Notes under the pieces: generated by a model
The model's input: the letters and a program-made list of their open reading frames with translations, nothing else
Told to the model about the DNA's origin: nothing
Databases searched by the model: none
Position numbers and translations under genes: made by a program
DNA from: Haloglomus salinum
Lineage (GTDB): Archaea; Halobacteriota; Halobacteria; Halobacteriales; Haloarculaceae
Length of the DNA stretch: 64,000 nucleotides
Assembly (NCBI RefSeq): GCF_024298825.1
Contig: NZ_CP101153.1
Location: 496,001 to 560,000, forward strand
Direction of reading: 5' to 3'
Shown here: in pieces, positions 1 to 64,000 of the stretch
How the letters are laid out: each line of letters opens with the position of its first letter
Numbering within the stretch: the stretch's first letter is position 1

Positions 1-344
1 TCGAGGCCGGTCGCGACGACCTCGCGCGCGGTCTCGGCGTCCGGCCCCGAGGCCTCGTAGAACAGTCCCCGTCCGTCGGCCGCCCGGGTCCACCCCAGCG
101 CCGCACTGGCCGTGTCGTCCGCGCCGGGGCCGACGGTCGCCCGCGCCTCGACGACGGTCAGCCGGTTCCCGACGGCCCCGAGGTCCGGCGCGGTCCCGAC
201 GACCTCCACCGTGGCCTCCGCGGGCACCACCGACGAGACCGTCACGAGGTTGTAGTCGTGGACGTTGGCGGCGGCGAGCGCGGCGTCGTAGGCCGACAGC
301 GCCGTGCGCCCGGCGCCGGTTCCCGTCACGATGCGGATCTCCAT
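1..344 (-). CDS. pdaD: Pyruvoyl-dependent arginine decarboxylase (C-terminus beyond window)
   Basis: Partial gene running off the left edge; the first 114 codons are visible. The N-terminus has the family's glycine-rich start (TGTGAGRTALSAYDAAL) and the motif NLVTVSSVVP at residues 32-41. In this family the chain cleaves itself between the two serines (37/38 here) and the second serine becomes the pyruvoyl cofactor. The enzyme converts arginine to agmatine, which archaea use for polyamines and for agmatidine in tRNA-Ile2. The ATG at 342-344 is the first possible start in frame with this homology. Family assignment is firm; the substrate is inferred from the family. Confidence 0.88.
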   Translation of the reverse strand, partial: MEIRIVTGTGAGRTALSAYDAALAAANVHDYNLVTVSSVVPAEATVEVVGTAPDLGAVGNRLTVVEARATVGPGADDTASAALGWTRAADGRGLFYEASGPDAETAREVVATGL

Positions 345-483
345 GTGTCGTACTCGGTATGCGCGGAAAAGCGGCTTTCGATGGACCATCTCCCGCGAGG
401 GGGACGCTCGACCGGCGGTTACGAGGCTCCGTACCTGCGGTATCGAAGCACCCGTCCCGGAATCTTCGGGCTCGCTCGACCCG

Positions 484-2376
484 TCATGGGGCGCCATCAC
501 TGGGTTCCTCGTGACGGACCAACTCCACGACGAACACGCTCCCTTCCGGTTCGTTGTCCGTGACCCGGACCTCTCCCCCGTAGCGGTCCACGAGCGTCTG
601 GACGAGATACAGCCCCAGGCCAGTTCCCTCGCTCTCCAGGCCTTTCTCGCCCTTCTCGAAGATCTTCGCCTTCTGGTCGTCAGGAATCCCTGGGCCGTTG
701 TCCGCGATACGGACCAGAAGCCGCCGGTCCTCGGCGGTCGCCGAAAGAGTGACCTCGGGGACCTCCTCGTCGTTGTGGACGATTGCGTTGTTCAACAGGT
801 TGCGGAACACCGACTCCAGCATGTCATCAGCGAGCACCCTCGCGTTCGGGACCTGTCCGTCGACCGAGACGATGGCGCGCTCGTGGCTGGTTCGCACCTC
901 CTCGACCTGTTTCTCGATAACCGGCCCGACGCGCAACGGCGCACGGTCGGCCTCCGAGCGGAGCAGGACCTTGGTGACCTCACCGGCGGTTCGGGTGATG
1001 TCGACGGCCTCGCGACCCGCGTCCAGAATCTGTCGGAGGTATGCCTCGCCGTCCTCCTGAACGTGGTCTTCCAGTATCCCCGTGTACGCGAGCACGAGCT
1101 GGAGGGCGTTACGCACGTCGTGGCGGACGACCTGGTTGAGCACCTCCAGGTTGTCACGCTGGCGCTCGAGCGTTCGTTCGTACTGTTTCCGGTCGTCGAT
1201 GTCGAGGTGGATTCCGACGGCCCGAACCGGCTCGCCGTCCGCGTCACGCTCGGCGACCTTCCCGACATCGCGAATCCAGTTCCAGGTGCCGTCGGCGGTT
1301 CGCATCCGGTGTTCCGCGTCGTAGAGTTCGGTTCTGCCCGCGAGATGGTTCTCCAGAGCATCCTCGACTCGGTCCAGGTCGTCCGGATGGACGCGCCGTT
1401 CCCATTCCTCGAGATGGGAACCGATCTCCTCGGGTGCGTATCCGAGCATCCGGGCCCACTGGTCGTTGAATTCGACCTCGTCGGTGGTCAGATCCCAGTC
1501 CCAGACGCCCAGTTTCGCGCCTTCGACGGCGAGTTCGAACCGTTCCACGAGGCGCTGGAACTCCTTCTCTCGTCGTTTCTGGTCGGTGATATCGGTCGAA
1601 ACCCCACAGATGGCCACGACCTCGTCGTCCTCGTCGTCGTAGACGGGGGATTTCCGCGTCAGCCGAACGGTGTTCCCCGCAGCTGTCGGAACCGTCTCCT
1701 CTATCTCGAGCATCTCGCCGTCCTCGACGACTCGCCGGTCGTCGGCTCTGGCCTTCTCAGCCGTCTCCGGCGGGACGAGTTCCTCATCGGTCAACCCGAC
1801 GATGTCCTGGTTGCCGACGTTGAACAGGTCACGGCACGCCCGGTTCATCATCAGATACTGGCCGTCGGTATCCTTCAGGAAGACGGCCGCGGACATGGTC
1901 TCCATGACCGCCTCGAACCGGCGATGGATACGCCGTAGCTCCCGTTCCTGCTCCCGTTGCTCCGTGATGTCCCGTGCGACCCCGACGATCTGCGTTACCT
2001 GCCCGTCGTCGGTGATGGGGGTGAGTTTCGTCTGCCAGTGACTCGTTCCGCCCGGGAGGGCCAGCTCCTCCTCGTACTCGATGGTCTCTCCCTGTTCGAT
2101 ACAGCGGCGGTAGTTCGCTGCGACGACCGCGCCCTGTTCGTCGCCGAGAAGGTCCCGCGGGGTCTGCCCCCGTAGTTCGTCCTCGGAGAGGCCGGTCCGA
2201 CTTTCGTGTGAGGCGTTGTTCCGTCGGAACGTGAACACGTAGTCGCCATCCCGCCCCTCGACGTCTATCAGGAAGACGGCATCCTCCATCTCGCGGAAGA
2301 TCACCTCGTAGACGCCCTCGGGCTCACCGTCCGTCGCTCCGATCCACTCGGTGCCGTTGTCCGGAGTTTCGCTCAT
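484..2376 (-). CDS. Sensor histidine kinase with three PAS domains
   Basis: A 630-residue soluble kinase with no membrane segments. Three PAS domains lie at about 22-140, 150-268 and 277-398; the third has the PAS/PAC look (VHPDDLDRVE, then a closing IDDRKQYE). A HisKA-like dimerisation region carries the phospho-acceptor His419 in VVRHDVRNALQ. The HATPase domain has an N box (NLLNNAIVHND), G1 (DNGPGIP) and G2 (GTGLGLYLV). The start is the ATG at 2374-2376: upstream codons in the same frame look like arginine/serine-rich shadow sequence. It probably senses a cytoplasmic redox or ligand cue. No response regulator is adjacent, as is common for haloarchaeal orphan kinases. Confidence 0.9.
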   Translation of the reverse strand: MSETPDNGTEWIGATDGEPEGVYEVIFREMEDAVFLIDVEGRDGDYVFTFRRNNASHESRTGLSEDELRGQTPRDLLGDEQGAVVAANYRRCIEQGETIEYEEELALPGGTSHWQTKLTPITDDGQVTQIVGVARDITEQREQERELRRIHRRFEAVMETMSAAVFLKDTDGQYLMMNRACRDLFNVGNQDIVGLTDEELVPPETAEKARADDRRVVEDGEMLEIEETVPTAAGNTVRLTRKSPVYDDEDDEVVAICGVSTDITDQKRREKEFQRLVERFELAVEGAKLGVWDWDLTTDEVEFNDQWARMLGYAPEEIGSHLEEWERRVHPDDLDRVEDALENHLAGRTELYDAEHRMRTADGTWNWIRDVGKVAERDADGEPVRAVGIHLDIDDRKQYERTLERQRDNLEVLNQVVRHDVRNALQLVLAYTGILEDHVQEDGEAYLRQILDAGREAVDITRTAGEVTKVLLRSEADRAPLRVGPVIEKQVEEVRTSHERAIVSVDGQVPNARVLADDMLESVFRNLLNNAIVHNDEEVPEVTLSATAEDRRLLVRIADNGPGIPDDQKAKIFEKGEKGLESEGTGLGLYLVQTLVDRYGGEVRVTDNEPEGSVFVVELVRHEEPSDGAP

Positions 2377-2587
2377 CGAATCCTCGCTACAATCGTGTAG
2401 ACGTGGCAGCGAGTATAATCTGTGGGTTGAATCCAGGGCGAGACCCGCCAGTACTGCAGTTTCGTGGCGATTGCCGGTATCTCGGAACCGAGCCGACGTT
2501 CGACCGCCCACTCGTTCACGACCTCGGGTGAGCGGTTCCCCGACGGAGCCGGCGAGCTCGAACCCGAAAGAAGCTCGAGGACGAGCG

Positions 2588-2986
2588 TTATTCGATGATC
2601 TCGCCGACCGCGAAGTTCGACTTGACCTCCGTGATCTCGATCTTGACGCGCTCACCGACCTCGGCGTCTGGAACGATGATGACGTAGCCGCGCTCGACGC
2701 GGGCGATGCCGTCGCCCTGCTTGCCGAGGTCCTCGACCTCGACGTAGCGGATCTCGCCGCGCTCGACCGGCGGCTGGGGTTCGTCGGGCGCCGTCGCCGG
2801 CTCCGAGGCCTCCTCGACCTCGGCAGTGCCCTCCTGGTCGGTGCTGATGAGTGCAACCCGGTAGGTCTCGCCCGCCTCGACGGCGCCCGTGTCGACCTCA
2901 CGGCGCGGCACCTCCACGACGAACCGGTCCTCTTCGGCCTCGACATCCGCGTTGAACAGACAGAGCAGCTTCTCGGAGATCTCCAT
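2588..2986 (-). CDS. TRAM domain protein
   Basis: A 132-residue acidic protein. The C-terminal 55 residues form a TRAM domain (YVEVEDLGKQGDGIARVE, then GYVIIVPDAEVGE and KIEITEVKSNFAVGE), a small beta-barrel RNA-binding fold also found in tRNA modification enzymes. Stand-alone archaeal TRAM proteins are thought to act as RNA chaperones. The N-terminal half starts MEISEKLLCLFNADVE and continues into an acidic Pro/Glu linker. The ATG at 2984-2986 fits where the conserved sequence begins. It is preceded by about 230 bases of non-coding DNA and probably transcribed alone. Confidence 0.88.
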   Translation of the reverse strand: MEISEKLLCLFNADVEAEEDRFVVEVPRREVDTGAVEAGETYRVALISTDQEGTAEVEEASEPATAPDEPQPPVERGEIRYVEVEDLGKQGDGIARVERGYVIIVPDAEVGERVKIEITEVKSNFAVGEIIE

Positions 2987-3215
2987 GAGAGTTCTACGCT
3001 CAACTGCCGGCGGGTGCGTATTCAAGGTACCGCCGGAACGACGCTGTCGGACCGCTCGCCCGGACGCTCGTGGGACAACCATCGCTCCGTCGCTGAGCCT
3101 CCGGTGGCGTCGGATGGGTTGAGACCATCTGCACTACCGACACTATATGGCGCATTTTCTCATAATACGGAACATAGTAAAGATATATAGCACGTTACCA
3201 ACGAAACATGCGTTG
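2987..3215. other. Intergenic region with A/T-rich core
   Basis: A 229-base gap upstream of the TRAM gene. Its right part, 3129-3207, is much richer in A/T than the surroundings and contains TATA-like stretches (agatatatag at 3181-3190). On the minus strand this may hold promoter or termination signals; no convincing coding frame was found. Confidence 0.5.
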
Positions 3216-3974
3216 TCACTCGGCTCCATCGAGCGGCGTCCCGTCGGGTCGCTTCGCGCCCTCGGAGTCGTGGACAACCACGCCGCCGACGTTCGCGGGT
3301 TCGTACTCGTCGCGGACGGCGATAGCCTCCTCCAGTTCCCGGACGGCGCGCTCTTTCAGCGCGGCCGCGAGCGCCTCTGCGTCCGCCCGAGAGATATCGC
3401 GGCCGAGGCCCTCACACTCGTGGGCCCGGACCGCGCCTTCCCGGTCGACCGCCGCGCCCATCGGCTGGGCGAGTTCGGCACCCTCGTCCTCGTTCCCGTC
3501 CCCATCGCCATCGCCGTTCAGTACCACACTGAACGGGTAGGTCCGGCAGATGAGTGGGCGCGAGCCGTGGACGCTGCAGGCCCCGGTGCCGTCGTCGGCC
3601 TCCCTGTAGAAGGTACAGTCCCCACACGCATCGGTCGCGAGCGCCCACTCGAACGTCTCGCCCTCGGGGCCGTCCTCGCCCTCGTGGAGGCCGTACGGCA
3701 TGGGACGGGCCGCGTCGCGCCAGTCGTACTCGCGGTCGAAGTCGTCGTTCGCGGCTGTAGCGGCCTGCAACTCGCGCACCTCGTCCGGGAAGACGGTCGC
3801 CGTGTGGGGCTCGGGGTCACCGTCGGCCGCCGCCCCGTCCTCGCTTCCGCAGGTCTCGGCCTTGCAGCAGGCGCCACAGCGGGTGCACTCGAAGCCGATG
3901 GTCTCGATGGCGTCCGCGAGGTCGGCCGTATCCAGGTCGCGCGCGGCGGCCAGGTCCGCCTCGAGTGATTGCAC
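3216..3974 (-). CDS. YkgJ-family cysteine cluster protein
   Basis: A 252-residue protein with two Cys clusters, CTRCGACCKAETCG near the N-terminus and CGDCTFYREADDG...CSVHGSRPLICRTYPF in the middle, typical of the YkgJ/CxxCxxCC family that probably binds zinc or an iron-sulfur cluster. The molecular function is not established. An acidic low-complexity insert (repeated DGDG) follows the second cluster. I chose the GTG at 3972-3974 (VQSLEADLAA) because a promoter-like box (ggcaaaag, 3997-4004, read as CTTTTGCC on the coding strand) lies about 25 bases before it; an ATG at 4047-4049 would add 25 residues that look non-conserved. Confidence 0.8.
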   Translation of the reverse strand: MQSLEADLAAARDLDTADLADAIETIGFECTRCGACCKAETCGSEDGAAADGDPEPHTATVFPDEVRELQAATAANDDFDREYDWRDAARPMPYGLHEGEDGPEGETFEWALATDACGDCTFYREADDGTGACSVHGSRPLICRTYPFSVVLNGDGDGDGNEDEGAELAQPMGAAVDREGAVRAHECEGLGRDISRADAEALAAALKERAVRELEEAIAVRDEYEPANVGGVVVHDSEGAKRPDGTPLDGAE

Positions 3975-3996
3975 GAGCGTGAGTGAGGGCTCGAGC

Positions 3997-4004
3997 GGCA
4001 AAAG
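3997..4004 (-). promoter_or_regulatory. Promoter box before the YkgJ-family gene
   Basis: The coding strand reads CTTTTGCC, centred about 26 bases before the GTG at 3974. This spacing matches leaderless haloarchaeal transcription and favours that start over the longer alternative. Confidence 0.45.
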
Positions 4005-4114
4005 CGGCGCGTCCCGCTGGGACAGTGTTCGGGGGGACCGAATCGGCAAGTCTGTCGTGCGTAGGTACTGGTTTGGTCTGGTGTGAATTGCGGCGACAGC
4101 GCCGACGGAGGGCT

Positions 4115-4242
4115 GTTGAAAGCCCCCACGGGCTCGGGGCGCCGCGGCTCGCTGCGGTCCTCGGTCACTCGCTCCGCTCGTTCCCTGCGGTCCTTACTTC
4201 GCCGGGGCACCGCCGAGCCCGCGGCCCCTTTCAGTCCCGCCC
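4115..4242 (+). repeat. Structured dispersed element, copy 1
   Basis: A 128-base element beginning gttgaaagcccc and ending ctttcagtcccgccc. The ends pair (TGAAAG with CTTTCA) and an internal arm cgggctcgg pairs with ccgagcccg. The centre has the family core GGCTCGCTGCGGTCCTCGG, a small hairpin and a second TGCGGTCCTT. Three further copies occur in the window at 4313-4440, 15249-15373 and 39798-39923. It lies between the YkgJ-family gene and nob1, in a gap without genes. Confidence 0.75.
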
Positions 4243-4312
4243 GATGCGGCGTTCCAGGGTCGCGTCGCACCGTGCTAGCTCGGTGCGTGCGCTCCGTGAA
4301 TCAGTCAATCCC

Positions 4313-4440
4313 GGGTGGGAATGGAAGGGGCTGGCCGCCTCGACCCGGTGAGGCGACGCAAGCACCGCAGGGAGCGAACGAAGTGAGCGACCGAGAAGCG
4401 CAGCGAGCCGTAACCGGTCGAGCGGCCAGGGGCTTCCAAC
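4313..4440 (-). repeat. Structured dispersed element, copy 2 (inverted)
   Basis: A 128-base copy in the opposite orientation to copy 1 and 70 bases from it. Read on the minus strand it starts gttggaagcccc and ends cttccattcccaccc, so the terminal stem is TGGAAG/CTTCCA where copy 1 has TGAAAG/CTTTCA. This is a compensatory change. The inner arms (ccgctcgaccggt and accgggtcgaggcgg) differ from copy 1 but still pair. Confidence 0.75.
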
Positions 4441-4545
4441 ACGGTTCTATCCACTACGGAGGTCTCTGCATCTCCCTCCAACTACACACCCTACACCCAC
4501 CGACGAGTCCGACCACCACCTCGGCCGGGACCCGACAGTCTCAAA

Positions 4546-5031
4546 ATGGCCCGGTCCAAGCCTCCGATAGTGCGAGTCCTCGACGCCTCCGCCTTCATGG
4601 GCGACTACCACACCGACGACGACACCGCGACCATCCCGCTCGTCCGCGAGGAACTCGAGGACGACGCCTCCGGCTACCGGTTCGATGCGCTGGAGGGCGG
4701 CGGGATGCGCATCCACGTGCCCGACGGCGAGACCGTCGAGCGCGTCGAGCGCGCCGCGAAGACGACCGGCGATGCGACGGAACTCTCCCGGACGGACCTC
4801 CGCCTGCTCGCCGCCGCGCTCGAACTCGACGCCACGCTCGTCACGGACGACTACGCCATGCAGAACACCGCCGACCAGCTGGAGGTCCGCATCGAGTCCA
4901 TCGCCCAGGAGGGCATCGACGAGCGCCGCGACTGGATATACCAGTGCCAGGGCTGCGGCCGCGAGTACGACGACCACCGCGAGCGCTGTGAGATCTGTGG
5001 CAGCGACCTCGCGCGCAAGAACCCGTCCTGA
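4546..5031 (+). CDS. nob1: NOB1-type PIN/zinc-ribbon endoribonuclease
   Basis: A 161-residue protein with an N-terminal PIN nuclease domain (VLDASAFM with the first catalytic Asp; ELSRTDLRLLAAALEL and LVTDDYAMQN with later acidic residues) and a C-terminal zinc ribbon (CQGCGREYDD...CEICGSDL). This is the archaeal counterpart of NOB1, which trims the 3' end of 16S rRNA in small-subunit maturation. The length suits the archaeal family. The ATG at 4546 follows an A-rich triplet (tcaaaatgg) with no ribosome binding site. It is convergent with the large lipoprotein gene downstream. Confidence 0.92.
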   Translation: MARSKPPIVRVLDASAFMGDYHTDDDTATIPLVREELEDDASGYRFDALEGGGMRIHVPDGETVERVERAAKTTGDATELSRTDLRLLAAALELDATLVTDDYAMQNTADQLEVRIESIAQEGIDERRDWIYQCQGCGREYDDHRERCEICGSDLARKNPS

Positions 5032-5106
5032 CGGTCGCAGCGGGTCGGCCGACGGTCGCGACGCCCCGGGTGGGCCATCAGCCGGTCCACCGGAGGCGCC
5101 GGTTGG

Positions 5107-7356
5107 TCACTCCCCGGCGTAGCTCCCGAAGCCGACGAGCGCGACCCGGTCACCCTTCTTCAGTGCCCGCGTCGATGCGGTCAGGTGGACCAGTGGCGCG
5201 TCCAGCGGGACGACCGTCGTGTTCAGGGGTGTCTCGTCGTCGCCGGCCGGCCCATCGACGAGCGGGACGACGGGGTCCACGGAACCGCCCGCACCGCCAC
5301 TCGGTCCTGCCTTCCCGGTGACCATCCCGCGCTTGACCTGGTCCTTCTCGATGCCCGCGTGCAGTTTGGTAGTCGTGTCGATGAACGCGTCGAGCGACCG
5401 CCTGGCATCGGCCTTCGTGATGTCGGCCTCCGACGCGATGGCGTCGATCAGTTCGGCCTTGTTCATCGCTCGGCCCTCCGCGTCGGTGACGACCATCACG
5501 ACGACCCGGTGGTCATCGCCCGATCCGAACACGCTCCAGTACCGGACCTGCGGCGGGTCGTCGGCGTCACCACCAGCGGTCCGCGTCCGCTGGACGTTGA
5601 CGGCGTTCATCCCCTTGCGGCCCTCCTTCAGTTCGAACGTGTGAGCCGTCCCTACCACGCCGCCGGCAATCAGGAGCTTGTCGCTCGAGACCGCGCCCGC
5701 GACGGCGCTCCCGTCGATGGCGTCCCAGATGCCGTCGCCGTCGTCGTCGCCGGCGATGCCACGCTCTATCTTCTCGACCGCCAGTTCGGTCTCCTCGACA
5801 TCGTTCCCCTCGCCGTCGCTCTCGTCGAATCCGTCGCCATCCACGTCCCGGTCGAGCGGGTCCAGCGCGAGGGCCGTCTCGCGCCGGACGGCCCGCTCCA
5901 GGCCGAGCAGGTCGCCGACCGCCTGGCGGTCCTCGACGCCGGCCAGTACCTCGATGTCACCCGCCACGATCTCCCGGACCGCCAGCAGTTCCTCGCGGGC
6001 GGCCGCGTCGTCGCCGTCCTCGAGTGCCGACTGTGCGCGCTCGATGTGGCTCTTCCGGGCACCGGCGTGTTCGCCCACGGTCCCACACGACTCCAGTCCG
6101 CAGCGGTCGGCCCGTGTCTGGATGGCGGCCACGGTGGTTCCCGTCGTCGCGACTCGCTTCGCCGGAATCTTGATCTCCTTGCCGGTCTGTGGGTTCCGAC
6201 CCTTCCGGGCGCTCCGTTTCGAGGCGGTACCGAACCGCTCCAGCCCGTCACCCTCGCGGAGGGCAGGGGGAAGAAACGGGAGGAGGTCGTCGGTCGCGGG
6301 GCCATCGTAGACGAGACCACCGAGACGGCTCCGCTCGCGAGTGAGCCGTCCAGTGAGCAGCGCGTCATCGGCGCTGCCGATCTCGTCGTCACCGAGCCCA
6401 ACCACCTCGTTCGGACCCGCTTCGACCAGGAGGGTGGCAGCGTCGCTGTAGATGCGCCCGGCGTCGAGCACCCAGCCGCCGACGAACAGGTAGTCCTCGC
6501 CGTGCCGGATGCGCTTCATATGCAGGAGGGCGGGCAGGTCGACCGCCGCGCCGTCAACGCCACCGACCGAGACGACCGCGGCACCGAGGATGGTCTGGGA
6601 GATGGTGCCGCCCTTGAGCGTCCGCGCCTGCTGCCACTGGCCAGGCAGCCCGTCGCCCCCGCCCCCGGTGGTCAGGCCATCGTAGATCTTCGGTGACGCC
6701 TTGTCGATCTCCTTGTGGACCGTGACGTTCCGGACCGGTGTGCCGACCGCGGTCAGCTTGACCGTGTCCGAGAGTTCCGCTCCAGGCTTGAACTTGACCG
6801 CCGCCGATGTCGAGCCACCACCGCCCCCGCTGTCGTCGCCGGCGGTGACCGCATCCAGCAACTGGTCGGGCGTGAACTCGGCCATCGGCTCTCCGCCACC
6901 GGGCGGCTTCGCGTTCGGGAGCGAGAGCAGGAACCCCTCGCCGATGACGGCCTCGCCGTCGAGGTACGCGGCCACGGCGCAGTCGTCCCACACCGTGTCG
7001 TCGTGGTCGTTGCAGTCCCCGCTCCCCGACGCACTCTCGCTGTCCGGGTCGTTGCTCCGCGTCGAGTGGTAGTTCTTCGACCGGAACTGACTCGTGGTGA
7101 ACCAGCCGTCGATGTCGACCGAACCCGAGAGCCCCGCGACACTCCCCGATACCGTGAGTGCCGCCTTCGTGATGCTCGTCGTCTCGACCGAGGGCAGACC
7201 GAAGTCGAACGTCGTCGGGACCTGCCCACCCGACAGGTACGTGGCTGCGGGTCCCGACCCCGTCCGCGTCGTCGCGTTCGCGACGGTCGCGACACAGCCA
7301 CTCAACCCGACGAGCGCCGCCCCAGTTCCGGCTCCGAGTAACTCACGTCGCTTCAT
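5107..7356 (-). CDS. Tat lipoprotein with rearranged HU-like DNA-binding segments
   Basis: A 749-residue protein. The N-terminus MKRRELLGAG...LVGLSGC has a twin-arginine motif and a lipobox, predicting Tat export and lipid anchoring. Most of the body is unfamiliar. Three segments strongly resemble consecutive parts of the bacterial nucleoid protein HU, but in permuted order: the beta-arm (RKGRNPQTGKEIKIPAKRV, 384-402), the N-terminal helices (MNKAELIDAIASEADITKAD from 631) and the strand ALKKGDRVALVGFGSY at 731-746. Between them are two Asp-rich calcium-loop-like motifs (DVDGDGFDESD about 503; DDDGDGIWDAID about 538). The frame is intact throughout. Function unknown; an exported HU fold is unexpected and the surface role is only inferred. 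Confidence 0.85.
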   Translation of the reverse strand: MKRRELLGAGTGAALVGLSGCVATVANATTRTGSGPAATYLSGGQVPTTFDFGLPSVETTSITKAALTVSGSVAGLSGSVDIDGWFTTSQFRSKNYHSTRSNDPDSESASGSGDCNDHDDTVWDDCAVAAYLDGEAVIGEGFLLSLPNAKPPGGGEPMAEFTPDQLLDAVTAGDDSGGGGGSTSAAVKFKPGAELSDTVKLTAVGTPVRNVTVHKEIDKASPKIYDGLTTGGGGDGLPGQWQQARTLKGGTISQTILGAAVVSVGGVDGAAVDLPALLHMKRIRHGEDYLFVGGWVLDAGRIYSDAATLLVEAGPNEVVGLGDDEIGSADDALLTGRLTRERSRLGGLVYDGPATDDLLPFLPPALREGDGLERFGTASKRSARKGRNPQTGKEIKIPAKRVATTGTTVAAIQTRADRCGLESCGTVGEHAGARKSHIERAQSALEDGDDAAAREELLAVREIVAGDIEVLAGVEDRQAVGDLLGLERAVRRETALALDPLDRDVDGDGFDESDGEGNDVEETELAVEKIERGIAGDDDGDGIWDAIDGSAVAGAVSSDKLLIAGGVVGTAHTFELKEGRKGMNAVNVQRTRTAGGDADDPPQVRYWSVFGSGDDHRVVVMVVTDAEGRAMNKAELIDAIASEADITKADARRSLDAFIDTTTKLHAGIEKDQVKRGMVTGKAGPSGGAGGSVDPVVPLVDGPAGDDETPLNTTVVPLDAPLVHLTASTRALKKGDRVALVGFGSYAGE

Positions 7357-7463
7357 GAGTGACTACTCGGCACGAACGTAATGAGCGTTGTGGCTGTAAT
7401 TAACTAACACACCCCGGCAGAGTCCACAGAACGGTCGGTCCCCGTACGCCGGGGGCGGTCGAC

Positions 7464-8582
7464 TCAGTCGGCGGGCTCGAGTGTGATGTCGAACTGTGCG
7501 CCGCCGCTCGGCGAGTCGTCCACCGCGACCGACCCACCATAGACATCCACCAGCCGCGAGACGAGGTAGAGGCCGAGGCCGTCGCCCTGACTCCCCGGTC
7601 CCTTCTCGCCGAGTTCGAAACAGGTCTCGCGGATCGCCTCGGGGATGCCCGTCCCGTTGTCGCTCACCGTGATGTGGACGAGGTCCTGCCGTCGCTTCGC
7701 CCCGACGTGGATCCGCAGGTCGTCGGAGTCGTTGTGCGCGACCGCGTTCGAGAGGAGGTTCAGGAACAGCTGGTGGAGCAGGCCGTCGGCGACGACCTGC
7801 AGGTCCTCGGGCACGTCGGTCTCGACGGTGACCTCGGGATGCTCGTCGCGGATGCTGACCGCCTCCTGCTCGACGGTAGTCGAGAGCGAGATGGGGCGAA
7901 GCTCCCGGTCGGAGCCGAGCGTCTCGATGAGCGTCGAGGTGTCCTCCAGCAGTCGGAGGATGGCGTCGCTCCGCTGCCTGATGACGCCCAGCGACGACTC
8001 GCCGTCCTCGCTGAGGTCCTCCTCGGCGAGGAAGCCGGCGTGGGCGTTGACGGCCTGCATGTCGTTGCGGATGTCGTGGCGGAGCAGTCGCGTCAGCAGT
8101 TCGAGCGTCTCGCGTTGGTCCTCGGTCCGTTCGGCCAGTATCTCGTTCCGTGTCGCGCGGCCGCGGTTCACGCCGACGATAGCGCCGAACGCGCCGCCGA
8201 GGCTGCCGAAGACGACGATGTTGCTGACCAGTTCCCGGGTCATCGTCGCCGCGAGGACGGCGTCCAGCTCCGACCAGACCGCGAGCCAGAAGAAGAAGAG
8301 GAACGCCGAGAAACACCAGAGGATGACCTCGCGACGCTCCTCCGCGACGAGTTCGCTCCGCTCGATGTGGATGCCCAGCAGGAGGATGACCGTCCCGAAC
8401 AGTACGTGCATCACGAGCTCGTAGAGGGCGGCCGGCACGGTCTCGGTCGTCGGGAGGAGGGACTGTGACCAGAAGACGACGCCGCTCAGCACGAAGACCA
8501 GCCCCAGGGTCGCGACGAGCTCCGACCCGTCCAGCGGGAGCCGGTCGAACGACTCGGCACTCGGCTTCGACAGCGTACTCAT
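7464..8582 (-). CDS. Membrane-bound sensor histidine kinase
   Basis: A 372-residue kinase. Four predicted transmembrane helices fill residues about 22-138, followed by a short linker and a kinase core with His169 in LLRHDIRNDMQ. The ATPase domain has the N box NLLSNAVAHND, G1 box DNGTGIP and G2 box GDGLGLYLV. There is no PAS or extracellular sensor domain, so the signal may be read within the membrane region. The ATG at 8580-8582 begins MSTLSKPSAES. It lies about 100 bases upstream of the lipoprotein gene on the same strand. Whether they are linked is unknown. Confidence 0.9.
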   Translation of the reverse strand: MSTLSKPSAESFDRLPLDGSELVATLGLVFVLSGVVFWSQSLLPTTETVPAALYELVMHVLFGTVILLLGIHIERSELVAEERREVILWCFSAFLFFFWLAVWSELDAVLAATMTRELVSNIVVFGSLGGAFGAIVGVNRGRATRNEILAERTEDQRETLELLTRLLRHDIRNDMQAVNAHAGFLAEEDLSEDGESSLGVIRQRSDAILRLLEDTSTLIETLGSDRELRPISLSTTVEQEAVSIRDEHPEVTVETDVPEDLQVVADGLLHQLFLNLLSNAVAHNDSDDLRIHVGAKRRQDLVHITVSDNGTGIPEAIRETCFELGEKGPGSQGDGLGLYLVSRLVDVYGGSVAVDDSPSGGAQFDITLEPAD

Positions 8583-8842
8583 TCTGTCGACCAGTGGTGG
8601 CGAGCGTCGTGGCTGTCGCGTCGGTTCGCCGCCCCGTCAGCAGTCGGGGCGTGTGCCGCGGGGGCGTCACTTCCAGCATCCACGTACGCCAGCCCGCACC
8701 AGTATCCCTGCCCGTACGCCCGTCCCGAAGTCATGCTACACAGCAGAGAGTGGTACAGGATAAAGCCTGTTAATTGGTAACAATATCTGAGTTGATTCAA
8801 CGCCCGGCGTCGACTGGCGTTCGAGGAGCTCCGGCCAGCGAG
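8583..8842. other. Intergenic region between kinase and CPBP protease
   Basis: A 260-base gap that should carry the kinase promoter. An A/T-rich stretch at 8746-8798 (taaagcctgttaattggtaac) is the likeliest promoter zone for a minus-strand transcript, though it is about 180 bases from the start. No gene seen. Confidence 0.4.
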
Positions 8843-9595
8843 TCAGACTCCGCCGCTGACCTGCACGTACAGCAGCGAGAACAGGATCGCGTTGTAGACG
8901 CCGTGGATGAGCGCGGGGACGACGAGGTTGTCCGTCCGCTCGTAGACGAACCCGAGGATACAGCCCAGCACGAAGGTCACAGCGATGTAGACCAGCACGC
9001 CGGTCCCCGAGCCCGAGAGCGCGAAGACGTGGGCGACGCCGAACAGCGACGACGCGATGACGATGGCCGGAATCGGGGCGTACGCCCGCCGGAGAACGCC
9101 CTGGATGGCACCACGGAACAGCAGCTCCTCGCTCGGTCCGACCACGAGGATGGCCAGCGGGATGAGGTAGAGCACGAGCTGAGGGTTCTGTCGTCCCTGC
9201 TCGACGATGGCGTTCTGTGCGGTCTCGATGCCGAGCTGGGAGACGACGAGCGCGATGGCCATGTAACCGATGAACAGCGCGACCAGCCCACCGGCTGCCC
9301 AGCCGAGGTCCCGGAGCGTCGGGAGCCGGTACTTCAGGAGGTCGAATCGCTTCGTGAGCGCCATGTAGACCGCGACCGCGATACCGAACCCGAGTCCCTG
9401 GAGGACGATGCTCAGCCCGACGACGAGGACGGGCTGTTCCCGGACGGGGATGCCCGCAGCGGCGAGCGCCTGCACGCCGGCGAACAGCACCACCAGGGCC
9501 GTGACGAAGCCGGCCACGGTGAGGCCGATACCGGTGCCGACGCTCCGGAGCCGCTCCTCCGGGCTGGCACCGCTCAGTCCGCTCAGTTCGTCCAT
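8843..9595 (-). CDS. CPBP-family intramembrane metalloprotease
   Basis: A 250-residue integral membrane protein with about seven helices. The conserved Abi/CPBP motifs are present in order: EELLFRG (EExxxR), FGVAHV (FxxxH) and HGVYNA (HxxxN). These residues line the active site in the CAAX-processing glutamic protease family. Prokaryotic members act in prenyl-protein processing, bacteriocin immunity or unknown roles; no substrate is suggested here. The start is the ATG at 9593-9595 (MDELSGLSG); sequence further upstream is antisense to pgi and is not part of the gene. Confidence 0.9.
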   Translation of the reverse strand: MDELSGLSGASPEERLRSVGTGIGLTVAGFVTALVVLFAGVQALAAAGIPVREQPVLVVGLSIVLQGLGFGIAVAVYMALTKRFDLLKYRLPTLRDLGWAAGGLVALFIGYMAIALVVSQLGIETAQNAIVEQGRQNPQLVLYLIPLAILVVGPSEELLFRGAIQGVLRRAYAPIPAIVIASSLFGVAHVFALSGSGTGVLVYIAVTFVLGCILGFVYERTDNLVVPALIHGVYNAILFSLLYVQVSGGV

Positions 9596-9677
9596 GGGGT
9601 CGGTTCGGGCCGCCGTCGAATACCTCTTTCTCAATCGGGAGCGACGGTCGCCGGTCCGCGACCGCCGTCGGTCGGCT

Positions 9678-10988
9678 CTACTCCCCGCCGACGACGCGGC
9701 TGGTCTTCTCGGCGACCGCGTCGGCCTCCGCGAACTCGCCACCGCCGAGCAGGCCCCGGGCCGCGCGCTTGCCCCACTCGACGGCGGGCTGGGTGAACGT
9801 CTCCACGCCCATGAGTTCCCCCGTGAGGACACAGGCCGCCTCGACGTCGAACAGGAGCCGGCCGATGCCCGCCGCGTCGACCCGCGGAACCTCCACCCGG
9901 ACGTTCGGCTGGTCGGCCGCCGCCAGTGACGCCTCCGTCGCCTCGAACTCCGCGTCCAGCAGCTCGCCCAGCGTCGCATCGCCGAGGTAGGACATCCCCT
10001 CGACATCCGTCGCCGGGATGTCGATATCGGCGCGCTCGCGCGGGCGGACCATCGTGACGAGCTTGTCGTGGCGGCCGCTCCGGTAGAGCTGGAGCTGGGA
10101 GTGCTGGTCGGTCGCACCGAGCGCCCGGGCGGGCGTCTGCCCCAGGCCGTCCTTCCCGAGCGACTCGGCCCAGAGCTGGGCGAACCACTCCGCGAACGGC
10201 TCCAGCGACTCGGCATACGGCAGCATCGCGTTCACGGTCGCGCCGCGCCCTTCGAGCGCGTACGCCACCGCGCCGTACGTGTAGCCGGGGTACTCGAACA
10301 GCGACCCCCCGTCGAGCAGCGCCTCGCGACCCGCGGCCCCGCCCGCCAGCACCCCCTCGATGTCGCCGCCGAGGATTGCCGCCGGGACCAGCCCGACTGC
10401 CGAAAGCGCGGAGAACCGGCCGGGAACGCCCTCGGGCACGTCGAGCGCGGGGAGGCCGTACTCGCTGGCTGCGGCCCGGAGTGGACCCTCCTCGCCCGTC
10501 GTCACGACCGTCCGCTCGGTCCAGTCGACACCGGCCTCGTCCAGCGCCGCCCGGACGACGAGGAAGTTCGCCAGCGTCTCGGCGGTGGTCCCGGAGCGCG
10601 AAACGACGTTGACCGCCGTACGGTCCAGCGGGAGCGAATCGAGCAGCCGGCGCGTCTCCTCGGGGTCGACGTTGTCGAGCGTGTGATGCCGGTCGCCGAG
10701 GCCGAGCGCGGCCGAGACGGTGACCGCGCCCAGCGCCGACCCGCCGATACCGACGGTGAGGACGTGGTCGGCATCGATGTCCGAGACCGCTGACTCGATA
10801 GCGGCCGCATCGGTCCGCTCGGGCAGGTTCAGGCTTGCGTAGCCGAACTCCCCCTCGTCCATCCCGGTCGAGATGGTGTCGTGCGCCGTCGCGACGCGCT
10901 CGTCCAGGCGCTCGAGGCCCTCCTCGCTCACGCCCGGCGTCGCCTCGACATCAAGCGCGTTCCCGAAGTCCACCGTGAGGTCGGTCAT
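9678..10988 (-). CDS. pgi: Glucose-6-phosphate isomerase
   Basis: A 436-residue enzyme of the PGI superfamily interconverting glucose-6-phosphate and fructose-6-phosphate. Sugar-phosphate-binding SIS motifs are clear (VGIGGSALGAVT about 78; VVSRSGTTAETLAN about 140), and the later signature QLWAESLGKDGLGQ is present. It is shorter than bacterial PGI (about 550) but matches haloarchaeal forms of about 430 residues. In haloarchaea it serves mainly gluconeogenesis and the semi-phosphorylative Entner-Doudoroff pathway. It is divergent from the MscS gene with about 100 bases between starts. Confidence 0.93.
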   Translation of the reverse strand: MTDLTVDFGNALDVEATPGVSEEGLERLDERVATAHDTISTGMDEGEFGYASLNLPERTDAAAIESAVSDIDADHVLTVGIGGSALGAVTVSAALGLGDRHHTLDNVDPEETRRLLDSLPLDRTAVNVVSRSGTTAETLANFLVVRAALDEAGVDWTERTVVTTGEEGPLRAAASEYGLPALDVPEGVPGRFSALSAVGLVPAAILGGDIEGVLAGGAAGREALLDGGSLFEYPGYTYGAVAYALEGRGATVNAMLPYAESLEPFAEWFAQLWAESLGKDGLGQTPARALGATDQHSQLQLYRSGRHDKLVTMVRPRERADIDIPATDVEGMSYLGDATLGELLDAEFEATEASLAAADQPNVRVEVPRVDAAGIGRLLFDVEAACVLTGELMGVETFTQPAVEWGKRAARGLLGGGEFAEADAVAEKTSRVVGGE

Positions 10989-11091
10989 ACGCGGCGGGTC
11001 GGGCCGGGCGTCAAAACGGGTTCGGGTTGCGGACCGACGCCACTCCAGGCCGCCGGGAAGAGTTATCTCCTGCTATCGCGAGTGGAACGCA

Positions 11092-12234
11092 ATGACTCCC
11101 ATCGCCGACTTCATGATGTGGCTGGCGACGCTGCCGCGGTGGCAGACGCTCGTCGTCATCGTCCTCGCCTCCGTACTGGCCGCGCGGGCCGTCCAGGTGG
11201 GCGGCGACGCGCTCATCCGCGCGCTGACGGCGCGCATCGAGGGGGAAGTGGACGACGTTGCACTCCAGACGGTCCACCCTGCCCTCTACCTGAGCGCCCT
11301 GCTGGCCGGGGCCTACTTCGCACGGGCGCCGCTCGCACTCGACGCGGCGCTCGACGCCGACGTGGCCGCGGTCGTCGTCTCCGCGCTCGTCCTCGTCTGG
11401 ATGGCCACGCTCGTCCGCCTCGGCCGCCGCGTCTCGAGGACCATCACGGCCGCCGAGACCACGACCGCCGAGCGCTCGGTCGTCCCCGTCTTCCAGAACG
11501 TCTGGTCCGCCGGTGTCATCGCCCTGTCGTCGTTCGCGCTCCTGCGTGTGTGGAACTACGACGTGACGCCGCTGCTGGCCTCGGCGGGGATTCTCGGCAT
11601 CGTCCTCGGCTTCGCCGCCCGCGACACCATCGCGAACTTCTTCGGGAGCATCGCGCTCTACTTCGACGGCACGTACAAGGTCGGCGACTACATCGTCACC
11701 GAGAACGGCGACCGCGGCCGCGTCGAGGACGTCTCCATCCGCTCGACGACCATCCGGACCCGCGACGACGTGCTGGTGACGCTCCCCAACAGCGTCCTCA
11801 ACTCCGCACGGGTCATCAACGAGTCCGGGCCGAAACGGGAGCGACGCATCCGCATCCCCGTCGGCATCGCCTACGCCTCGGACCTCGACCACGTCGAGGA
11901 GACGTTGCTCGCGGTGGCGGCCGCGGAGTCGCTGGTGCAGGAGCGCCCCTCGCCGCGGGTCCGGTTCCGCGAGTTCGGCGACAGCGCTATCGAGACAGAG
12001 CTACTCGTCTGGGTGGCCGACCCGGTCCTGCGCGGGCGGGCGACGCACCTGCTGCTGAAGGCGGTCCACGCCGGCCTCCGGGACGCCGACATCGGCATCC
12101 CGTTCCCACAGCGCGAGGTGCACATCGTGGGCGACAACCCGCTCGGCTCGCCCACCGGGGAGGGTGTGACGGCGACCGTCGATGCGGACGGGGGGACCGA
12201 CGTCGCCGGCCACGACGTGCCCGGTGCGGACTGA
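11092..12234 (+). CDS. MscS-family mechanosensitive channel
   Basis: A 380-residue membrane protein. About four N-terminal helices lead into the pore helix and beta domain with the MscS signature LLASAGILGIVLGFAARDTI...FGSIALYF and YKVGDYIV. The cytosolic C-terminal region follows (RIRIPVGIAYASDLDHVEE). The family opens on membrane tension to release solutes during hypo-osmotic shock, a plausible need for a halophile. The C-terminal tail is an acidic/glycine-rich extension. The ATG at 11092 follows a box-like gagttatc sequence at 11060-11067. Confidence 0.9.
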   Translation: MTPIADFMMWLATLPRWQTLVVIVLASVLAARAVQVGGDALIRALTARIEGEVDDVALQTVHPALYLSALLAGAYFARAPLALDAALDADVAAVVVSALVLVWMATLVRLGRRVSRTITAAETTTAERSVVPVFQNVWSAGVIALSSFALLRVWNYDVTPLLASAGILGIVLGFAARDTIANFFGSIALYFDGTYKVGDYIVTENGDRGRVEDVSIRSTTIRTRDDVLVTLPNSVLNSARVINESGPKRERRIRIPVGIAYASDLDHVEETLLAVAAAESLVQERPSPRVRFREFGDSAIETELLVWVADPVLRGRATHLLLKAVHAGLRDADIGIPFPQREVHIVGDNPLGSPTGEGVTATVDADGGTDVAGHDVPGAD

Positions 12235-12298
12235 CTGCTGAACCGGGGGCAGCCAGCGCGGCCGCTATCGAGTCGAGAGAACGAGAGAGAAGTCCGGT

Positions 12299-12760
12299 CT
12301 ACGCGTAGCGCTCCAGCTCCGGCCGGTCGAGGTCCTCGAGGAGGTCGGTCGCGACATCGCTGAGGAAGGCGCGCCCGTCACCGGTGACGGCGCGGCCCGC
12401 GCTACCCTCCTGCTGGACGTAGTCGGCGTCCTCGAGCTGCTGGAGGATGGTGCGGACGATCTTGCCCGAGGACTCGGTCTTCTGGTCCGGGCGGACACGG
12501 TAGCGCGTCGAGCCCTGCTTCGAGTCGCCGTAGCTGGTGCGGAGGCGCTGGACGCCCACGGGACCGTCGACGGCGACCTTCCGGAAGACGGAGGCGGCGC
12601 GGCGCTGCCAGAAGTCATCCTGCTCGGGGGGCAGTTCGCGACCGACGCCGGTCTTCGCGACCGCCGCCCAGTCGGGCTCGTCGAACGTGTCGTCCTCGGT
12701 CAGTCGCTCCGCGAGGGCCTCGATGAACTCCTCGGTGGGTACGTCGTAGAGTGTCGCCAT
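12299..12760 (-). CDS. rps19e: 30S ribosomal protein S19e
   Basis: A 153-residue archaeal/eukaryotic ribosomal protein. Diagnostic segments include TLYDVPTEEFIEALAERL at the N-terminus, DDFWQRRAASVFRKVAVDGPV and YGDSKQGSTRYRVRP, and a C-terminal winged-helix part (IVRTILQQLEDADYVQ...GRAFLSDVA). S19e is needed for late small-subunit maturation in archaea and eukaryotes. The ATG at 12758-12760 gives the usual length. It is flanked by an unrelated flippase-like gene on the same strand. Confidence 0.96.
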   Translation of the reverse strand: MATLYDVPTEEFIEALAERLTEDDTFDEPDWAAVAKTGVGRELPPEQDDFWQRRAASVFRKVAVDGPVGVQRLRTSYGDSKQGSTRYRVRPDQKTESSGKIVRTILQQLEDADYVQQEGSAGRAVTGDGRAFLSDVATDLLEDLDRPELERYA

Positions 12761-12842
12761 TACCGCCCTCTTCCCGACGCCCGGGTTTAATCCTGACGTT
12801 ATCCGGGTCGCACGGGTGCCCCCGTGTTCCGCTCGTGGCCCG

Positions 12843-13928
12843 TCAGGGCTCGCGGTCGTCATCGTCCCCTCCCGCGCCGGCCGCGCCGGTGGCGCCCTCG
12901 GTGGCCCGCCGGGTGAGGAAGCCGTCGGCGCCGAGCGCAGTCGCGGTCCCACCGCCCAGCAGGAGCGGGACGAAGTAGGTCCCCATCCGGTGGATGAGGA
13001 CGCCGGCGGCGGCCGCGCCCGCGGGGACGCCCAGCGCCACCAGCAGCGCGATGAGGACTGCCTCGACACCGCCGAGGCCGCCGGGGAGCGGCGTGATGCC
13101 GGCGATGGCGCCGACCGGGATGACCACGAACACGACCTCCGGGTCGATGGGCGAGCCGATGGCCAGCAGCGCGAGGTAGAGGGAGGCCCCCTGACAGAGC
13201 CAGCCGGCCGTCGAGAGCCCGAGTGCGAGCGCGAGTCGCTCGCGGTCGCTCGTGACGCGCTCGATGGCGTGGAAGAAGCCCTCGATGCGCTCGCGGATGA
13301 CGTCCGGGTCCAGCGGGTTCAGCCCGGGCACCACCCGGCCCACCCCCCGGATGAACGGGGTGAACGCGCCCACGACCTTCTGCTCGACCGTGTAGCGGTT
13401 CTGCCAGCCGTAGTAGCCGGCCACCGGGATGACCAGCGCGAGGCCGACCACCGCGACCGTGGCGAACTGCAGGCGGCGACCGAACGCGACCTTCGTCGAG
13501 AAGTACGCCAGCCCGAGCGTCGCCAGCGTTATCGAGGGGACGAAGTTGAGCGAGTCGACGCTGGCGATGGCCGCGAGCCCCGTCTCGTACTCGGTGTCGG
13601 CCACCCGAGAGATGAACAGGGCCGCGATGGGCTCGCCACCAGCCTGTCCGAACGGCGTGACGTTGTTGGCGAAGGTGGCGGCCGTGAACACCAGCACCGC
13701 GACGGGGGCGCGGAGTGACGCCCCCAGCACACGCAGGACGGTCCGCAGCGCAAGTCCCCACGCGGTGAGCCACGCCAGCGCCGCCACCAGCACGCCGACG
13801 AGGAGTCCGGGCTCGGCCCGGACCAGCGCATCCACGATTCGCCCGACCCCGACGAACGCGAGCAGCGCCCCGAGGACGACGAGTGCGCCCACGAAGCCGA
13901 CGACGGTCGCACGGAGGTCGACATCCAT
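12843..13928 (-). CDS. Flippase-like UPF0104/LPG-synthase-TM-type membrane protein
   Basis: A 361-residue integral membrane protein with about eight helices and the family's conserved stretches NNVTPFGQAGGEPIAA, ASVDSLNFVPSI and GAIAGITPLPGGLGGVEA. This superfamily includes the membrane part of lysylphosphatidylglycerol synthase and the haloarchaeal AglD C-terminal region, and members are proposed lipid or lipid-linked sugar flippases. No substrate can be read from the sequence. The tail is glycine and aspartate rich. I chose the ATG at 13926-13928 (MDVDLRATVV); a GTG eight codons upstream is possible. Confidence 0.86.
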   Translation of the reverse strand: MDVDLRATVVGFVGALVVLGALLAFVGVGRIVDALVRAEPGLLVGVLVAALAWLTAWGLALRTVLRVLGASLRAPVAVLVFTAATFANNVTPFGQAGGEPIAALFISRVADTEYETGLAAIASVDSLNFVPSITLATLGLAYFSTKVAFGRRLQFATVAVVGLALVIPVAGYYGWQNRYTVEQKVVGAFTPFIRGVGRVVPGLNPLDPDVIRERIEGFFHAIERVTSDRERLALALGLSTAGWLCQGASLYLALLAIGSPIDPEVVFVVIPVGAIAGITPLPGGLGGVEAVLIALLVALGVPAGAAAAGVLIHRMGTYFVPLLLGGGTATALGADGFLTRRATEGATGAAGAGGDDDDREP

Positions 13929-14037
13929 CACCGACTGCTCCGCTCGCGCCACACGTCAATTCACCGAACGACGTTTCTGTCCGCTGGCTCCGAACGCGAC
14001 CACGGGTCGACGACCCGACCACCGCTGAAACGACCAC

Positions 14038-14045
14038 CGCTAAGT
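14038..14045 (+). promoter_or_regulatory. Promoter box before the SDR gene
   Basis: CGCTAAGT is centred about 26 bases before the ATG at 14068, with no Shine-Dalgarno sequence in between. This is typical leaderless spacing and supports that start. Confidence 0.4.
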
Positions 14046-14067
14046 GGGGTCCCTGCGACCCGCGCCC

Positions 14068-14895
14068 ATGGTCGATACGAAGACGGTTCTCATCACGGGC
14101 TGTTCGTCCGGCATCGGACGAGCGACCGCCTACGCGTTCCTCGACGACGACTGGCAGGTGTACGCGACCGCCCGCAACACCGCGGATATCGAGAAACTCG
14201 GCGAGGAAGGGTGCGATATCAACACGCTCGACGTGACCGACCCGGAGGACATCGAGCGCGTGGTCGAGCGCATCATCGAGCGCGACGGCCGCATCGACTG
14301 CCTCGTCAACAACGCCGGCTACGGCCAGCACGGGCCGCTCGAGGACGTGAGCGACGACCTCCTGCACCGGCAGTTCGACGTGAACGTCTACGGCCCGCAC
14401 CGCCTCGTCCGCGCGGTGCTGCCCCACATGCGCGAGCGCGAGGACGGCACCATCGTCAACGTCTCCTCGGTCGCGGGTCGGCTCGCCTCGCCCGGGATGG
14501 GTGCCTACTCCGCCTCGAAGTTCGCGCTGGAGGGCTACAGCGACGCGCTCCGCAACGAGGTCGCCCCGCACGGCATCGACGTGAGCGTCGTCCAGCCCGG
14601 TCCCGTGAAGACGAAGTTCCGCGAGCGCGTCGACGAGGAACTCGACCGCTACGACCGCACCGACGCCTACGCCGACATCTACGAGTTCCAGGAGGACGCC
14701 TCCCTGTTCGGTGCGGACTCGCCCGTCGCCGTCCATCCGAAGGACGTGGCCCGCGTCATCCTCGAGGCCGGCGTCTCCCCGGACCCCGAACCGCGCTACG
14801 TGGTCGGTGGCCTGGCCGACCTGATGGTGAAACTGCGATTTTTGCCGGACCGGGTTCGGGACAAGATTTTCGGGCTGATTCGGAAGTTCGCGTAG
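14068..14895 (+). CDS. Short-chain dehydrogenase/reductase
   Basis: A 275-residue classical SDR with Rossmann motif TGCSSGIGR at the N-terminus, the structural NNAGYGQ motif, and the catalytic triad Ser in VSSVAG, Tyr and Lys in YSASK. The Ser/Arg after the glycine motif suggests NADP(H) preference. It resembles the SDR subset often annotated as ketoreductases or retinol dehydrogenase-like enzymes, but the substrate cannot be told. The ATG at 14068 is supported by its upstream box. It stands alone. Confidence 0.9.
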   Translation: MVDTKTVLITGCSSGIGRATAYAFLDDDWQVYATARNTADIEKLGEEGCDINTLDVTDPEDIERVVERIIERDGRIDCLVNNAGYGQHGPLEDVSDDLLHRQFDVNVYGPHRLVRAVLPHMREREDGTIVNVSSVAGRLASPGMGAYSASKFALEGYSDALRNEVAPHGIDVSVVQPGPVKTKFRERVDEELDRYDRTDAYADIYEFQEDASLFGADSPVAVHPKDVARVILEAGVSPDPEPRYVVGGLADLMVKLRFLPDRVRDKIFGLIRKFA

Positions 14896-14994
14896 AAAGG
14901 AGTGGATTTCTGTATAATTTCCCCACCCCGAGGTCAAGAAGAGCTATTGTCGGTCTGTCTATCGGCGGGTCGATACCCTCGTCAGTCGAGCGGG

Positions 14995-15180
14995 CACGCG
15001 CTGGCGGCTGTGCCGGAGGCCAGCCGCCGCTATCGCGTGCGAGGTCCTCGCGAGCAACGCGAGCGAGGGCTCGGTAGAGCTTGCTCTGCCGGTGGCTGAG
15101 AAGCGCAGGCCGGAGTCGTCCGAGAGAGCGAAGTTCTCTCGTGATTCCGAAAATCTTCGATTTTCGGACGACGAAGCGGA
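14995..15180. repeat. Cluster of hairpins downstream of the SDR gene
   Basis: Consecutive inverted repeats: gcacgcg/cgcgtgc enclosing ggcggct/agccgcc (about 14995-15041); ctcgcg-agcaa-cgcgag; cggtagagc/gctctgccg; cgagaga/tctctcg; and ccgaaaat-cttcg-attttcgg near 15147-15168. The stems are nearly perfect. They could be a transcript 3' end, a structured RNA or remains of palindromic repeats. Confidence 0.55.
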
Positions 15181-15248
15181 GGCCGAGCATCGCAGGCGGT
15201 TGGGGAGGTACGAGGCTCACACAGTCCGACTGACGAACAGCGGTTCCT

Positions 15249-15373
15249 GGCGGAATCGAAGGGCGAGCGGTCTCGACCCATCCCGGACGACGCAAGGACC
15301 GCAAGGAGCGAACGAAGTGAGCGACTGAGGACCGCAGCGAGGCCCGGATGGTCGAGAGCGAGAGGGCTTCGCA
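15249..15373 (-). repeat. Structured dispersed element, copy 4 (inverted)
   Basis: About 125 bases. On the minus strand it reads gcgaagccct..., then the core CCTCGCTGCGGTCCTCAGTC, a hairpin (GCTCACTTCGTTCGCTCC) and TGCGGTCCTTGCG, ending ccttcgattccgcc. The terminal stem is CGAAG/CTTCG, a third variant of the pairing in copies 1-3. The inner arm tcgaccatccgg pairs with ccgggatgggtcga. Confidence 0.7.
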
Positions 15374-15457
15374 GGCGGTTCCGTCACTGTGTAACTCGTG
15401 AGAGAGCAGGAGTGCAGCAAGGACGCCAACGAACCAGCCCGCAGCCCGAACCCACCC

Positions 15458-16540
15458 CTACCGTGCGAGCGGCATCCCGAACGACTGCTCTCGCTCCACG
15501 ACCGCCTCCCACGTCAGTTCGCACTCACACGACACCTGCTCGAAGACGGAGGGGTCCTGCCGGAGGTCGAAGTCCTTGATAGCCGTCTGGACGTTGTCGT
15601 CGCACTCGCCGCAGTTGTGGGGCCCGCGGTCGGAGCCGTGGCCGACGGGGTCCGAGACGACGATGGCGTCGGCGTCCGCGGTCGATTCGAGTACCTCGGC
15701 GACCGACCAGAGCCACGGCGGTCGGTAGCCCCCCTCGTGGAAGATGTCCTCGACCATCGTGTAGCGCTGGACGTTGCAGGGGTTCATCGAGACGGTGTGG
15801 CAGCCCTCGACCGAGGCACAGCGCCGGACGCTCGATTTCATGTCCTCCAGCGCCTCCGCCTCCGAGAGGAAGGGCGGCTTCATCAGGAGGTACGCCTTCA
15901 CGCCGGCATCGGCGTCGCGCGCCTCGGCACAGGCGGCCTCGAAGTCGGCGAAGTCGAAGTACTTGTTCACGCAGTCGTGGCGGACGCGGTCGGTCGCCGT
16001 CTCCAGGCCGATGGCCACGTCCGTCTCCAGCCCCTGTTCGGTGAAGTCCGCGAGCCGCTCGGCCGCGACGAAGTCCGGCAGCGACTCGACGACCATGCGC
16101 TCGCGGTCGGCGAACGTCTCGCCGATGGCGGCGCGGGTCTCGGCCGGCACCTCGCGCTCGTCGAGGAAGGAGCCCGACGTGTAGATCTTGATGAGGCGCG
16201 CGGGCTCCTCGGCGTTCTCGGCCTCGTGCTCGAGGCATTTCTCGACCTGCGCCATCAGGTCCTCGTGGCTGACGCTGCCGCCCTCGACGGACTCGGCGAC
16301 GTAGCCACACATCGTGCAGCCGCCGGCGCGGGCCCACCGGCAGCCGCCCGTGTTCAGGATGATGGTCAGCGACTGTCGGGTCCCGTCCGGCGTGTTGTCC
16401 TCGTCGAGCCAGACCCGGGTGGGCTCGCGGGGGTCGTAGGTCTCGTCGCGCCGGGCGCGGATCTCGCGCATCGCCTCGTTGTGCGCGTCCATCCCGCGGC
16501 CCGACTCGTAGACCTCCGGGCTCGGCTCGTCCGTACTCAT
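15458..16540 (-). CDS. raSEA: Archaeosine biosynthesis radical SAM protein RaSEA
   Basis: A 360-residue radical SAM protein. The cluster motif near residue 66 is CRWARAGGCTMCGY, the variant expected for this family rather than plain CxxxCxxC. Further matches include IKIYTSGSFLDEREVP, VVESLPDFV, IGLETATDRVR and the Cys-bearing MNPCNVQRYTMVE. With ArcS, RaSEA converts lysine-modified preQ0 in the tRNA D-loop (position 15) to archaeosine. The C-terminus carries CGECDDN and ECELTW, possible extra metal ligands. The partner arcS is not in the window. The start is the ATG at 16538-16540 (MSTDEPSPEVYESG). Confidence 0.9.
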   Translation of the reverse strand: MSTDEPSPEVYESGRGMDAHNEAMREIRARRDETYDPREPTRVWLDEDNTPDGTRQSLTIILNTGGCRWARAGGCTMCGYVAESVEGGSVSHEDLMAQVEKCLEHEAENAEEPARLIKIYTSGSFLDEREVPAETRAAIGETFADRERMVVESLPDFVAAERLADFTEQGLETDVAIGLETATDRVRHDCVNKYFDFADFEAACAEARDADAGVKAYLLMKPPFLSEAEALEDMKSSVRRCASVEGCHTVSMNPCNVQRYTMVEDIFHEGGYRPPWLWSVAEVLESTADADAIVVSDPVGHGSDRGPHNCGECDDNVQTAIKDFDLRQDPSVFEQVSCECELTWEAVVEREQSFGMPLAR

Positions 16541-16622
16541 ACGTCCGGGTTGCCGAGCGGTGGGTAAAGCGGCTTCGGCTCGGGGGGCGCTCCGGCGGGG
16601 CCCACCACGGGGACCGCGCTCC

Positions 16623-17099
16623 TCAGCGGCCGAACCGCCGCCGAACGAACACGCCAGCGACCCAGCCCGCCGCGCCGACGACCGCGCCGACGGCGTTGGC
16701 GGCGGCATCGAGCAGGTCGAACGTCCGGTACGGGATGGGGAACTGGACGCCCTCTATCGCGAGGCCGTAGGCCGTGGCCACGACGACGGCGAGCAGGGCC
16801 ACCCGGGCGAGCGGACGCTCCCGGAGCGCGTTGCCGGGCAATCGCTCCGGTTCGAGCGTTGCGAGCCCGACGGCGAGCGACGCCGCCAGCGTCGCGTACG
16901 TGAGCCCGTGGAGCATCTTGTCCGCCGGGAGGCCGAACACCGGCGGGGCCGGTGGACCACCACCCGGGTCGCTCACGCTCGCGACGAGGACGAACCCGGC
17001 CCACGTGACGGGGGCGAGGCGTCGTCCCCAGCGTGAGCCACTCGCGAGAGGTCCGGAACCGGGCACGGCCGGGCGCACGGCCACCCGGCTCATGACCAT
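16623..17099 (-). CDS. VanZ-like membrane protein
   Basis: About 158 residues with four predicted helices and VanZ-like features: PADKMLHGLTYATLAASL in the middle and AIEGVQFPIPYRTFDLLDAAANAVGAVVG near the end. VanZ-like proteins are small membrane proteins of uncertain function, linked in some bacteria to glycopeptide tolerance and in archaea simply conserved. Starts are possible at 17213, 17099 and 17093; I favour the ATG at 17097-17099 because the more distal part is Pro/Gly/Arg-rich and not helix-like. Confidence 0.72.
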   Translation of the reverse strand: MVMSRVAVRPAVPGSGPLASGSRWGRRLAPVTWAGFVLVASVSDPGGGPPAPPVFGLPADKMLHGLTYATLAASLAVGLATLEPERLPGNALRERPLARVALLAVVVATAYGLAIEGVQFPIPYRTFDLLDAAANAVGAVVGAAGWVAGVFVRRRFGR

Positions 17100-17338
17100 G
17101 ACGGTCCCGGGCGACCCCTCGTTCCGGGGCCGTCCCGGCGCGTCTCCCACGTTCGGACTGTGACGGGTTCCGGTTTCGCGGCTGCCGGGTGAGTGGTCGT
17201 GTCGGTCGGTCACCCAAGCCCCACAAATAGCGGCCGGCCATCGACGGTACCGACACCCGAGATGTAACCTCTTTCAGTTACGCATACGTGGCAATTTCTA
17301 ACACGCCAGCGCCCCAACTGTATCGATACTGGTTCACC

Positions 17339-19282
17339 ATGACAGATCTCGGCGGATTCCAGGACCACGTCGCCCGCGTCGACCTCTCGGAGGGGTCGGT
17401 GGGCTACGAAAGTGTAGACGACGAGGACGCGCGCAAGTACATCGGCGCGCGCGGCCTCGGTGTGAAGTACGTCTTCGATCAGGGGCCCGACGTGGACCCG
17501 CTGGGCGAGGACAACCTCCTCGCGTTCATGAACGGCCCGCTCACGGGGACGCAGGTGACGATGTCGGGGCGCATCGCCATCTGTACGAAGTCCCCGCTGA
17601 CGGGGACGGTGACGGACAGCCACCACGGCGGCTGGTCCGGTGCGCGGCTCAAGTGGGCCGGCTTCGACGGCCTCCTGTTCGAGGGGCGCGCCGACGAGCC
17701 GGTGTACGCCTTCGTCGAGGACGGCGAGGTCACGCTCCACGACGCCTCCGACCTCTGGGGCAAGGGTGTCCACGACACGATGGAGGCACTCGAGGAGCGC
17801 CACGAGGGCGCCTACGGCAAGAACCTCTCCACGATGGCCATCGGGGAGGGCGGCGAGAACGAGGTGAAGTTCGCCTGCATCATGAACGAGGACGACCGCG
17901 CCTCGGGCCGGGGCGGGACCGGCTGCGTGATGGGTAACAAGAACCTGAAAGCCGTCGTCGTGAAGTCCACGACGAAGATGCAGAAGCCGGCGGACCCCGA
18001 GACGTTCAAGAAGGGTCACCAGCAGGCGATGCAGCTCATCCAGGAGTCCGAAGTGACGGGCCCGAACGAGGGCGGGCTCTCGCTGTACGGGACGAACGTC
18101 CTGATGAACGCGACCGAGGAGATGTCCGGGCTCCCGGCGCGCAACGGGAAGTACACGTCAACGAGCGACGCCCGTGACGACGGCTGGGGCGCCGACGACT
18201 TCGACTCCGAGCGCGTCTCCGGCGAGAACGTCCGCGAGAACATCCTCGTCGACGAGCCGACCTGTCACTCCTGCCCGGTCGCGTGCAAGAAGGAGGTCGA
18301 GGTCGACGTGATGCACAAGGGCGAGGAGCTGAACGTCCGCACGGAATCGTACGAGTACGAGTCGGCGTGGGCGCTCGGCCCCAACTCCGGCCACACCGAG
18401 CGCGACGACATCGCGCTCATGCTCCAGCGCTGCAACGACCACGGCATCGACACCATCGACGCCGGCAACACGATGGCGATGGCGATGGAGATGACCGAGG
18501 AGGGCAAGCTGGACGGCCTCGGCGACGGCATCGAGTGGGGCGACACCGAGGAGATGGTCGAGATGCTGACGAAGATCGCCACCCGCGAGACGGAGCTCGC
18601 GGACCACCTCGCCGAGGGGCCGAACCACCTCGCCGAGGAGTTCGACGCCCACGAGAACTCGCTGGCCGTCAAGGGCCAGTCGATGGCCGCCTACGACCCG
18701 CGCTGCATGAAGGGGATGGGCATCGGCTACGCCACCTCGAACCGTGGTGGGTGTCACCTGCGCGGCTACACGCCCGCCGCCGAGATTCTCGGCATCCCGG
18801 AGAAGGTCGACCCGTACGCCTGGGAGGGGAAGGGTGAGCTGTGTGCCACCTTCCAGGACATGCACGCCATCTCCGACTCGTTCGACATCTGCAAGTTCAA
18901 CGCCTTCGCGGAGGGCGTCGAGGAGTACGTCCTCCAGTACAACGGGATGACCGGGCTCGATGTCGGCGAGGAGGAACTCATGCAGGCGGGCGAGCGGGTC
19001 TACAACCTCGAGCGCTACTACAACAACCTCAACGGGTTCGACGGCGAGGACGACTCGCTGCCCGAGCGGTTCCTGCCCGACGAGCCCGGCTCCATCCCGG
19101 GCCAGGGCGCCTCCGAGGGCGAGGTCTGTGAACTCGAACCGATGAAGGAGGAGTACTACGAGCACCGCGGCTGGGTCGACGGCGTCGTTCCCGACGAGAA
19201 ACTGGACGAGCTGGACATCGAGGTCGGGCCCGGCACGGGTGTCTCCGCGGGCAGCGGCGCGGCCGCGCCCAGCGACGACTAA
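17339..19282 (+). CDS. Aldehyde ferredoxin oxidoreductase family tungsten enzyme
   Basis: A 647-residue AOR-family protein. The N-terminal domain binds tungstopterin (ARGLGVKYVFDQG; SHHGGWSGARLKWAGFDGL; NEDDRASGRGGTGCVMGNKNLKA). The 4Fe-4S ligands are in CHSCPVAC (Cys309, 312, 316) with the fourth in DICKFNAF (Cys518), close to the spacing in Pyrococcus AOR. It would oxidise an aldehyde or related substrate with ferredoxin as acceptor in the cytoplasm. The substrate is unknown; haloarchaea have several paralogues. The C-terminal 20 residues are Gly/Ala/Ser-rich. I chose the ATG at 17339 (MTDLGGFQDHVARVDL); an in-frame GTG at 17288 would add an unlikely leader. Confidence 0.92.
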   Translation: MTDLGGFQDHVARVDLSEGSVGYESVDDEDARKYIGARGLGVKYVFDQGPDVDPLGEDNLLAFMNGPLTGTQVTMSGRIAICTKSPLTGTVTDSHHGGWSGARLKWAGFDGLLFEGRADEPVYAFVEDGEVTLHDASDLWGKGVHDTMEALEERHEGAYGKNLSTMAIGEGGENEVKFACIMNEDDRASGRGGTGCVMGNKNLKAVVVKSTTKMQKPADPETFKKGHQQAMQLIQESEVTGPNEGGLSLYGTNVLMNATEEMSGLPARNGKYTSTSDARDDGWGADDFDSERVSGENVRENILVDEPTCHSCPVACKKEVEVDVMHKGEELNVRTESYEYESAWALGPNSGHTERDDIALMLQRCNDHGIDTIDAGNTMAMAMEMTEEGKLDGLGDGIEWGDTEEMVEMLTKIATRETELADHLAEGPNHLAEEFDAHENSLAVKGQSMAAYDPRCMKGMGIGYATSNRGGCHLRGYTPAAEILGIPEKVDPYAWEGKGELCATFQDMHAISDSFDICKFNAFAEGVEEYVLQYNGMTGLDVGEEELMQAGERVYNLERYYNNLNGFDGEDDSLPERFLPDEPGSIPGQGASEGEVCELEPMKEEYYEHRGWVDGVVPDEKLDELDIEVGPGTGVSAGSGAAAPSDD

Positions 19283-19283
19283 G

Positions 19284-19480
19284 AGCGTTTTTCCCGCTCG
19301 GGTTCGCCAGCAGATCCGGCGAACCACTCGCGGTCGTGGAATCGCTCCGCGATTCCACGGGCAATCGGAACGCGGAGCGTTCTGATGACGGCAGAAAACG
19401 TTCAGAAAAAGGCCGGCACTCCGGTCGCCTCCGGCGACCTCCGTGCCGGTGAAACCGCGCCTGCGGCGCGGTATGCCGGA
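19284..19480. repeat. Palindrome cluster after the AOR gene
   Basis: Directly after the AOR stop is a T-run (gcgtttttcccgc), then gttcgcc/ggcgaac, an 11-bp stem cgtggaatcgc/gcgattccacg (about 19335-19358), gccggcac/gtgccgg enclosing ggtcgcc/ggcgacc (about 19412-19451) and ccgcgcc/ggcgcgg. The first T-run could be a transcription terminator. No gene is present. Confidence 0.55.
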
Positions 19481-19514
19481 CAACCGTGAACTGTTTCCGA
19501 GCCGTACTCCGAGG

Positions 19515-21035
19515 TCACTCCAGCAGCGACTCGCCGGTCATCGCCTCGGGCTGGTCGAGACCTATCCGGTCCAGCAGCGTCGGCGCGAGGTCCGCCAGGA
19601 CGCCCCCATCTCGGACCTCCACGCCCCCGTCGCCGCCCTCGGGCGGCAGCGAGACGAACGGGACCGGGTTCGTCGTGTGGGCCGTGTGCGGGTCCGCTTC
19701 CGTCCCCATGTCGTCGGCGTTACCGTGGTCGGCCGTGACCAGCACGTGCGCGCCGGCGTCGTGGCACGCGGCCACCAGCCGCCCGAGCTGTTCGTCGACG
19801 GCCTCGACAGCGGCGACGGCCGCGTCGAAGTCGCCCGTGTGCCCGACCATGTCCGGATTGGCGTAGTTCAGCACGAGCGCGGCCGGGTCCTCGCGCTCGA
19901 TGCGGCCGACGACCGCGTCCGTGAGTTCGGGCGCGTGCATCTCCGGCTGCTGGTCGTACGTCGCCACATCCGGACTGTCCACGATTTCGCGCTCCTCACC
20001 ATCGAACGCGACCTCACGACCCCCGTTGAGGAAGTAGGTGACGTGGGCGTACTTCTCGGACTCGGCGGCCCGAAGCTGTGTCAGGCCCGCGTCCGCGAGC
20101 ACCTCGCCCAGCACGTCCGCGGGCTGGTTCGGCGGGTACGCCACCGGCAGGTCGAACGTGGCGTCGTACTCGGTCATCGTCACGACCCGGGTGTCGGGCG
20201 GCGAGGTGTCGAGGTCCCATTCCGGGCGGATGTCCGCGAGCATCCGGACCAGTTGCCGGGCGCGGTCGGCCCGGAAGTTGAAGAAGACCACCGCGTCGCC
20301 GTCCGAGAGCGCCGGCGCGTCGTCGACGAGCGTCGGCTCGACGTACTCGTCGGTCGTGTCGCGTGCGTAGGACCGCTCGACCGCCTCGACCGCGGAGGCG
20401 GCCTCGTGTGGCGCCTCGCGGTCGACGATGGCGTCGAAGGCCCGCTTCGTGCGCTCCCAGTTCTGGTCGCGGTCCATCGCGTAGTAGCGGCCCGTCACGG
20501 TGGCGACGTGGCCGGTGCCGTACTCCTCGGCGACGGCCGCGAACTCTTCGAGGAAGCCTGCACCCGAGGTCGGGGCGGTGTCCCGCCCGTCGGTGAAGGC
20601 GTGGGTGACGGCCGGCACGTCCTGGCGGTCGGCGAGTTCGACGAGCGCGTGGAGGTGTTCCTGCATCGAGTGGACCCCACCGTCGCTGAGCAGCCCCATG
20701 AAGTTGACGTGCCCGTCGTTCCGGTCGGCGTACTCGAACGCCGACACCAGCCGGTCGTTCGTGAAGAACGACCCGTCGGCGATGTCGTCGGAGACGCGGG
20801 TCGAGTCCTGCTTGACGACGCGGCCCGCCCCGATGTTGAGGTGGCCGACCTCGCTGTTGCCCATCTGTCCCTCCGGAAGACCGACCGCGCGGCCGTGGGT
20901 GGTGAGCGTCCCGGACGTGCCGGTCTCGCGATAGCGGTCGAAGTTGGGCGTGTCGGCCGCCACCACGGCGTCTCGCCCGCTCTGGTCCTCGGGGGCGAGC
21001 CCCCAGCCGTCCAGCACGATGAGCGCGCCTCGCAT
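19515..21035 (-). CDS. gpmI: 2,3-bisphosphoglycerate-independent phosphoglycerate mutase
   Basis: A 506-residue alkaline-phosphatase-superfamily enzyme interconverting 3- and 2-phosphoglycerate. Metal and nucleophile motifs are visible: LDGWG at the N-terminus, MGNSEVGHLNIGAGR with the catalytic Ser, FTDGRDTAP, NFRADRARQL and YANPDMVGHTGD, and the late metal site VTADHGNADDM. The length equals bacterial-type iPGM (about 510), not the shorter archaeal apgM type. The ATG at 21033-21035 is the natural start (MRGALIVLDGWG). Confidence 0.95.
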   Translation of the reverse strand: MRGALIVLDGWGLAPEDQSGRDAVVAADTPNFDRYRETGTSGTLTTHGRAVGLPEGQMGNSEVGHLNIGAGRVVKQDSTRVSDDIADGSFFTNDRLVSAFEYADRNDGHVNFMGLLSDGGVHSMQEHLHALVELADRQDVPAVTHAFTDGRDTAPTSGAGFLEEFAAVAEEYGTGHVATVTGRYYAMDRDQNWERTKRAFDAIVDREAPHEAASAVEAVERSYARDTTDEYVEPTLVDDAPALSDGDAVVFFNFRADRARQLVRMLADIRPEWDLDTSPPDTRVVTMTEYDATFDLPVAYPPNQPADVLGEVLADAGLTQLRAAESEKYAHVTYFLNGGREVAFDGEEREIVDSPDVATYDQQPEMHAPELTDAVVGRIEREDPAALVLNYANPDMVGHTGDFDAAVAAVEAVDEQLGRLVAACHDAGAHVLVTADHGNADDMGTEADPHTAHTTNPVPFVSLPPEGGDGGVEVRDGGVLADLAPTLLDRIGLDQPEAMTGESLLE

Positions 21036-21138
21036 TCGTTGGTCGGTGCTCGGATACCGGTAGGTAAGGACGTGTCGGAAGCGGTCCCGACTCGGGCGAC
21101 GACCCCCGCGACGACGAAGAAAAGGCCCAACGAAGCCA

Positions 21139-21395
21139 CTACCACGACCATCCCGTAGTGTACCGGACCTGCTTGCGGTTCGCGGCCTCGAGGTCCTGCT
21201 CCCACTCCCGGCCGTCGACCCGGTTGCGGGCCCTCGACATCGGGTCGCTGACCGTGTAGCGCGCGACGGCACGGGGAGAAGGCCGAGGACCACCGCGGGG
21301 AGTATCATCGCGGAGGTCCCCCGCGTGCGGTCGAACAAGCGTCTCGTGCTCTCGGCGGCGGCCTGGGTGCCGCCGCCGGCCGCTCCGGCCGTCAT
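21139..21395 (-). pseudogene. Small membrane protein gene with a likely frameshift
   Basis: Two adjacent minus-strand frames join into one plausible protein. The first (from ATG 21393-21395) gives ESTRRLFDRTRGTS then a hydrophobic helix AMILPAVVLGLL. One base shift near 21275 continues as VARYTVSDPMSRARNR and EWEQDLEAANRKQVRY, ending at 21139. Adding one base in the ...ccccgtgccgtcg... stretch restores a continuous frame. Each half has the expected codon bias; neither is convincing alone. I do not recognise the family. It could be a real decay event, a sequencing error or coincidence. Confidence 0.45.
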
Positions 21396-21521
21396 CTCGT
21401 GTTCTCACCCGCGATTTCCGAACTGTAGCGGCTGTTCAACTTCGGATTCGAAGTGGAAACCGCATTGAATCCGGGGCGTGTACCTGTAATTAGAACCCGG
21501 GATATCCCCGGGGCACCCACG

Positions 21522-21905
21522 ATGTCCACCAACACCTCCAACAGTCGGCTCCTGACGCTCGTGCTCGTCCTGCTCGGTATCCTCGTCCTCGTCCCGCTCC
21601 TGTTCATGGGGCTCGGGATGGTCGGCTACGGCATGATGGCCGGCTGGGGCGGGACGACGTGGGGCGGGCATATGTGGGGCGGCGGGACCGGGATGACGGG
21701 CGGGATGTTCCTGCTCGCGATCCTGCTCCGACTCGTGCTCCTCGCCGGCCTCGTCGGTGGCGGGTACCTGCTCTACCGGACGCTGACGGCCGACAGCGAG
21801 GGCGGTGACACCGCGCTCGAGGAACTGCGGCTGGCATACGCCCGCGGCGACCTGAGCGACGAGGAGTTCGAGCGGCGCAAGGAGACCCTCGAACGCGAAG
21901 ACTGA
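21522..21905 (+). CDS. SHOCT-domain small membrane protein
   Basis: A 127-residue protein. A first helix (LLTLVLVLLGILVLVPLLFMG) is followed by a glycine/methionine/tryptophan-rich stretch (GYGMMAGWGGTTWGGHMWGGG), then a second helix (LLAILLRLVLLAGLVGGGYL) and a C-terminal SHOCT motif (ALEELRLAYARGDLSDEEFERR). SHOCT is a short helical pair of unknown role at the ends of many membrane and oligomeric proteins. The ATG at 21522 gives a sensible N-terminus; an earlier GTG-type start is possible. It is 6 bases from the next gene, so probably co-transcribed. Confidence 0.88.
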   Translation: MSTNTSNSRLLTLVLVLLGILVLVPLLFMGLGMVGYGMMAGWGGTTWGGHMWGGGTGMTGGMFLLAILLRLVLLAGLVGGGYLLYRTLTADSEGGDTALEELRLAYARGDLSDEEFERRKETLERED

Positions 21906-21911
21906 CCCCGG

Positions 21912-22574
21912 ATGGCCGACGCCGCCCTCCACTCCAACACGGCCCCAGCGCTGCCGGCGTGGCTCGACGCCTACACCACCGTCGCCCTGTACGGCCTCGT
22001 ACTCGGGACCGTTCTCTCGCTCGCGGCGTTGCTCACGAACCCCGTCCCCGACCCCTCGTTCCCCTGGGCGACGCTGCCCGCATCGTTCCGACTGCCGGTC
22101 ACCCAGCCCCGCATCGAGCACTGGCCGGTCACGTACACGGTCGGCATCTGGTTGTGGATTCTCGGGTTCCCGGCGCTGTTCCTCGCCGGATACCGACGCT
22201 ACGGCTCGCGTGCCCGTCGGTCCGCGACGAGGTGGCTCGTCGGGCTCCCGGCGGCCGCGATGCTCGGCTGGACGACCTACTGCCGGCTGTTCTGGCCGAA
22301 GCTCTCCCCGCCGACCTGGAACGCCCCCTCCTACACGCTGGTCTGCTGGCTGTACTGCTCGTCGTACGACCCGCTCTGGAGCAACCTCGCGTACCTCGTC
22401 GCCGGCCTGGGCCTCGTCGCGACGGGGCTGGCGTGGCGCGACGACGACACGACCCGGTACGCGCTCGTCGCCTTCGGCGTGCTCGCGCTTCCGCTGGGAC
22501 TGCCGGCGCTGTACGAGGGGTATCGACGGTTCCGGGGCGGCGGCGAGGGCCGGCCGGTCACGGTGGGCGCCTGA
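21912..22574 (+). CDS. Haloarchaeal membrane protein of unknown function
   Basis: A 220-residue protein with about five predicted helices, at residues 20-42, 73-93, 104-122, 155-175 and 183-200. A loop near 122-150 has several Trp/Cys/Pro residues (TTYCRLFWPKLSPPTW; CWLYCSSYDPLWSN). I do not recognise the family. It directly follows the SHOCT gene and ends one base from the convergent NUDIX gene. Confidence 0.8.
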   Translation: MADAALHSNTAPALPAWLDAYTTVALYGLVLGTVLSLAALLTNPVPDPSFPWATLPASFRLPVTQPRIEHWPVTYTVGIWLWILGFPALFLAGYRRYGSRARRSATRWLVGLPAAAMLGWTTYCRLFWPKLSPPTWNAPSYTLVCWLYCSSYDPLWSNLAYLVAGLGLVATGLAWRDDDTTRYALVAFGVLALPLGLPALYEGYRRFRGGGEGRPVTVGA

Positions 22575-22575
22575 G

Positions 22576-23208
22576 TCAGACCGGAAACTCGGCGTCGGCC
22601 TCGACCTCGCGGTCCGGTTCGGGCGGCATCTCCCAGTCCGTCGTGAGTTCGAGGAACTGCACCAGCATCCGGCCGGTCGCCCCCCACACGGTGTAGCCGT
22701 CGACCCGGAAGTAGTGGAGTCGGATGTCGCCGTAGTGTGGGTGGTCGCGGCGCTCGGAGTCGTAGTTCGTGCGGTCGGTGAGGTCCTCGACCGAGAGCGC
22801 GGCGACCTCGGCGACCTCGCGGGTATCGCAGGGCTGGTAGCTGGCGTCCGGGACGCGCGCGACGTACGGCCGGACGGCGTAGCGGGTGACGGTGCGGATG
22901 TCGTCCAGCCGCCCGACCACGTCCGCGTTCGCCGGCTCGACGCCGACCTCCTCGCGGGCCTCGCGGAGCGCCGTCCCCTCGAGGTCGGGGTCCACGTCCT
23001 CGCGGCCACCCCCCGGAAAGCTCATCTGCCCGGCGTGCTCGCCGAGGTCGTCCTGGCGCTTGATGAACAGCACGTGCGGGTCCTCGGGGACGCCGCCGTG
23101 AGGCCACTCGTCGTTGCCGGGGTCGACCACCGACACCAGCACGCCGGCCTCGCGCTCCTCGTCCGTCACCGAGACGGGGTCGTGCCGGATTACCCGGGAC
23201 AGGTCCAT
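22576..23208 (-). CDS. CoA-pyrophosphatase-type NUDIX hydrolase
   Basis: A 210-residue NUDIX protein. The motif is GGGREDVDPDLEGTALREAR followed by EEVGV, preceded by MSFPGG, the arrangement of the NudL/CoA pyrophosphatase subgroup that splits CoA into 3',5'-ADP and phosphopantetheine. Supporting features are VLFIKRQDDLGEHAGQ before the motif and DDIRTVTRYAVRPYVA after it. I chose the ATG at 23206-23208; a GTG two codons earlier is also open. It is convergent with the membrane gene to the left and divergent from the arylsulfotransferase-like gene. Confidence 0.88.
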   Translation of the reverse strand: MDLSRVIRHDPVSVTDEEREAGVLVSVVDPGNDEWPHGGVPEDPHVLFIKRQDDLGEHAGQMSFPGGGREDVDPDLEGTALREAREEVGVEPANADVVGRLDDIRTVTRYAVRPYVARVPDASYQPCDTREVAEVAALSVEDLTDRTNYDSERRDHPHYGDIRLHYFRVDGYTVWGATGRMLVQFLELTTDWEMPPEPDREVEADAEFPV

Positions 23209-23354
23209 ACCCACGGTAGCGCGTGCGCCGTCTTAACGCCCTCGGCGACCGTGAGGGGGAGAGGGTAGCGGTGGGGGAGTCGGGGGGGTGGTGCTTTCGA
23301 CGGCCGGGAACCCGGAACCACAAGAGACAGATAGGCGCCTTCCCCAGCGCGGGT

Positions 23355-24797
23355 ATGGAATCGGTCTCCGAGCGCCTGCGTGCCCGCCTCACGGGGGCGC
23401 GACGGCGCCTCGCCGAATCGCGGGCCTGGCGCGCCCGCGCGGCCCTCCTCGTGGTGCTGCTCCTCCTGCTGAGCCCGACGGTCGTCTCCGCGGCCACCGA
23501 CCGCGGCACCCGGCTCGGGCCGGGCACGGTCGAACAGCCCGCCGAGAACACGACCTACGTCTCCGTCCAGGGGTTCCACTTCAAGGGCGTCGGCAACGCG
23601 AAGAAGCCGGCGCGCGTCGTCGCCGCCGCCGGGGACGCCCAGGGTCGCCAGCTCATCTCCGGTGTCGACAACGACCTGCCGTTCCCGGCCCGCTGGTTCT
23701 ACGACACCGACCCGCTGCCGAACGGGAACCTGCTCGTGACCAGCACGAACCCCGGCGGGACGGTCGTCTTCTCGTACGACCCCGCGGCCGACGAGGTGGC
23801 GTGGTCCGAGTCGTTCGACTTCCACGACACCCACGACGTCGACCAGATCAACGGCGACCAGTTGCTCATCGCCAACATGCGCGAGTACGAGGACGGCGTC
23901 TCGAACGACCGCATCCTCGTCTACGACCGCGGCAACGACTCGGTCGTCTGGGAGTGGACGTTCAACCAGCACTACCCCAACTCGACCGAGGGCGGCTTCA
24001 AGCCCGACTGGACCCACGTCAACGACGTGGACAAGGTCGGTGACGGTCGCTACCTCGCATCCCCGCGCAACTTCGACCAGGTCATCCTCGTGAACCGCTC
24101 GACGAACGACATCGAGTACCAGCTCGGCAGCGACGGGAACCACTCCCGGCTGTTCGAGCAGCACAACCCCGACTTCTGGGTGGACGAGCAGGGCAACCCG
24201 ACCGTCCTCGTCGCGGACTCCGAGAACGACCGCGTCGTCGAGTTCACCCACGAGGACGGCTCGTGGGAGGAGGTCTGGAGCGTCGGGGGCTTCAACTGGC
24301 CCCGCGACGCCGACCGCCTCCCCAACGGGAACACACTCGTCACCGACTCGCTCAACCACCGGGCCGTCGAGATAACGCCCGAGGGCGAGGTCGTCTGGGA
24401 GTTCTACGCGGCGTGGGCCCCCTACGACTCCGAGCGCGGGGCGCCCGGCTCGAACGGCCCGTCGATGGCCGCGCTGGGCGAGTCCGGCAGTCACGAGGTG
24501 ACCGGCGGCGCCGGCGAGGGCCCGGCCTCGCAGGAGACGTTCCCGGACTGGCTCCGTGGCTCGACGGCCGGCACCCCGGTCGAGTCGTTCGGGGAGGAGG
24601 TCGCCGACCGCTACCAGCATATCACGCCGTTCCTCCGCCCGGTCTGGATGTCGTCGTGGGCGCTGCTGGGGGTCTTCCTCGCCATCCCGCTGCTCCTGGG
24701 CTGGGGCATCGGGGAACTGGTGTACGCCCGCCGGCGCATCGCCGCGACGCTCCGTGACCTGGCGGGACGTGGTAGCGGCTCGGGCGACCGCGTGTAG
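23355..24797 (+). CDS. Membrane-anchored arylsulfotransferase (ASST)-like protein
   Basis: A 480-residue protein. A helix near 28-47 (AALLVVLLLLLSPTVVSAA) acts as signal or anchor. The body is a beta-propeller-like repeat region with recurring LPNGNLLVTS, HDVDQINGDQLLIANM, HVNDVDKVGDG and RLPNGNTLVTDS motifs matching the arylsulfotransferase family. A second helix near 434-456 is followed by a basic tail. Most of the chain should lie outside the cell. Bacterial ASST moves sulfate between phenols. Haloarchaeal members are common but uncharacterised, so activity is inferred. The ATG at 23355 precedes the signal region. Confidence 0.85.
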   Translation: MESVSERLRARLTGARRRLAESRAWRARAALLVVLLLLLSPTVVSAATDRGTRLGPGTVEQPAENTTYVSVQGFHFKGVGNAKKPARVVAAAGDAQGRQLISGVDNDLPFPARWFYDTDPLPNGNLLVTSTNPGGTVVFSYDPAADEVAWSESFDFHDTHDVDQINGDQLLIANMREYEDGVSNDRILVYDRGNDSVVWEWTFNQHYPNSTEGGFKPDWTHVNDVDKVGDGRYLASPRNFDQVILVNRSTNDIEYQLGSDGNHSRLFEQHNPDFWVDEQGNPTVLVADSENDRVVEFTHEDGSWEEVWSVGGFNWPRDADRLPNGNTLVTDSLNHRAVEITPEGEVVWEFYAAWAPYDSERGAPGSNGPSMAALGESGSHEVTGGAGEGPASQETFPDWLRGSTAGTPVESFGEEVADRYQHITPFLRPVWMSSWALLGVFLAIPLLLGWGIGELVYARRRIAATLRDLAGRGSGSGDRV

Positions 24798-24875
24798 CCG
24801 ACAGCGACCGGCGGGCGCCCGCCGGCCCCGTCTCGCGGGCCCTTCGCTACCCTCAAACGACCTGCCCCCGCAGCA

Positions 24876-26126
24876 GTGGCCGTGTCGACCCAGAACGACC
24901 AGCAACGCACCGTCCCAGCGCGCGCCTCCGTCGCGCTCCTCGGGCTCGGGGCGCTCGCCTACGGCTGCCTGCTGTTCGCCTGGTTCTCGCTGCCGGCCTA
25001 CCTTCCCACCCTCCAGACCGAGCTCTCGCTCACGAACACGGAGGCCGGCGTCCTCGCCGGGGCGGTCCCGCTCACGTACGTCCCCATCGGCCTGTTCAGC
25101 GGCGCTCTGACCGACCGTATCGGCGGCGAGCGCGCCGTCGGTGCCGGTGTCACGCTCGTCGGCGTCGCCCACCTCGCGCGGAGCGCGGCGCCGGACTTCG
25201 CGACGATGCTGGCCGCCACGCTCCTGCTCGGTGTCGGCGGGACCGGCATCACCTTCGGGCTACCCAAGCTCGTCGCCGACCGGTTCCCCGAGCGGCTCGT
25301 GAGTTCGGCGTCGGCGGTCTACCTCGTCGGGTCGACGCTCGGTACCGCGGCGGCGTTCGGCCTCGGGCGACCGACCATCGGCCCGGCACTGGGCGGCTGG
25401 CGGCCGTTCTTCGGCGCGACGGGGGTCGCCGTCCTCGCGTTCGCCGCACTGTGGTGGGTCGCGCTGGTGCTGGCCGAGCGGTTCGGCGGCGCCGCCGACG
25501 AACGACCTAGCCCGGCGCCCGACCGGACCTCTCGCGAGTCCTCGCTCGCGGCGCTCCGGGCCGTCGCGCGCACGCCGGCCGTCGTACTGCTGGTGGTCGT
25601 CGGCTTCGTCTACCTGTTCGTCGTCCACGGCCTGCAGGGCTGGCTCACGGCAGTGCTGGAGTCACGCGGTGCCTCCCCGACGCTCGCTGCGCGTGTGACC
25701 ACGCTGCTGGTCGTGGCCCAGCTAGCGGGGACCGTGACGCTGGCGCCGCTCGCCGAACGACTGGACCGCCGTCGGGCGGCCGTCCCCGTCGCGGGTCTGG
25801 TCCTCGCTGCGGGGACCGCTGGCCTCGCGCTCGCTGTCGACCCGCTCGTCGCCGCGGTGCTGGTCGCCGGTGTCGGGTTGGGACTCGGCACCATCTCGCC
25901 GCTGCTGCGCGCGCTCCCGGTCGAACTGGAGGGTGTCGGCGCCGAGCGGACCGGGACCGCCGTGGGACTGGTGTTCGCCGTCGGTGAGATCGGCGGGTTC
26001 GCCGGGCCCGCACTGGTCGGGGCGCTCCACGACGCGACCGACTCGTTCGTCCCCGGCCTCGCTCTGCTCGCGGCGGCCGGCCTGCTCGCGGTCGGCGCCG
26101 GTAGGGCGCTCGCCCGACGCGAATAG
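24876..26126 (+). CDS. Major facilitator superfamily transporter
   Basis: A 416-residue carrier with twelve predicted helices in two halves split by an acidic/proline loop (about 207-222). The loop 2-3 signature is present (GALTDRIGGERAVGAG), and the mirror segment APLAERLDRRRAAVPVAG starts the second half. It resembles the cyanate/nitrate-type (CynX/NimT-like) branch. The substrate is unknown. Start codons are GTG at 24876 or 24882; both give a hydrophilic N-terminus of about 15-17 residues. It begins 78 bases after the arylsulfotransferase-like gene on the same strand. Confidence 0.87.
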   Translation: MAVSTQNDQQRTVPARASVALLGLGALAYGCLLFAWFSLPAYLPTLQTELSLTNTEAGVLAGAVPLTYVPIGLFSGALTDRIGGERAVGAGVTLVGVAHLARSAAPDFATMLAATLLLGVGGTGITFGLPKLVADRFPERLVSSASAVYLVGSTLGTAAAFGLGRPTIGPALGGWRPFFGATGVAVLAFAALWWVALVLAERFGGAADERPSPAPDRTSRESSLAALRAVARTPAVVLLVVVGFVYLFVVHGLQGWLTAVLESRGASPTLAARVTTLLVVAQLAGTVTLAPLAERLDRRRAAVPVAGLVLAAGTAGLALAVDPLVAAVLVAGVGLGLGTISPLLRALPVELEGVGAERTGTAVGLVFAVGEIGGFAGPALVGALHDATDSFVPGLALLAAAGLLAVGAGRALARRE

Positions 26127-26482
26127 CTCTTGGATAACCAGATTTCGTGTCGAATAGCCCGCATTCTATCGAAAGGTGCAGTATATCTGTATTGAACCGG
26201 AAACAATTCATAGATGTCACACTATCGGATGGGTTCTGTTCCGGCCACTGTCCGTCGGGGCCGAAAGAGGAAGGCGGCAGAGTGGTGACGGCAGCGCCGG
26301 TGGGTGGTGACAGGGTGGTGGTGGTGGTGGTGTTGGTGGTGGTGGCAACCACCCACCGCGTGTGACAGGTAGGCACACCCACAACTAACCGTTCTGCCGG
26401 ATACGTCCCGGGGTTTATGACAGCTCTCGTCGGGTATCCGTCCCCAGCGGTGCCGCGTACTGCCCCGGGACCGGGTGGCGGC
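26127..26482. other. Intergenic region with a GTG-type simple repeat
   Basis: About 355 bases. The left part (26130-26235) is A/T-richer than its surroundings. At about 26314-26343 lies a run of gtg/ggt triplets, a simple repeat that makes open frames look like poly-valine or poly-threonine. No supportable gene was found. Confidence 0.55.
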
Positions 26483-27010
26483 TCAGTCCTCGACCGGGGG
26501 GTGGCCGTGTGCGACGACCTCGCTGGTCTCGCGGTGGTCGTCGGCGTACTTCGTGTACGCCTGCCCGGCGTACGCCCAGGGGGAGTCCTCGACCTCCTTC
26601 GTCACTTCGGCGGGCTGCCCGACGGCGAGCGTGTTCGCCGGAATCTCGGTGCCCTCCGTCACGAGCGCGCAGGCCCCGACCATCGCCTCCTCGCCGACGG
26701 TGCAGTCGTCGAGGACGACCGCGCTCATCCCGACCAGCGAGCGTTCCTCCGTGACAGCGCCGTGGACGATGGCCGAGTGGCCGACCGTGGCGTAGGGGCC
26801 GATGTCGGCGCCCTCGTGGAGAACGGCGTTGTCCTGCACGTTCGCGCCCTCGCGGAGGACGATGGCGCCGTGGTCGCCCCGGAGCGTGGTGTTGGGCCAG
26901 ACGCTGGCGTCGGCCTCCAGCGTCACGTCGCCGATGACCTCGGCGGCAGGGTGGACGAACGCGTCCTCGTGGATGGTCGGTTCCGTACCCTCGAACGAGC
27001 GGATAGCCAT
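26483..27010 (-). CDS. Gamma-class carbonic anhydrase family protein
   Basis: A 175-residue left-handed beta-helix protein with hexapeptide repeats (IGDVTLEADASVWPNTTLRGD...). The three zinc-ligand histidines of gamma carbonic anhydrases are recognisable: one in NVQDNAVLH and two in GHSAIVHG. The Arg/Asp/Gln contacts RGD and NVQDN are also present. It probably hydrates CO2, although many members of this YrdA/PaaY-like subgroup have untested activity. The length suits the short form lacking the Cam acidic loop. The start is the ATG at 27008-27010. Confidence 0.9.
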   Translation of the reverse strand: MAIRSFEGTEPTIHEDAFVHPAAEVIGDVTLEADASVWPNTTLRGDHGAIVLREGANVQDNAVLHEGADIGPYATVGHSAIVHGAVTEERSLVGMSAVVLDDCTVGEEAMVGACALVTEGTEIPANTLAVGQPAEVTKEVEDSPWAYAGQAYTKYADDHRETSEVVAHGHPPVED

Positions 27011-27071
27011 GGTCCGGGCGTCGGCCCCAGGGGTCAAAGGCCCGTCGGGCGGCAGCCCCCCGTGGTCGTGT

Positions 27072-29435
27072 TCAGTCCCGGTCGAACGGGCGGCTGTTGT
27101 CGGAATCCATCTCGATGTCGGCGATGGCGTCTGCCACCTCGCGCTGCTTCGCGCCCTGCGTACCCTCGGGGAGTAGTTCGGGGTAAGCGATGGCGTCGCG
27201 GACGGCCGCGTCGTCGAGGTCACCGAACACCTCGCTCACGCTCCGGGCCGGGTCCTCGAACGCCTCGTGAATCGCCCCGAGCGTGCGCAGCTCCGGGAGC
27301 GAGACGGGGGCGTACAGCCCCGCGAGGTCGACGGCGAACCCACGGCCGTCGTCCACGCCGATGCGGTCGTCGAAGGCCTCGGCCAGCGCCGCCTGCACGT
27401 CCGGGCCGTCCTCGGGGGCCAGCGCCAGCAGGTCCCCGGCCGGGCCCCAGCGGTTCTCCCGTGCGGTCGCCATCACGAGGCGACTCTCCGGGGCCGCGTC
27501 GCCGTCCGGGTCGTGGACCGGGTCGGAGAGGGCCGCCACCAGCGTGGCGAGTTCGGTCGCGATGTCGGACTCGTCGACGAACCCCTCGGCGACCAGCTCG
27601 GCGAGGCTGTTCGCGAACGAGAGCGTCTCCGGGATGAGGTCGGCGACGTTCGTCAGCGGAACCCGCCGGTGGCGCCCTCCTTCCGTGACCCGGGGGTGAG
27701 ACAGTCGCTCGCGCAGGTCGTCGCGGCGGCGCGTTATCTCACGGCGGGACTCGCTCATGCTGTCGCGCTTGCGCCGCACCGTGTCGCGCTCGCGCTCCAG
27801 TTCGTCCCGTCGCTCCCGGAGTTGCTCGCGGGCCTCGTCGGCGCGTTCGCGCGCGGCCTCGCGGACGGCCGTGAGGGTCGCGAAGGCGTCCGCGAGGTCC
27901 TCGAGTTCGGCGGCACGCCCGTTCGCGGCCTCGGCCTGCTTCCGGAGCCGGCGACTCGCGATGGGGTTGAGCCGGTCCTCGGCCCCTGCGGACAGCGACT
28001 CGGCCTCGTTCGAGAGCGCCGGCTTGACGACCTGCCGCCAGGCCCCCAGCGGCTCCGACGGGAGCCCCTCCTCGCCACGCTCCGCCAGCACGGCGTCGAC
28101 GGCGTCGCCGTACTCGCTGGCGGTCTCGTTGAGCGTCGCCGGGAACGGATGGCTGTCGACGGCCTCGTCGAGCCGCTCGGCGAGGCCGTGGCCGAGAACG
28201 AGTGCGACCACCGGCCGTGTCGGGACCCGCTTTGGCACCGCCCGCCCGACCTCGCTGACCACGCTATCGATGTGGGTCTGCAGGTCGACCCGGTCCCGCG
28301 CGAGCGCGTCGATGTCGGCGTCCTCGACGCGGCGCTCGGGGTAGTGGAAGACCGCGTCCGCGATGCCGTCCGGGACGCGTTCACCGCCGAGGTCGGCGTC
28401 GAGGATGGTCGAGAGCCAGTCGATATCCGCGTCCAGCCCGTCGATGCGGTCCTCGAGGTCGTCGAGCTGGTCGGTGACCGCGAGCCGGTCCGACCGGACG
28501 TCGAACAGCCGGTCGAGGTCGTCGACCGGGAGCGTCACGCGCCCGGCGGTGACCCCGTAGACGGGTGGGCCGGGCTCCTGGCCGAACGTCGCGTTATCGA
28601 AGGCGAGGTCCGGCCGGCCGTTCGTCAGGGCGTGCCCGACGGCGGTCGTCGCGGCGGCGCGCTCGACCGGTGTCACGCGCCCCTCGTCGTCGACGGGGGC
28701 GAGGAAGAGGCCCGCGAGCGGCGGCTCGTCGAGCGTGATTGCCGGGCGTCCGAGGACGGCCTCGGCCAGCGGGAGCTCGAGCTCTATCGGGGAGGCCGTC
28801 TCGCTCCCGGGCAGGAGTGCCTGTAGCTCCCGGACCGTGACGTAGGCGTTCCGCGCGTGGATGGCACTCGTCGCGTCATCGGTGCTGCTGGGGAGGCTTC
28901 CGAACGCGTACGTGGAGACGGGGAACCGTAACTCGTCGGCGATATCGGCGACGAGTGCGGTCAGCAGGGGGAGGCTGCCGCCACCGATGCCACCGCCGAG
29001 TCCCGCGAGCAACCAGACGTCGATGCCGTCCTCGGCGTTCTCGACCGCCGTGGCCCCGCCGATGGCGGTGTCGAGCGCCGACCGGACGGCCGCGAGGTTG
29101 CCGCCGGATTCGAGCGCCAGCCGTGCCAGCGCCCGGCGGCGACGCAGCCCCGTCCCGGATTCGGTCGCCGAGGGTGGTGCTGCCAGGTACGACCGCTCGG
29201 CGTTCGCGTCCGGCGGCCCCAGCGTGACCGTCTCGGCCACCGCGGGGGCCTCCGTCCCGAGGTCGCCCTCGTCGGTGTCGACGGCGATGAAGGAGAACCG
29301 GTCGGGGTCGATATCTGCCTCCCCGGTCCAGTCGGACCCGTTTCCGTCGGCCACCGCTCCGACCCGGTCGGCGACTGCCGCCAGCATCCGTGCGCCCCCC
29401 GCACCGATGCCGACGACGACCGTCGGCCTGTTCAT
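27072..29435 (-). CDS. Tubulin-like protein with central coiled coil
   Basis: A 787-residue protein matching the tubulin-like (Tubulin_2) group. The N-terminus VVVGIGAGGARML (7-18) resembles the first nucleotide-binding loop of FtsZ/tubulin. The tubulin signature loop is at 145-154 as GLGGGIGGGS, close to the canonical GGGTGSG. Residues about 490-580 are a long basic/acidic coiled coil (EQLRERRDELERERD), followed by a C-terminal domain with no recognised motif. The family probably binds GTP; filament formation is not shown. A canonical TATA box lies before the ATG at 29433-29435. The small membrane protein gene upstream is a possible partner. Confidence 0.82.
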   Translation of the reverse strand: MNRPTVVVGIGAGGARMLAAVADRVGAVADGNGSDWTGEADIDPDRFSFIAVDTDEGDLGTEAPAVAETVTLGPPDANAERSYLAAPPSATESGTGLRRRRALARLALESGGNLAAVRSALDTAIGGATAVENAEDGIDVWLLAGLGGGIGGGSLPLLTALVADIADELRFPVSTYAFGSLPSSTDDATSAIHARNAYVTVRELQALLPGSETASPIELELPLAEAVLGRPAITLDEPPLAGLFLAPVDDEGRVTPVERAAATTAVGHALTNGRPDLAFDNATFGQEPGPPVYGVTAGRVTLPVDDLDRLFDVRSDRLAVTDQLDDLEDRIDGLDADIDWLSTILDADLGGERVPDGIADAVFHYPERRVEDADIDALARDRVDLQTHIDSVVSEVGRAVPKRVPTRPVVALVLGHGLAERLDEAVDSHPFPATLNETASEYGDAVDAVLAERGEEGLPSEPLGAWRQVVKPALSNEAESLSAGAEDRLNPIASRRLRKQAEAANGRAAELEDLADAFATLTAVREAARERADEAREQLRERRDELERERDTVRRKRDSMSESRREITRRRDDLRERLSHPRVTEGGRHRRVPLTNVADLIPETLSFANSLAELVAEGFVDESDIATELATLVAALSDPVHDPDGDAAPESRLVMATARENRWGPAGDLLALAPEDGPDVQAALAEAFDDRIGVDDGRGFAVDLAGLYAPVSLPELRTLGAIHEAFEDPARSVSEVFGDLDDAAVRDAIAYPELLPEGTQGAKQREVADAIADIEMDSDNSRPFDRD

Positions 29436-29456
29436 GCCTCGACCTGTAGGTATGGG

Positions 29457-29465
29457 CATATAAAT
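29457..29465 (-). promoter_or_regulatory. Strong TATA box of the tubulin-like gene
   Basis: The coding strand reads ATTTATATG, the best archaeal TATA match in the window. Its centre is about 26 bases upstream of the ATG at 29435, consistent with a leaderless, well-expressed transcript. Confidence 0.6.
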
Positions 29466-29552
29466 CCCTCCCGGCCATCCCGAACGGAACCCGTCGGCCG
29501 CCACGACCGGCCCGGTGGGCGGCGGTCCCGCGGTCTGTTCGTCGGCCCCGTG

Positions 29553-29831
29553 TCAGTCCTGGTTGTGCGTGTGCCCGGCGCTCAGCGCGAACAGGTGGAG
29601 CACGACCAGCGCAGCGAGGAGCATGGCGTCCTGCTGGCTGGAGAGGCCGGTCAGCAGGAGTGGGACGTAGGTGAGCGGCAGGAGGACGGCGGCCCAGAAA
29701 CCGACCGTCTCGACCGCCGCGACCGCTGGCCGCCCGGCCGCCGTGGCGAGACCCGAGAGCGACTCGGCGAGGCCGTCCCCCGACTGTCCGGGGACGTCCT
29801 GTCCGAGCACGCGTCGCGGGTTCCATCGCAT
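29553..29831 (-). CDS. Small haloarchaeal two-helix membrane protein
   Basis: A 92-residue protein starting MRWNPRRVLGQDV. A polar N-terminal third is followed by two helices (FWAAVLLPLTYVPLLLTGL and AMLLAALVVLHLFAL) and a short His-containing tail (SAGHTHNQD). I do not recognise a named family. It lies upstream of the tubulin-like gene on the same strand, but the strong TATA box between them argues for separate transcription. An ATG at 29856-29858 would add nine residues. Confidence 0.68.
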   Translation of the reverse strand: MRWNPRRVLGQDVPGQSGDGLAESLSGLATAAGRPAVAAVETVGFWAAVLLPLTYVPLLLTGLSSQQDAMLLAALVVLHLFALSAGHTHNQD

Positions 29832-29948
29832 GGCAACGAGTAACGTATCGCCCCACATGAAGCTTCGCCGTAAACCGACCCAAAAGCGTCCCGTCTCTGG
29901 ATTCCCCGATGTCAATCACCGGCGTGAACCGGGACCCAGCGCCGGCAG

Positions 29949-30551
29949 TCAGGGGTGGTCGGCCAGCCGGCGGCCGGCGCGCGCGTGGAGGACGCGGCGA
30001 CGGCCGGCGACCAGCCCCGCGCCGAGGCCGACGGCGTGGGCGACGAGCGCCACGTTCGGGGCCGCCGTCACCAGCACGACCGCGGACACCAGTGCGGCGC
30101 CGGCGACGAGCAGGAGCGTCCGGTCCGGGCGGAATCGACGGAGTGCGGCGTGGACGACGGCGTTTCCCGTGATGGCGTAGCCGACCAGCGCGAAGACGGC
30201 GCCGCTCGCGCCCAGCACCGCCGTGGGCTGGCCCACGAGTCCGTCGACCAGAACCTGCACGATAGCCGAGAGCATCCCCGTCAGGACGAAGAAGGCGTGG
30301 AACCGGAAGCGCGTGCTCGTCCGTTCGACGGCCAGCCCGATGGCCGCCAGCGCCACCGCGTTCCCCAGCAGGTGCGGGAGGCTCGCGTGCGCGTAGACGT
30401 TCGTCACGAGCGTCCAGGGGCGGGCGAGCAGCGGCGGCGCCAGCGCGAAGAGGTGTCCCTGGATACCGACCAGCCCCACCGCACCCTGGACGAAGAACAC
30501 CACCACCATCCCCGTCAGCGTCTCCACCGTCGGGCTCTCGCGAAGCACCAC
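29949..30551 (-). CDS. Rhomboid family intramembrane serine protease
   Basis: A 200-residue protein of about six helices carrying the rhomboid active site: HxxxN-type region SLPHLLGNAVAL, the catalytic serine in LGASGAVFAL (GASG) and the catalytic histidine in VAHAVGLGAG on the last helix. Rhomboids cleave membrane helices; substrates in haloarchaea are mostly unknown. I chose a GTG at 30551 (VVLRESPTVETLTG), with a box (gcgcaaaag, 30572-30580) about 25 bases upstream. A start at the ATG at 30507-30509 would cut into the first helix. Confidence 0.86.
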   Translation of the reverse strand: MVLRESPTVETLTGMVVVFFVQGAVGLVGIQGHLFALAPPLLARPWTLVTNVYAHASLPHLLGNAVALAAIGLAVERTSTRFRFHAFFVLTGMLSAIVQVLVDGLVGQPTAVLGASGAVFALVGYAITGNAVVHAALRRFRPDRTLLLVAGAALVSAVVLVTAAPNVALVAHAVGLGAGLVAGRRRVLHARAGRRLADHP

Positions 30552-30571
30552 GGGTGGATTCGGTGGGGATA

Positions 30572-30580
30572 GCGCAAAAG
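30572..30580 (-). promoter_or_regulatory. Promoter box of the rhomboid gene
   Basis: CTTTTGCGC on the coding strand, about 25 bases before the GTG start at 30551. It supports the longer rhomboid start. Confidence 0.45.
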
Positions 30581-30631
30581 ACCGTCGGGCAGATGGGACG
30601 GTCGGACGACCGGTCGTGGCTGCCTCCGGTG

Positions 30632-30638
30632 GGTTTAG
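30632..30638 (+). promoter_or_regulatory. Promoter box of the saccharopine-dehydrogenase-like gene
   Basis: GGTTTAG lies about 28 bases before the ATG at 30663, with only G/C-rich spacer between. This is leaderless spacing. Confidence 0.45.
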
Positions 30639-30662
30639 GCCGCCCGCGCCGGACGCTCGGCC

Positions 30663-31733
30663 ATGGACCTGCTCATCTACGGCTCCTACGGCTACACGGG
30701 CGACCTTATCGCCCGGCAGGCGGTCGCGGCCGGCGAGGAACCGACGCTCGCCGGTCGGTCCCAGGCGAAGGTGCAGCATCAGGCAGCCGAGCTCGACCTG
30801 CCCCACCGCGCCTTCGACCTCGACGCGGACGACGTGGCAGCCGAACTCGCGGCCGCCGACGTGGATGCCGTCCTCCACTGTGCCGGCCCGTTCGTCGAGA
30901 CCCACCGGCCGATGGTCGAGGCGTGCATCGACACCGGCACCCACTACCTCGACATCACCGGCGAGATAGAGGTGTTCGAGTCCGTCGCCAGCTACGACGA
31001 GGCCGCCACGGACGCGGGCGTCCAGTTGCTGCCCGGTGTCGGCTTCGACGTGGTCCCGACGGACTGTCTGGCTGCACACCTGGTCGAACGGCTCCCGGAC
31101 GCGACGGACCTCCGGCTGGGGTTCCAGGCCGAGGGGGGCCTCTCGCCGGGGACCGCGGCGACGGCCGTCAACTCGATGGGCGAGGGCGGCGCGGTCCGGC
31201 GCGACGGCCGCATCAAGTCGGTCGGGGCGGCCCACGAGACCCGCCGCATCGACTTCGGCCGCGGGAAGACCGGCGCCGTCACCATCCCCTGGGGGGACGT
31301 GGCGACGGCGTACCACACGACCGACATCGAGAACGTGACCGTCTACACCGCCGTTCCCGGCGTCGCGCGGCTGTTCATGCGCTCGTCGGACCTGTTCGCG
31401 CCGCTGTTCGACCTGCCCGGCGTCACCGACACGCTGCAGGACCTCGTCCACGCCACCGTGGAGGGTCCGGACGAGGAGACCCGCGAGCACACGCACTGCT
31501 ACGTCTGGGGCGAGGCCTCGAACGACGAGCAACGCGTCGTCTCGCGGCTCGTCACGCCCAACACCTACACGCTGACCGTCGACGCGGCGCTGCTCATCGC
31601 CCGGAAGGTGCTCGATGGCGAGTGGGAGGCGGGCTTCGGGACGCCCGGCGGCGTCTACGGCCCGGACCTCGTGCTGGAGATCGATGGCGTCGAGCGGACC
31701 GACGAGGAGCCGGTGCACGTGGTGAGTCGCTGA
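30663..31733 (+). CDS. Saccharopine dehydrogenase-like NAD(P)-binding protein
   Basis: A 356-residue protein. The N-terminal Rossmann fold starts LLIYGSYGYTGDLIARQA, with LAGRSQAKV marking the NADP-type second strand and VLHCAGPFVETHRPMVEAC closing the nucleotide site. THYLDITGEIEVFE and GVGFDVVPTDCLA follow the family pattern. These proteins are named after lysine biosynthesis saccharopine reductase, but stand-alone homologues (trans-acting enoyl reductase or lipid-linked) have varied or unknown roles. Substrate not determinable. It has its own promoter box. Confidence 0.87.
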   Translation: MDLLIYGSYGYTGDLIARQAVAAGEEPTLAGRSQAKVQHQAAELDLPHRAFDLDADDVAAELAAADVDAVLHCAGPFVETHRPMVEACIDTGTHYLDITGEIEVFESVASYDEAATDAGVQLLPGVGFDVVPTDCLAAHLVERLPDATDLRLGFQAEGGLSPGTAATAVNSMGEGGAVRRDGRIKSVGAAHETRRIDFGRGKTGAVTIPWGDVATAYHTTDIENVTVYTAVPGVARLFMRSSDLFAPLFDLPGVTDTLQDLVHATVEGPDEETREHTHCYVWGEASNDEQRVVSRLVTPNTYTLTVDAALLIARKVLDGEWEAGFGTPGGVYGPDLVLEIDGVERTDEEPVHVVSR

Positions 31734-31834
31734 GCTCCAACGGCCGGCCCGTCGGTGCTCGCCTCCGGGGCGGTCGGTAGAGGCGGTGGCAGTCCCGTGG
31801 CTGCTGCGTGGGAGCATGCGCCCACGACTCGAAC

Positions 31835-32572
31835 TCACTCGGTACCTGGGGCCGCCCGGTGGATCGAATCGGTCAGGGCCGACTCCAGTCCTGCCTCCCG
31901 GAAACTCGGCGCAGCGTTACAGTCGACGGCGTATCGGCTGTCATCCGCCTCGATGATGTCGACCCCCACCGCCTGCGTGTCCGCCAGCGACAGCAGCCGC
32001 TCCATCCGGTCGATATCCTGTTCGGGCGTCGGCTCGTGGCCCAGCACCCGTTTCTCCCCGGACAGTTTCGACGAACAGATGACGGTCTCGGCGTGTAGCT
32101 GCCGGCCATCGTCGACGAGGTAGCACTTCCGGTCGCGCCCGTCGGTGTCCAGCAGCGGCTGGTAGAAGCCCCCGGTTCCGCCGATCTCCGGGTCGCCATC
32201 CCAGCTGAACAGTGGCTTGGTGACGTACTGCCCCTCGGGTGGCTCGAAGCTCACCGGTGGGACGCGGAAGCCGACCGCCGACAGCGCCTCCAGCATCACC
32301 AGCCGCGAGGCGAGAATCGTCGTCGACAGCCGGCCGTTCCAGGTGGCGATTCCGGCACGTTCGGCCAGGCGCAGTGCCCGGACCGACGCGGGGCGGACCT
32401 TCTTGCAGACCAGGAGTGACAGTTCCTCGATCGCCGACCGGGGCAGTTCCCGCTCCGGCTCGAAGTACGTCACGTCGTGCCCTCGCCGGCGGAGGCGACG
32501 CCCGACCGTCTCGAACACGTGGTGGTCCGGGCGGCAGATGATCCCGATTCGGGATCCGTCGCCGGTGGTCAT
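31835..32572 (-). CDS. RimK/ATP-grasp-like protein
   Basis: A 245-residue protein with ATP-grasp layout. The N-terminal pre-ATP domain (IGIICRPDHHVFETVGRRLRRRG; LLVCKKVRPASVRALRLAE) leads to a compact ATP-binding part (YVTKPLFSWDG; FYQPLLDTDGRDRKCYLVDD) and the metal-binding end VGVDIIEAD...YAVDCNAAPSFREAGL. It is shorter than typical RimK enzymes (about 290), mostly in the central lid. The family joins carboxylates to amines or thiols using ATP; the product is unknown. The start is the ATG at 32570-32572. Confidence 0.78.
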   Translation of the reverse strand: MTTGDGSRIGIICRPDHHVFETVGRRLRRRGHDVTYFEPERELPRSAIEELSLLVCKKVRPASVRALRLAERAGIATWNGRLSTTILASRLVMLEALSAVGFRVPPVSFEPPEGQYVTKPLFSWDGDPEIGGTGGFYQPLLDTDGRDRKCYLVDDGRQLHAETVICSSKLSGEKRVLGHEPTPEQDIDRMERLLSLADTQAVGVDIIEADDSRYAVDCNAAPSFREAGLESALTDSIHRAAPGTE

Positions 32573-32717
32573 ACCGGGTTGCCGTCGGGTCGACATAAAT
32601 TACCCCGGCCTCTGTAGGAATCCGCTCCAGAGCCAGTCCCGAGGCGACACGGAGATGTCACGTTCACCCCCCATAATTCCCGTATAGAATGATTTTGCTG
32701 AACAATAGGCGGTTCTA

Positions 32718-33923
32718 CTACATCCCTCTCGCCATCAGCCGGCTCCGGATCATATCGGCGTCCTTGTTCCCGGCGCCGGTGTTCAGCAGGACGATGGTGT
32801 CGTCCTCGCCGAACTCCCCCTCCTGGGCCAGCTCCCAGGCCCCGGAGGCGGCGGCCGCGCAGGTCACGCCCATCTCCAGGCCCTCGTGCTGGGCCACGGT
32901 CGCCGCCGAGTCCATGATGTCCTGGTCGTCGGTCGCCACGGCCCCACCATCCGACTCCCGCAGGGCCTCCAGCACGAGCCGGCTCTCGCCGGGGTCGGGA
33001 ATCTCGATGCCGCCACAGATGGTGTCGGGGTACTCCCAGGGCTCGTGCTCGTCGCGGCCCTCGGCGAACGCCTCGACGATGGGCGCACAACCCTCGGACT
33101 GGGCGGCGTACAGCGGCGGAACCTCGTCGACGAGTCCCAGCTCGCGGAACTCGCGGGCGGCCTTGTGCATCCCGACGAGGCCGACGCCGCCACCCGTGGG
33201 GTAGACGACGGCGTCGGGCGTCTCCCACCCGAGCTGCTCGATGAGCTCGTAGTACATCGTCTTCTTCCCCTCGTGGCGGTACGGCGTGACGAACGTCTGG
33301 AGGGGGTAGTAGTCGTCGCGCTCGTCCATCACGTCCCGGTAGGCCTCGGCAGCGTCGTCGATCTGCCCCTCGACGACGTACATGTCGCCGCCGTGGACGT
33401 TTATCATCGCCTTGTTGACGAACGAGGCGCGCGAGGGGACGAACACGTGCGACTCCATGCCCGCGCGGGCGGCGTACGCCGCAGCGGCCTGCCCGGCGTT
33501 GCCGGCCGAGGCCAGCGCCACGTCCGTCGCGCCGTGCTGGGCGGCTGCCGTGACGGCGACGGCAGCACCGCGGTCCGTGAATGTCCCCGTCGGATTGCGC
33601 CCCTCGTCCTTGATGAGGACGCGCCCGACACCTAGCTCCTCGGCCAGGTTCGGGCACTCCACGAGCGGGGTGCCGCCCTCGTCCATCGTCACCGCCGCGT
33701 CGCGCGGGAACGGGAGCAGCGGCTCGTAGCGCCAGGCCCCCGCCTGCCCGGCACGGATGGCGTCGGACGCGAAGGAGTTGCGCGTCAGGTCCAGCGCGTC
33801 GTAGTCGTAGGTCGGGTCGAGGACGCCGCCGCAGTCGGGACACCGCCCCGGCTCGTCGGCGGCGTCGAACGACGCCCCGCAGTCGAGACACTCCAGCCCG
33901 GTGAACGCGTCCGTCGTCTCCAT
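32718..33923 (-). CDS. Threonine-synthase-like protein lacking the PLP lysine
   Basis: A 401-residue fold-type II PLP-family protein resembling threonine synthase. A zinc-ribbon-like N-terminus (CLDCGASFDAAD...CPDCGG) is followed by the PLP-site region KDEGRNPTGTFTDRG. In active enzymes this reads SFKDRG/TFKDRG, and the lysine holds PLP; here position 116 is Thr (codon acg on the coding strand). Other PLP motifs are intact (SAGNAGQAAAAYAARAG; PTGGGVGLVGM). The gene is otherwise full length with normal codon use. It may be a non-catalytic paralogue or use another residue. A box (ggcaaagg, 33946-33953) supports the ATG at 33921-33923. Confidence 0.87.
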   Translation of the reverse strand: METTDAFTGLECLDCGASFDAADEPGRCPDCGGVLDPTYDYDALDLTRNSFASDAIRAGQAGAWRYEPLLPFPRDAAVTMDEGGTPLVECPNLAEELGVGRVLIKDEGRNPTGTFTDRGAAVAVTAAAQHGATDVALASAGNAGQAAAAYAARAGMESHVFVPSRASFVNKAMINVHGGDMYVVEGQIDDAAEAYRDVMDERDDYYPLQTFVTPYRHEGKKTMYYELIEQLGWETPDAVVYPTGGGVGLVGMHKAAREFRELGLVDEVPPLYAAQSEGCAPIVEAFAEGRDEHEPWEYPDTICGGIEIPDPGESRLVLEALRESDGGAVATDDQDIMDSAATVAQHEGLEMGVTCAAAASGAWELAQEGEFGEDDTIVLLNTGAGNKDADMIRSRLMARGM

Positions 33924-33945
33924 GGTCGGGTGTTGGAGTGTGCGC

Positions 33946-33953
33946 GGCAAAGG
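33946..33953 (-). promoter_or_regulatory. Promoter box of the threonine-synthase-like gene
   Basis: The coding strand reads CCTTTGCC about 26 bases before the ATG at 33923, a typical weak haloarchaeal box. Confidence 0.4.
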
Positions 33954-34004
33954 GCTGTCTTTCGCGGCTGCACGGGCCGGATGGTGTATCTCCGCGACGA
34001 CAGT

Positions 34005-34011
34005 GGTTTAG
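34005..34011 (+). promoter_or_regulatory. Promoter box of the FAD oxidoreductase gene
   Basis: GGTTTAG about 28 bases before the ATG at 34036, matching the box before the saccharopine-dehydrogenase-like gene. Confidence 0.45.
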
Positions 34012-34035
34012 TCCCCGCCGCGAGAACCGCCGGCC

Positions 34036-35322
34036 ATGACAGATGTCGCTGTCGTCGGCGGTGGGCTCGCGGGACTGGTCGCCGCCCGACGACTCGCGGA
34101 GGCCGGGGCCCGGGTCGAACTGTTCGAGCGGCGCGAGGCGTTCGGGGGGCGCGTCCGCAGCACCCACGACGGCCGCTACACCTTCGACCGCGGCTTCCAG
34201 GTGCTGTTCACGGGCTACCCGGCCGCACAACGGGAACTCGAACTGGACCGGCTGGACCTGCGCGAGTTCCCGCCCGGCGCCATCATCTGTCGGCCCGGCC
34301 ATCGCTCGACGCTGTCGGACCCGCTGCGCGACCTGAGCGCGCTCGTGCCGACGCTCCTCAATCGGGACGTCCGCACCGCGGACAAGCTCCGGCTGTTCCG
34401 GCTCCAGCGCGAACTGACGGGGAAGTCCGAGCGGGAGGTGTTCGCGGGTGAGGACCAGTCCATCCGCTCGTTCCTCGCCGACTACGGCTTCTCGACGGCG
34501 CTCGTCGAACAGTTCGCGGAACCGTTCTACGGTGGCATCACGCTCGACCGGTCGCTCGAATCCTCGGCGGCCGTCTTCCAGTACACCTTCAGATGCCTCT
34601 CGGAGGGTGCCATCGCCGTCCCGGCGGCGGGGATGGGCGCCATCCCCGAGCAGCTCGCGAGCCGCGCCGAGCGTGCCGACGCCACGCTCCACGCCATGGA
34701 GACTGTCACGGCGGTCGAGCCGGACGGCGAGGACCCGCGGACGGACGGCGTGGCACTGACGCTCGACGGCGTGACCGGGACCCGTCGCTTCGACGCCTGC
34801 GTGGTCGCGACGAACCCGAAGACCGCGAGCGACCTGACCGGCGTCGCGACGCCCGAGGAGGCGCGTGGCTGCACGACCGGCTACTACTCGCTGCCGGCGC
34901 ACAAGGACCTCCGGACGGGCGGGCGCATCCTGCTGAACGCGGCCGACGACCGGCCGAACGAGGTCGCCCCCCTCTCCGAGGTGGCACCCGAGTACGCCCC
35001 CGACGACCGGCAACTGCTGAGCGCGACCTGGCTCGGCGTCTCCGACGCCGACGACGCCACGCTGACCGAGGAGGTGCGCGAGGCGCTCGCCGACTGGTAT
35101 CCCGAGCACCGGTTCGACGACCTCGAACACGAGCACACGGACCGCGTCGCGTTCGCGCAGTTCGCCCAGCCGCCGGGCTTCCGTGACGACCTGCCCGGTG
35201 TCCGGGAGCCAGCTGGCCCGGTCTACCTCGCCGGCGATTACACCTCGTGGTCGTCCATCCACGCGGCGCTGGACTCGGGCGGGCGGGCGGCGCAGGCGGT
35301 GCTGGACGAGCAGGGAGTCTGA
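34036..35322 (+). CDS. NAD(P)/FAD-dependent desaturase/amine-oxidase-like enzyme
   Basis: A 428-residue flavoprotein with an N-terminal dinucleotide fold (VAVVGGGLAGLVAARRLAEAG, then ELFERREAFGGRVRS) and the C-terminal FAD motif VYLAGDYTSWSSIHAALDSG. The middle resembles phytoene desaturase and related amine oxidases (TFDRGFQVLFTGYPAAQ; AEPFYGGITLDRSLESSA). Carotenoid or quinone-type substrates are plausible for a haloarchaeon, but no carotenoid gene is adjacent. It has its own box and is flanked by a divergent threonine-synthase-like gene and a convergent phosphoesterase gene. Confidence 0.87.
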   Translation: MTDVAVVGGGLAGLVAARRLAEAGARVELFERREAFGGRVRSTHDGRYTFDRGFQVLFTGYPAAQRELELDRLDLREFPPGAIICRPGHRSTLSDPLRDLSALVPTLLNRDVRTADKLRLFRLQRELTGKSEREVFAGEDQSIRSFLADYGFSTALVEQFAEPFYGGITLDRSLESSAAVFQYTFRCLSEGAIAVPAAGMGAIPEQLASRAERADATLHAMETVTAVEPDGEDPRTDGVALTLDGVTGTRRFDACVVATNPKTASDLTGVATPEEARGCTTGYYSLPAHKDLRTGGRILLNAADDRPNEVAPLSEVAPEYAPDDRQLLSATWLGVSDADDATLTEEVREALADWYPEHRFDDLEHEHTDRVAFAQFAQPPGFRDDLPGVREPAGPVYLAGDYTSWSSIHAALDSGGRAAQAVLDEQGV

Positions 35323-35351
35323 GCGGACGAGCGGGTGAGCGGGCACGGCAA

Positions 35352-36077
35352 CTACAGCATCTCGCGGAACCGTCCCAGCGGCGGGAACGCCAGCGCCTCG
35401 TCGGCGGCCGCGTCGTGGACGACCGGCCGGAGCAGGTCCGCGTCCGTGACCAGCGGCGACATGAAATCCGTCGTCCGCATCCCGTTGACCGGCGACCCCG
35501 CGGCGAGCCGCGTGAACGAGGGGAGCATCAGCAGGTCGGCGTCTCGATAGCAGCCCCGGCCGTGGAGGTAACAGGGGCGGCGCTTCCCCTCGATCTCGAT
35601 GGTCGGGTGGTCGTGCCCGACGACGTACAGGTCAGCGTCCGTCTCCGGCGGGGATTCGTGGCCGTGGCAGATACACACCTCCCGGGCACCATCCGTCAGG
35701 GTGTACGCGGCAGTCGTGGGCCCGTCCCACAGCTCGGCGAGCATCGTGTCGTGGTTCCCGGGTACGACGACGGTGCGGGCGTCGGCCTCGTCCGCGGCGG
35801 CCCGGAGGCCACGCAACGATTCGCGGACGCCGCGGGGGACGCTGCTGAACGAGTGGAGGAGGTCGCCCGCGACGACCAGTTCGGCGGGTTCGAACCGCTC
35901 GAGGAGCGCGCCGACCCGCTCGACGATATCGCGGTCCTCGCCGAGCCGGAGCTGGACGTTCGAGGACTCGTCGCGGCCGAGGTGGGTATCGGCCAGGACC
36001 AGCGCGTCGGCGCGCTCGAGGTAGACCGCACGGTCGCGGAAGGTGACTCCCCCGACGGGCGCGCCGCGCGCAGACAT
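35352..36077 (-). CDS. Calcineurin-like metallophosphoesterase
   Basis: A 241-residue protein with the metallophosphoesterase motif set: DTHLG (D-x-H), GDLLHSF (GDxxH-like), PGNHD (GNH[DE]), ICHGHE and VVGHDHP (GHxH). It matches the archaeal group related to the YfcE/MJ0037-type putative phosphoesterases, a family sometimes encoded beside a helicase; no helicase is present here. Substrate unknown. The start is the ATG at 36075-36077 (MSARGAPVGG). Confidence 0.88.
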   Translation of the reverse strand: MSARGAPVGGVTFRDRAVYLERADALVLADTHLGRDESSNVQLRLGEDRDIVERVGALLERFEPAELVVAGDLLHSFSSVPRGVRESLRGLRAAADEADARTVVVPGNHDTMLAELWDGPTTAAYTLTDGAREVCICHGHESPPETDADLYVVGHDHPTIEIEGKRRPCYLHGRGCYRDADLLMLPSFTRLAAGSPVNGMRTTDFMSPLVTDADLLRPVVHDAAADEALAFPPLGRFREML

Positions 36078-36123
36078 AGCCGTGCGTAGCGGATGGGCGG
36101 CGAAAAGGGTCCCGGCTGGCTCG

Positions 36124-36390
36124 TCAGACCGCGAGGTCGCTCTTCTCGCTGAGTACCGTGACGGCCCCGGCGTCGACGTCCTCGACCTCCATGTGCATCG
36201 GGATGAAATCCCGCCGCGCGAACGTCTCGCGCTCGTCCTCGGTCCCGACGGTGCACCAGAGCTGGACGCGGTCGGGGCCGTGCCAGTCACCCTGCCGGGC
36301 GATCGCGAAGCAGACGAGTTCCTCGCCGTCGACCTCGATGACGGCGTCCTTGCGGATGCCGGGGTCCCCGTGGATGATGAGCCGCTTCAT
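36124..36390 (-). CDS. HAH_0734 family protein
   Basis: An 88-residue haloarchaeal protein with the conserved start [38 protein letters not shown] and [16 protein letters not shown] recognise it as the small conserved haloarchaeal family annotated HAH_0734. Function is unknown; the sequence predicts a soluble mixed alpha/beta protein. It is 46 bases upstream of the phosphoesterase gene on the same strand, so they may be co-transcribed. Confidence 0.85.
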
Positions 36391-36439
36391 GCGCCCACGT
36401 TGCGAGCATCGGTGGTTAAGCGTGTCGAAGCGAGGCCCA

Positions 36440-37879
36440 TCAGTTCCCGGGGCGAACCACGTCGACATCGTGGAACTCGAAGCGAGCCCCCTGACCGTCG
36501 CCGAGCGTCACGCGCCAGCCGTGGGCCTCCGCGAGGCTCCTGACCACGGCCAGCCCGAGCCCGACCCCGTTACCCGTGGAGTGGCCCCGTTCGAAGACGC
36601 GCTCGCGGTCCGCTCCGGGGACACCCGGGCCGTCGTCGGCGACGATGAACCCCGCCGCTCCGGCTTCGCCCGCGAGCGCGGCCACCGTGACGATGACCTC
36701 GTGGCTCTCCGTGGAACCGTGTTCCACGCTGTTCCGGAACAGGTTCTCCAGAACACGGCGGAAGCGCGTGGGGTCGGCCCGGACGACGATGTCCGTCGTC
36801 ACCTCCAGGGTCGCCCCGCCCGTCGCCACGCTGTTCCAGGCCGCTTGCGAGATGGCGCGGAGCGAGACGGGGACCGAGTCGGTGACGGTCCGGTCCTGCC
36901 GTGCGGCCGTGAGGATGTCGTCGATGAGGTCGTTCAGTCGGGCGAGCGCGTCGGCCGTTCGTTCCAGGTCCGGGGAATCCCGCTCGGCCCGGGCGATATC
37001 CAGCGAGCCGATGGCGACCGACAGCGGGTTCCGGAGGTCGTGGCTCAGTACCGCAGCGAACTCGTCCAGTTGCTCGTTGCGGGCCCGCAGGCTGTCCTCG
37101 CGGGCCGCTTGCTCGGAGATGTCGCGCCCGGTCCCACAGAGCCCGAGGATGTTCCCGTCGTCGTCGGTGAGCCGGCGGCCCTGCAGTTCGAGCGTGGGCG
37201 TCCGGCCGTCCGGGAGTGCTGCCCGGACGCGGGCGGACGCCCGGCCCTCGCTCAGTGTCTGCCCGATGGCCTCCTGCACGGCAGCCCAGTCGTCCTCGAC
37301 GAGGAACTCCCAGGGCCACGTCTCGGCGATCTCCGCGTCCGTGAGCCCCCAGCGCTCGTTGAACCGTCGGTTCCACCGGACCATCCGCCCGTCGGCGTCG
37401 ATGACGTAGAACAGGTCGATGAGGCTGTCCAGGGCGTGGTCGACCTGCTCACGCTCCCGGCGGAGCGTCTTCACGTCCGCAGCGGCGACGAGGGCCGCGA
37501 CCCGGCGCGCGACGAACTCCGGCAGCAACTCGTCGTCGGCCCACACCACGTCCGTGGCGGGCGCTGCGAGGAGTCCCTGCGCCCCGACCCGGTCGTCCCG
37601 CGGGAGGACGGCGAGAAACGGGATGTCGGCCGTGTCCGCGCGGACGGCGTCCAGTGCTGCTTCCGGGTCGGCACCCAGGGCGACCACGCAGTCGGCCTCG
37701 TCAGCCGTCACTGCCGCCACAGCACGCTCCGGGTCCTCGGTCGTCCGGACGACCACGAGCCCCGTCGTGTCGCCGAGGTCCGGGCGGTCGGTGGCCTCCG
37801 TGTGCCGAGTTCTGGACGGTCGTTCGCCCCTCGTGACGAGCTGGACGACACGAACTGGCGCTGTCGAGTCGGTTATCAT
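36440..37879 (-). CDS. PAS sensor histidine kinase with receiver-like N-terminus
   Basis: A 479-residue soluble kinase. Residues about 38-130 look like a degenerate receiver domain ([35 protein letters not shown]) without a clear phosphorylatable Asp set. One PAS domain follows (about 147-255, [18 protein letters not shown]), then HisKA with His280 in [13 protein letters not shown]. The ATPase boxes are [17 protein letters not shown] and [11 protein letters not shown]. It is the third histidine kinase of the window and again has no adjacent response regulator. The ATG at 37877-37879 is the likely start. Confidence 0.9.
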
Positions 37880-38002
37880 GCCCCCTCCACAGTCCACCCA
37901 ATCGGTGGCCGCATGGTTCCGGTACGCCGTACCGGTAGATATAGCTCGCGTCGGTGGCCTCAGGTCGTGCCACCCGTGGAGGCTGTCGCGGAACCGAACC
38001 CG

Positions 38003-38010
38003 TTTTACCG
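38003..38010 (+). promoter_or_regulatory. Promoter box of the L44e-S27e operon
   Basis: TTTTACCG about 29 bases before the ATG at 38036, consistent with leaderless transcription of the ribosomal protein pair. Confidence 0.45.
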
Positions 38011-38035
38011 TCCGATGTGCTACCGCCGACAACCT

Positions 38036-38317
38036 ATGGAGATGCCACGCCGGTTCAACACGTACTGTCCACACTGCAACGCCCACCACCAGCACGAGGT
38101 GGAGAAGGTCCGAACGGGCCGCTCCTCGGGCACGAAGTGGGACGCGCGCCGGACCCGTCGGGGCAAGAGCGTCATCGGGAACGCCGGGCGCTTCTCGAAG
38201 GTGCCCGGTGGCGACAAGCCCACCAAGAAGACCGACCTGCGCTACCGCTGCTCGGACTGTGGGAAGGCCCACCTCCGCGAGGGATGGCGAGCAGGCAAGC
38301 TGGAGTTGACCGAATAA
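38036..38317 (+). CDS. rpl44e: 50S ribosomal protein L44e
   Basis: A 93-residue ribosomal protein with two Cys pairs of a zinc finger ([16 protein letters not shown] and CSDCGKAH) and the conserved basic middle [17 protein letters not shown]. It sits near the ribosomal E site in archaeal 50S structures. The ATG at 38036 gives [11 protein letters not shown], the usual haloarchaeal start. The stop TAA overlaps the next gene's ATG by one base, indicating translational coupling with S27e. Confidence 0.97.
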
Positions 38318-38496
38318 TGGCGGGAGATTTCGTCTCGGTCCGGTGTCCGGACTGCGAGAACGAACAGACCGTCTTCGGGAAGGCCGCCACCGAGGTCGCG
38401 TGTGCCGTCTGTGGCCACGTCCTCGTCCGGCCGACAGGTGGGCTCGCCGATATCGAGGGGGAGGTCCTCGAGGTCGTCGAGTCCCGCACTGCCTGA
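38317..38496 (+). CDS. rps27e: 30S ribosomal protein S27e
   Basis: A 59-residue zinc-ribbon ribosomal protein (CPDCENEQTVFGKAATEVACAVCGHVL) with the C-terminal GGLADIEGEVLEVVE. Its ATG overlaps the L44e stop by one base. The L44e-S27e order is standard in archaea, where it often continues into aIF2-alpha; here no such gene follows, as the next gene is on the other strand. Confidence 0.96.
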   Translation: MAGDFVSVRCPDCENEQTVFGKAATEVACAVCGHVLVRPTGGLADIEGEVLEVVESRTA

Positions 38497-38559
38497 ACCG
38501 GAGCACTCCATCTCTCTCGCTCTCACACCCCGGAGCCACCGGCTCGTCGACGCGGTCTG

Positions 38560-39627
38560 TTACTCGGCTCCGGCGTCGGCGCCCGCCGCCGAGCGGTAGG
38601 CATCGTCGAGCTCCCGGGCTACGCGCTCCAGGGAGTGCTCGGCGGCGGTCTCCTTCGCGTTCTCGCCCAGTCGCTCGCGGAGGTCCGGGTTCGCTGCCAG
38701 CCGGTCCAGCGCCTCGACGTACTCCTCGAACGACGAGCACATGAGACAGTCCTCGCCGTCGGTGTAGAACTCGCGGAAGACGGGGATGTCGCTCAGGACG
38801 ACGGCCTTCCCGCAACTCATCGCCTCGAGGACGACGATGCCCTGGTTCTCGTCCTTCGTCGGGAGCAGGAACACGTCGCCGGCACCGTAGCCGCCGCGGA
38901 TATCATCGACCCAGCCGGTGAACGTGACGTTCTCGGGCGGGCCGTTCGTCCACGCTCTGACGACGGGGGAGGCGTGTGGCCCCTCGTCGACGTGGCCGAA
39001 CCAGGTGAAGTCGTACTGGGTTTCCTGCGCGAGTTCGCAGAACGTCGTCAGGCCCTTGCGCTCGAAGACGCTGCCGACGGTGAACACGCTCATCCCCTCG
39101 ATGTCGTAGCGGTCGCGGTACTCCTCGCGCAGGTCCTCGTGGCCCTCGAGGCGCTCGGCGTCGACGCCGTTCGTGATCTGCCGGATGGGCGCGTCGACGG
39201 GGTAGGACGCGATGTTCGAGCGGGTGTACTCCGAGGGCACGAGGACGAGGTCGGCCTGCGAGTAGAACCACTTCAGGTAGCGCCGGAGCGGCCCCGTCAC
39301 CCGCGAGGAGAACCGGAACGATTCGGCGAAGTCCTCGGCGGTGACGTGGGCGTGCAGGACGAGTGGAATCGAGTTGCGCTTCGCGTGGCGCGCGACGGCG
39401 ACGCTCCCGGGCCCGATGACGTTGCAGTGCGCGAGGTCGTACTCGCGGAAGAAGCGGTCGCCGAGCAGGCGGCGGCCCGCTGCCGAGAGCGGGGAGCCGC
39501 CGGCCCAGGGTGAGGTCTCGACGACGTGCTCGGTGTCGGCCAGCGCCGCCCGCTGGTGGGCGGTACTGGTACCGATGCCGCTGCGCTCCAACTGGTCCTC
39601 CAGTTCGAGGTAGTTGAGGACCCGCAT
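38560..39627 (-). CDS. Family 4 glycosyltransferase
   Basis: A 355-residue GT-B enzyme. The N-terminal acceptor domain (LNYLELEDQLERSGIGTSTAHQR) is followed by the donor domain with TNGVDAERLEGHEDLREEY, SVFTVGSVFERKGLTTFCEL and the C-terminal EX7E-type motif DENQGIVVLEAMSCGKAVVLS. It transfers a nucleotide-sugar to an unknown acceptor, probably for surface glycans. I chose the ATG at 39625-39627, with a TTTAG-type box about 30 bases upstream; an earlier ATG at 39678 would add 17 residues. Confidence 0.88.
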   Translation of the reverse strand: MRVLNYLELEDQLERSGIGTSTAHQRAALADTEHVVETSPWAGGSPLSAAGRRLLGDRFFREYDLAHCNVIGPGSVAVARHAKRNSIPLVLHAHVTAEDFAESFRFSSRVTGPLRRYLKWFYSQADLVLVPSEYTRSNIASYPVDAPIRQITNGVDAERLEGHEDLREEYRDRYDIEGMSVFTVGSVFERKGLTTFCELAQETQYDFTWFGHVDEGPHASPVVRAWTNGPPENVTFTGWVDDIRGGYGAGDVFLLPTKDENQGIVVLEAMSCGKAVVLSDIPVFREFYTDGEDCLMCSSFEEYVEALDRLAANPDLRERLGENAKETAAEHSLERVARELDDAYRSAAGADAGAE

Positions 39628-39797
39628 TCGTTGTTCGAAGGTCGCAGGGGGCCGCGCTAAACGGTGTCGTTGTAGCATGGAGGCAAAATAATATTTCTAT
39701 CGTCTTTTTATCTTCTTAATTCTGGGCATATCTGTATGATTTTGGAATTTGTGGTAAATATGGCCTGGTAGTATGGACCTGGCGTCGGACGAAATCT

Positions 39798-39923
39798 GTT
39801 GAAAGCCCCCGCCCGCTCGACCCTCCCGCGGCTCGCTGCGGTCCTCGGCCTCACTACGTTCGGCCTGCGGTCCTTACATCGCCGGGGGAGGGTCGAGACA
39901 GGCGGCCCATTTCAGTCCCACCC
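39798..39923 (+). repeat. Structured dispersed element, copy 3
   Basis: A 126-base copy beginning gttgaaagcccc and ending tttcagtcccaccc, with core GGCTCGCTGCGGTCCTCGG and the second TGCGGTCCTTACATCGCC. The inner arm ctcgaccctccc pairs with gggagggtcgag, a 12-bp stem whose sequence differs from the other copies. Confidence 0.75.
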
Positions 39924-39955
39924 TGTTGCCTGTCGCATCGAGTGTTCGCGCGTGG

Positions 39956-40081
39956 TGGTTCCAGCGGAGCGCTAGTATCCCCAAACCTCCCCGCGCGAGC
40001 GCCGGTGAGGTGGCGGCCCCTCGCCGTTGGCTCGGGAGCCGCCGACCGGTGGCGCTCGCGCGCTTCCTGGTCTCGGAACCA
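39956..40081. repeat. 126-base palindromic element
   Basis: A long imperfect palindrome 32 bases after copy 3. Terminal arms tggttcc and ggaacca pair, followed inside by gcgcgagcgcc/ggcgctcgcgc (11 bp) and ggcggc/gccgcc. It has no primary-sequence core in common with the four copies of the dispersed element but is the same length. Confidence 0.6.
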
Positions 40082-40299
40082 GCTGGCCGGGCAATCATTC
40101 TCCGGTCGGGAGCGCGTGGCCGAGCGCGGACCCGCGAACCACGCGCGACGCGGGGGAGGGCAGGGGCGGGGGGCCCGTGGAACATCTGTCTCCTAGCGGA
40201 CTCGAAGGGCGAGAGTGCGAGGGCTTCGTACTGGTCGTCGTTGCCGTCGTCCTGAGAGCGTAGTGAAACCGAGAAACTGGCTCAAAAACCGCTACAGTC

Positions 40300-42807
40300 C
40301 TATAATTTCGACTGGTCGACCCGGAGGATGGCGACCCCGTTGCTGCCGCCGGACCGGTGGACCACGGAGATGGCCTCGTGCTGGCGGAGGACGCCGATGG
40401 TGGTCCCATCGTAGCGGTTGCGCTCGGCGGGCCCGTAGTAGATGTACTCCACGTCGTACGCGTCCAGCAGTTCGACCTGCTGGGCAGTGTTCCCGGTGTA
40501 GATGGTCTCGACATCGTCCACGCGGTTCTGGTACGGCTCCTGCCCGCGATAGCCGACCTCGTGGAACCAGCCCGCAACGGTCGGGACCCCGGTCAGCGAG
40601 GCAGGAGCGGCGGCGCCCTTCCCGGCCTGGGGGTTCCACCGGTAGCCCGCCGGGGCCGCGGTGACGATGTTGGGCTGGCCCTCCAGCCCGTCGATGTAGG
40701 CGATGGCGCGGGCCTCGGCCGGGTGTGACTCCGCGACGAAGGCCTTGCCGTCGAGCGACTGCGGGCCGCCCGCGTTGAAATGAGCGGGGACGGCGAAGCC
40801 GGCGTACAGGGCGGAGAGGAAGACCAGCGTGGCCGCGAGCCCGCGGCCGAGCGTGCGCCAGGTGTCGGCGTTCGGCGCGTCGAACGACCAGCGCCCGGCG
40901 AAGGCCAGCCGCGTCAGGACGACGCCCATCGCGGGCGCCCAGAGCGCCCACACCTGCGCGTAGGTCTTGAACACGGTGTTGAACCGCTCGGGCCCGGCGC
41001 GCTCGATGACGTAGAGGAACTCGACGAGGACGACGAGGCCGGCGCCGGCGACGACGAGCATCGTCTCGTAGCCCACGTCACGGTCCAGCCGGAGGAGGAC
41101 CCAGCCGGCTGCCAGTAGTGGGCCGAACAGCGCGAGTGCGGCGAACCCCATCGCGTACGCGGTCAGGACGAGATACGGCGCCAGCAGCACCGGGAGCGAG
41201 AGGTCCGCGAACGGGTCAAGCCGGCTCCCGACGACGAGCACCGCACCGAGCAGGAGCAGCGAGGCCGGCAGCCCGCTGCCGACGGGGAGCGAGATGACGT
41301 ACAGCGGGACGGAGATGGCCGCGACCGAGAACAGCGTCGAGACGAGTGCCGTCAGGAGCGGCTGCTCGACGCCCCGGAGGTCGCGCCCGACGCGGCGACC
41401 GAGGTAGGCCCCGAACGCCAGCACGAAGGCGCCGTGGACGAGCAGGAGGCCGCCCAGCGAACTCCGGCCGGGGAGGAAGCCGACGGACCGGCCGCTGGCG
41501 GTCCCCAGCCAGAACGGGAGTGCCCAGAGCACCCCGACGACGAGCATCCCGGCCGCGAGGCCGAGTGCGAGCCCCGAGCGCAGCGCCTCCTCGCGGAGGC
41601 GGTCGCCGAGGCCGACATCGGTGGGCGCGTCGTCGGACTCGGCGGATTCGGTCCCGGTGCCCGCCGCGACCCCACCATCCGCCCGTGCGAGGTCCGGGAG
41701 CCGCCCACGGACCCGGTCGGGGAGGAGCGTCGACGGGCGCGTGGGTGCGAACGTCAGCGTGAGGAAGGTGAGCCCGGCTGCCGTCGGGAACGACCACGTG
41801 TTGACGACGGCGATGAAGCCCGCCAGCGGCGGGACGAGGCCGAAGACGAGGAGCCGGCGACGGGTCAGGTCCGCCTCCGGCGTCCGCCAGTAGGCAAAGA
41901 GGATGGCCGCGAGCAGCAGCGTGAACGGCGTGCTCATCATGTGGGCGTGGAGGTCGCCGTTCAGCCACGCGAACAGGGGGAACTCGTTGATGGTGCCCGG
42001 AATCACCCGGGAGGCCGACCAGTAGGAGAAGTCCGCCGGCGTCCAGGTCGTGATGTCCGACGGGAGGCCGGCGGCGGCGACGAGCCCCGAAGCGAGACCG
42101 TCGGGGAGCAACCAGAGGACGGCGAGCGCGGCCGTCTGGAGGTTCGCGGCGATACCGACGAAGAACGCGCCCAGCGCGCCGGCGAAGCGGCGGGGGGCAC
42201 CATAGACCGCGGCGACGTTGCTCGCGATACCCCACGCGGAGACGACGAGCGCGCCGAAGAACCCGGCGAGCGCGAGGTTGTAGGCGAACCGGGCGGCCGT
42301 GCTGGTGAGCATCGTCAGCAGGGCCGCGAGCATGTGGCCGCCGTAGTAGTACTGGACCGACTCGTTCGCGAACCACATGTCCTCGGGCGCGAGTGTGCCC
42401 ATCCCGGCCCCCGTCCGCAGGAGCGACTTGAGGAGGCCGAAGTCGAGGAACTTCTCGCCGCCGATGGGGTGGACAGCGGGGTCGAACGCGCGGACGCCGA
42501 CGACGAACAGGAAGCCGACGGCGAACACGGCCGCGGCCTCGACGGCACCCGAACGGTCGATCTCCACGTCCCCGGCGAGATAGGAGGCACCGACGAGGGC
42601 GAGCAGGCCGGCGACGAGGGCCGGCCAGCCGAAGGCGACCTGCCCGACCAGATAGCCGACGATACCGAGTACCGCGAGCGCGAGCGGCAGGGCGAAGGCG
42701 GCCCCGCGGTCGGCGAACCGCGGGAACAGCCACGCGGCCGCCGGCAGCGCCGCCAGCCCCAGCGCCAGATACGTCACCAGCCAGACGGCGACCAGCAGGT
42801 ACTCCAT
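40300..42807 (-). CDS. DUF2298 (YYY-type) giant membrane protein
   Basis: An 835-residue protein with about 18 predicted helices and a soluble C-terminal 130 residues. It carries the DUF2298/YYY-family hallmark VQYYYGGHMLAALL near 145-158, an earlier HPIGGEKFLDFGLLK and a later FNTVFKTYAQVWAL. The family is archaeal and chloroflexal and resembles multi-span GT-C-type glycosyltransferases in layout, but its activity is not known to me. The ATG at 42805-42807 starts at the first helix. It is divergent from a hypothetical gene, and two glycan genes follow nearby. Confidence 0.9.
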   Translation of the reverse strand: MEYLLVAVWLVTYLALGLAALPAAAWLFPRFADRGAAFALPLALAVLGIVGYLVGQVAFGWPALVAGLLALVGASYLAGDVEIDRSGAVEAAAVFAVGFLFVVGVRAFDPAVHPIGGEKFLDFGLLKSLLRTGAGMGTLAPEDMWFANESVQYYYGGHMLAALLTMLTSTAARFAYNLALAGFFGALVVSAWGIASNVAAVYGAPRRFAGALGAFFVGIAANLQTAALAVLWLLPDGLASGLVAAAGLPSDITTWTPADFSYWSASRVIPGTINEFPLFAWLNGDLHAHMMSTPFTLLLAAILFAYWRTPEADLTRRRLLVFGLVPPLAGFIAVVNTWSFPTAAGLTFLTLTFAPTRPSTLLPDRVRGRLPDLARADGGVAAGTGTESAESDDAPTDVGLGDRLREEALRSGLALGLAAGMLVVGVLWALPFWLGTASGRSVGFLPGRSSLGGLLLVHGAFVLAFGAYLGRRVGRDLRGVEQPLLTALVSTLFSVAAISVPLYVISLPVGSGLPASLLLLGAVLVVGSRLDPFADLSLPVLLAPYLVLTAYAMGFAALALFGPLLAAGWVLLRLDRDVGYETMLVVAGAGLVVLVEFLYVIERAGPERFNTVFKTYAQVWALWAPAMGVVLTRLAFAGRWSFDAPNADTWRTLGRGLAATLVFLSALYAGFAVPAHFNAGGPQSLDGKAFVAESHPAEARAIAYIDGLEGQPNIVTAAPAGYRWNPQAGKGAAAPASLTGVPTVAGWFHEVGYRGQEPYQNRVDDVETIYTGNTAQQVELLDAYDVEYIYYGPAERNRYDGTTIGVLRQHEAISVVHRSGGSNGVAILRVDQSKL

Positions 42808-42949
42808 TCGACCGTGGGACGGGTGGCGTCGAACATACGTCTTTCCCACCGTTCTCGCGGTTTTAACGGGCCACTATTGGCCGGTGAACGGTTCAGAACG
42901 GTTCGAACTAGTGCGACCGGTTATACTGGTCTGGCTCCTCGACCCAGGT

Positions 42950-43660
42950 ATGGCAACCGGTGGTGCGTGGACGTCCGGTTCGACCCCGGGGCTCGCCGTC
43001 ACGGCGAGTGGCCCCGAACGGCTGGTCGACCGGCTCCCCAGCGAGGTCTCCCGGGCGGCGGTCGCGGCGGCCAGGCGGGCCGACGTGCTGGTCATCGACC
43101 AGCGGACGTCGGGGACCAGAACCGAGCGCACGGGCGAGACCGAGATCGCCGGGCAGACGGTCCTCGTCGTGCCCAGGCGTCCGGGTGCACGCCCCAGCGT
43201 GACGTGTTACAGCACGGAGACCCCGGAGACGGACCCCGCAGTCGAACTCGTCCGGCGGACCGTCGAACTCGACGCCACCGCCGACGCCCACTTCGGCGTC
43301 GCCTCGGCCGTCGCCGTCGCGAGCAGTGACGAACCCGCGTCCGGCGACGTGGGGGGGTCGGCCGACTGGGTCGCGGTCGACGAGCAGGACGAGACCCACG
43401 AGTTCGGGATGGCCGACGTGACGGACGCCTCGTTCGGCCTCTCGTCGCCGGACGACGGTTCCGGCCCGGTCCCTGACGGCGGCGGGACCACCAGCCAGTC
43501 GGGCCACGCGAGCGTCTCGCCCTCCGCGGCCGAGTTGGCCGCTCGACGTGACTCCGTGGACACGGCCGCCTCTCGCGTCCTCGAGGACCAGCCGGACGCG
43601 GCGGCCCCCCTCGCGTTCTGTGGCCTCTCGGCGGTCGTCGAGCCACTCGACGGCGCGTGA
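42950..43660 (+). CDS. Haloarchaeal hypothetical protein
   Basis: A 236-residue soluble acidic protein starting MATGGAWTSGSTPGLAVTA. The first part has alternating hydrophobic strands and helices (RLVDRLPSEVSRAAVAAA; VLVIDQRTSGTR; GQTVLVVPRRPG) suggesting an alpha/beta nucleotide-binding-like fold without a P-loop. The later half is Ser/Gly/Asp-rich with a final hydrophobic LAFCGLSAVVEPL. I do not recognise the family. Start at 42950; an upstream in-frame ATG at 42884 is possible but adds 22 residues. Confidence 0.7.
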   Translation: MATGGAWTSGSTPGLAVTASGPERLVDRLPSEVSRAAVAAARRADVLVIDQRTSGTRTERTGETEIAGQTVLVVPRRPGARPSVTCYSTETPETDPAVELVRRTVELDATADAHFGVASAVAVASSDEPASGDVGGSADWVAVDEQDETHEFGMADVTDASFGLSSPDDGSGPVPDGGGTTSQSGHASVSPSAAELAARRDSVDTAASRVLEDQPDAAAPLAFCGLSAVVEPLDGA

Positions 43661-43674
43661 CCGTAGTCGAACGG

Positions 43675-43681
43675 CTTTTGC
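43675..43681 (+). promoter_or_regulatory. Promoter box of the GT2-GtrA operon
   Basis: CTTTTGC about 28 bases before the ATG at 43706, typical leaderless spacing. Confidence 0.45.
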
Positions 43682-43705
43682 TCCCCCGCTTCCGACCCGT
43701 TGGCG

Positions 43706-44491
43706 ATGGCTGACCGGTCGCTGGGGCTCGTCGTGCCGGCCTACCGGCCGGACGTCGACCGACTCACCGCGTACGTCCGAGCCTGCCGCACGGCGCTCGA
43801 CCCCACCGCCCTCCGCATCGAACTCGACGCGCCCACCGCCGGCACCGCCGACACCCTCCGTGAGCGCCTCCCCGACGTGGTCGTCTCGGTCGCCCGCGAG
43901 CGCCGCGGCAAGGGCGCCGCCATCACCGCCGGCTTCGAGGCCCTCGCGGACGAGGTCGACGTGCTCGCCTTCGCGGACGCCGACGGCTCCACCCCACCCG
44001 AGAGCCTCGCGACTGTCGTTACGCCGGTGCTCGACGGCCGCACCGACCTCGCGGTCGGGTCGCGGCGCCATCCGGACTCCGAGGTCGTGGGCCACCAGAC
44101 CCTCGCGCGACGCCGCCTCGGCGACGGCTTCGCGTGGCTCGCGCGCCGCCTGCTGGACGCCGACTGCTACGACTACCAGTGTGGCGCCAAGGCCATCTCG
44201 GCCGACGCCTGGGAACGCGTCCGCCCGCACCTGTACGAGGCCGGCTTCGCCTGGGACGTCGAACTCATCGCGATGGCTGGCGCGCTCGGGCTGCGAGTGC
44301 TGGAGGTCCCCATCGAGTGGGAGGACCAGCCCGGCTCGACCGTCGACCCCGTCGACACCGCCATCTCGCTCGGAACCGCCCTGTTCGTCGCGCGCCACCG
44401 GGCCAAGCGCCTGCAGGACAGCCGCCTGCACGATGCTATCGCCCGCCGGCGTGCAGACGAGACCGCCCTCGTCGACCGGGAGGAACCGTGA
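43706..44491 (+). CDS. Family 2 glycosyltransferase
   Basis: A 261-residue GT-A enzyme resembling dolichyl-phosphate glucosyl/mannosyl transferases. The N-terminus GLVVPAYRPDVDRL starts the nucleotide-sugar fold. DVLAFADADGSTPPESLA holds the DxD-type metal motif, and DYQCGAKAISADAW and AGFAWDVELIAMAGALG match the dolichol-phosphate family. It lacks C-terminal helices. The adjacent GtrA protein, overlapping by the 4-base GTGA, probably supplies a membrane flipping partner. The likely role is lipid-linked sugar for surface glycosylation. Confidence 0.88.
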   Translation: MADRSLGLVVPAYRPDVDRLTAYVRACRTALDPTALRIELDAPTAGTADTLRERLPDVVVSVARERRGKGAAITAGFEALADEVDVLAFADADGSTPPESLATVVTPVLDGRTDLAVGSRRHPDSEVVGHQTLARRRLGDGFAWLARRLLDADCYDYQCGAKAISADAWERVRPHLYEAGFAWDVELIAMAGALGLRVLEVPIEWEDQPGSTVDPVDTAISLGTALFVARHRAKRLQDSRLHDAIARRRADETALVDREEP

Positions 44492-44979
44492 GCGTCGCCG
44501 ACCTCCTGCGTGCCCGGCTCCGGGCACTCGCCTCGGCGGGCCGCATCGGCCAGTTCGTCTCCGTCGGCGTCGCCGGCGCCTCGCTGGAGACCGTCATCGT
44601 CGCGATACTCACCGGCGGCTTCGTCGTCGAGGCAGTGCTGGCGGGCCAGCCGCTGCTCGCGAAAGCGGTCGGCGCCGAGGCCTCCATCACCCTGATGTTC
44701 CTGCTCAACGACAACTGGACGTTCGCGGACCACGGCGGCGCGGGCCCGGTCGCGCTCGTCCGACGCTGGCTCAAGTCCCACCTCGTCCGGTCCGTGGGGC
44801 TGGCCGTCGCGTTCGCCACCCTATTCGTGCTCACCTCGTGGACGGACATCACGCTCGTCGTCGCCGGCGGCGACATCTGGCCGACGCTCGCCAACGGCAT
44901 CGGCATCGGCATCGGCCTCAGCATCAACTACGTCGCGGAGAGTCTGGTGACCTGGCGCGTCCACGAGATGGATACGTGA
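44488..44979 (+). CDS. GtrA-family membrane protein
   Basis: A 163-residue four-helix protein with the GtrA pattern: RIGQFVSVGVAGASLET at the N-terminus, FLLNDNWTFADHG in the middle and LSINYVAESLVTWRVHE at the end. GtrA proteins are thought to flip lipid-linked sugars or help polysaccharide synthesis. The GTG start at 44488 overlaps the GT2 stop (GTGA), showing translational coupling. Confidence 0.88.
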   Translation: MSVADLLRARLRALASAGRIGQFVSVGVAGASLETVIVAILTGGFVVEAVLAGQPLLAKAVGAEASITLMFLLNDNWTFADHGGAGPVALVRRWLKSHLVRSVGLAVAFATLFVLTSWTDITLVVAGGDIWPTLANGIGIGIGLSINYVAESLVTWRVHEMDT

Positions 44980-45042
44980 GTCGGTGGCCGCTCGTCCCGC
45001 CGCCGTGTGTGAGTTCGTTCCACTCCGGCGGCGATAGCACAA

Positions 45043-45050
45043 CCCTTAAC
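45043..45050 (+). promoter_or_regulatory. Promoter box of initiator tRNA gene
   Basis: CCCTTAAC about 28 bases before the first tRNA base, the expected TATA position for archaeal polymerase. Confidence 0.45.
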
Positions 45051-45074
45051 CGGGGTGTCGCGTTACGAGTTGGT

Positions 45075-45149
45075 AGCGGGATGGGATAGCCAGGAGATTC
45101 CGCCGGGCTCATAACCCGGAGATCGGACGTTCAAATCGTCCTCCCGCTA
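45075..45149 (+). tRNA. tRNA-Met (CAT), initiator type
   Basis: A 75-base cloverleaf. The acceptor stem agcggga/tcccgct is fully paired with discriminator A. The anticodon loop is CTCATAA within a stem of three G-C pairs (ggg/ccc), the hallmark of initiator tRNA-Met. The T arm is ggacgttcaaatcgtcc. CCA is not encoded. No intron is present. No integrated element was seen at its 3' end. Confidence 0.95.
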
Positions 45150-45425
45150 CTCGAGATTTACTAACGATTTTCCGAGAGTATAGCTGAATTCTTCGGCCAG
45201 GTCCACTCATATTCCACTTTTCCCGGTCGAACGTCACATACCAGAACACAGCACTCGGCCCTGTGGCCGACGACTACCACTACCGGGCGGCGATTACGCG
45301 GCTTCGGACAGGGGCATCCGAGCGTCGGCTGCTGGAGCGAACGGTCGGCGAGTTCCGGGACGAGGGCCAGCTTCGCCGTCGAACGTGGGGTTCCTGGAGC
45401 GGGAGCCGATGGCGAGGGGTCGTAC
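45150..45425. other. Gap after the tRNA gene
   Basis: 276 bases. An A/T-rich start (ttactaacgattttccgag) may help terminate the tRNA transcript. An open frame from about 45263 is antisense to the 33-residue gene and arginine-rich, so it was not called. Confidence 0.4.
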
Positions 45426-45527
45426 TCAGACGGTCAGATAGACGAACAGGATCAGAACGAGCAGGCCGACGACGGCTGCCAGCATGAGCAGATAGGCCAG
45501 CGGCCGCGAGTAGACCCCCAGTTCCAT
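45426..45527 (-). CDS. 33-residue single-helix membrane microprotein
   Basis: A short complete gene with ATG at 45525-45527 and TGA ending at 45426. It begins MELGVYSRP, continues with one strongly hydrophobic helix (LAYLLMLAAVVGLLVLILF) and ends VYLTV. The composition is that of a real membrane helix, and an A/T-rich stretch (caatagctttac) lies about 25-30 bases upstream of the ATG, as for other leaderless genes here. Function unknown. It is easily missed because of its length. Confidence 0.7.
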   Translation of the reverse strand: MELGVYSRPLAYLLMLAAVVGLLVLILFVYLTV

Positions 45528-45707
45528 TCGTCCGTGCTACACGACACCGAACAATAGCTTTACCCCACCACCGGACGCTGTCTGGACGGCACTGGGAGCC
45601 GCGTGCCGCAGGCCCTCGTGCTCGGTTCCTGCAGGACGGTTCGTGGCAACATCTCGAGGGCTGTGCCGCGCGTCGTCCCGCGCTGCGTGGCAGCGCCTCG
45701 GGCCAGG

Positions 45708-46277
45708 TCAGTCGTCGCCGTTCTCGTCGACGATGACGACCTCGCCGTCGACGACGTCGACGTTGATGAGCGTCTTGGCGTCGTAGTCCGTCTCGGCGTC
45801 CAGCCGGTTCTCACCGCCGACCTTCTTGATGACGGCCACGACGTCCGAGACCTCGGCGCCGATCTCGTCGAGCGCGCCCGTGATGGCCGTCAGCGTGCCA
45901 CCGGTCGAGAGCACGTCGTCGAGCACGAGGACGCGGTCGCCCGGTTCCACGTCGTTGATGTACATCTCGGACTCGGAGTAGCCGGTGACCTGCGAGAGCG
46001 CCACCTCGCCCTCCAGCCCGTACTGGCGCTTGCGGACGACGACCAGCGGGATATCGGTCATCAGGGAGACGGCCGTCGAGATGTGGATGCCCATCGCGGC
46101 GGGCGTGACGATCTTGTCCACGTCGAGGTCGGCCTTCCGGATGATGCTGATGACGATCTCGCGGAGGAGTTCCGGACGGAGCATCGGCACCCCGTCGCTG
46201 ATGGGGTGGACGAAGTAGTGATAGCCGTCCTTCTCGATTATCGGCGCGTCCAGCAGGGACTGACGAAGCCGGTCCAT
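45708..46277 (-). CDS. hpt: Hypoxanthine/guanine phosphoribosyltransferase
   Basis: A 189-residue type I phosphoribosyltransferase with the PRPP loop [16 protein letters not shown], preceded by [16 protein letters not shown] and [16 protein letters not shown]. It salvages hypoxanthine/guanine (possibly adenine) with PRPP to give the nucleotide. The sequence matches the haloarchaeal Hpt group, which resembles bacterial Apt/Xpt in layout; exact base specificity is inferred. The start is the ATG at 46275-46277 ([15 protein letters not shown]). Confidence 0.92.
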
Positions 46278-46326
46278 GTCGAGAGTTCCGTGGCGGCCGT
46301 CGAAAAGGTGGCGAAGTGCGTCGGCC

Positions 46327-46839
46327 TCAGGCGTCCGGCCCGTTCCAGGCGCCGACGATGACGGTCTTGCCCTGCGGATTCGGCTCCGCCCAGCGGACGC
46401 GGAGGACGGCGTTCCGGCCGACCTCCTGTGGCGAGGGTGACCCGTCGAGCATGACCGTGTCTCCGGCGACGAAACGACCCTTCGGGCCACCGCCCCCGCC
46501 GCCCGCCGCGGCGTCGAGCGTCTTGCCGTCGATGCCGTCGCAGTCGCCGCTCTCGCAGAGAAGTACGACGTGCTCGCCCTCGAACCCGCTCCCTTCCTCG
46601 ATGCCGCCGCTCTCGGATTCGATGACGAGCTGCAGGTCACGCGTGCTGTCGCCATCGAGGTCCTCGTACTGGTAGCCGAAGGCGATGTTCGGTGCGGTAC
46701 CGCTCTCCCGCTGGAACGTCGTGAAGGCGAACGCCGCCACGGACGTACCCAGGATGAACGCGATGAGGACGATCAGGATGACCCCCGTCGACTCACTCTG
46801 CCCGCGGTCGGGGCGAGCGAGCCGGTCGTGTTCCCCCAT
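46327..46839 (-). CDS. Type IV pilin-like protein
   Basis: A 170-residue secreted protein with a class III signal peptide: a charged head [13 protein letters not shown], then [20 protein letters not shown] forming the pilin helix. Cleavage by the prepilin peptidase PibD is expected just before QSE. The C-terminal domain is acidic, with a glycine-rich stretch and two Cys ([10 protein letters not shown]). It would form or join surface pili for adhesion. The ATG at 46837-46839 sits after a ttaacta-type box at about 46863-46873. The next gene upstream is also a secreted protein. Confidence 0.83.
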
Positions 46840-46894
46840 AGCATATATCCGGCACCTTCCCACTTAGTTAACCGGGCATTGTAGTGGATTAATA

Positions 46895-47410
46895 TCAGGT
46901 TTCGTCGTGCTGGTCTCGGTCGGTGACCCGTACGGTCACGTTCGACGCGTGGAGACGGCGCGTCCCGCGGTCGCTCCGGACGACGAGCGAGAGGTCGGCA
47001 GCGTAGCTCCCGTTCGTAACGCGGTCGGCCGCGAGCGTGGAGGGTTCGAGCCCGGTCCGGAAGGGACCCTCCTGCGCCGCACTCAGGACGTGTGCGGTGC
47101 CGCGGGTGTGGCCGACGCCATCGATGCGGAGCTTGTAGGTCAGCACGGGTCGCCCCGAGACGTTCGCCACGTCGACAGTCGCGTCGGGGACCACCAGCCG
47201 GTACCGGTCGGTTCCGTTCTCCGTGTAGCGGTCGAGTCGGGCTGTCTCCGGGGTGTCGAGGACCGTGGCGTCCATATCTCCCGTCGCGTACGCCGCTCGC
47301 TCGTCGCTCGACGCCAGCGAGCGGATGTCGGCGCCGTACGGGCCCGCGGCGAGCGCGATGCCGAAGCAGACCGCGAGGAGGAGTGCGCCAGCGACGTGGG
47401 TCCGGTCCAT
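46895..47410 (-). CDS. Secreted/anchored haloarchaeal protein of unknown function
   Basis: A 171-residue protein. The N-terminus MDRTHVAGALLLAVCFGIALAAG is one hydrophobic helix and the rest is predicted extracellular, beta-rich and acidic (VTNGSYAADLSLVV; HASNVTVRVTDRDQ). Several NxS/T sites (NGTDR, NVSG, NGSYA, NVTV) could be N-glycosylated. It lies 55 bases upstream of the pilin-like gene and may share its transcription. I do not recognise the family. ATG at 47408-47410. Confidence 0.75.
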   Translation of the reverse strand: MDRTHVAGALLLAVCFGIALAAGPYGADIRSLASSDERAAYATGDMDATVLDTPETARLDRYTENGTDRYRLVVPDATVDVANVSGRPVLTYKLRIDGVGHTRGTAHVLSAAQEGPFRTGLEPSTLAADRVTNGSYAADLSLVVRSDRGTRRLHASNVTVRVTDRDQHDET

Positions 47411-47485
47411 CCAGGCGGGACGACGGCCGGGGAGAGCATACGTGTTCGGGCGCGGTTCGCCGCCGGAATGACCCCAATCGACAAC

Positions 47486-47493
47486 CCTTATTG
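47486..47493 (+). promoter_or_regulatory. Promoter box of the Mrp operon
   Basis: CCTTATTG about 28 bases before the GTG at 47518, the only promoter-like box before this long operon. Confidence 0.45.
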
Positions 47494-47517
47494 CCTGTCC
47501 GCGCCCGACTCGCAACC

Positions 47518-50043
47518 GTGCAACCGGACGCCGGCGCCCTCGTGGCCGCGCTCGCCCTGCCGTTCGTCGCGGCCCTGCTGGTCCCCGTGCTGTTCCGCGT
47601 GCTGGGCCAGCGCGTCGCCTTCTTCGCGGCCGCGGTCGCAGCGGGCAGTTTCGGCCTGCTCGCGACCCAGTACGGCGCCCACGGCGCGGTCCAGCTCCCC
47701 TGGATACCCTCGCTCGGCGTCACCCTCACGCTCTACGTCGACGGGCTCGCCCTGCTCATCGGCTTCCTCGCCAGCGGCGTCGGCGTCCTCGTCTTCACCT
47801 ATTCGTACGGCTACATGGCCCACGAGCACGGCCACGTCAAGTACTACGCCACGCTGCTCGCGTTCATGGGGTCGATGCTCGGCGTCGCGTTCGCCGCCGA
47901 CCTCCTCGCGCTGTTCGTCTTCTGGGAGCTCACGTCGGTCACCTCCTTTCTCCTCATCGGCCATCACCAGCGCGAGGCCGACTCACAGTACGCCGCGCGC
48001 AAGTCGATGCTCATCACGGTCGCGGGCGGGCTATTCATGCTCGCCGGGTTCCTCGTCCTCGCGTTCGCCTCCGGTGACACGGTCGCCGGCCGGACCTTCG
48101 TCCTCATCGGCACCGAGAACTCGCTCATCGCCAACGGCGAGGCCGTCCGCGAGGCCCTTCGCGCAAGCGGGTTGTTCGTGCCCGCGCTCGCGCTCGTGGC
48201 TGTGGGCGCAGTGACCAAATCGGCCCAGGCCCCGTTCCACGTCTGGCTGCCGAATGCGATGGAGGCGCCCACACCCGTCTCGGCGTTCCTCCACAGCGCG
48301 ACGATGGTCAAGGCCGGCGTCTACCTCGTCGGCCGCTTCCGGCCGCTGTTCGTTCCCGACCTGCCCGCCGTTCCGGAGTGGACGCTCCTGCTCGCGACGC
48401 TCGGCCTCGTCTCGATGACCATCACGGCCATCCTCGCCGTCGGCGCGACCGACATCAAGGAACTGCTCGCGTACTCCACGGCCTCCCATCTGGGCCTCAT
48501 CATCGCGGGCTACGGGCTGGCAGGCGCCGAGGCGCTCGAACTCGGGGCCGAGACGGGTGCCTTCCACATCTTCAACCACGCCGTGTTCAAGGCGACTCTG
48601 TTCCTCGTCGCAGGAATCGTCGCGCACGAGGCCCACACACGGAAGATATCGGAACTCGGCGGGCTCCGGAAGGACCTCCCCATCGTCGCCGGTGTCACGG
48701 GCATCGCCGCGCTCGGGATGGCCGGCGTCCCGCCGTTCAACGGCTTCTGGTCGAAGGAGCTCCTCTTCGAGACGACCTACTACGTCGCGACGGCCAACGG
48801 CGGCTGGTTCTGGCTCTATCCCGCCATCGCCGTCTTCGGGAGCGTGTTCACGTTCCTCTACTCCCTGAAGTTCCTCTCGCTGTTCTTCGGCGACCGGCCC
48901 GACGCCCTCGCGGATGTCGACATCCACCGGCCGCCGCTGTCGATGCTCGCTCCCCCCGCGTTGCTGGCGGGTATCGCCATCGTCGCCGGCCTCGTCCCGC
49001 AGGTCGCCATCGACGCCATCGTCCAGTCGGCGTTCGAGGCGAGCGTCCCGGTCGGCGTCGAGGCCCACTCGCTGAAGCTGTCGATTCCGAAGCTGTTCAC
49101 CTTCACGCCGTACCTCGGGATGAGCCTCCTGACAATCGCCCTGGGCGCGGTCGCGTACCCGTTCTACGACCGCCTCCACGCGGGTGTCCGGCGCGCCCGC
49201 GCCGTGCCCTACACGAGCCCGAACTGGTACTACGACTCGCTCACCGAGGGGGCGAACGGCGTCTCCCGTCGAGTCGCCATCGCCGTCCACGGCGGCGCGT
49301 TCCGGACGTACGCTGCCCCATTGCTCCTCGCGACCGCGACCATCGCGCTCGCCGGCTACGCCGCGGCGGGTGCCATCTCCATCGACGGGGTCGGGGCGCT
49401 CCCCTCCGCACCGCTCGCGCTCGTCCTCGGTGTCGCCGTGGTCGGCGCGCTGGCCGTCGCCCGCGCGCCCTCGCACATCGCGGGCGTGCTCACGCTCTCC
49501 ATCCTCGGGTTCATGGTCGCCATCGTCTACATCCTCGCGAACGCGCCCGACCTCGCGCTGACCCAGCTCGTCATCGAGACGCTCGTGCTGGTCATCTTCC
49601 TGCTCGTGCTCGACAAGCTCCCGGCGTACTACGGGGAGATACAGAGCCGCGCCCGGACGGTTGCGGACGCCGCGCTCGCGTCGCTCGTCGGCTTCACCGT
49701 CTTCGCGACGGTCATCGTCGCGACGAGCGCACAGCCCGAGGGCCCCATCTTCGAGTACTTCCTCGCCCGTGCGGGTGTGCCGGCCGAACACGGGCCGGTC
49801 TTCGCCGACTACGGCGGCGGCAGCAACGTCGTCAACGTCATCCTCGTCGACTTCCGGGCGTTCGACACGCTCGGTGAGATATCCGTCGTCGCGATGGCCG
49901 CGCTCTCGGTGCTGACCCTCATCGGGATGCGCGCCCGGACGGACGCCGGCGTGAACGAACCCGAGGCGACCGAGGAGGAGGAGGGCGCGGCCGTGGCCGA
50001 TGGCGGGTACGGCGAGCCAGCCGACGGGGGTGACACCCGATGA
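47518..50043 (+). CDS. mrpA: Mrp antiporter subunit A
   Basis: An 841-residue membrane protein of about 20 helices. The N-terminal 500 residues are NuoL/proton-pump-like (VFWELTSVTSFLLIGHH; KSAQAPFHVWLPNAMEAPTPVSAFLHSATMV shortened in mind; KELLAYSTASHLG). The C-terminal part carries the DUF4040-type stretch NAPDLALTQLVIETLVLVIF and VDFRAFDTLGEIS expected of MrpA. It is the largest subunit of the Mrp Na+/H+ antiporter, important for sodium export and pH control in a halophile. The GTG start at 47518 has its own box, and the end overlaps mrpB (ATGA). Confidence 0.95.
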   Translation: MQPDAGALVAALALPFVAALLVPVLFRVLGQRVAFFAAAVAAGSFGLLATQYGAHGAVQLPWIPSLGVTLTLYVDGLALLIGFLASGVGVLVFTYSYGYMAHEHGHVKYYATLLAFMGSMLGVAFAADLLALFVFWELTSVTSFLLIGHHQREADSQYAARKSMLITVAGGLFMLAGFLVLAFASGDTVAGRTFVLIGTENSLIANGEAVREALRASGLFVPALALVAVGAVTKSAQAPFHVWLPNAMEAPTPVSAFLHSATMVKAGVYLVGRFRPLFVPDLPAVPEWTLLLATLGLVSMTITAILAVGATDIKELLAYSTASHLGLIIAGYGLAGAEALELGAETGAFHIFNHAVFKATLFLVAGIVAHEAHTRKISELGGLRKDLPIVAGVTGIAALGMAGVPPFNGFWSKELLFETTYYVATANGGWFWLYPAIAVFGSVFTFLYSLKFLSLFFGDRPDALADVDIHRPPLSMLAPPALLAGIAIVAGLVPQVAIDAIVQSAFEASVPVGVEAHSLKLSIPKLFTFTPYLGMSLLTIALGAVAYPFYDRLHAGVRRARAVPYTSPNWYYDSLTEGANGVSRRVAIAVHGGAFRTYAAPLLLATATIALAGYAAAGAISIDGVGALPSAPLALVLGVAVVGALAVARAPSHIAGVLTLSILGFMVAIVYILANAPDLALTQLVIETLVLVIFLLVLDKLPAYYGEIQSRARTVADAALASLVGFTVFATVIVATSAQPEGPIFEYFLARAGVPAEHGPVFADYGGGSNVVNVILVDFRAFDTLGEISVVAMAALSVLTLIGMRARTDAGVNEPEATEEEEGAAVADGGYGEPADGGDTR

Positions 50044-50510
50044 GCCTGGACCGCGAACCGACGGTCATCGCGAAGACGGTCACCCGGACGGTCGTCCCCA
50101 TCATCACCGTCACGGCGGTCGCACTGCTCATCCAGGGGCACAACCTGCCGGGCGGGGGGTTCATCGCAGGCGTCCTCACGGCGACGGCGTTCGTCCTGAT
50201 GTACGTCATCTACGGCATCGAGGCCGTGCGTCGGGACCTCGTCACCCGCGCGGAGGGGTACGGGATGCTATCCGGGCCCACGGAAGCGTACGAGCGGACC
50301 TTCGCCGCCGGCCTCGCGCTGGCGGTCGCCTCGGGGGTCGCCGCGATGTTCTTCGAGGTGCCGTTCCTCACGCAGGCGGTGGTGTTCCTCGAAGGGGTCC
50401 CGCTGTACGGCGAACTGGAGTACGCCTCGGCGCTGGCGTTCGACCTCGGCGTCTACTTCGTCGTCGTCGGGTCGCTCCTGACGATTCTCGCGGTGGTGGG
50501 GAAAGAATGA
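50040..50510 (+). CDS. mrpB: Mrp antiporter subunit B
   Basis: A 156-residue protein with the MnhB domain: VIAKTVTRTVVPIITV, QGHNLPGGGFIAGVLTATAFVL and four helices. It follows mrpA with a 4-base overlap. In Mrp complexes MrpB joins the A/C/D core. The C-terminus (GVYFVVVGSLLTILAVVGKE) overlaps the start of the downstream microprotein (ATGA). Confidence 0.94.
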   Translation: MSLDREPTVIAKTVTRTVVPIITVTAVALLIQGHNLPGGGFIAGVLTATAFVLMYVIYGIEAVRRDLVTRAEGYGMLSGPTEAYERTFAAGLALAVASGVAAMFFEVPFLTQAVVFLEGVPLYGELEYASALAFDLGVYFVVVGSLLTILAVVGKE

Positions 50511-50623
50511 GCGGCGTCGAATATCGAGAGGGTGAGTCCGTGACTCCGAATTACCGAGAGTACAAGAGAAACAGACCCGAAATGCACGATATCTACGGTG
50601 AACCGACGGAGGTGACGGCCTGA
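50507..50623 (+). CDS. 38-residue microprotein inside the Mrp operon
   Basis: A complete 38-codon frame starting ATG at 50507, overlapping the mrpB stop (ATGA), and ending TGA at 50621-50623, overlapping the mrpC ATG by one base. The protein reads MSGVEYREGESVTPNY then REYKRNRPEMHDIYGEP and ends TEVTA. It is soluble, with tyrosines and basic residues, and lower in G/C than its neighbours (gagagtacaagagaaacag). No helix crosses the membrane. Spacing on both sides argues for translation; function unknown, perhaps an accessory or regulatory Mrp subunit. Confidence 0.68.
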   Translation: MSGVEYREGESVTPNYREYKRNRPEMHDIYGEPTEVTA

Positions 50624-51069
50624 TGACGGAGGTCGTCCTCGCGCTCGCGCTGGGCCTGCTGTTCGCGCTGGGGACCTTCCTCGTCCTCCGGCGGGACGTG
50701 GTCCGGGTCGTCTGGGGCGTGACCATCATCTCGCAGGCGGCCAACCTCTACCTCGTCACGATGGGCTTCGGCCTGACGGGGGCCGAGGGCGCCGACGCGC
50801 CGGTCCTGACAGGCGGTGCCGAGGCGCCGTTCGCCGACCCGCTGGTGCAGGCCCTGGTCCTGACGGCCATCGTCATCGGCTTCGGGACCACTGCGTTCGC
50901 GCTCGTCCTCACCTTCCGCGTCTACGAGGAGAACGGCACCATCGACCTCGAGGAACTCGCCTCGAACCCCTTCGAGGGCCCCCAGGCGGCTGCCGCAGAG
51001 GCACGGGCCGACGGCGGCCGAGCCGAATCGGACCGCGGGGACGACCCCGCCGACGGAGGTGAGCGCTGA
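50623..51069 (+). CDS. mrpC: Mrp antiporter subunit C
   Basis: A 148-residue NuoK-like subunit with three helices (VVLALALGLLFALGTFLVL; VVWGVTIISQAANLYLV; ALVLTAIVIGFGTTAFALVL) and an acidic C-terminal tail of about 40 residues rich in Ala/Asp/Gly. Its ATG overlaps the microprotein stop and its TGA overlaps the mrpD ATG. Confidence 0.94.
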   Translation: MTEVVLALALGLLFALGTFLVLRRDVVRVVWGVTIISQAANLYLVTMGFGLTGAEGADAPVLTGGAEAPFADPLVQALVLTAIVIGFGTTAFALVLTFRVYEENGTIDLEELASNPFEGPQAAAAEARADGGRAESDRGDDPADGGER

Positions 51070-52910
51070 TGGCGTCGCAGGTGGTCATCGCGCCGCTGCT
51101 GGCCGCACTCGTGACAGCCATCCTCGCGCTCCTGACGCGCTGGAGTCCGCAGGTCCAGCGGACGCTCTCGGTCGCAGGCGCCGTGGCCTACGTCGTCGGC
51201 GTCGCGGCGCTGTTCCGGGCGGTCCGGCTCGACCCGGACAACCGCCTCGTCTACCAGGTGTCGAACTGGGACGCCCCGTTCGGCATCACGCTCGTGGCGG
51301 ACCCGCTATCCGTGCTGTTGCTCGCGCTCGCGGCGGTCGTCTCGCTCGTCGCCACCGTCTACAGCGTCCGTGCCATCGACCGCGAGGGCCAGCGCCTCTC
51401 CTACCACGCGCTGTATCACTTCATGGTCGTCGGCATCACGGGGGCGTTCCTCACCGGCGACATCTTCAACCTGTTCGTCTGGTTCGAGGTGATGCTGATG
51501 TCCTCGTACGTGCTGGTGGCGTTCTACAGCGGCCCCGACAGCACCCGCGCCGCGCTCCAGTACGCCGTCCTCAACCTGCTCGGGAGCGCGGTGATGCTGC
51601 TGGCCATCGGCGGCCTCTACGCCACGACCGGGACGCTCAACATGGCCGACATGGCCCGCCGGCTGGCCGAACCCGCCGCGTACGGCATCGACCCGGCACC
51701 CGTCCTCGGCATCTCGTCCGTGCTGCTCGTCGTGTTCCTGCTGAAGGCGGGCGTCGTCCCGTTCCAGTTCTGGGTCCCCGACGCCTATCGGGCCGCACCG
51801 GCACCGGCGACGGCGATGCTTGCCGGCGTCGTGAAGAAGGTCGGTGTCTACGCCGTCATCCGGCTCTACTTCACGGTCTTCGCGGCCGCACCCCTCGCGG
51901 TGTCGCTGCCCGGCATCGAGGGGGGCCCGGAACTGGGCTTCCTGGCCTTCTTCGGGCCCATCCTCTTCCTGATGGCCACCGCGAGCACCATCCTCGGTGG
52001 TATCGGTGCCATCGACCAGCCCGACATGGAGGGCCTGTTCGCCTACTCCTCCATCGCCCAGGTCGGATTCATCATGCTCCCGCTCGCGGTGGCCGCGACC
52101 GCCACCGAGCCGGCGGTCCGAACCCTCGGCATCGCGGCCGCGCTCGTCTACAGCGTCAACCACGGGCTGGCGAAGGGGCTGCTGTTCATGGCCGTCGGCG
52201 CCGTCGAGGACGCCGTCGGCTCCACGCGCCTGTCCGACCTCGGCGGCCTGACGGAGGCCGCGCCGGTCCTCTCGGGGACCTTCCTCATCGGTACGCTCTC
52301 GCTTGTGGGTATCCCGCCGCTGACGGGCTTCTTCGCGAAGCTCCTCGTCTTCGACACAGCTGTCCGGGCCGGGGCACCGGTCGCGCTGGCGGTCGCGCTC
52401 GTCGGTGCGGTCCTCACCATCGCGTACGTCACCCGCGCGTGGAACCGCGCCTTCTGGGGCGAACCCGGTCCCCGGGTCCGTGCCGCGGCGGTCGCCGCGC
52501 TGGCCGGGGCGGGCGGGGATTCGGGGGACACCGCGCTGGCGGACGGCGGGCAGGCGGGCGACGGCGACGACCACGTCGGCCACGACGACGTGCCGAGCAG
52601 CCACGAGGGAGCCCACGACGACCACGACAGCCACGGTGACGACGTGTCGGCTGCTGCGAGCATCGCCGACCCCGTCCTCGTGACCTGCACGCTGGCGCTG
52701 GCGGTCCTGCTGGTCGCGCTCGGTATCGGCTTCGACCCGCTCTACACGGCCACCACGCAGGCCGCGAGCGCCGCCCTCGACACGGGCGCCTACGTCGACG
52801 CCGTCGACCCGACGACCGCGGGCGAGGCCCTCGCCGGCGATGGTGGGGGCGGTGGCGGCGGGCACGACATCGAGACCCTCCGGGACCTGTTCGGAGGTGA
52901 CGGCCGATGA
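51069..52910 (+). CDS. mrpD: Mrp antiporter subunit D
   Basis: A 613-residue NuoN/NuoM-like proton-pumping subunit with about 14 helices. Family features include SYHALYHFMVVGITGAFLTG, GVVPFQFWVPDAYRAAPAPA and YSSIAQVGFIMLPL. An unusual hydrophilic insert at about 480-535 contains a His/Asp-rich run (DDHVGHDDVPSSHEGAHDDH) before the last helix; ordinary MrpD lacks it. The stop overlaps mrpE (ATGA). Confidence 0.93.
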   Translation: MASQVVIAPLLAALVTAILALLTRWSPQVQRTLSVAGAVAYVVGVAALFRAVRLDPDNRLVYQVSNWDAPFGITLVADPLSVLLLALAAVVSLVATVYSVRAIDREGQRLSYHALYHFMVVGITGAFLTGDIFNLFVWFEVMLMSSYVLVAFYSGPDSTRAALQYAVLNLLGSAVMLLAIGGLYATTGTLNMADMARRLAEPAAYGIDPAPVLGISSVLLVVFLLKAGVVPFQFWVPDAYRAAPAPATAMLAGVVKKVGVYAVIRLYFTVFAAAPLAVSLPGIEGGPELGFLAFFGPILFLMATASTILGGIGAIDQPDMEGLFAYSSIAQVGFIMLPLAVAATATEPAVRTLGIAAALVYSVNHGLAKGLLFMAVGAVEDAVGSTRLSDLGGLTEAAPVLSGTFLIGTLSLVGIPPLTGFFAKLLVFDTAVRAGAPVALAVALVGAVLTIAYVTRAWNRAFWGEPGPRVRAAAVAALAGAGGDSGDTALADGGQAGDGDDHVGHDDVPSSHEGAHDDHDSHGDDVSAAASIADPVLVTCTLALAVLLVALGIGFDPLYTATTQAASAALDTGAYVDAVDPTTAGEALAGDGGGGGGGHDIETLRDLFGGDGR

Positions 52911-53530
52911 CCCGTCGCTGGCTCGCGAACGGCCTGGCGCTGGCGGTCCTGTGGCTGTTCGTCCGCGGTGTCGACCCGACACCGCTCCCGAGCGGACTGG
53001 TCGTCATCGCCGAGGAGCTCGTCATCGGCCTGCTCGTGGGGCTCCCGACGGCGTTCGCGCTCCGGGCGTTCTACGCGGACGAGTTCGCCGTTCGCCCCTC
53101 GCTCCGGGTCGTTCCGTACGCTGCCCGGTACATCGCGGTCTTCGTCCGGGAGCTGTTGACGGCGAACGTCGACGTGGCCTACCGCGTCCTCGCGCCGTCG
53201 ATGCCCATCGAGCCCGATGTCGTCGCGGTCCCGCTCCGCGTCGAGTCCGACGCCGCCATCACCACCATCGCGAACTCCATCACACTCACCCCCGGCACGC
53301 TCACCATGGACCACGACGCCGAGACCAACACGCTGTACGTGCACGCCATCAACTGTCAGGATCACGCATCCGTCGTCGCACCCATCCGGACCTGGGAGGA
53401 CTACGCGCTGGTCATCTTCGAGGGGCGCGACCCCTCGACGCCGGTTCCCGGCCCCGACCCCGGTCAGCCGTCGGCCGACGGCGGCACGCCCGGGGCGGCG
53501 GCGAACGGAGGTGAGTCGGATGGCGAATGA
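52907..53530 (+). CDS. mrpE: Mrp antiporter subunit E
   Basis: A 207-residue MnhE-type protein: two N-terminal helices (WLANGLALAVLWLFVRGV; VVIAEELVIGLLVGLPTAF) and a cytoplasmic domain with NSITLTPGTLTMD and LYVHAINC typical of MrpE. An acidic Pro/Gly-rich tail follows. The stop overlaps the start of mrpF by 11 bases. Confidence 0.92.
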   Translation: MTRRWLANGLALAVLWLFVRGVDPTPLPSGLVVIAEELVIGLLVGLPTAFALRAFYADEFAVRPSLRVVPYAARYIAVFVRELLTANVDVAYRVLAPSMPIEPDVVAVPLRVESDAAITTIANSITLTPGTLTMDHDAETNTLYVHAINCQDHASVVAPIRTWEDYALVIFEGRDPSTPVPGPDPGQPSADGGTPGAAANGGESDGE

Positions 53531-53807
53531 GGCCGCGTTCCTCGACCCCGTCCTGCTGGCGGCGCTCGTCCTCTCGGCGGCCATCACGCTGGTCGCGGGC
53601 TACCGGGTCATCGTCGGCCCGACGACGCCCGACCGCGTCGTGGCGCTGGACGTCATCGGGACGAACGTGGTCGCCATCGCCGCGCTGTACGCGATGTTCT
53701 CCGCCCGCGGCCTCTTCGCCGACGTGGCGCTCGTGCTCGCCATCATCGGCTTCATCAGCACCATCACGGTCGCGCGCTACGTGACCGAGGGGGACATCAT
53801 CGAGTGA
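53520..53807 (+). CDS. mrpF: Mrp antiporter subunit F
   Basis: A 95-residue three-helix subunit: VLLAALVLSAAITLVAGYRV, the conserved GPTTPDRVVALDVIGTNVVA and LVLAIIGFISTITVARY. Starts at the ATG 53520-53522 inside the end of mrpE, overlapping by 11 bases, and ends overlapping mrpG (GTGA). Confidence 0.93.
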   Translation: MANEAAFLDPVLLAALVLSAAITLVAGYRVIVGPTTPDRVVALDVIGTNVVAIAALYAMFSARGLFADVALVLAIIGFISTITVARYVTEGDIIE

Positions 53808-54271
53808 CCATGTTCGACACCACCATCGCCCCGACCGCGCTCGCTCGCATCCTCGACCCCGTCGTGCTCGTCTCGGAGAGCGGTGGGCCCCCGACGGTCG
53901 GCCCCATCAGAGGGGCTGTCGTCGTCGCGCTCGTCGCGCTCGGGGCCTTCTTCCTCATCGTGGGGACCGTCGGCCTCGTCCGGCTCCCGGACATCTACAA
54001 CCGGATGCACGCAACCAGCAAGGCGACCACCATCGGCGCCGCGTCCATCCTGCTGGCCAACACGGCCTACTTCGGGCCGCGGGGGGCCGGACTCGTCTCG
54101 CTGGTCGGCATCGTCTTCCTGTTCGTCACCGCCCCGACGGGGTCGCACATGATCAGTCGGGCCGCCCAGCGGATGGGTGTCGACTTCGCCGGCGACGTGA
54201 CCTGGCCGGGTGCGAGCGGCGACGTCGACGACCCCACCGAGTCCGACGGGACCGAACCGGCTGACGACTGA
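53804..54271 (+). CDS. mrpG: Mrp antiporter subunit G
   Basis: A 155-residue subunit with three helices and the MrpG motif GTVGLVRLPDIYNRMHATSKATTIG. The C-terminal 30 residues are acidic. It begins at GTG 53804 overlapping mrpF, or at ATG 53810. It closes the operon; the next gene is on the other strand. The order A, B, microprotein, C, D, E, F, G follows the common seven-gene Mrp order apart from the extra gene. Confidence 0.92.
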   Translation: MTMFDTTIAPTALARILDPVVLVSESGGPPTVGPIRGAVVVALVALGAFFLIVGTVGLVRLPDIYNRMHATSKATTIGAASILLANTAYFGPRGAGLVSLVGIVFLFVTAPTGSHMISRAAQRMGVDFAGDVTWPGASGDVDDPTESDGTEPADD

Positions 54272-54301
54272 GCACCAGGGCCACGCTCCCCCCTCACGCT
54301 C

Positions 54302-55081
54302 TCAGTACCAGGTCATCCCGGCGTCGATGCCGATCTCCTGTGCCGTGATATGTCGACCGCGCTCGCTGGCGAGGTACGCCACCTGCTCGGCGACCTCCGC
54401 GGCGTCGGTCATGTAGTCCGGGAGCGCGAAGTCGTCGGGGCCCATGCTGGCCGGTTCGGCCCGCTCGACGGCCGCGAGTTCGGCCTGCTTCGCGACGACC
54501 TCCTCGATACGCGGCCCCTCGACCGGCCCCGGCAGGACCGTGTTGACGGTGACGCCATCCCGTCCGAGTTCGTAGGCCAGCGTCCGCGTCATCCCGACGA
54601 GTGCCATCTTCGAGGCCGCGTACGGGAGCCGGTTGACGTAGGGGCGTTTGCCGCCGATGGAGCCGATGTTGACGACGCTCCCTCGCTCGGACGCCCGGAG
54701 ATGCTCCTCGGCGTGTTTGGCACAGAGGAACGGCCCGACCACGTTCACCTCCTGCGTGTGCCGGAAGTCGTCGGCGTCGATGCGGTGGACCGGTTCGACC
54801 GGGCCGCCGATGCCGGCGTTGTTGACCAGACAATCCAGCCCACCGAACTCCTCGACCGTCGCCGCGACCACCGCGGCCACGTCCTCCTCGTCGGTCACGT
54901 CCGTCTCCACCGCGACGGCTGCTCCACCCGCATCCGCGACCATGTCGGCGGTCTCGTCGATGGCGTCCCCACTGCGGGCCGCACAGACGACGTTGGCGCC
55001 GTAGCTCCCGAACGTCGTGGCTATCTCTCGACCGATTCCCTGCGAGGCACCCGTCACGAGCGCCGTCGTTCCCTCGAGCAT
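54302..55081 (-). CDS. Short-chain dehydrogenase/reductase
   Basis: A 259-residue classical SDR with TGASQGIGR, NNAGIGGPVE, the catalytic Ser in NIGSIGG, YAASK and the C-terminal TAQEIGIDAGMTW. The acidic residue after the second strand is replaced by AARSG, consistent with NADP(H). It resembles 3-ketoacyl-ACP reductase-like and sugar dehydrogenase-like SDRs. Substrate unknown. ATG at 55079-55081. Confidence 0.9.
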   Translation of the reverse strand: MLEGTTALVTGASQGIGREIATTFGSYGANVVCAARSGDAIDETADMVADAGGAAVAVETDVTDEEDVAAVVAATVEEFGGLDCLVNNAGIGGPVEPVHRIDADDFRHTQEVNVVGPFLCAKHAEEHLRASERGSVVNIGSIGGKRPYVNRLPYAASKMALVGMTRTLAYELGRDGVTVNTVLPGPVEGPRIEEVVAKQAELAAVERAEPASMGPDDFALPDYMTDAAEVAEQVAYLASERGRHITAQEIGIDAGMTWY

Positions 55082-55127
55082 GACCGAGGGGTCGGGTGGC
55101 CAGGGATTAAGCGTTCGCGTACGGGAG

Positions 55128-55505
55128 TCAGGTGGTAGCGTACATCGAGCGTGTCCGGACGTACCCCCCGACGACGCTACCGAGGACGGAGACGCTGACG
55201 GTGTACAGTCCGGCCAGGAGGAGCCAGACGAGTCCCACCGTCGGAATGAGCGTCAGCAGCGTCGACACGTCGTACCCGGACGACCCCCACACCAGCGACA
55301 GTCCCGACGCACCCACCACGAGTGTGGCGAGCACGGTCAGGACCCCACCGGCACGGGCGCCTGCCCGGAGGCGGTCGCTCGTCCGACCCGTCGTCCGGTA
55401 CCCCACCACGAAGCCGACCGTCAGCGGGACCAGTACCGTCCCCACCGCGACGGCGGCCGGCAGGAGGTACCTGCTCATCGACCCCCAATCGGGAAGCGGA
55501 GACAT
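55128..55505 (-). CDS. Haloarchaeal four-helix membrane protein
   Basis: A 125-residue protein with about four hydrophobic segments (LLPAAVAVGTVLVPLTVGF; VLTVLATLVVGASGLSLVW; STLLTLIPTVGLVWLLLAGL; VSVSVLGSVVGGYV). A central glycine/arginine stretch (TTGRTSDRLRAGARAGG) resembles small haloarchaeal DUF5518-like proteins, but I am not certain. The start at the ATG 55503-55505 (MSPLPDWGSM) or ATG 55478. Confidence 0.68.
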   Translation of the reverse strand: MSPLPDWGSMSRYLLPAAVAVGTVLVPLTVGFVVGYRTTGRTSDRLRAGARAGGVLTVLATLVVGASGLSLVWGSSGYDVSTLLTLIPTVGLVWLLLAGLYTVSVSVLGSVVGGYVRTRSMYATT

Positions 55506-55608
55506 ACCTGTTGAACGTGTGTTCAGCAAGTAGTTCTTTTTGCCGGCTTTGACCGGTTATTCAATAGAGCCCGGGAGGGGTCGAGTCGTCTCCGCCGCCG
55601 AGCACACG

Positions 55609-56778
55609 TTACCCCCCATCCGGGTCGTCGAGTTCGGCAGCGAGCTCCTCCGCCACCCGGATGCCGAGCGCGTCCTTGCTTCCCACGAACTCCGTGATGG
55701 TCGATCCGCGGACGAACAGCGTCCGGGTCTCGGCGTCTCCCAGGACGGAGGCGTCGTTCCCAACGACGAACGCCAGCCCCGCCCGGTCGAGGGTCTCGCG
55801 CGCCTTCGCGACGAGTTCGTCGTCGTCGCCGCTCGTCTCCAGTTTGAAACCGACGACCGTGAGGTCCGGGTACTCCCCGCCGACGGTGTCGATGAGCTTC
55901 GGTGTCGGCTCCAGTTCGAGCGTCAGCTCCTGACCCGAGCGGAGCTTCTCCTCGCTCGGCGCGACCGTGTAGTCGGAGATGGCGGCCGCGCTCACCAGTG
56001 CGTCCGCGTCGTCGGCGTGGGCGCGCACGCCGTCGAGCATCTCGGCGGCGCTCTCGACCTGCTCGACGGTCGCGTACACCGTGTCCGGGCCGTCGTGGAC
56101 CAGCGTCACGTCCGCCCCGAGGACGTAGCACGCCCGCGCGACGGCGCGACCGGTCCGCCCGGAGGCACGGTTGGTGATGGTTCTGACGGGATCGATGCGC
56201 TCGCTCGTCGCCCCACTCGTGACGACGACGTGGCGCCCGGCCAGCGGCGTCGACCCCGCCGCGCGAGCGACCTCGGTCACGATGTCGTCCTCGGCGGCGA
56301 TCTTCGCCTTCCCCTCCTCCAGCCGCGGGTCGGCGAAGTCGACGCCCCACTCCTCGAGGCGGTCCAGCGAGGCGAGGACGCCCGGGTGGTCGTACATCGG
56401 CTCGTGCATGGCCGGCGCGACCACCACGGGGATATCCGTACCGAGCGCCACTGTCGCACAGGTCGTCACGGGCGTGTCGTCGACCGCGGCGGCCATCTTG
56501 CCGACGGTGTTGGCGGTGGCCGGCGCCACGAGGAACACGTCCGCCCAGCCGTCACGCCCGCAGAGCTCGACGTGTTCGACGGCGCCCGTGATCTCCGTGA
56601 CCACGCCGTGCTCCGTGGCGAACTCCAGTGCCCACGGGTGGATGATGCCCGTCGCGGCGTCGGTGGTGACCGCACGCACCTGGGCCCCGTGGCGACGTAG
56701 CTCGTGCGCCAGCTCGACCGTCTTCACCGCCGCGATGGAGCCCGACACCCCCAGCGCGACGTTCACACCCTCCAGCAT
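55609..56778 (-). CDS. coaBC: Bifunctional phosphopantothenoylcysteine synthase/decarboxylase
   Basis: A 389-residue fusion. The N-terminal CoaC flavoprotein domain has VSGSIAAVKTVELA, the catalytic His in AVEHVEL, APATANTVGKMA and PAMHEPMYDHP. The C-terminal CoaB ligase domain has VVTSGATSERIDPVRTITNRASG, DALVSAAAISDY and VVGFKLET. Together they make 4'-phosphopantetheine from phosphopantothenate and cysteine for CoA. The ATG at 56776-56778 is the family's usual start (MLEGVNVALGVSGS). Confidence 0.94.
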   Translation of the reverse strand: MLEGVNVALGVSGSIAAVKTVELAHELRRHGAQVRAVTTDAATGIIHPWALEFATEHGVVTEITGAVEHVELCGRDGWADVFLVAPATANTVGKMAAAVDDTPVTTCATVALGTDIPVVVAPAMHEPMYDHPGVLASLDRLEEWGVDFADPRLEEGKAKIAAEDDIVTEVARAAGSTPLAGRHVVVTSGATSERIDPVRTITNRASGRTGRAVARACYVLGADVTLVHDGPDTVYATVEQVESAAEMLDGVRAHADDADALVSAAAISDYTVAPSEEKLRSGQELTLELEPTPKLIDTVGGEYPDLTVVGFKLETSGDDDELVAKARETLDRAGLAFVVGNDASVLGDAETRTLFVRGSTITEFVGSKDALGIRVAEELAAELDDPDGG

Positions 56779-56841
56779 AGCCCGCCGTTGATGCCTGGGG
56801 GTATTGAGTCCCCCGCACGACGCGTGCGGGGCCGGCCGACG

Positions 56842-56850
56842 AAAGATATA
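56842..56850 (+). promoter_or_regulatory. TATA-like box before the two-helix protein gene
   Basis: AAAGATATA about 30 bases before the ATG at 56877. It supports a short independently transcribed gene. Confidence 0.5.
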
Positions 56851-56876
56851 ACGTCCTGCTGAACACCCGGTCAAGC

Positions 56877-57101
56877 ATGCGCCAGGCGAACATCGTTACC
56901 GGGCCGGTCCTGGCCCTGCTCGGGCTGGTCATGCTCGCCGCGGCGCCGGTACTGGGTGAGCGGGGCTGTCTCGTCGGCTCGCTCACCACGGGCGCCTGTG
57001 GCACCGGCGGCAACCTGATGACCGCGCTCGGGGTCACGCTGGGGCTCGTCTTCCTCCTCGTGGGGTACGCCGCCTTCACGCGCGGCCTGACCGGCTACTG
57101 A
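56877..57101 (+). CDS. Small two-helix membrane protein
   Basis: A 74-residue protein with helices at about 8-26 (TGPVLALLGLVMLAAAPVL) and 46-66 (LMTALGVTLGLVFLLVGYAA) separated by a Gly/Cys loop (ERGCLVGSLTTGACGTGG). Two Cys in the loop could pair outside the cell. No family recognised. The TATA-like box and codon composition support it. Confidence 0.72.
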   Translation: MRQANIVTGPVLALLGLVMLAAAPVLGERGCLVGSLTTGACGTGGNLMTALGVTLGLVFLLVGYAAFTRGLTGY

Positions 57102-57132
57102 GCCGTCGGGTGTCCCGTTTCCCGTCGTCCCG

Positions 57133-57963
57133 CTAGTCGTCGCCCTCGCCGTCAGTCTCCGCCTCCCGCGCCCGCTTGGCCACCACGCTCGGGTGCATCG
57201 TCGGCTCGTCGGGGTGGGGCTCGGCGAACGCCTCCCGCATCCGCTCGATGGACGCCTGCTCGCGGCGCTCGCGCTCCTCGGCCGGGACCTCCTCGCAGCC
57301 CGGCGGGACCTCGCGGTCGCGCTCGCTGAAGTATCCCTCCGGGACGACCCAGTCGTGGTAGAACGGCACCTCGCTGTCCTCGACGACCGCGAGGCCAGCC
57401 TCCGCGCCGTGACCGGCGCAGACGACGGTCTGGTGGGCCTTGGTCGCCAGTCGTCCGGCCGCGTACAGCCCCTCCACGGCCGTCCGGCCGCAGTCGTCGT
57501 CCGTGTCGACATAGGTCTTCGAGCCCCGCTCCAGCAGCGCGACGCCACTGTCCTCGAGATACGAGGCGTCGTTCCAGGACGATGCCACGACGAACGGCGC
57601 CGTCAGGACCGTCTCGTCGTCCGTCCGCTCGACCCTGAGGGCGTGTGCGTCCTCGTCCGGGTCGATGTCCGTCACGCGTCCCTCGAGGAACGCCGCCCCG
57701 TTCGTCCCCGCCTGCTCGGCGAGCAGGTCGAGGAACAGCCGCGCGTTCACGCCGGCCGGGAAGCCGGGGACGTTCTCCAGATGCGCGTTCCGTCGGAGGA
57801 TGGACTCGCCGTCATCAATCACGAGCGTCTCCAGCCCGGCACGTGCCGTGAAGGTCGCTGCCGTCAGGCCGGCGACGCCACCGCCGACGACGATGACGTC
57901 CGGGTCCGTGGGTGGCTCGTCGCTGGTCGCGCGCTCGGCCGTCGTATCGTCAGTCTCGCTCAT
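57133..57963 (-). CDS. FAD-binding thioredoxin-reductase-like protein, minimal
   Basis: A 276-residue flavoprotein with the FAD fold PDVIVVGGGVAGLTAATFTA and the closing FAD motif VEGLYAAGRLATKAHQTVVC. It resembles thioredoxin-reductase-type enzymes but lacks the separate NADPH-binding domain and the redox CxxC, leaving about 200 residues of FAD domain plus an acidic/basic C-terminal extension (about 215-276). The N-terminal 20 residues are acidic and likely disordered. Function unknown; an electron-transfer or ferredoxin-linked role is possible. ATG at 57961-57963. Confidence 0.78.
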   Translation of the reverse strand: MSETDDTTAERATSDEPPTDPDVIVVGGGVAGLTAATFTARAGLETLVIDDGESILRRNAHLENVPGFPAGVNARLFLDLLAEQAGTNGAAFLEGRVTDIDPDEDAHALRVERTDDETVLTAPFVVASSWNDASYLEDSGVALLERGSKTYVDTDDDCGRTAVEGLYAAGRLATKAHQTVVCAGHGAEAGLAVVEDSEVPFYHDWVVPEGYFSERDREVPPGCEEVPAEERERREQASIERMREAFAEPHPDEPTMHPSVVAKRAREAETDGEGDD

Positions 57964-58045
57964 ATCTGCAGTCGACCACCGGCCGACAGGAACCTGACGG
58001 TTCGCCCCACGGAACGCTTACGGCCGCGCGGGGCGACACCCGGAC

Positions 58046-58579
58046 GTGGACACCGTCGAGGTCAGCACCGTCGTCTACATCCCGCCCGCGGAGGCCCACG
58101 AGTTCCTGGTGGACTTCCCGGGGTACGCCCGGTACTCGGAGTATCTCGACCGGGTCGACCAGCACGGCGATGGCAGCCCGGGCACGGAGTACGACCTCCA
58201 CTTCTCGTGGTGGAAGCTACACTACACCGCCCGGTCGCGCGTGGTCGCGGTGGAGCCGCCGGACCGGCTGGACTGGACGGTCGTCAAGGACATCGACGCG
58301 CGTGGCCGCTGGGTGGTCGAGGAACTCCCCGACGAGGAGGTGCCACCCGACCGGGCACACGCGACCCGCGTGCGCCTGCAGATACAGTTCTTCCCCGACT
58401 CGGCCGACGAGAACGCCGTCGACCTCCCCCGGTTCGTCTCCATCGGCTGGGTCGTCGAGAGGGTGAAACCCCTCATCCAGGAGGAGGCAGAGCGCATCGT
58501 CCGGCGTATCGTCGCCGACCTCGAGGGCGAACCCCGCGACGTGGACCTGGAGATCCACACCACCCCCGATTCGGTCTGA
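58046..58579 (+). CDS. SRPBCC/START-like lipid-binding protein
   Basis: A 177-residue soluble protein of the START/coenzyme-Q-binding (COQ10-like) group: VVYIPPAEAHEFLVDFPGYARYSEYLDRV at the N-terminus, DLHFSWWKLHYTARSRVVAVEPPDRLDW in the middle and a long C-terminal helix (VERVKPLIQEEAERIVRRIV). Such proteins hold hydrophobic ligands such as quinones. The start is GTG at 58046, with a cgcttacg box about 25-30 bases upstream. Confidence 0.83.
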   Translation: MDTVEVSTVVYIPPAEAHEFLVDFPGYARYSEYLDRVDQHGDGSPGTEYDLHFSWWKLHYTARSRVVAVEPPDRLDWTVVKDIDARGRWVVEELPDEEVPPDRAHATRVRLQIQFFPDSADENAVDLPRFVSIGWVVERVKPLIQEEAERIVRRIVADLEGEPRDVDLEIHTTPDSV

Positions 58580-58645
58580 TGGCGACTGTCCCGCATTGTG
58601 GGATTCGGCGGAACGCGAATACCCCGTCGTCCCGTAGTCATACGC

Positions 58646-58942
58646 ATGAGTGGAACTGAAGCCCGGACGGACGCCGAGCCGGTCCGCGTGTGGCTCGTCG
58701 AGCGGACGTACTCCGACGACGAGCAGAACCTCATCATCAGCACCTACGCCACGCCCGACGGCGAGCGCTACTACCGCCAGGAGCGCGCCCTGACGACGTT
58801 CTCGGGGACCGACAGCGGGACGCCTGTCTCCCGGGAGGTGGCCGCCTCGGACCTCGGGACGAGCGACCCCGAGGAGCGCGAGCGCTACGCGGCCGAGGCC
58901 GCACGGATGGCCGAGAGACACGAGCGGGACGAGCGGCTCTGA
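58646..58942 (+). CDS. Haloarchaeal small acidic protein
   Basis: A 98-residue soluble protein with the pattern VRVWLVERTYSDDEQNLI, TYATPDGERYYRQERAL and a C-terminal helix rich in Glu/Arg. I do not recognise a named family. Starts at the ATG 58646; it is on the same strand as the SRPBCC gene 66 bases upstream, so they may form a pair. Confidence 0.72.
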   Translation: MSGTEARTDAEPVRVWLVERTYSDDEQNLIISTYATPDGERYYRQERALTTFSGTDSGTPVSREVAASDLGTSDPEERERYAAEAARMAERHERDERL

Positions 58943-58999
58943 AGGTTCGACATGACTCTCGGTACGATGGACGGGCAGCAGAAGACCGTGTGACCGGTG

Positions 59000-59566
59000 C
59001 TACTCGTCGGGCGTCTCGTAGTCGCCGCCGTACTTCATGAAGAAGTACGCCAATCCGAGCGTCGAGACCATCCCGAAGCCGGTGGCGATACCGAGCGTCT
59101 TCGCGGAGTCCGGAATCTCCGGCGGGCCGCTGACCGGCTCCGGCGTCGGTGAGGAGCCGTCCTCGTTGACGACGACCTTGCCGGCCATCCCCGGCTTGTG
59201 GGGGAAGCAGACGTACTCGTACTCGCCTTTCGTCTCGAAGGTGTGCTCGTAGGTGTGACCCTCGTTGTAGGTCGTGGTCTCGGAGCCCTCGGTCCCCTCC
59301 CAGCCGGCACCCTCGGGCTGGGAGTTGACGACGATGTTGTGGTTGTTGGAGTCCCACTCCCACTTGACCGTCTCGCCGGCGGCGACGTAGACGGTCGCAG
59401 GCTCGAAGACGAGGTCGCCACCGGGGCCGACGGTGACGGTGGCGGCCTGGGCTGCGGCGCTCCCACTCGTGACGGCCACACCGCCCGCGGCAGCGGCACC
59501 GCCGGTCGCCGCGCGGAGGAACCCACGACGGCTCACCTGCCCGGCGGACGAATCCTGTCCTGTCAT
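59000..59566 (-). CDS. Halocyanin-like blue copper protein
   Basis: A 188-residue exported protein. The Tat signal SRRGFLRAATGG is followed by a cupredoxin domain: His in SNNHNIVVNS, then Cys-His-Met ligands in YVCFPHKPGMAGKV, the type I copper set. A C-terminal helix (TLGIATGFGMVSTLGLAYFF) anchors it with a short cytoplasmic tail. Halocyanins carry electrons at the outer face of the membrane to terminal oxidases. It lacks a lipobox. Start at the ATG 59564-59566. Confidence 0.9.
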   Translation of the reverse strand: MTGQDSSAGQVSRRGFLRAATGGAAAAGGVAVTSGSAAAQAATVTVGPGGDLVFEPATVYVAAGETVKWEWDSNNHNIVVNSQPEGAGWEGTEGSETTTYNEGHTYEHTFETKGEYEYVCFPHKPGMAGKVVVNEDGSSPTPEPVSGPPEIPDSAKTLGIATGFGMVSTLGLAYFFMKYGGDYETPDE

Positions 59567-59685
59567 GTCCGTCCCTAACTACTACCCGCCCCTGAATATA
59601 TCGATTCGCGGCCGGCACGGCGGCACCCGAGCCCCACGCTCCAGTGTCCGGCGAGCCACCGCGACGTGCGGGGCCCGTTCGGACG

Positions 59686-60465
59686 CTATCGTTCGACCGG
59701 AATCGCCCGTTCCTCGAACGCCGACCGTCCCTCGGGGACCCGCAGGAGCCGGATGTCGTCGACCGGACGGACGTGTACGTCCTCGCCGGCGGGGACGTTG
59801 CCGGCAGGCCGGCCGTCTGCGAGCAGTTCGACGGGCGCCTCGTCGCGGTCCACCCGGAGGGCGACCGAGTCGTCGGCCAGCACCCAGTGGTCCGTATCCG
59901 TCGCGAACGGGGATATCGGAACCACCTCGACCACACCAGTTTCGGGCCCGACCACCGGCCCGCCGGCGGCCCGTGCGTAGTCGGGACTCCCGGCCGGCGT
60001 CGCGACCACCACTCCGTCCGCGCGGAACTGCCGCACCGTCGCCGCCCCCGAACGGACGGTGTACTCGGAGATGCGCGCGGCCTCCTCTGTCACCAGCGTC
60101 AGGTCGAACAGCGCGCGGGTCTCCGCCAGCGCACCGGCCGCGCCGAGTACCGGATGCTCGACGACCTCGAACTCGCCCGCGACGAGCGACCCGACACCCC
60201 GCTCGATAGCCGACGCGGGAACCGCACCGACCCCCGACACCGCGCCCGCGGGCAGTACCGCTGCCGAGACACCGTGTCGCGCCAGCGACACCAGCGCCGC
60301 CTCACCGACCGTCACGATAGCGTCGACGCTCCGTTCCTCGGCCATCGCGCGGGCTCCGCCCTCGACGGTGTCGAGGCCGGCACGCTCGGCAGCCCCCAGC
60401 GCGGCCCGGGCCACCGGCCCCTCGCCGACCACGCCCAGCCGCCGGAGGACCCCCTCGTCGCTCAT
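59686..60465 (-). CDS. NAD-kinase-like protein with degenerate nucleotide motif
   Basis: A 259-residue member of the NAD kinase fold. The C-terminal beta-sheet domain is well conserved (DGVVVATPAGSPDYARAAGG; VVPISPFATDTDHWV). In the N-terminal half, where active enzymes have GGDGT, this protein has TVGEAAL (52-58), losing the Asp that contacts ATP/NAD. It may bind NAD(H) without kinase activity or regulate the true NADK, which should be elsewhere. Full length with normal codon use. ATG at 60463-60465. Confidence 0.82.
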   Translation of the reverse strand: MSDEGVLRRLGVVGEGPVARAALGAAERAGLDTVEGGARAMAEERSVDAIVTVGEAALVSLARHGVSAAVLPAGAVSGVGAVPASAIERGVGSLVAGEFEVVEHPVLGAAGALAETRALFDLTLVTEEAARISEYTVRSGAATVRQFRADGVVVATPAGSPDYARAAGGPVVGPETGVVEVVPISPFATDTDHWVLADDSVALRVDRDEAPVELLADGRPAGNVPAGEDVHVRPVDDIRLLRVPEGRSAFEERAIPVER

Positions 60466-60627
60466 GTCCGGAACCGTCGGCGGGCGGCGACATAAGCCCC
60501 CGGAAAGGCGGTGTTCCGGTCACGCGCTCGCCGACCGCCGGCAGCCCCCGTCGACCGACGCGTCGCTCTGCAATCCGGATGAGCTCTACCGAGAAGAAGG
60601 CGATAATCCAGAGTTTTCGGTCGTAAT

Positions 60628-61071
60628 TCAGACGATTGACGACCAGACCGGCTTGATGACGAAGAAGAGGGTCTGGTAGCCGATGTACATCAGCGCGAGG
60701 ATGGAGGCGGCGATGGCACCCTTCGGCCGCTCGATGTCGATCTCCCGGCGAGCTTCGACCTTGCGGGACTCGAACTCGAACAGGTCCGTCAGGAATAGCC
60801 CCAGGACGATGACGGAGAACACCAGCCCGCCGTGGTGGTGGACCGTCATGTAGTAGAACGAACCGACGAGCAGCAGGACGTTCGTCCCGACGCGGATCGG
60901 GTGTCGGCTGACTGCGTCGGCCCCGCCATCGGCCACCTGGCTCTTGATGCGCTCGTACTCCAGCGCGCGCGCGCCGATGTTGACGACCAGCAGCACCAGC
61001 AGGACGTACTCGATGTACGGCCCGAGGACCGTGTCCACGGGACCGAAGAGGTTGACGAGTGGCTCGGCCAT
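60628..61071 (-). CDS. Haloarchaeal membrane protein of unknown function
   Basis: A 147-residue protein with helices (YIEYVLLVLLVVNIGARAL; VGTNVLLLVGSFYYMTV; GGLVFSVIVLGLFLTDLF; ILALMYIGYQTLFFVI) and a conserved-looking YYMTVHHHGG triplet of histidines between helices 2 and 3, a possible metal site. The start is the ATG at 61069-61071. It is divergent from the M28 peptidase gene, with about 146 bases between. No family recognised. Confidence 0.75.
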   Translation of the reverse strand: MAEPLVNLFGPVDTVLGPYIEYVLLVLLVVNIGARALEYERIKSQVADGGADAVSRHPIRVGTNVLLLVGSFYYMTVHHHGGLVFSVIVLGLFLTDLFEFESRKVEARREIDIERPKGAIAASILALMYIGYQTLFFVIKPVWSSIV

Positions 61072-61186
61072 ACCCCACGTTCGGTCGTATGCGCGTTTCA
61101 AACTTTCCAATCCCCGGCCCGGTTCGCTCCCCCCGAAGTCCCGCACTGTGACCGACCGACATCAGGCCGTCGGGACGGGTGCGTGT

Positions 61187-61193
61187 CTTTTTG
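61187..61193 (+). promoter_or_regulatory. Promoter box of the M28 peptidase gene
   Basis: CTTTTTG about 28 bases before the ATG at 61218, supporting that start over an earlier in-frame one at 61179. Confidence 0.45.
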
Positions 61194-61217
61194 CCCTCGC
61201 CGCCCCCCGACGTGGCT

Positions 61218-62519
61218 ATGTCCGACTGGATCGGCGAGACGTTCACGAGCGATATCGGCTGGGACCACCTCGAGACGCTGGTGGATATCGGGGACCGGAT
61301 GGCCGGGAGCGAGGGCGAGCGCCAAGCCGCCGAGGCGACCCGTGACGCGCTGTCGGCGGTCGGCGCGCGCGATACCCGCCTCAAACCGTTCGATATCCAG
61401 GGCTGGGTCCGCGACTCCTCGGCGGTGGCAACCGACGCCGGGTCCGAGGCGTGCATCGCGCTCCCGCGCTCACCCGCGGGCGAGGTCACTGGCGAACTGG
61501 TCGACGTCGGCTACGGCCTCCCCGAGGACTTCGACCGCGACCTCGAGGGGACAGTCGTCATGGCGGCCTCGAACGTGCCCGAGTGGTACGACCGCTTCCT
61601 CCACCGGCGCGAGAAGTACTACCACGCCGTCGAGGGCGGCGCGGCGGCGTTCGTCTTCCGGAACCACGTCGAGGGGTGTCTTGCGCCGACGGGGAGCGTC
61701 GGGACCCCCGAGGCCCCCATCGGCGACATCCCCGCCGTCGGCGTCTCGAAAGAGGTCGGTGCCCGCCTCTCGCGCAGGTTCGAGGGCGAGGAGGTGACGG
61801 TCCGGGTCGACTGCGAGACGCCCGACGCGACCAGTCAGAACGTCCGTGCCGACCTCGGCCCCGACACGGACGAGGCGGTCCTGCTGACGAGCCACATCGA
61901 CGCGCACGACATCGCCGAGGGGGCGAGCGACAACGGCGCCGGCACCGCGATGGTCGTCGAACTCGCCCGTGCACTGGCCGACCGCGAGTCCGAGCTGGAC
62001 ACGCGCGTCCACGTCGTCTGCTACGGCGCCGAGGAGGTCGGGCTCCTCGGCTCCGGATACGACGCCACAGAGCGCGACCTCGACGACGTGACCGCCGTCG
62101 TGAACAACGATGGTGTCGGCGTGGCCCGGACGCTGAAGGCGTACACGCACGGGTTCGACGGGCTCCAGGAGGCGGTCGACATCGTCGCCGACCGGTTCGA
62201 CCACCCCATCGAGACGACGCCGCGACTCGGGCCACACAGCGACCACTGGCAGTACGTCAAGCACGGCGTCCCCGGCTACCACCTGACCAGCCACACCGGC
62301 TCCGCGGACCGCGGCTGGGGGCACACCCGGGCGGACACGCTGGACAAACTGGAGGCTCGAACCCTCCGCGAACAGGCCGTCCTCCTGACCGAACTCGTCG
62401 TCCACCTCGCCGACGAGGGGACGTCCGTCGAACACCGCGCCCCCGAGGCCATCGCCGCGCAACTGGAGGCCGAGGACTACGCCGAGGGGCTGAAGGTCAC
62501 CGGCGACTGGCCGTACTGA
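61218..62519 (+). CDS. M28 family zinc aminopeptidase
   Basis: A 433-residue peptidase. Metal ligands of the M28 fold are visible: LLTSHIDAHDIAEGASDN (His and bridging Asp), YGAEEVGLLGS (Glu-Glu), and later GPHSDHWQYVKHGVPGYHLTS. A PA-type domain may occupy about 90-180. It has no signal peptide, so a cytoplasmic aminopeptidase or dipeptidase is likely. The C-terminus ends in an acidic helix. Confidence 0.9.
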   Translation: MSDWIGETFTSDIGWDHLETLVDIGDRMAGSEGERQAAEATRDALSAVGARDTRLKPFDIQGWVRDSSAVATDAGSEACIALPRSPAGEVTGELVDVGYGLPEDFDRDLEGTVVMAASNVPEWYDRFLHRREKYYHAVEGGAAAFVFRNHVEGCLAPTGSVGTPEAPIGDIPAVGVSKEVGARLSRRFEGEEVTVRVDCETPDATSQNVRADLGPDTDEAVLLTSHIDAHDIAEGASDNGAGTAMVVELARALADRESELDTRVHVVCYGAEEVGLLGSGYDATERDLDDVTAVVNNDGVGVARTLKAYTHGFDGLQEAVDIVADRFDHPIETTPRLGPHSDHWQYVKHGVPGYHLTSHTGSADRGWGHTRADTLDKLEARTLREQAVLLTELVVHLADEGTSVEHRAPEAIAAQLEAEDYAEGLKVTGDWPY

Positions 62520-62586
62520 CCGCCGGCACGCCCGCGCCCCCAGCAGTGTGCCCTCGCGGCCGGGACGGCCGGAGCGACGCGCAAGC

Positions 62587-62592
62587 GTTTAG
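62587..62592 (+). promoter_or_regulatory. Promoter box of the prenyl synthase gene
   Basis: GTTTAG about 27 bases before the ATG at 62617, matching the other TTTAG boxes. Confidence 0.45.
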
Positions 62593-62616
62593 TCCGGTCC
62601 CGGATTGCGATTGCTC

Positions 62617-63678
62617 ATGCGCGAGGTACTCGCGGAGTGGCGGCCGGTCGTCGACGAGACCATCGAGGAGCTGCTCCCCCGCGAGATCGACGAGGACTAC
62701 CTCACGGACTTCTTCGGCCCCGCAGCCTACCAGTACGACCCGGAGGCCATCCAGACGGCGCTGGCCGACCCCATCTGGGACCTGCTCGACCGCGGCGGCA
62801 AGCGCTGGCGGGCGGTCCTCCTGCTCGTCCTCGTCGACGGCTTCGGCGAGGACCCCGAGGACTACCTCCAGTACGCCTGCATTCCGGAGATCCTCCACAA
62901 CGGCACCATCATCGTCGACGACGTGGAGGACGGCGCCACGATGCGCCGGGGCGAACCCGCGCTTCACCACGAGTTCGGCGTCGACATCGCGCTCAACGCC
63001 GGCAACGCGATGTACTTCCTCCCGCTGAAGGTCCTCACCCGCAATCCAGCCGACCTCGGCGCGGAGACGCGGCTGGCGGCCTACGAGATGCTGATGCACG
63101 AACTCAACCGGACCCACCTCGGCCAGGGGATGGACATCCGGTGGCACAACGCCCGCGACGTGGCCCTCTCCGAGGACGAGTACCTCGAGATGTCGGCATG
63201 CAAGACGGGCGCGCTGGGCCGCATCGTCGCCCGGCTCGCGGCCATCATCACGGACAACGAGGCCGACGAACTCCACGTCGCCCGCTTCGCCGAGTCGATG
63301 AGCGTCGCCTTCCAGATCGCCGACGACATCCTCGACATCGAACACGCGATGGAGGCGGGCGGCGACTTCGGCAAGGGCGTCGGCAACGACATCCGCGAGG
63401 GCAAGAAGACCCTCCCCGTCATCCACGCCGTCACGCACGCCGACCGCGGCGACGCCGAACGACTCGTCGATATCCTCTGGAGCGACGAGAACACCGACGC
63501 GGAGGTCCGCGAGGCCATCGACCTGCTCCAGGAGTCCGGGAGCGTCGACTACGCCCGTGACCAGGCGAAGGCCCTCGCGGCCGACGCCCGCGACCACCTC
63601 GACGAGGCCGACCTGGAATCCGAGGCGGCCGAGCAACTCGCGGACTTCACGCGGTTCGTCGTCGAGCGCGACGTCTGA
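62617..63678 (+). CDS. idsA: Isoprenyl (geranylgeranyl/farnesyl) diphosphate synthase
   Basis: A 353-residue trans-prenyltransferase. The first Asp-rich motif is IIVDDVEDGATMRRG and the second is IADDILDIEH; RGGKRWRAVLLLVLVDG and the GNDIREGKKTLPVIHAV segment also match. It condenses IPP with allylic diphosphates to make C15/C20 chains for archaeal ether lipids, carotenoids and quinones. Chain length cannot be set precisely from sequence. ATG at 62617. Confidence 0.93.
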   Translation: MREVLAEWRPVVDETIEELLPREIDEDYLTDFFGPAAYQYDPEAIQTALADPIWDLLDRGGKRWRAVLLLVLVDGFGEDPEDYLQYACIPEILHNGTIIVDDVEDGATMRRGEPALHHEFGVDIALNAGNAMYFLPLKVLTRNPADLGAETRLAAYEMLMHELNRTHLGQGMDIRWHNARDVALSEDEYLEMSACKTGALGRIVARLAAIITDNEADELHVARFAESMSVAFQIADDILDIEHAMEAGGDFGKGVGNDIREGKKTLPVIHAVTHADRGDAERLVDILWSDENTDAEVREAIDLLQESGSVDYARDQAKALAADARDHLDEADLESEAAEQLADFTRFVVERDV

Positions 63679-63825
63679 TATCTCTCGGGTTCGGCTGGTT
63701 CTCGGATACTATCTGCTTGCTGGTAGATATGGCGCTGCCTATCAGCTTGTGCGGGTGGTGATGGAGAAATGCCGAGGGCAAGGAACGACGGCCGAGCGGC
63801 GGCCGTCACCGTACGGATTGTGTGT
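63679..63825. other. Short gap before the truncated gene
   Basis: About 147 bases between two convergent genes. A/T-richer start (ggatactatctgcttgctgg) and no supportable gene. Confidence 0.4.
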
Positions 63826-64000
63826 CAGTTCTCGGGTTCGCCGCGGTAGGCGCGCCGGGCCTCCCGCATCGCCGGGATGACGACCCAGAAGGTGATGGCG
63901 CCGAGGATGGCGAACCAGAACAGGACGTCCTTCAGGAGGAGCGCGACGGTATCGTAGAACGTCGCGGCCTCCGGTTCCGGTGCGATGAGCTGGGTGCTCT
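63826..64000 (-). CDS. Membrane protein, partial (N-terminus beyond window)
   Basis: The last 57 codons of a minus-strand gene ending at 63826. Visible sequence reads LIAPEPEAATFYDTVALLL, then a hydrophobic helix (VLFWFAILGAITFWVVI) and a basic tail (MREARRAYRGEPEN). This is the C-terminus of a membrane protein of unknown type; the rest is outside the window. Confidence 0.65.

Follow-up and report, generated by a model that had tools for sequence, protein, structure and literature searches.

Integron attC sites are imperfect palindromes that conserve structure over letters and are recognized as a folded single strand. In bacteria, REPINs and BIMEs are mobilized by RAYT transposases and have a palindromic unit of 20–40 nt (PMC3116915). 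In Haloquadratum, palindrome-associated transposable elements (PATEs) carry palindromes that match the ends of IS605-type transposons, and haloarchaeal MITEs have terminal repeats in common with a named transposon (PMC3119063). Here we analyze a family of ~125-nt hairpins (arms) in a window of 64,000 nt, the whole stretch of Haloglomus salinum DNA under study, and its relatives elsewhere. Their best reading is as non-autonomous, transposase-less mobile hairpin elements of Halobacteriales. If so, they are an archaeal counterpart of the bacterial REP/REPIN populations across Halobacteriales, with ~100 copies in some genomes. Searches of the openly accessible literature on haloarchaeal repeats, REPs, MITEs and structured RNAs gave no description of the family, PATEs and REPINs being the nearest, and the main text of RepRanger (PMC12306157) has no word starting with Halo or Natr. 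A repeat of this size escapes Rfam and ordinary annotation.

An earlier note on the window had listed four copies of a structured element, with named terminal stems, in gene-free DNA. The positions and the stems were given correctly (Table 1), and a covariance model of 43 arm copies (alignment A1) recovers exactly these four full copies within the window, at E 3e-25 to 2e-28; as all four belong to the training set, this recovery shows completeness, not independence. ORF and codon analysis indeed places the arms between genes, with only a few overlaps, which involve weakly scoring open frames. The number of copies was far too low, however, as the model finds 107 arms in the 4.19-Mb Haloglomus chromosome at E ≤ 1e-3. 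Nor are the copies at 4115–4242 and 4313–4440 separate, as had been assumed; they belong to a single composite of ~450 bp, one at either end. For the copy at 15248–15374, no intact second arm was found in the adjoining core (14990–15247). The type B element at 39798 and its site are common to the orthologous stretch of the congener G002.

Table 1. Elements of the arm family in the window
Feature	Position	Strand	Evidence
Whole type A composite: left end, arm 1, short core, inverted arm 2, right end	4052..4498 (ends ±30 nt)	+	Shared ends in paralogues; site empty in G001, G002, G003
Left outer end, GTGCGTAGGTACTGG...	4052..4114	+	Conserved across type A copies
Arm 1, outer stem TGAAAG/CTTTCA	4115..4242	+	CM 127 bits, E 2e-28; alignment A1
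Type A spacer, containing a nested hairpin of its own, GCACCGTGCTAGCTCGGTGC	4243..4312	+	Conserved across type A copies
Arm 2, outer stem TGGAAG/CTTCCA	4313..4440	-	CM 119.6 bits
Right outer end, ...CTCCCTCCAACTACACACC	4441..4498	+	Conserved across type A copies
Degenerate core, CGTACCTCCCCAACC motif and short inserted hairpins	14990..15247	-	Sequence; similar motif in L040
Arm, outer stem CGAAG/CTTCG	15248..15374	-	CM 123 bits
Type B arm 1, outer stem TGAAA/TTTCA	39798..39923	+	CM 114 bits
Type B core, TCCCCAAACCTCCCCGCGC ... CGCGCTTCCTGGTCTCGGAACCAG ... GGGAGGGCAGGG (~270 bp, conserved)	39924..40193	+	Alignment of 17 to 21 cores
Type B arm 2, stem base left, hairpin interior deleted	40194..40231	-	CM 22 bits, E 0.003; sequence

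Each arm is mostly 110–135 nt long and presents, from the outside inward, a 5-bp outer stem, a conserved, unpaired, C-rich internal loop with C opposite C, a ~10-bp variable stem, further pairs, conserved inner strands (CTCGCTGCGSTCCTC ... CTGCGGTSCTTRCGTCG) and an apical hairpin that varies. The outer stem occurs in three sequence types (GAAAG/CTTTC, GGAAG/CTTCC and CGAAG/CTTCG). The letters of the ~10-bp stem vary between copies while its pairing is kept. RNAalifold on 43 copies gives 30 pairs, 20 of them with changes on both sides. With this fold, 94.0% of the cells are paired, compared with 76.5 ± 0.7% in shuffled alignments (0/500 shuffles reach 94.0%), and sliding the partners lowers pairing to 39–50%. 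The covariation score is 0.422, against 0.142 for shuffled alignments and at most 0.129 for slid partners. Further copies with arms that no longer pair had been named as what would speak against a selected fold. We looked for these and found 94 Haloglomus arms to be 93–96% paired, while 50 Halorubrum copies pair as well, using other letters.

Compensatory changes might also be purely mutational, the product of template switching in palindromes with no selection on the fold. In favor of this, the arms are quasi-palindromes, and their hairpins have suffered deletions of the kind expected for unstable palindromes. But template-switch repair, which is self-correcting, would erase loop mismatches, and the C-opposite-C mismatches of the internal loop persist in 42/43 and 43/43 copies while the flanking pairs covary. 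We therefore read the fold itself as conserved and selected: selection on the arm structure is very probable, and an origin by template switching very improbable. Selection for a folded strand, as originally proposed, is strongly supported; the accompanying phrase “rather than a simple repeat” poses a false alternative, as the family is at the same time a dispersed repeat that moves and is polymorphic for presence or absence.

A genome-wide covariance-model search and a comparison of copy number in related genomes, both suggested by the earlier note, returned 117 copies in each of two congeners in addition to the 107 of the window's own genome (G000; the congeners are G001, G002 and G003). Another 94 copies are present in G019, presumably a Halorubrum as judged from the genus in which exact matches to the inner pattern fall; among named genomes, these are in Halorubrum species, Haloglomus halophilum and one uncultured archaeon. 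A second model (R2), built from arms of five genera and of plasmids, matches 21 of 148 genomes sampled across the phylum. All 21 are Halobacteriales, and no match falls beyond them in this sample. Phage and viral collections gave no arm match.

Neighboring arms in Haloglomus form 22 convergent pairs versus 2 divergent ones. The Haloglomus composites (~450–560 bp) usually present two convergent arms around a conserved non-coding spacer, which measures ~72 bp in type A and ~270–330 bp, with conserved motifs, in type B (17 to 21 cores aligned). The type B core itself folds, and whole elements are chains of hairpins; the ends of type A are weakly inverted relative to each other. Inverted doublets are the Haloglomus pattern and Halorubrum units are single: in G019, the element has one arm, after which come a CACCTCACACCTCCCCAGCC motif and two smaller hairpins. 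Genomes of three other genera (G004, G016 and G011) carry two arms ~25 bp apart. Outside many arms there is a tandem copy of the first ~21 nt of the arm plus ~33 nt, with a period of 54, the number of which varies between orthologous copies; the comparison of L025 with L049 reveals three extra copies of this half-arm repeat in G000 and one in the G002 orthologue. A tandem expansion of CTCACTCGCTGCGCTCCTCACTCGCTTCGCTC, ~850 nt long, lies within the loop of one arm (L026:826-1680). Short perfect hairpins (such as CGAAAATC..GATTTTCG, GGCAGAGCAAGCTCTGCC and GGGAGAGCTTCGCTCTCCC) recur in arm loops and cores (window 15050–15180; L020, L028, L034, L036, L040 and L042), as if a smaller repeat family were inserting there.

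While the family shares with REPINs and BIMEs its many intergenic hairpins, mostly inverted doublets (in Haloglomus), compensatory changes and mobility without a gene of its own, its arm is ~125 nt long instead of 20–40 nt and combines stacked stems with an internal loop that is conserved. The conserved core of its spacers can reach ~330 bp, and the family is archaeal only. The elements are short, gene-less and inverted at their ends like MITEs, but each arm folds on itself, not just with its partner, and no parent transposon (a gene-bearing element with arm-family ends) was seen among the loci examined. In comparison with integron attC sites, the arms are of similar size and likewise keep structure rather than letters; they are dispersed singly or in inverted pairs, whereas attC sites stand in gene cassette arrays.

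Elements are absent at orthologous sites of close relatives (two sites in Haloglomus and two in Halorubrum), and therefore the family moves. The type A element of the window and the L012 element are present in G000, and the orthologous sites in G001, G002 and G003 are empty, with ~26–39 nt of variable intergenic DNA between matching flanks. Over ~465 bp, L012 and L013 show a 94–98% match to L047, a copy in G002, and the flanks are unrelated. At the first Halorubrum site, the element is found in 3 of the 29 readable species and is missing in 26; at the second, the flanks are 30–33 nt apart in 12 species and ~500 bp or more apart in G019 and others. Parsimony favors insertion as the probable cause of the difference between occupied and empty sites, and we hold the mobility of the arm family to be nearly certain. 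At three Haloglomus and two Halorubrum sites, the exact ends of which are fuzzy, there is no clean target duplication beyond a possible TGTC at one site. Hundreds of copies, together with presence or absence at one site in 39 Halorubrum species, are ready data for finding the mobilizing enzyme, and the host genomes include Halorubrum, a genus with existing genetics. A local inversion around an element distinguishes L032 (G000, 1635 kb) from L051 (G002, 1453 kb).

We propose that, as an element is excised and inserted, a protein supplied in trans would recognize the folded arm hairpins of a single strand. The folded form would be single-stranded DNA, folding would serve transposition, and the requirement for single-strand recognition would maintain the pairing of the arms. 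We consider it moderately probable that a trans-acting protein moves the elements and needs them folded to do so. The enzyme could be a TnpA (HUH) protein, which would make the arms relatives of the haloarchaeal IS605-type elements (PATEs) or archaeal REPs. PATEs are known in Haloquadratum (PMC3119063) and REPINs in bacteria (PMC3116915); like PATEs, the arm family is haloarchaeal and transposase-free, with near-terminal palindromes, many copies, apparently strain-specific insertions and, apart from the possible TGTC, no evident target duplication, and its inverted doublets and the three Y1_Tnp genes of G000 would be in keeping with such an enzyme. However, no full arm is found within 1.5 kb of TnpB at 27 loci of three genomes (G000, G002 and G019), and G019, with its 94 arms, has no match to the Y1 transposase (PF01797), the RAYT-type gene of REPINs. 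Movement by TnpA is thus quite unlikely. Neither Y1 nor TnpB is supported as a partner, and the family is therefore not filed as REPIN or PATE, despite behaving like both; the comparison with PATEs is with their published description. No transposase gene with arm-type ends was present in any stretch examined.

The strand that folds can be approached through mismatches. A folding RNA or single strand of DNA should tolerate G·U (G·T) over A·C, and the reverse is seen in arm orientation: 55 A·C versus 18 G·U in 94 Haloglomus arms, alike in arm 1 and arm 2, and 71 versus 33 in Halorubrum, although these counts are not independent of ancestry. This is a hint that the complement of the written arm may be the folded strand, at either end of the element. 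It would also suit a set of dispersed, structured non-coding RNAs that are expressed, have a function and spread as copies in the manner of SINEs, the complement being folded and transcribed outward from the core. The raw RNA fold energy is lower for the complement in 50/50 Halorubrum copies, and the organization of elements as hairpin chains and the conservation of an arm upstream of a plasmid gene (below) agree with an RNA as well. Yet shuffle-corrected fold z-scores give no clear strand preference, and there is no strand bias in plasmid arms (20 G·U, 18 A·C) or in type B cores (46 and 53). Moreover, Rfam 15 has no family above its gathering threshold and nothing relevant at relaxed E-values, TATA-like sites adjoin only about a quarter of the Halorubrum copies on either side, and orientation to genes is random in Haloglomus. 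An RNA family is accordingly a doubtful alternative to mobile hairpin DNA. As for transcription terminators or 3' mRNA stabilizers of adjoining genes, the Halorubrum gene 5' of the arm is co-directional in 34/47 cases, but Haloglomus arms have no consistent orientation to their neighbor genes. A terminator needs neither the conserved inner sequence nor the composite architecture, and the presence of the element varies between species at the same gene pair, which leaves such a role extremely unlikely.

The arm is present also on plasmids. A blastn search with one element matched 33 plasmid records, haloarchaeal throughout among the matches listed. In six of the seven matches examined, the arm is upstream of the same RPA-like OB-fold gene; in the seventh (L069, unannotated), it is upstream of a frame that we take to be CbiG-like. 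In the reverse approach, ten plasmids were picked for the similarity of the protein that the gene encodes; six of them have a strong model match to the arm, ~440–545 nt from the start codon, a seventh has a weak one, and an eighth carries a disrupted arm. Overall, the plasmid arm is single and lies ~440–560 nt upstream of the RPA-like gene. Between the two there is a conserved, palindrome-rich non-coding block of ~440 bp (L171:2036-2476, with equivalents in L064-L068 and L165-L174). The block occurs in 160 plasmid records and is unannotated in 14 of 15 among the matches listed; 16 of its 142 predicted pairs have double changes, and Rfam gave no match to it. It is a candidate plasmid RNA or origin.

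The arm and conserved block upstream of the plasmid RPA-like gene suggest an old functional role for the arm. On this basis, chromosomal hairpins and plasmid arm could be one system, in which the plasmid RPA-like protein (or its HNH neighbor) would bind the arm in its folded form and the elements of the chromosome would use it to spread. We consider this unlikely; if true, it would amount to a novel hairpin-mobilizing machinery of archaea. A module consisting of TTCCGGGC, a hairpin and GTTCCGGGC is shared by certain arms and the plasmid block (L027, L039, L014, L058 and plasmid leaders). The RPA-like gene is followed on several plasmids by proteins with a C2H2 zinc finger plus HNH_repeat (PF18780) (L064:5687-6649, L068:5749-6711 and L067:5654-6787), and in other plasmids by a TFB-family protein instead.

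Follow-up and report, generated by a model that had tools for sequence, protein, structure and literature searches.

A small open reading frame between mrpB and mrpC in Haloglomus as a probable translational bridge

Introduction

In the mrp operon of Haloglomus salinum an open reading frame of only 38 codons is wedged between mrpB and mrpC, and the question is whether this frame is kept for the peptide that it would encode or for some other reason. The stretch of DNA analysed here, referred to as the window, comprises 64,000 nucleotides (positions 496,001 to 560,000 of contig NZ_CP101153.1). An earlier note on this DNA, made from the sequence alone, proposed either an eighth, regulatory component of the antiporter or a recent insertion held in frame by its overlaps with the neighbouring genes. 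Such overlaps matter for translation: of 14 overlapping gene pairs tested in Haloferax volcanii and E. coli, 13 showed strict translational coupling, and the Shine-Dalgarno sequence makes a contribution that varies in Haloferax and is helpful, not essential (Huber et al. 2019, PMC6728339). The Haloferax overlapping-gene study also reports that genes encoding subunits of heteromeric complexes are enriched for short overlaps, and in this organism reinitiation is lost, or almost lost, across gaps of 22-23 nt (Huber et al. 2023, PMC10666635). Here we present comparative evidence suggesting that the mini-ORF probably serves as a translational bridge, one that keeps mrpB and mrpC coupled by termination-reinitiation across an insertion.

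Results

The mini-ORF is joined to both of its neighbours, through an ATGA with mrpB (which ends ..AATGA) and a TGATG with mrpC, and the earlier note had its coordinates, frame, 38-residue length and both overlaps exactly right. The features of this part of the operon are as follows.

50040..50510, + strand: mrpB (MnhB); PF04039, E 2.9e-30; its stop TGA lies inside the ATGA at 50507-50510
50507..50623, + strand: candidate bridge mini-ORF (38 codons and a TGA stop), running from the mrpB stop to the mrpC start
50607..50614 (give or take a base or two), + strand: candidate Shine-Dalgarno sequence GGAGGTGA for mrpC, read from the sequence, within the last mini-ORF codons
50623..51069, + strand: mrpC (4L-like subunit, Oxidored_q2/4L); PF00420, E 3.6e-22; its ATG overlaps the mini-ORF stop (TGATG)
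51069..52910, + strand: mrpD (antiporter D); Pfam E 2.9e-53; overlaps mrpC by 1 nt
52907..53530, + strand: mrpE (MNHE); Pfam E 3.3e-38; overlaps mrpD by 4 nt
53520..53807, + strand: mrpF, named from position and length; overlaps mrpE by 11 nt
53804..54271, + strand: mrpG (PhaG/MnhG); Pfam E 4.5e-25; GTGA overlap with mrpF

Short overlaps join all the genes of the window's mrp operon (4 nt at A/B, B/ORF, D/E and, as GTGA, F/G; 1 nt at ORF/C and C/D; 11 nt at E/F), which bears out what the earlier note said of the spacing throughout the operon. The flanking genes fit an Mrp (CPA3) cation/proton antiporter operon, with mrpB, mrpC, mrpD, mrpE and mrpG matching known Mrp families in Pfam and mrpA and mrpF assigned by position; the mini-ORF product matches no Mrp subunit, and no Pfam or NCBIfam model matched it at E 1. 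The mini-ORF is poorer in G+C than its surroundings (0.54 versus 0.70 for 47501-54271) and its product is hydrophilic (GRAVY -1.38), in keeping with the low G+C content and non-membrane character that the note had reported. We also note that a tRNA-Met gene (anticodon CAT; 45075-45150) lies approximately 2.4 kb upstream of the operon, and that the DNA just after it is among the least conserved relative to H. halophilum, with identity falling to 0.49. The most diverged stretch in the blocks aligned to H. halophilum is a His- and Asp-rich linker near the C-terminus of MrpD (52497-52676), where identity falls to 0.39 and up to 53 of 90 columns are gaps.

We compared five Haloglomus lineages: the window, H. 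halophilum ZY41, H. irregulare, MAG QS_4_70_19 and a same-genus genome, G048. MrpC identity to the window's protein is 97% in H. halophilum ZY41, 89% in MAG QS_4_70_19 and 80% in H. irregulare. The earlier note had named a frame broken in close relatives as the outcome that would speak against its proposal; upon examination, the mini-ORF is intact, with both overlaps, in all five lineages (38, 38, 38, 38 and 43 codons). This open frame and the retained overlap architecture fit the note's suggestion that the mini-ORF is probably translated. By sequence comparison the insertion is genus-wide and not recent, and thus the note's alternative, an insertion held in frame by its overlaps, comes close to the reading that we favour except in calling the insertion recent. 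When in-frame stops are summed over the five inserts there are 0 in forward frame 0, 15 in frame 1 and 4 in frame 2, and the mini-ORF frame is the sole forward frame that is open in every lineage. Under dinucleotide shuffles the probability of an open frame is 0.16-0.73 per lineage, and the product of these probabilities is 0.005 on the assumption of independence among the lineages, which holds only in part.

What the earlier note called a conserved-looking gene turns out to be conserved in its open frame and two overlaps, not in its amino-acid sequence. The four 38-residue peptides share between 2 and 14 of 38 residues; between the same lineages, MrpB is 80-96% identical and MrpC 77-97%. Across the five lineages the predicted pI of the peptide spans 4.1-11.8, and neither charge nor hydropathy is kept. 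Substitutions at codon positions 1, 2 and 3 number 18/18/19 over the whole insert between the window and H. halophilum, 20/20/16 between the window and G048, and 18/16/16 between H. halophilum and G048; codon positions are struck evenly, and no purifying selection at the amino-acid level was found in these three pairs. When the window is set against H. halophilum, divergence amounts to 20-25% at the fourfold sites of mrpC and mrpB but to 56% in the middle of the insert. Local identity at the insert falls to 0.51, like that of intergenic spacers, in one of 25 identity dips along the aligned window and H. halophilum chromosomes, many of the others of which, judged by position, appear to sit in intergenic stretches and protein linkers. 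In sequence terms, then, the insert diverges like intergenic DNA. The last residues of the peptide are kept (as EVTA in two lineages and in variant form in the rest) because their codons contain GGAGGTGA, or a near match to it, 5' of mrpC, and so this conservation is at the level of the DNA. The pooled codon-phase composition of the mini-ORFs shows GC3 above GC2 (shuffle p 0.009), a weak bias that hints at coding character and leaves room for coding constraint.

To place the Haloglomus arrangement in a wider setting, the mrpB/mrpC junction was read in 158 loci, drawn from part of the genomes with an mrpB match. Of these, 154 passed a motif filter, and 127 distinct junctions were scored, nearly all of them haloarchaeal and one (L066) from a nanohaloarchaeal MAG; the loci outside the filter were L053 and L123, which run directly into MrpC, L136, which is bridged and is additional to the bridged junctions counted below, and L067, a bacterial outgroup. 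The end of mrpB is ATGA in 118 of the distinct junctions and GTGA in 9. The frame that opens there is MrpC itself in 109 of the 127, with no separate ORF; 91 of these direct junctions begin 11-13 residues before the first conserved MrpC motif, and 18 carry an N-terminal extension. The other 18 junctions contain a separate mini-ORF of 14-54 codons. In all 18 it ends on the mrpC start codon, with an overlap of 1 nt in the 5 Haloglomus junctions and 4 nt in the 13 others, and a short start/stop overlap of 1 or 4 nt is present on both sides of the mini-ORF in every case, the window's included. The 127 distinct junctions include no haloarchaeal spacer that lacks a bridge. The 36 junctions with any insertion divide by phase into 18 that keep the frame of MrpC, 18 whose phase is compatible with a 1- or 4-nt overlap, and 0 in the third phase.

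The bridge peptides, compared by eye, are mutually unlike outside close kin, and we found no peptide similar to the Haloglomus product at the mrpB/mrpC junction outside this genus. The 18 bridges form about eight groups on a rough tree, which is built from short sequences and weakly supported, and the count of origins rests on that tree. Taking 13 clusters, the joint probability under shuffling of an open frame and the one-in-three phase is approximately 3e-9, whereas simple arithmetic on phase alone, with eight origins, gives approximately 1.5e-4. Outside Haloglomus the probability of an open frame is 0.5-1.0 for short GC-rich spacers; an open frame is thus unsurprising there, and the phase carries most of the weight. 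Elsewhere in the operon, the A to B junction is -4 in 29 cases and -1 in 1 (30 resolved of 35), and all 35 C to D junctions overlap or abut.

Several individual loci are also of interest. The six genomes of genus g6 include a direct junction (L022), N-terminal extensions fused to MrpC (L024, L028 and L029) and separate bridges (L018 and L101), and this genus is therefore a good place in which to study interconversion among the three states. MrpC extensions of roughly 15-41 residues occur at L019, L021, L023, L024, L026, L028-L031 and L048, several of them Ala- or Ser-rich and reminiscent of signal peptides. At L127 (G127:C38), mrpC appears to lose its frame about 100 bases into the gene that follows a 15-codon bridge. 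In-frame TGA codons occur in the mrpB matches at G135:C38:9541-10011 and G119:C1:55174-55641, which may be broken, missequenced, or matches that overrun a stop.

Bridged and direct junctions can also be compared with respect to GGAGGTGA, which we take to be a Shine-Dalgarno sequence from its complementarity to the haloarchaeal anti-SD and which in the mini-ORF lies within the upstream frame, just 5' of the mrpC start. A 7-8 nt match is present in the 19 nt before the mrpC start in 10 of 18 bridged junctions and in the 18 nt before it in 8 of 109 direct ones; at the starts of the bridge ORFs themselves there was no such match (0 of 18).

As a control we used 464 kb of the window's genome, in which a rough gene caller yielded 131 same-strand gene pairs with gaps of 15-200 nt. 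Bridging was seen in 3 of the 23 pairs whose upstream stop permits an ATGA or GTGA start, mrpB/mrpC included, and mock frames reached a start overlap in 13, 12 and 10 of the 131 pairs for three downstream mock frames and in 0 for a fourth. Bridging at this near-background frequency is therefore uncommon in the genome at large, and the complete bridging of spacers at mrpB/mrpC is particular to that junction.

Other possible roles for the insert found little in their favour. Five stretches from four lineages fold no better than their shuffles (z 0.14 to 1.35). An internal promoter was rejected, a TATA-like site being absent from all five Haloglomus inserts; the single TTTAWA in the window is at 29459, away from the mini-ORF, and a scan for bacterial-type promoters, a model ill-suited to archaea, returned none. 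A mobile repeat was likewise rejected, since the insert has one full-length copy in the genome and the other 15 matches are of 14-24 nt; a search for a second copy of the peptide gave only a weak match (E 1.29).

Discussion

The operon architecture, the conservation of the frame, the lack of amino-acid conservation and the repeated bridging of unrelated spacers are what we observe; from these we infer translation of the mini-ORF and selection for coupling. In most haloarchaeal junctions the mrpB stop overlaps the mrpC start (ATGA), and ribosomes that finish MrpB would restart on MrpC, which should help to hold the subunits of the complex in step. An insertion of approximately 113 nt at this junction in the ancestor of Haloglomus would have left a gap that breaks termination-reinitiation: given the intolerance of gaps in Haloferax, mrpB and mrpC would be uncoupled unless ribosomes read across. 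The insert can be read from the old ATGA to the TGATG on the mrpC start, where a strong Shine-Dalgarno sequence is found, and ribosomes could thus pass from mrpB to the mini-ORF and on to mrpC in two coupled steps. Selection would then keep the open frame, the two overlaps and the 3' Shine-Dalgarno sequence, with the peptide a by-product that is probably dispensable.

The principal alternative is that the product of the mini-ORF is itself functional, a microprotein that serves as an eighth or regulatory component of Mrp and evolves quickly in Haloglomus. A frame that is open in all five lineages and exactly 38 codons long in four of them would be expected of such a gene, and the weak GC3-over-GC2 bias leans the same way, but we consider it unlikely, because the peptides share as few as 2 and at most 14 of 38 residues, range in pI from 4.1 to 11.8, accumulate substitutions evenly over codon positions and match no Pfam or NCBIfam family. 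The Shine-Dalgarno sequence accounts for the conserved 3' residues, and at this junction other haloarchaea encode either no separate peptide or an unrelated one of 14-54 residues. We therefore rejected an eighth subunit as the leading reading for want of peptide conservation and a family match, and the regulatory component envisaged in the earlier note fares poorly in the same comparison, there being no conserved sequence, charge or hydropathy and no similar peptide outside Haloglomus.

If it is not the peptide that matters, the insert might be a plain spacer whose only function is to supply a Shine-Dalgarno sequence for independent initiation at mrpC, with the open frame incidental. The insert does evolve like intergenic DNA, and a strong GGAGGTGA is frequent before mrpC in bridged junctions and rare in direct ones; incidental frames, however, would not give 18 bridged junctions out of 18 when mock frames reach a start overlap in just 10-13 of 131 pairs (three downstream) or 0 of 131 (the fourth), and we regard this explanation as quite improbable. 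It is very improbable indeed that the mini-ORF is merely a relic, a decayed N-terminal extension of MrpC that was severed by a frameshift. Extensions of this kind are present in 18 of 109 direct junctions, and genus g6 contains direct (L022), fused (L024, L028, L029) and separate (L018, L101) states, but a relic would gather stops, and there are none in five lineages despite near-random middles. Decay of an extension may fit the way in which some bridges arose, but it leaves their persistence unexplained.

The preferred reading, a bridge that maintains coupling, does not by itself predict the exact 38-codon length in four of five Haloglomus lineages whose middles are near-random, and this length may reflect chance or may itself be selected. 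It is tempting to speculate that haloarchaea repeatedly evolve sequence-free bridge genes at mrpB/mrpC, the only product of which is the passage of ribosomes, and that in Haloglomus the length serves as a fixed delay, giving MrpB time to insert into the membrane and fold before synthesis of MrpC starts. Thirty-eight codons is about the length of peptide held in the ribosome tunnel. We nevertheless hold this extension of the idea to be distinctly unlikely.

The Haloglomus arrangement resembles the coupled pairs of Haloferax volcanii (PMC6728339, PMC10666635) in its ATGA and TGATG overlaps, in a Shine-Dalgarno sequence within the upstream frame, in joining subunits of one complex and in a setting where gaps beyond about 20 nt are not tolerated, but differs in that the link is a third, tiny frame without a conserved product; the main text of PMC10666635 nowhere uses the term 'mrp'. 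The closest precedent by analogy would appear to be the MIRU elements of mycobacteria (Supply et al. 1997, as described in review PMC12548453), in which the ORF of a short inserted sequence overlaps the host gene by 4 nt and becomes coupled to it, with the result that the insertion barely affects expression. Both are short inserts whose ORF is coupled, or would be, by a short overlap; unlike the mobile, repeated MIRU, the Haloglomus insert occurs in a single full-length copy in its genome, and the spacers of different genera are unrelated. Short ORFs that act through coupling, by supplying ribosomes to the gene that follows, are also known from uORFs (Shell et al. 2015, cited in the same review) and from CbrX of Pseudomonas putida (PMC6591292), where translation of a short frame drives that of the next gene, as we propose here. 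Those frames lie upstream of a gene, whereas the bridge separates two subunit genes of a single complex, and in relatives these genes are joined by direct coupling. Searches of titles and abstract openings on haloarchaeal Mrp antiporters, Haloglomus, haloarchaeal small proteins, intercistronic-ORF coupling and Haloferax coupling turned up no description of bridge ORFs at mrpB/mrpC. Termination-reinitiation coupling itself is already known, and what would seem to be new is a bridge ORF between two subunit genes.

Lastly, these observations separate a conserved frame from a conserved peptide, and small ORFs wedged between overlapping operon genes could be mistaken for microproteins when, as the comparative evidence suggests here, it is translation that is kept and not the product. 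The mrpB/mrpC junction of haloarchaea also provides a natural insertion series, with spacers of 14-54 codons across which coupling has apparently been preserved over long times, and with this series the proposed requirement that the subunits be made stoichiometrically and in a coupled manner can be tested directly.
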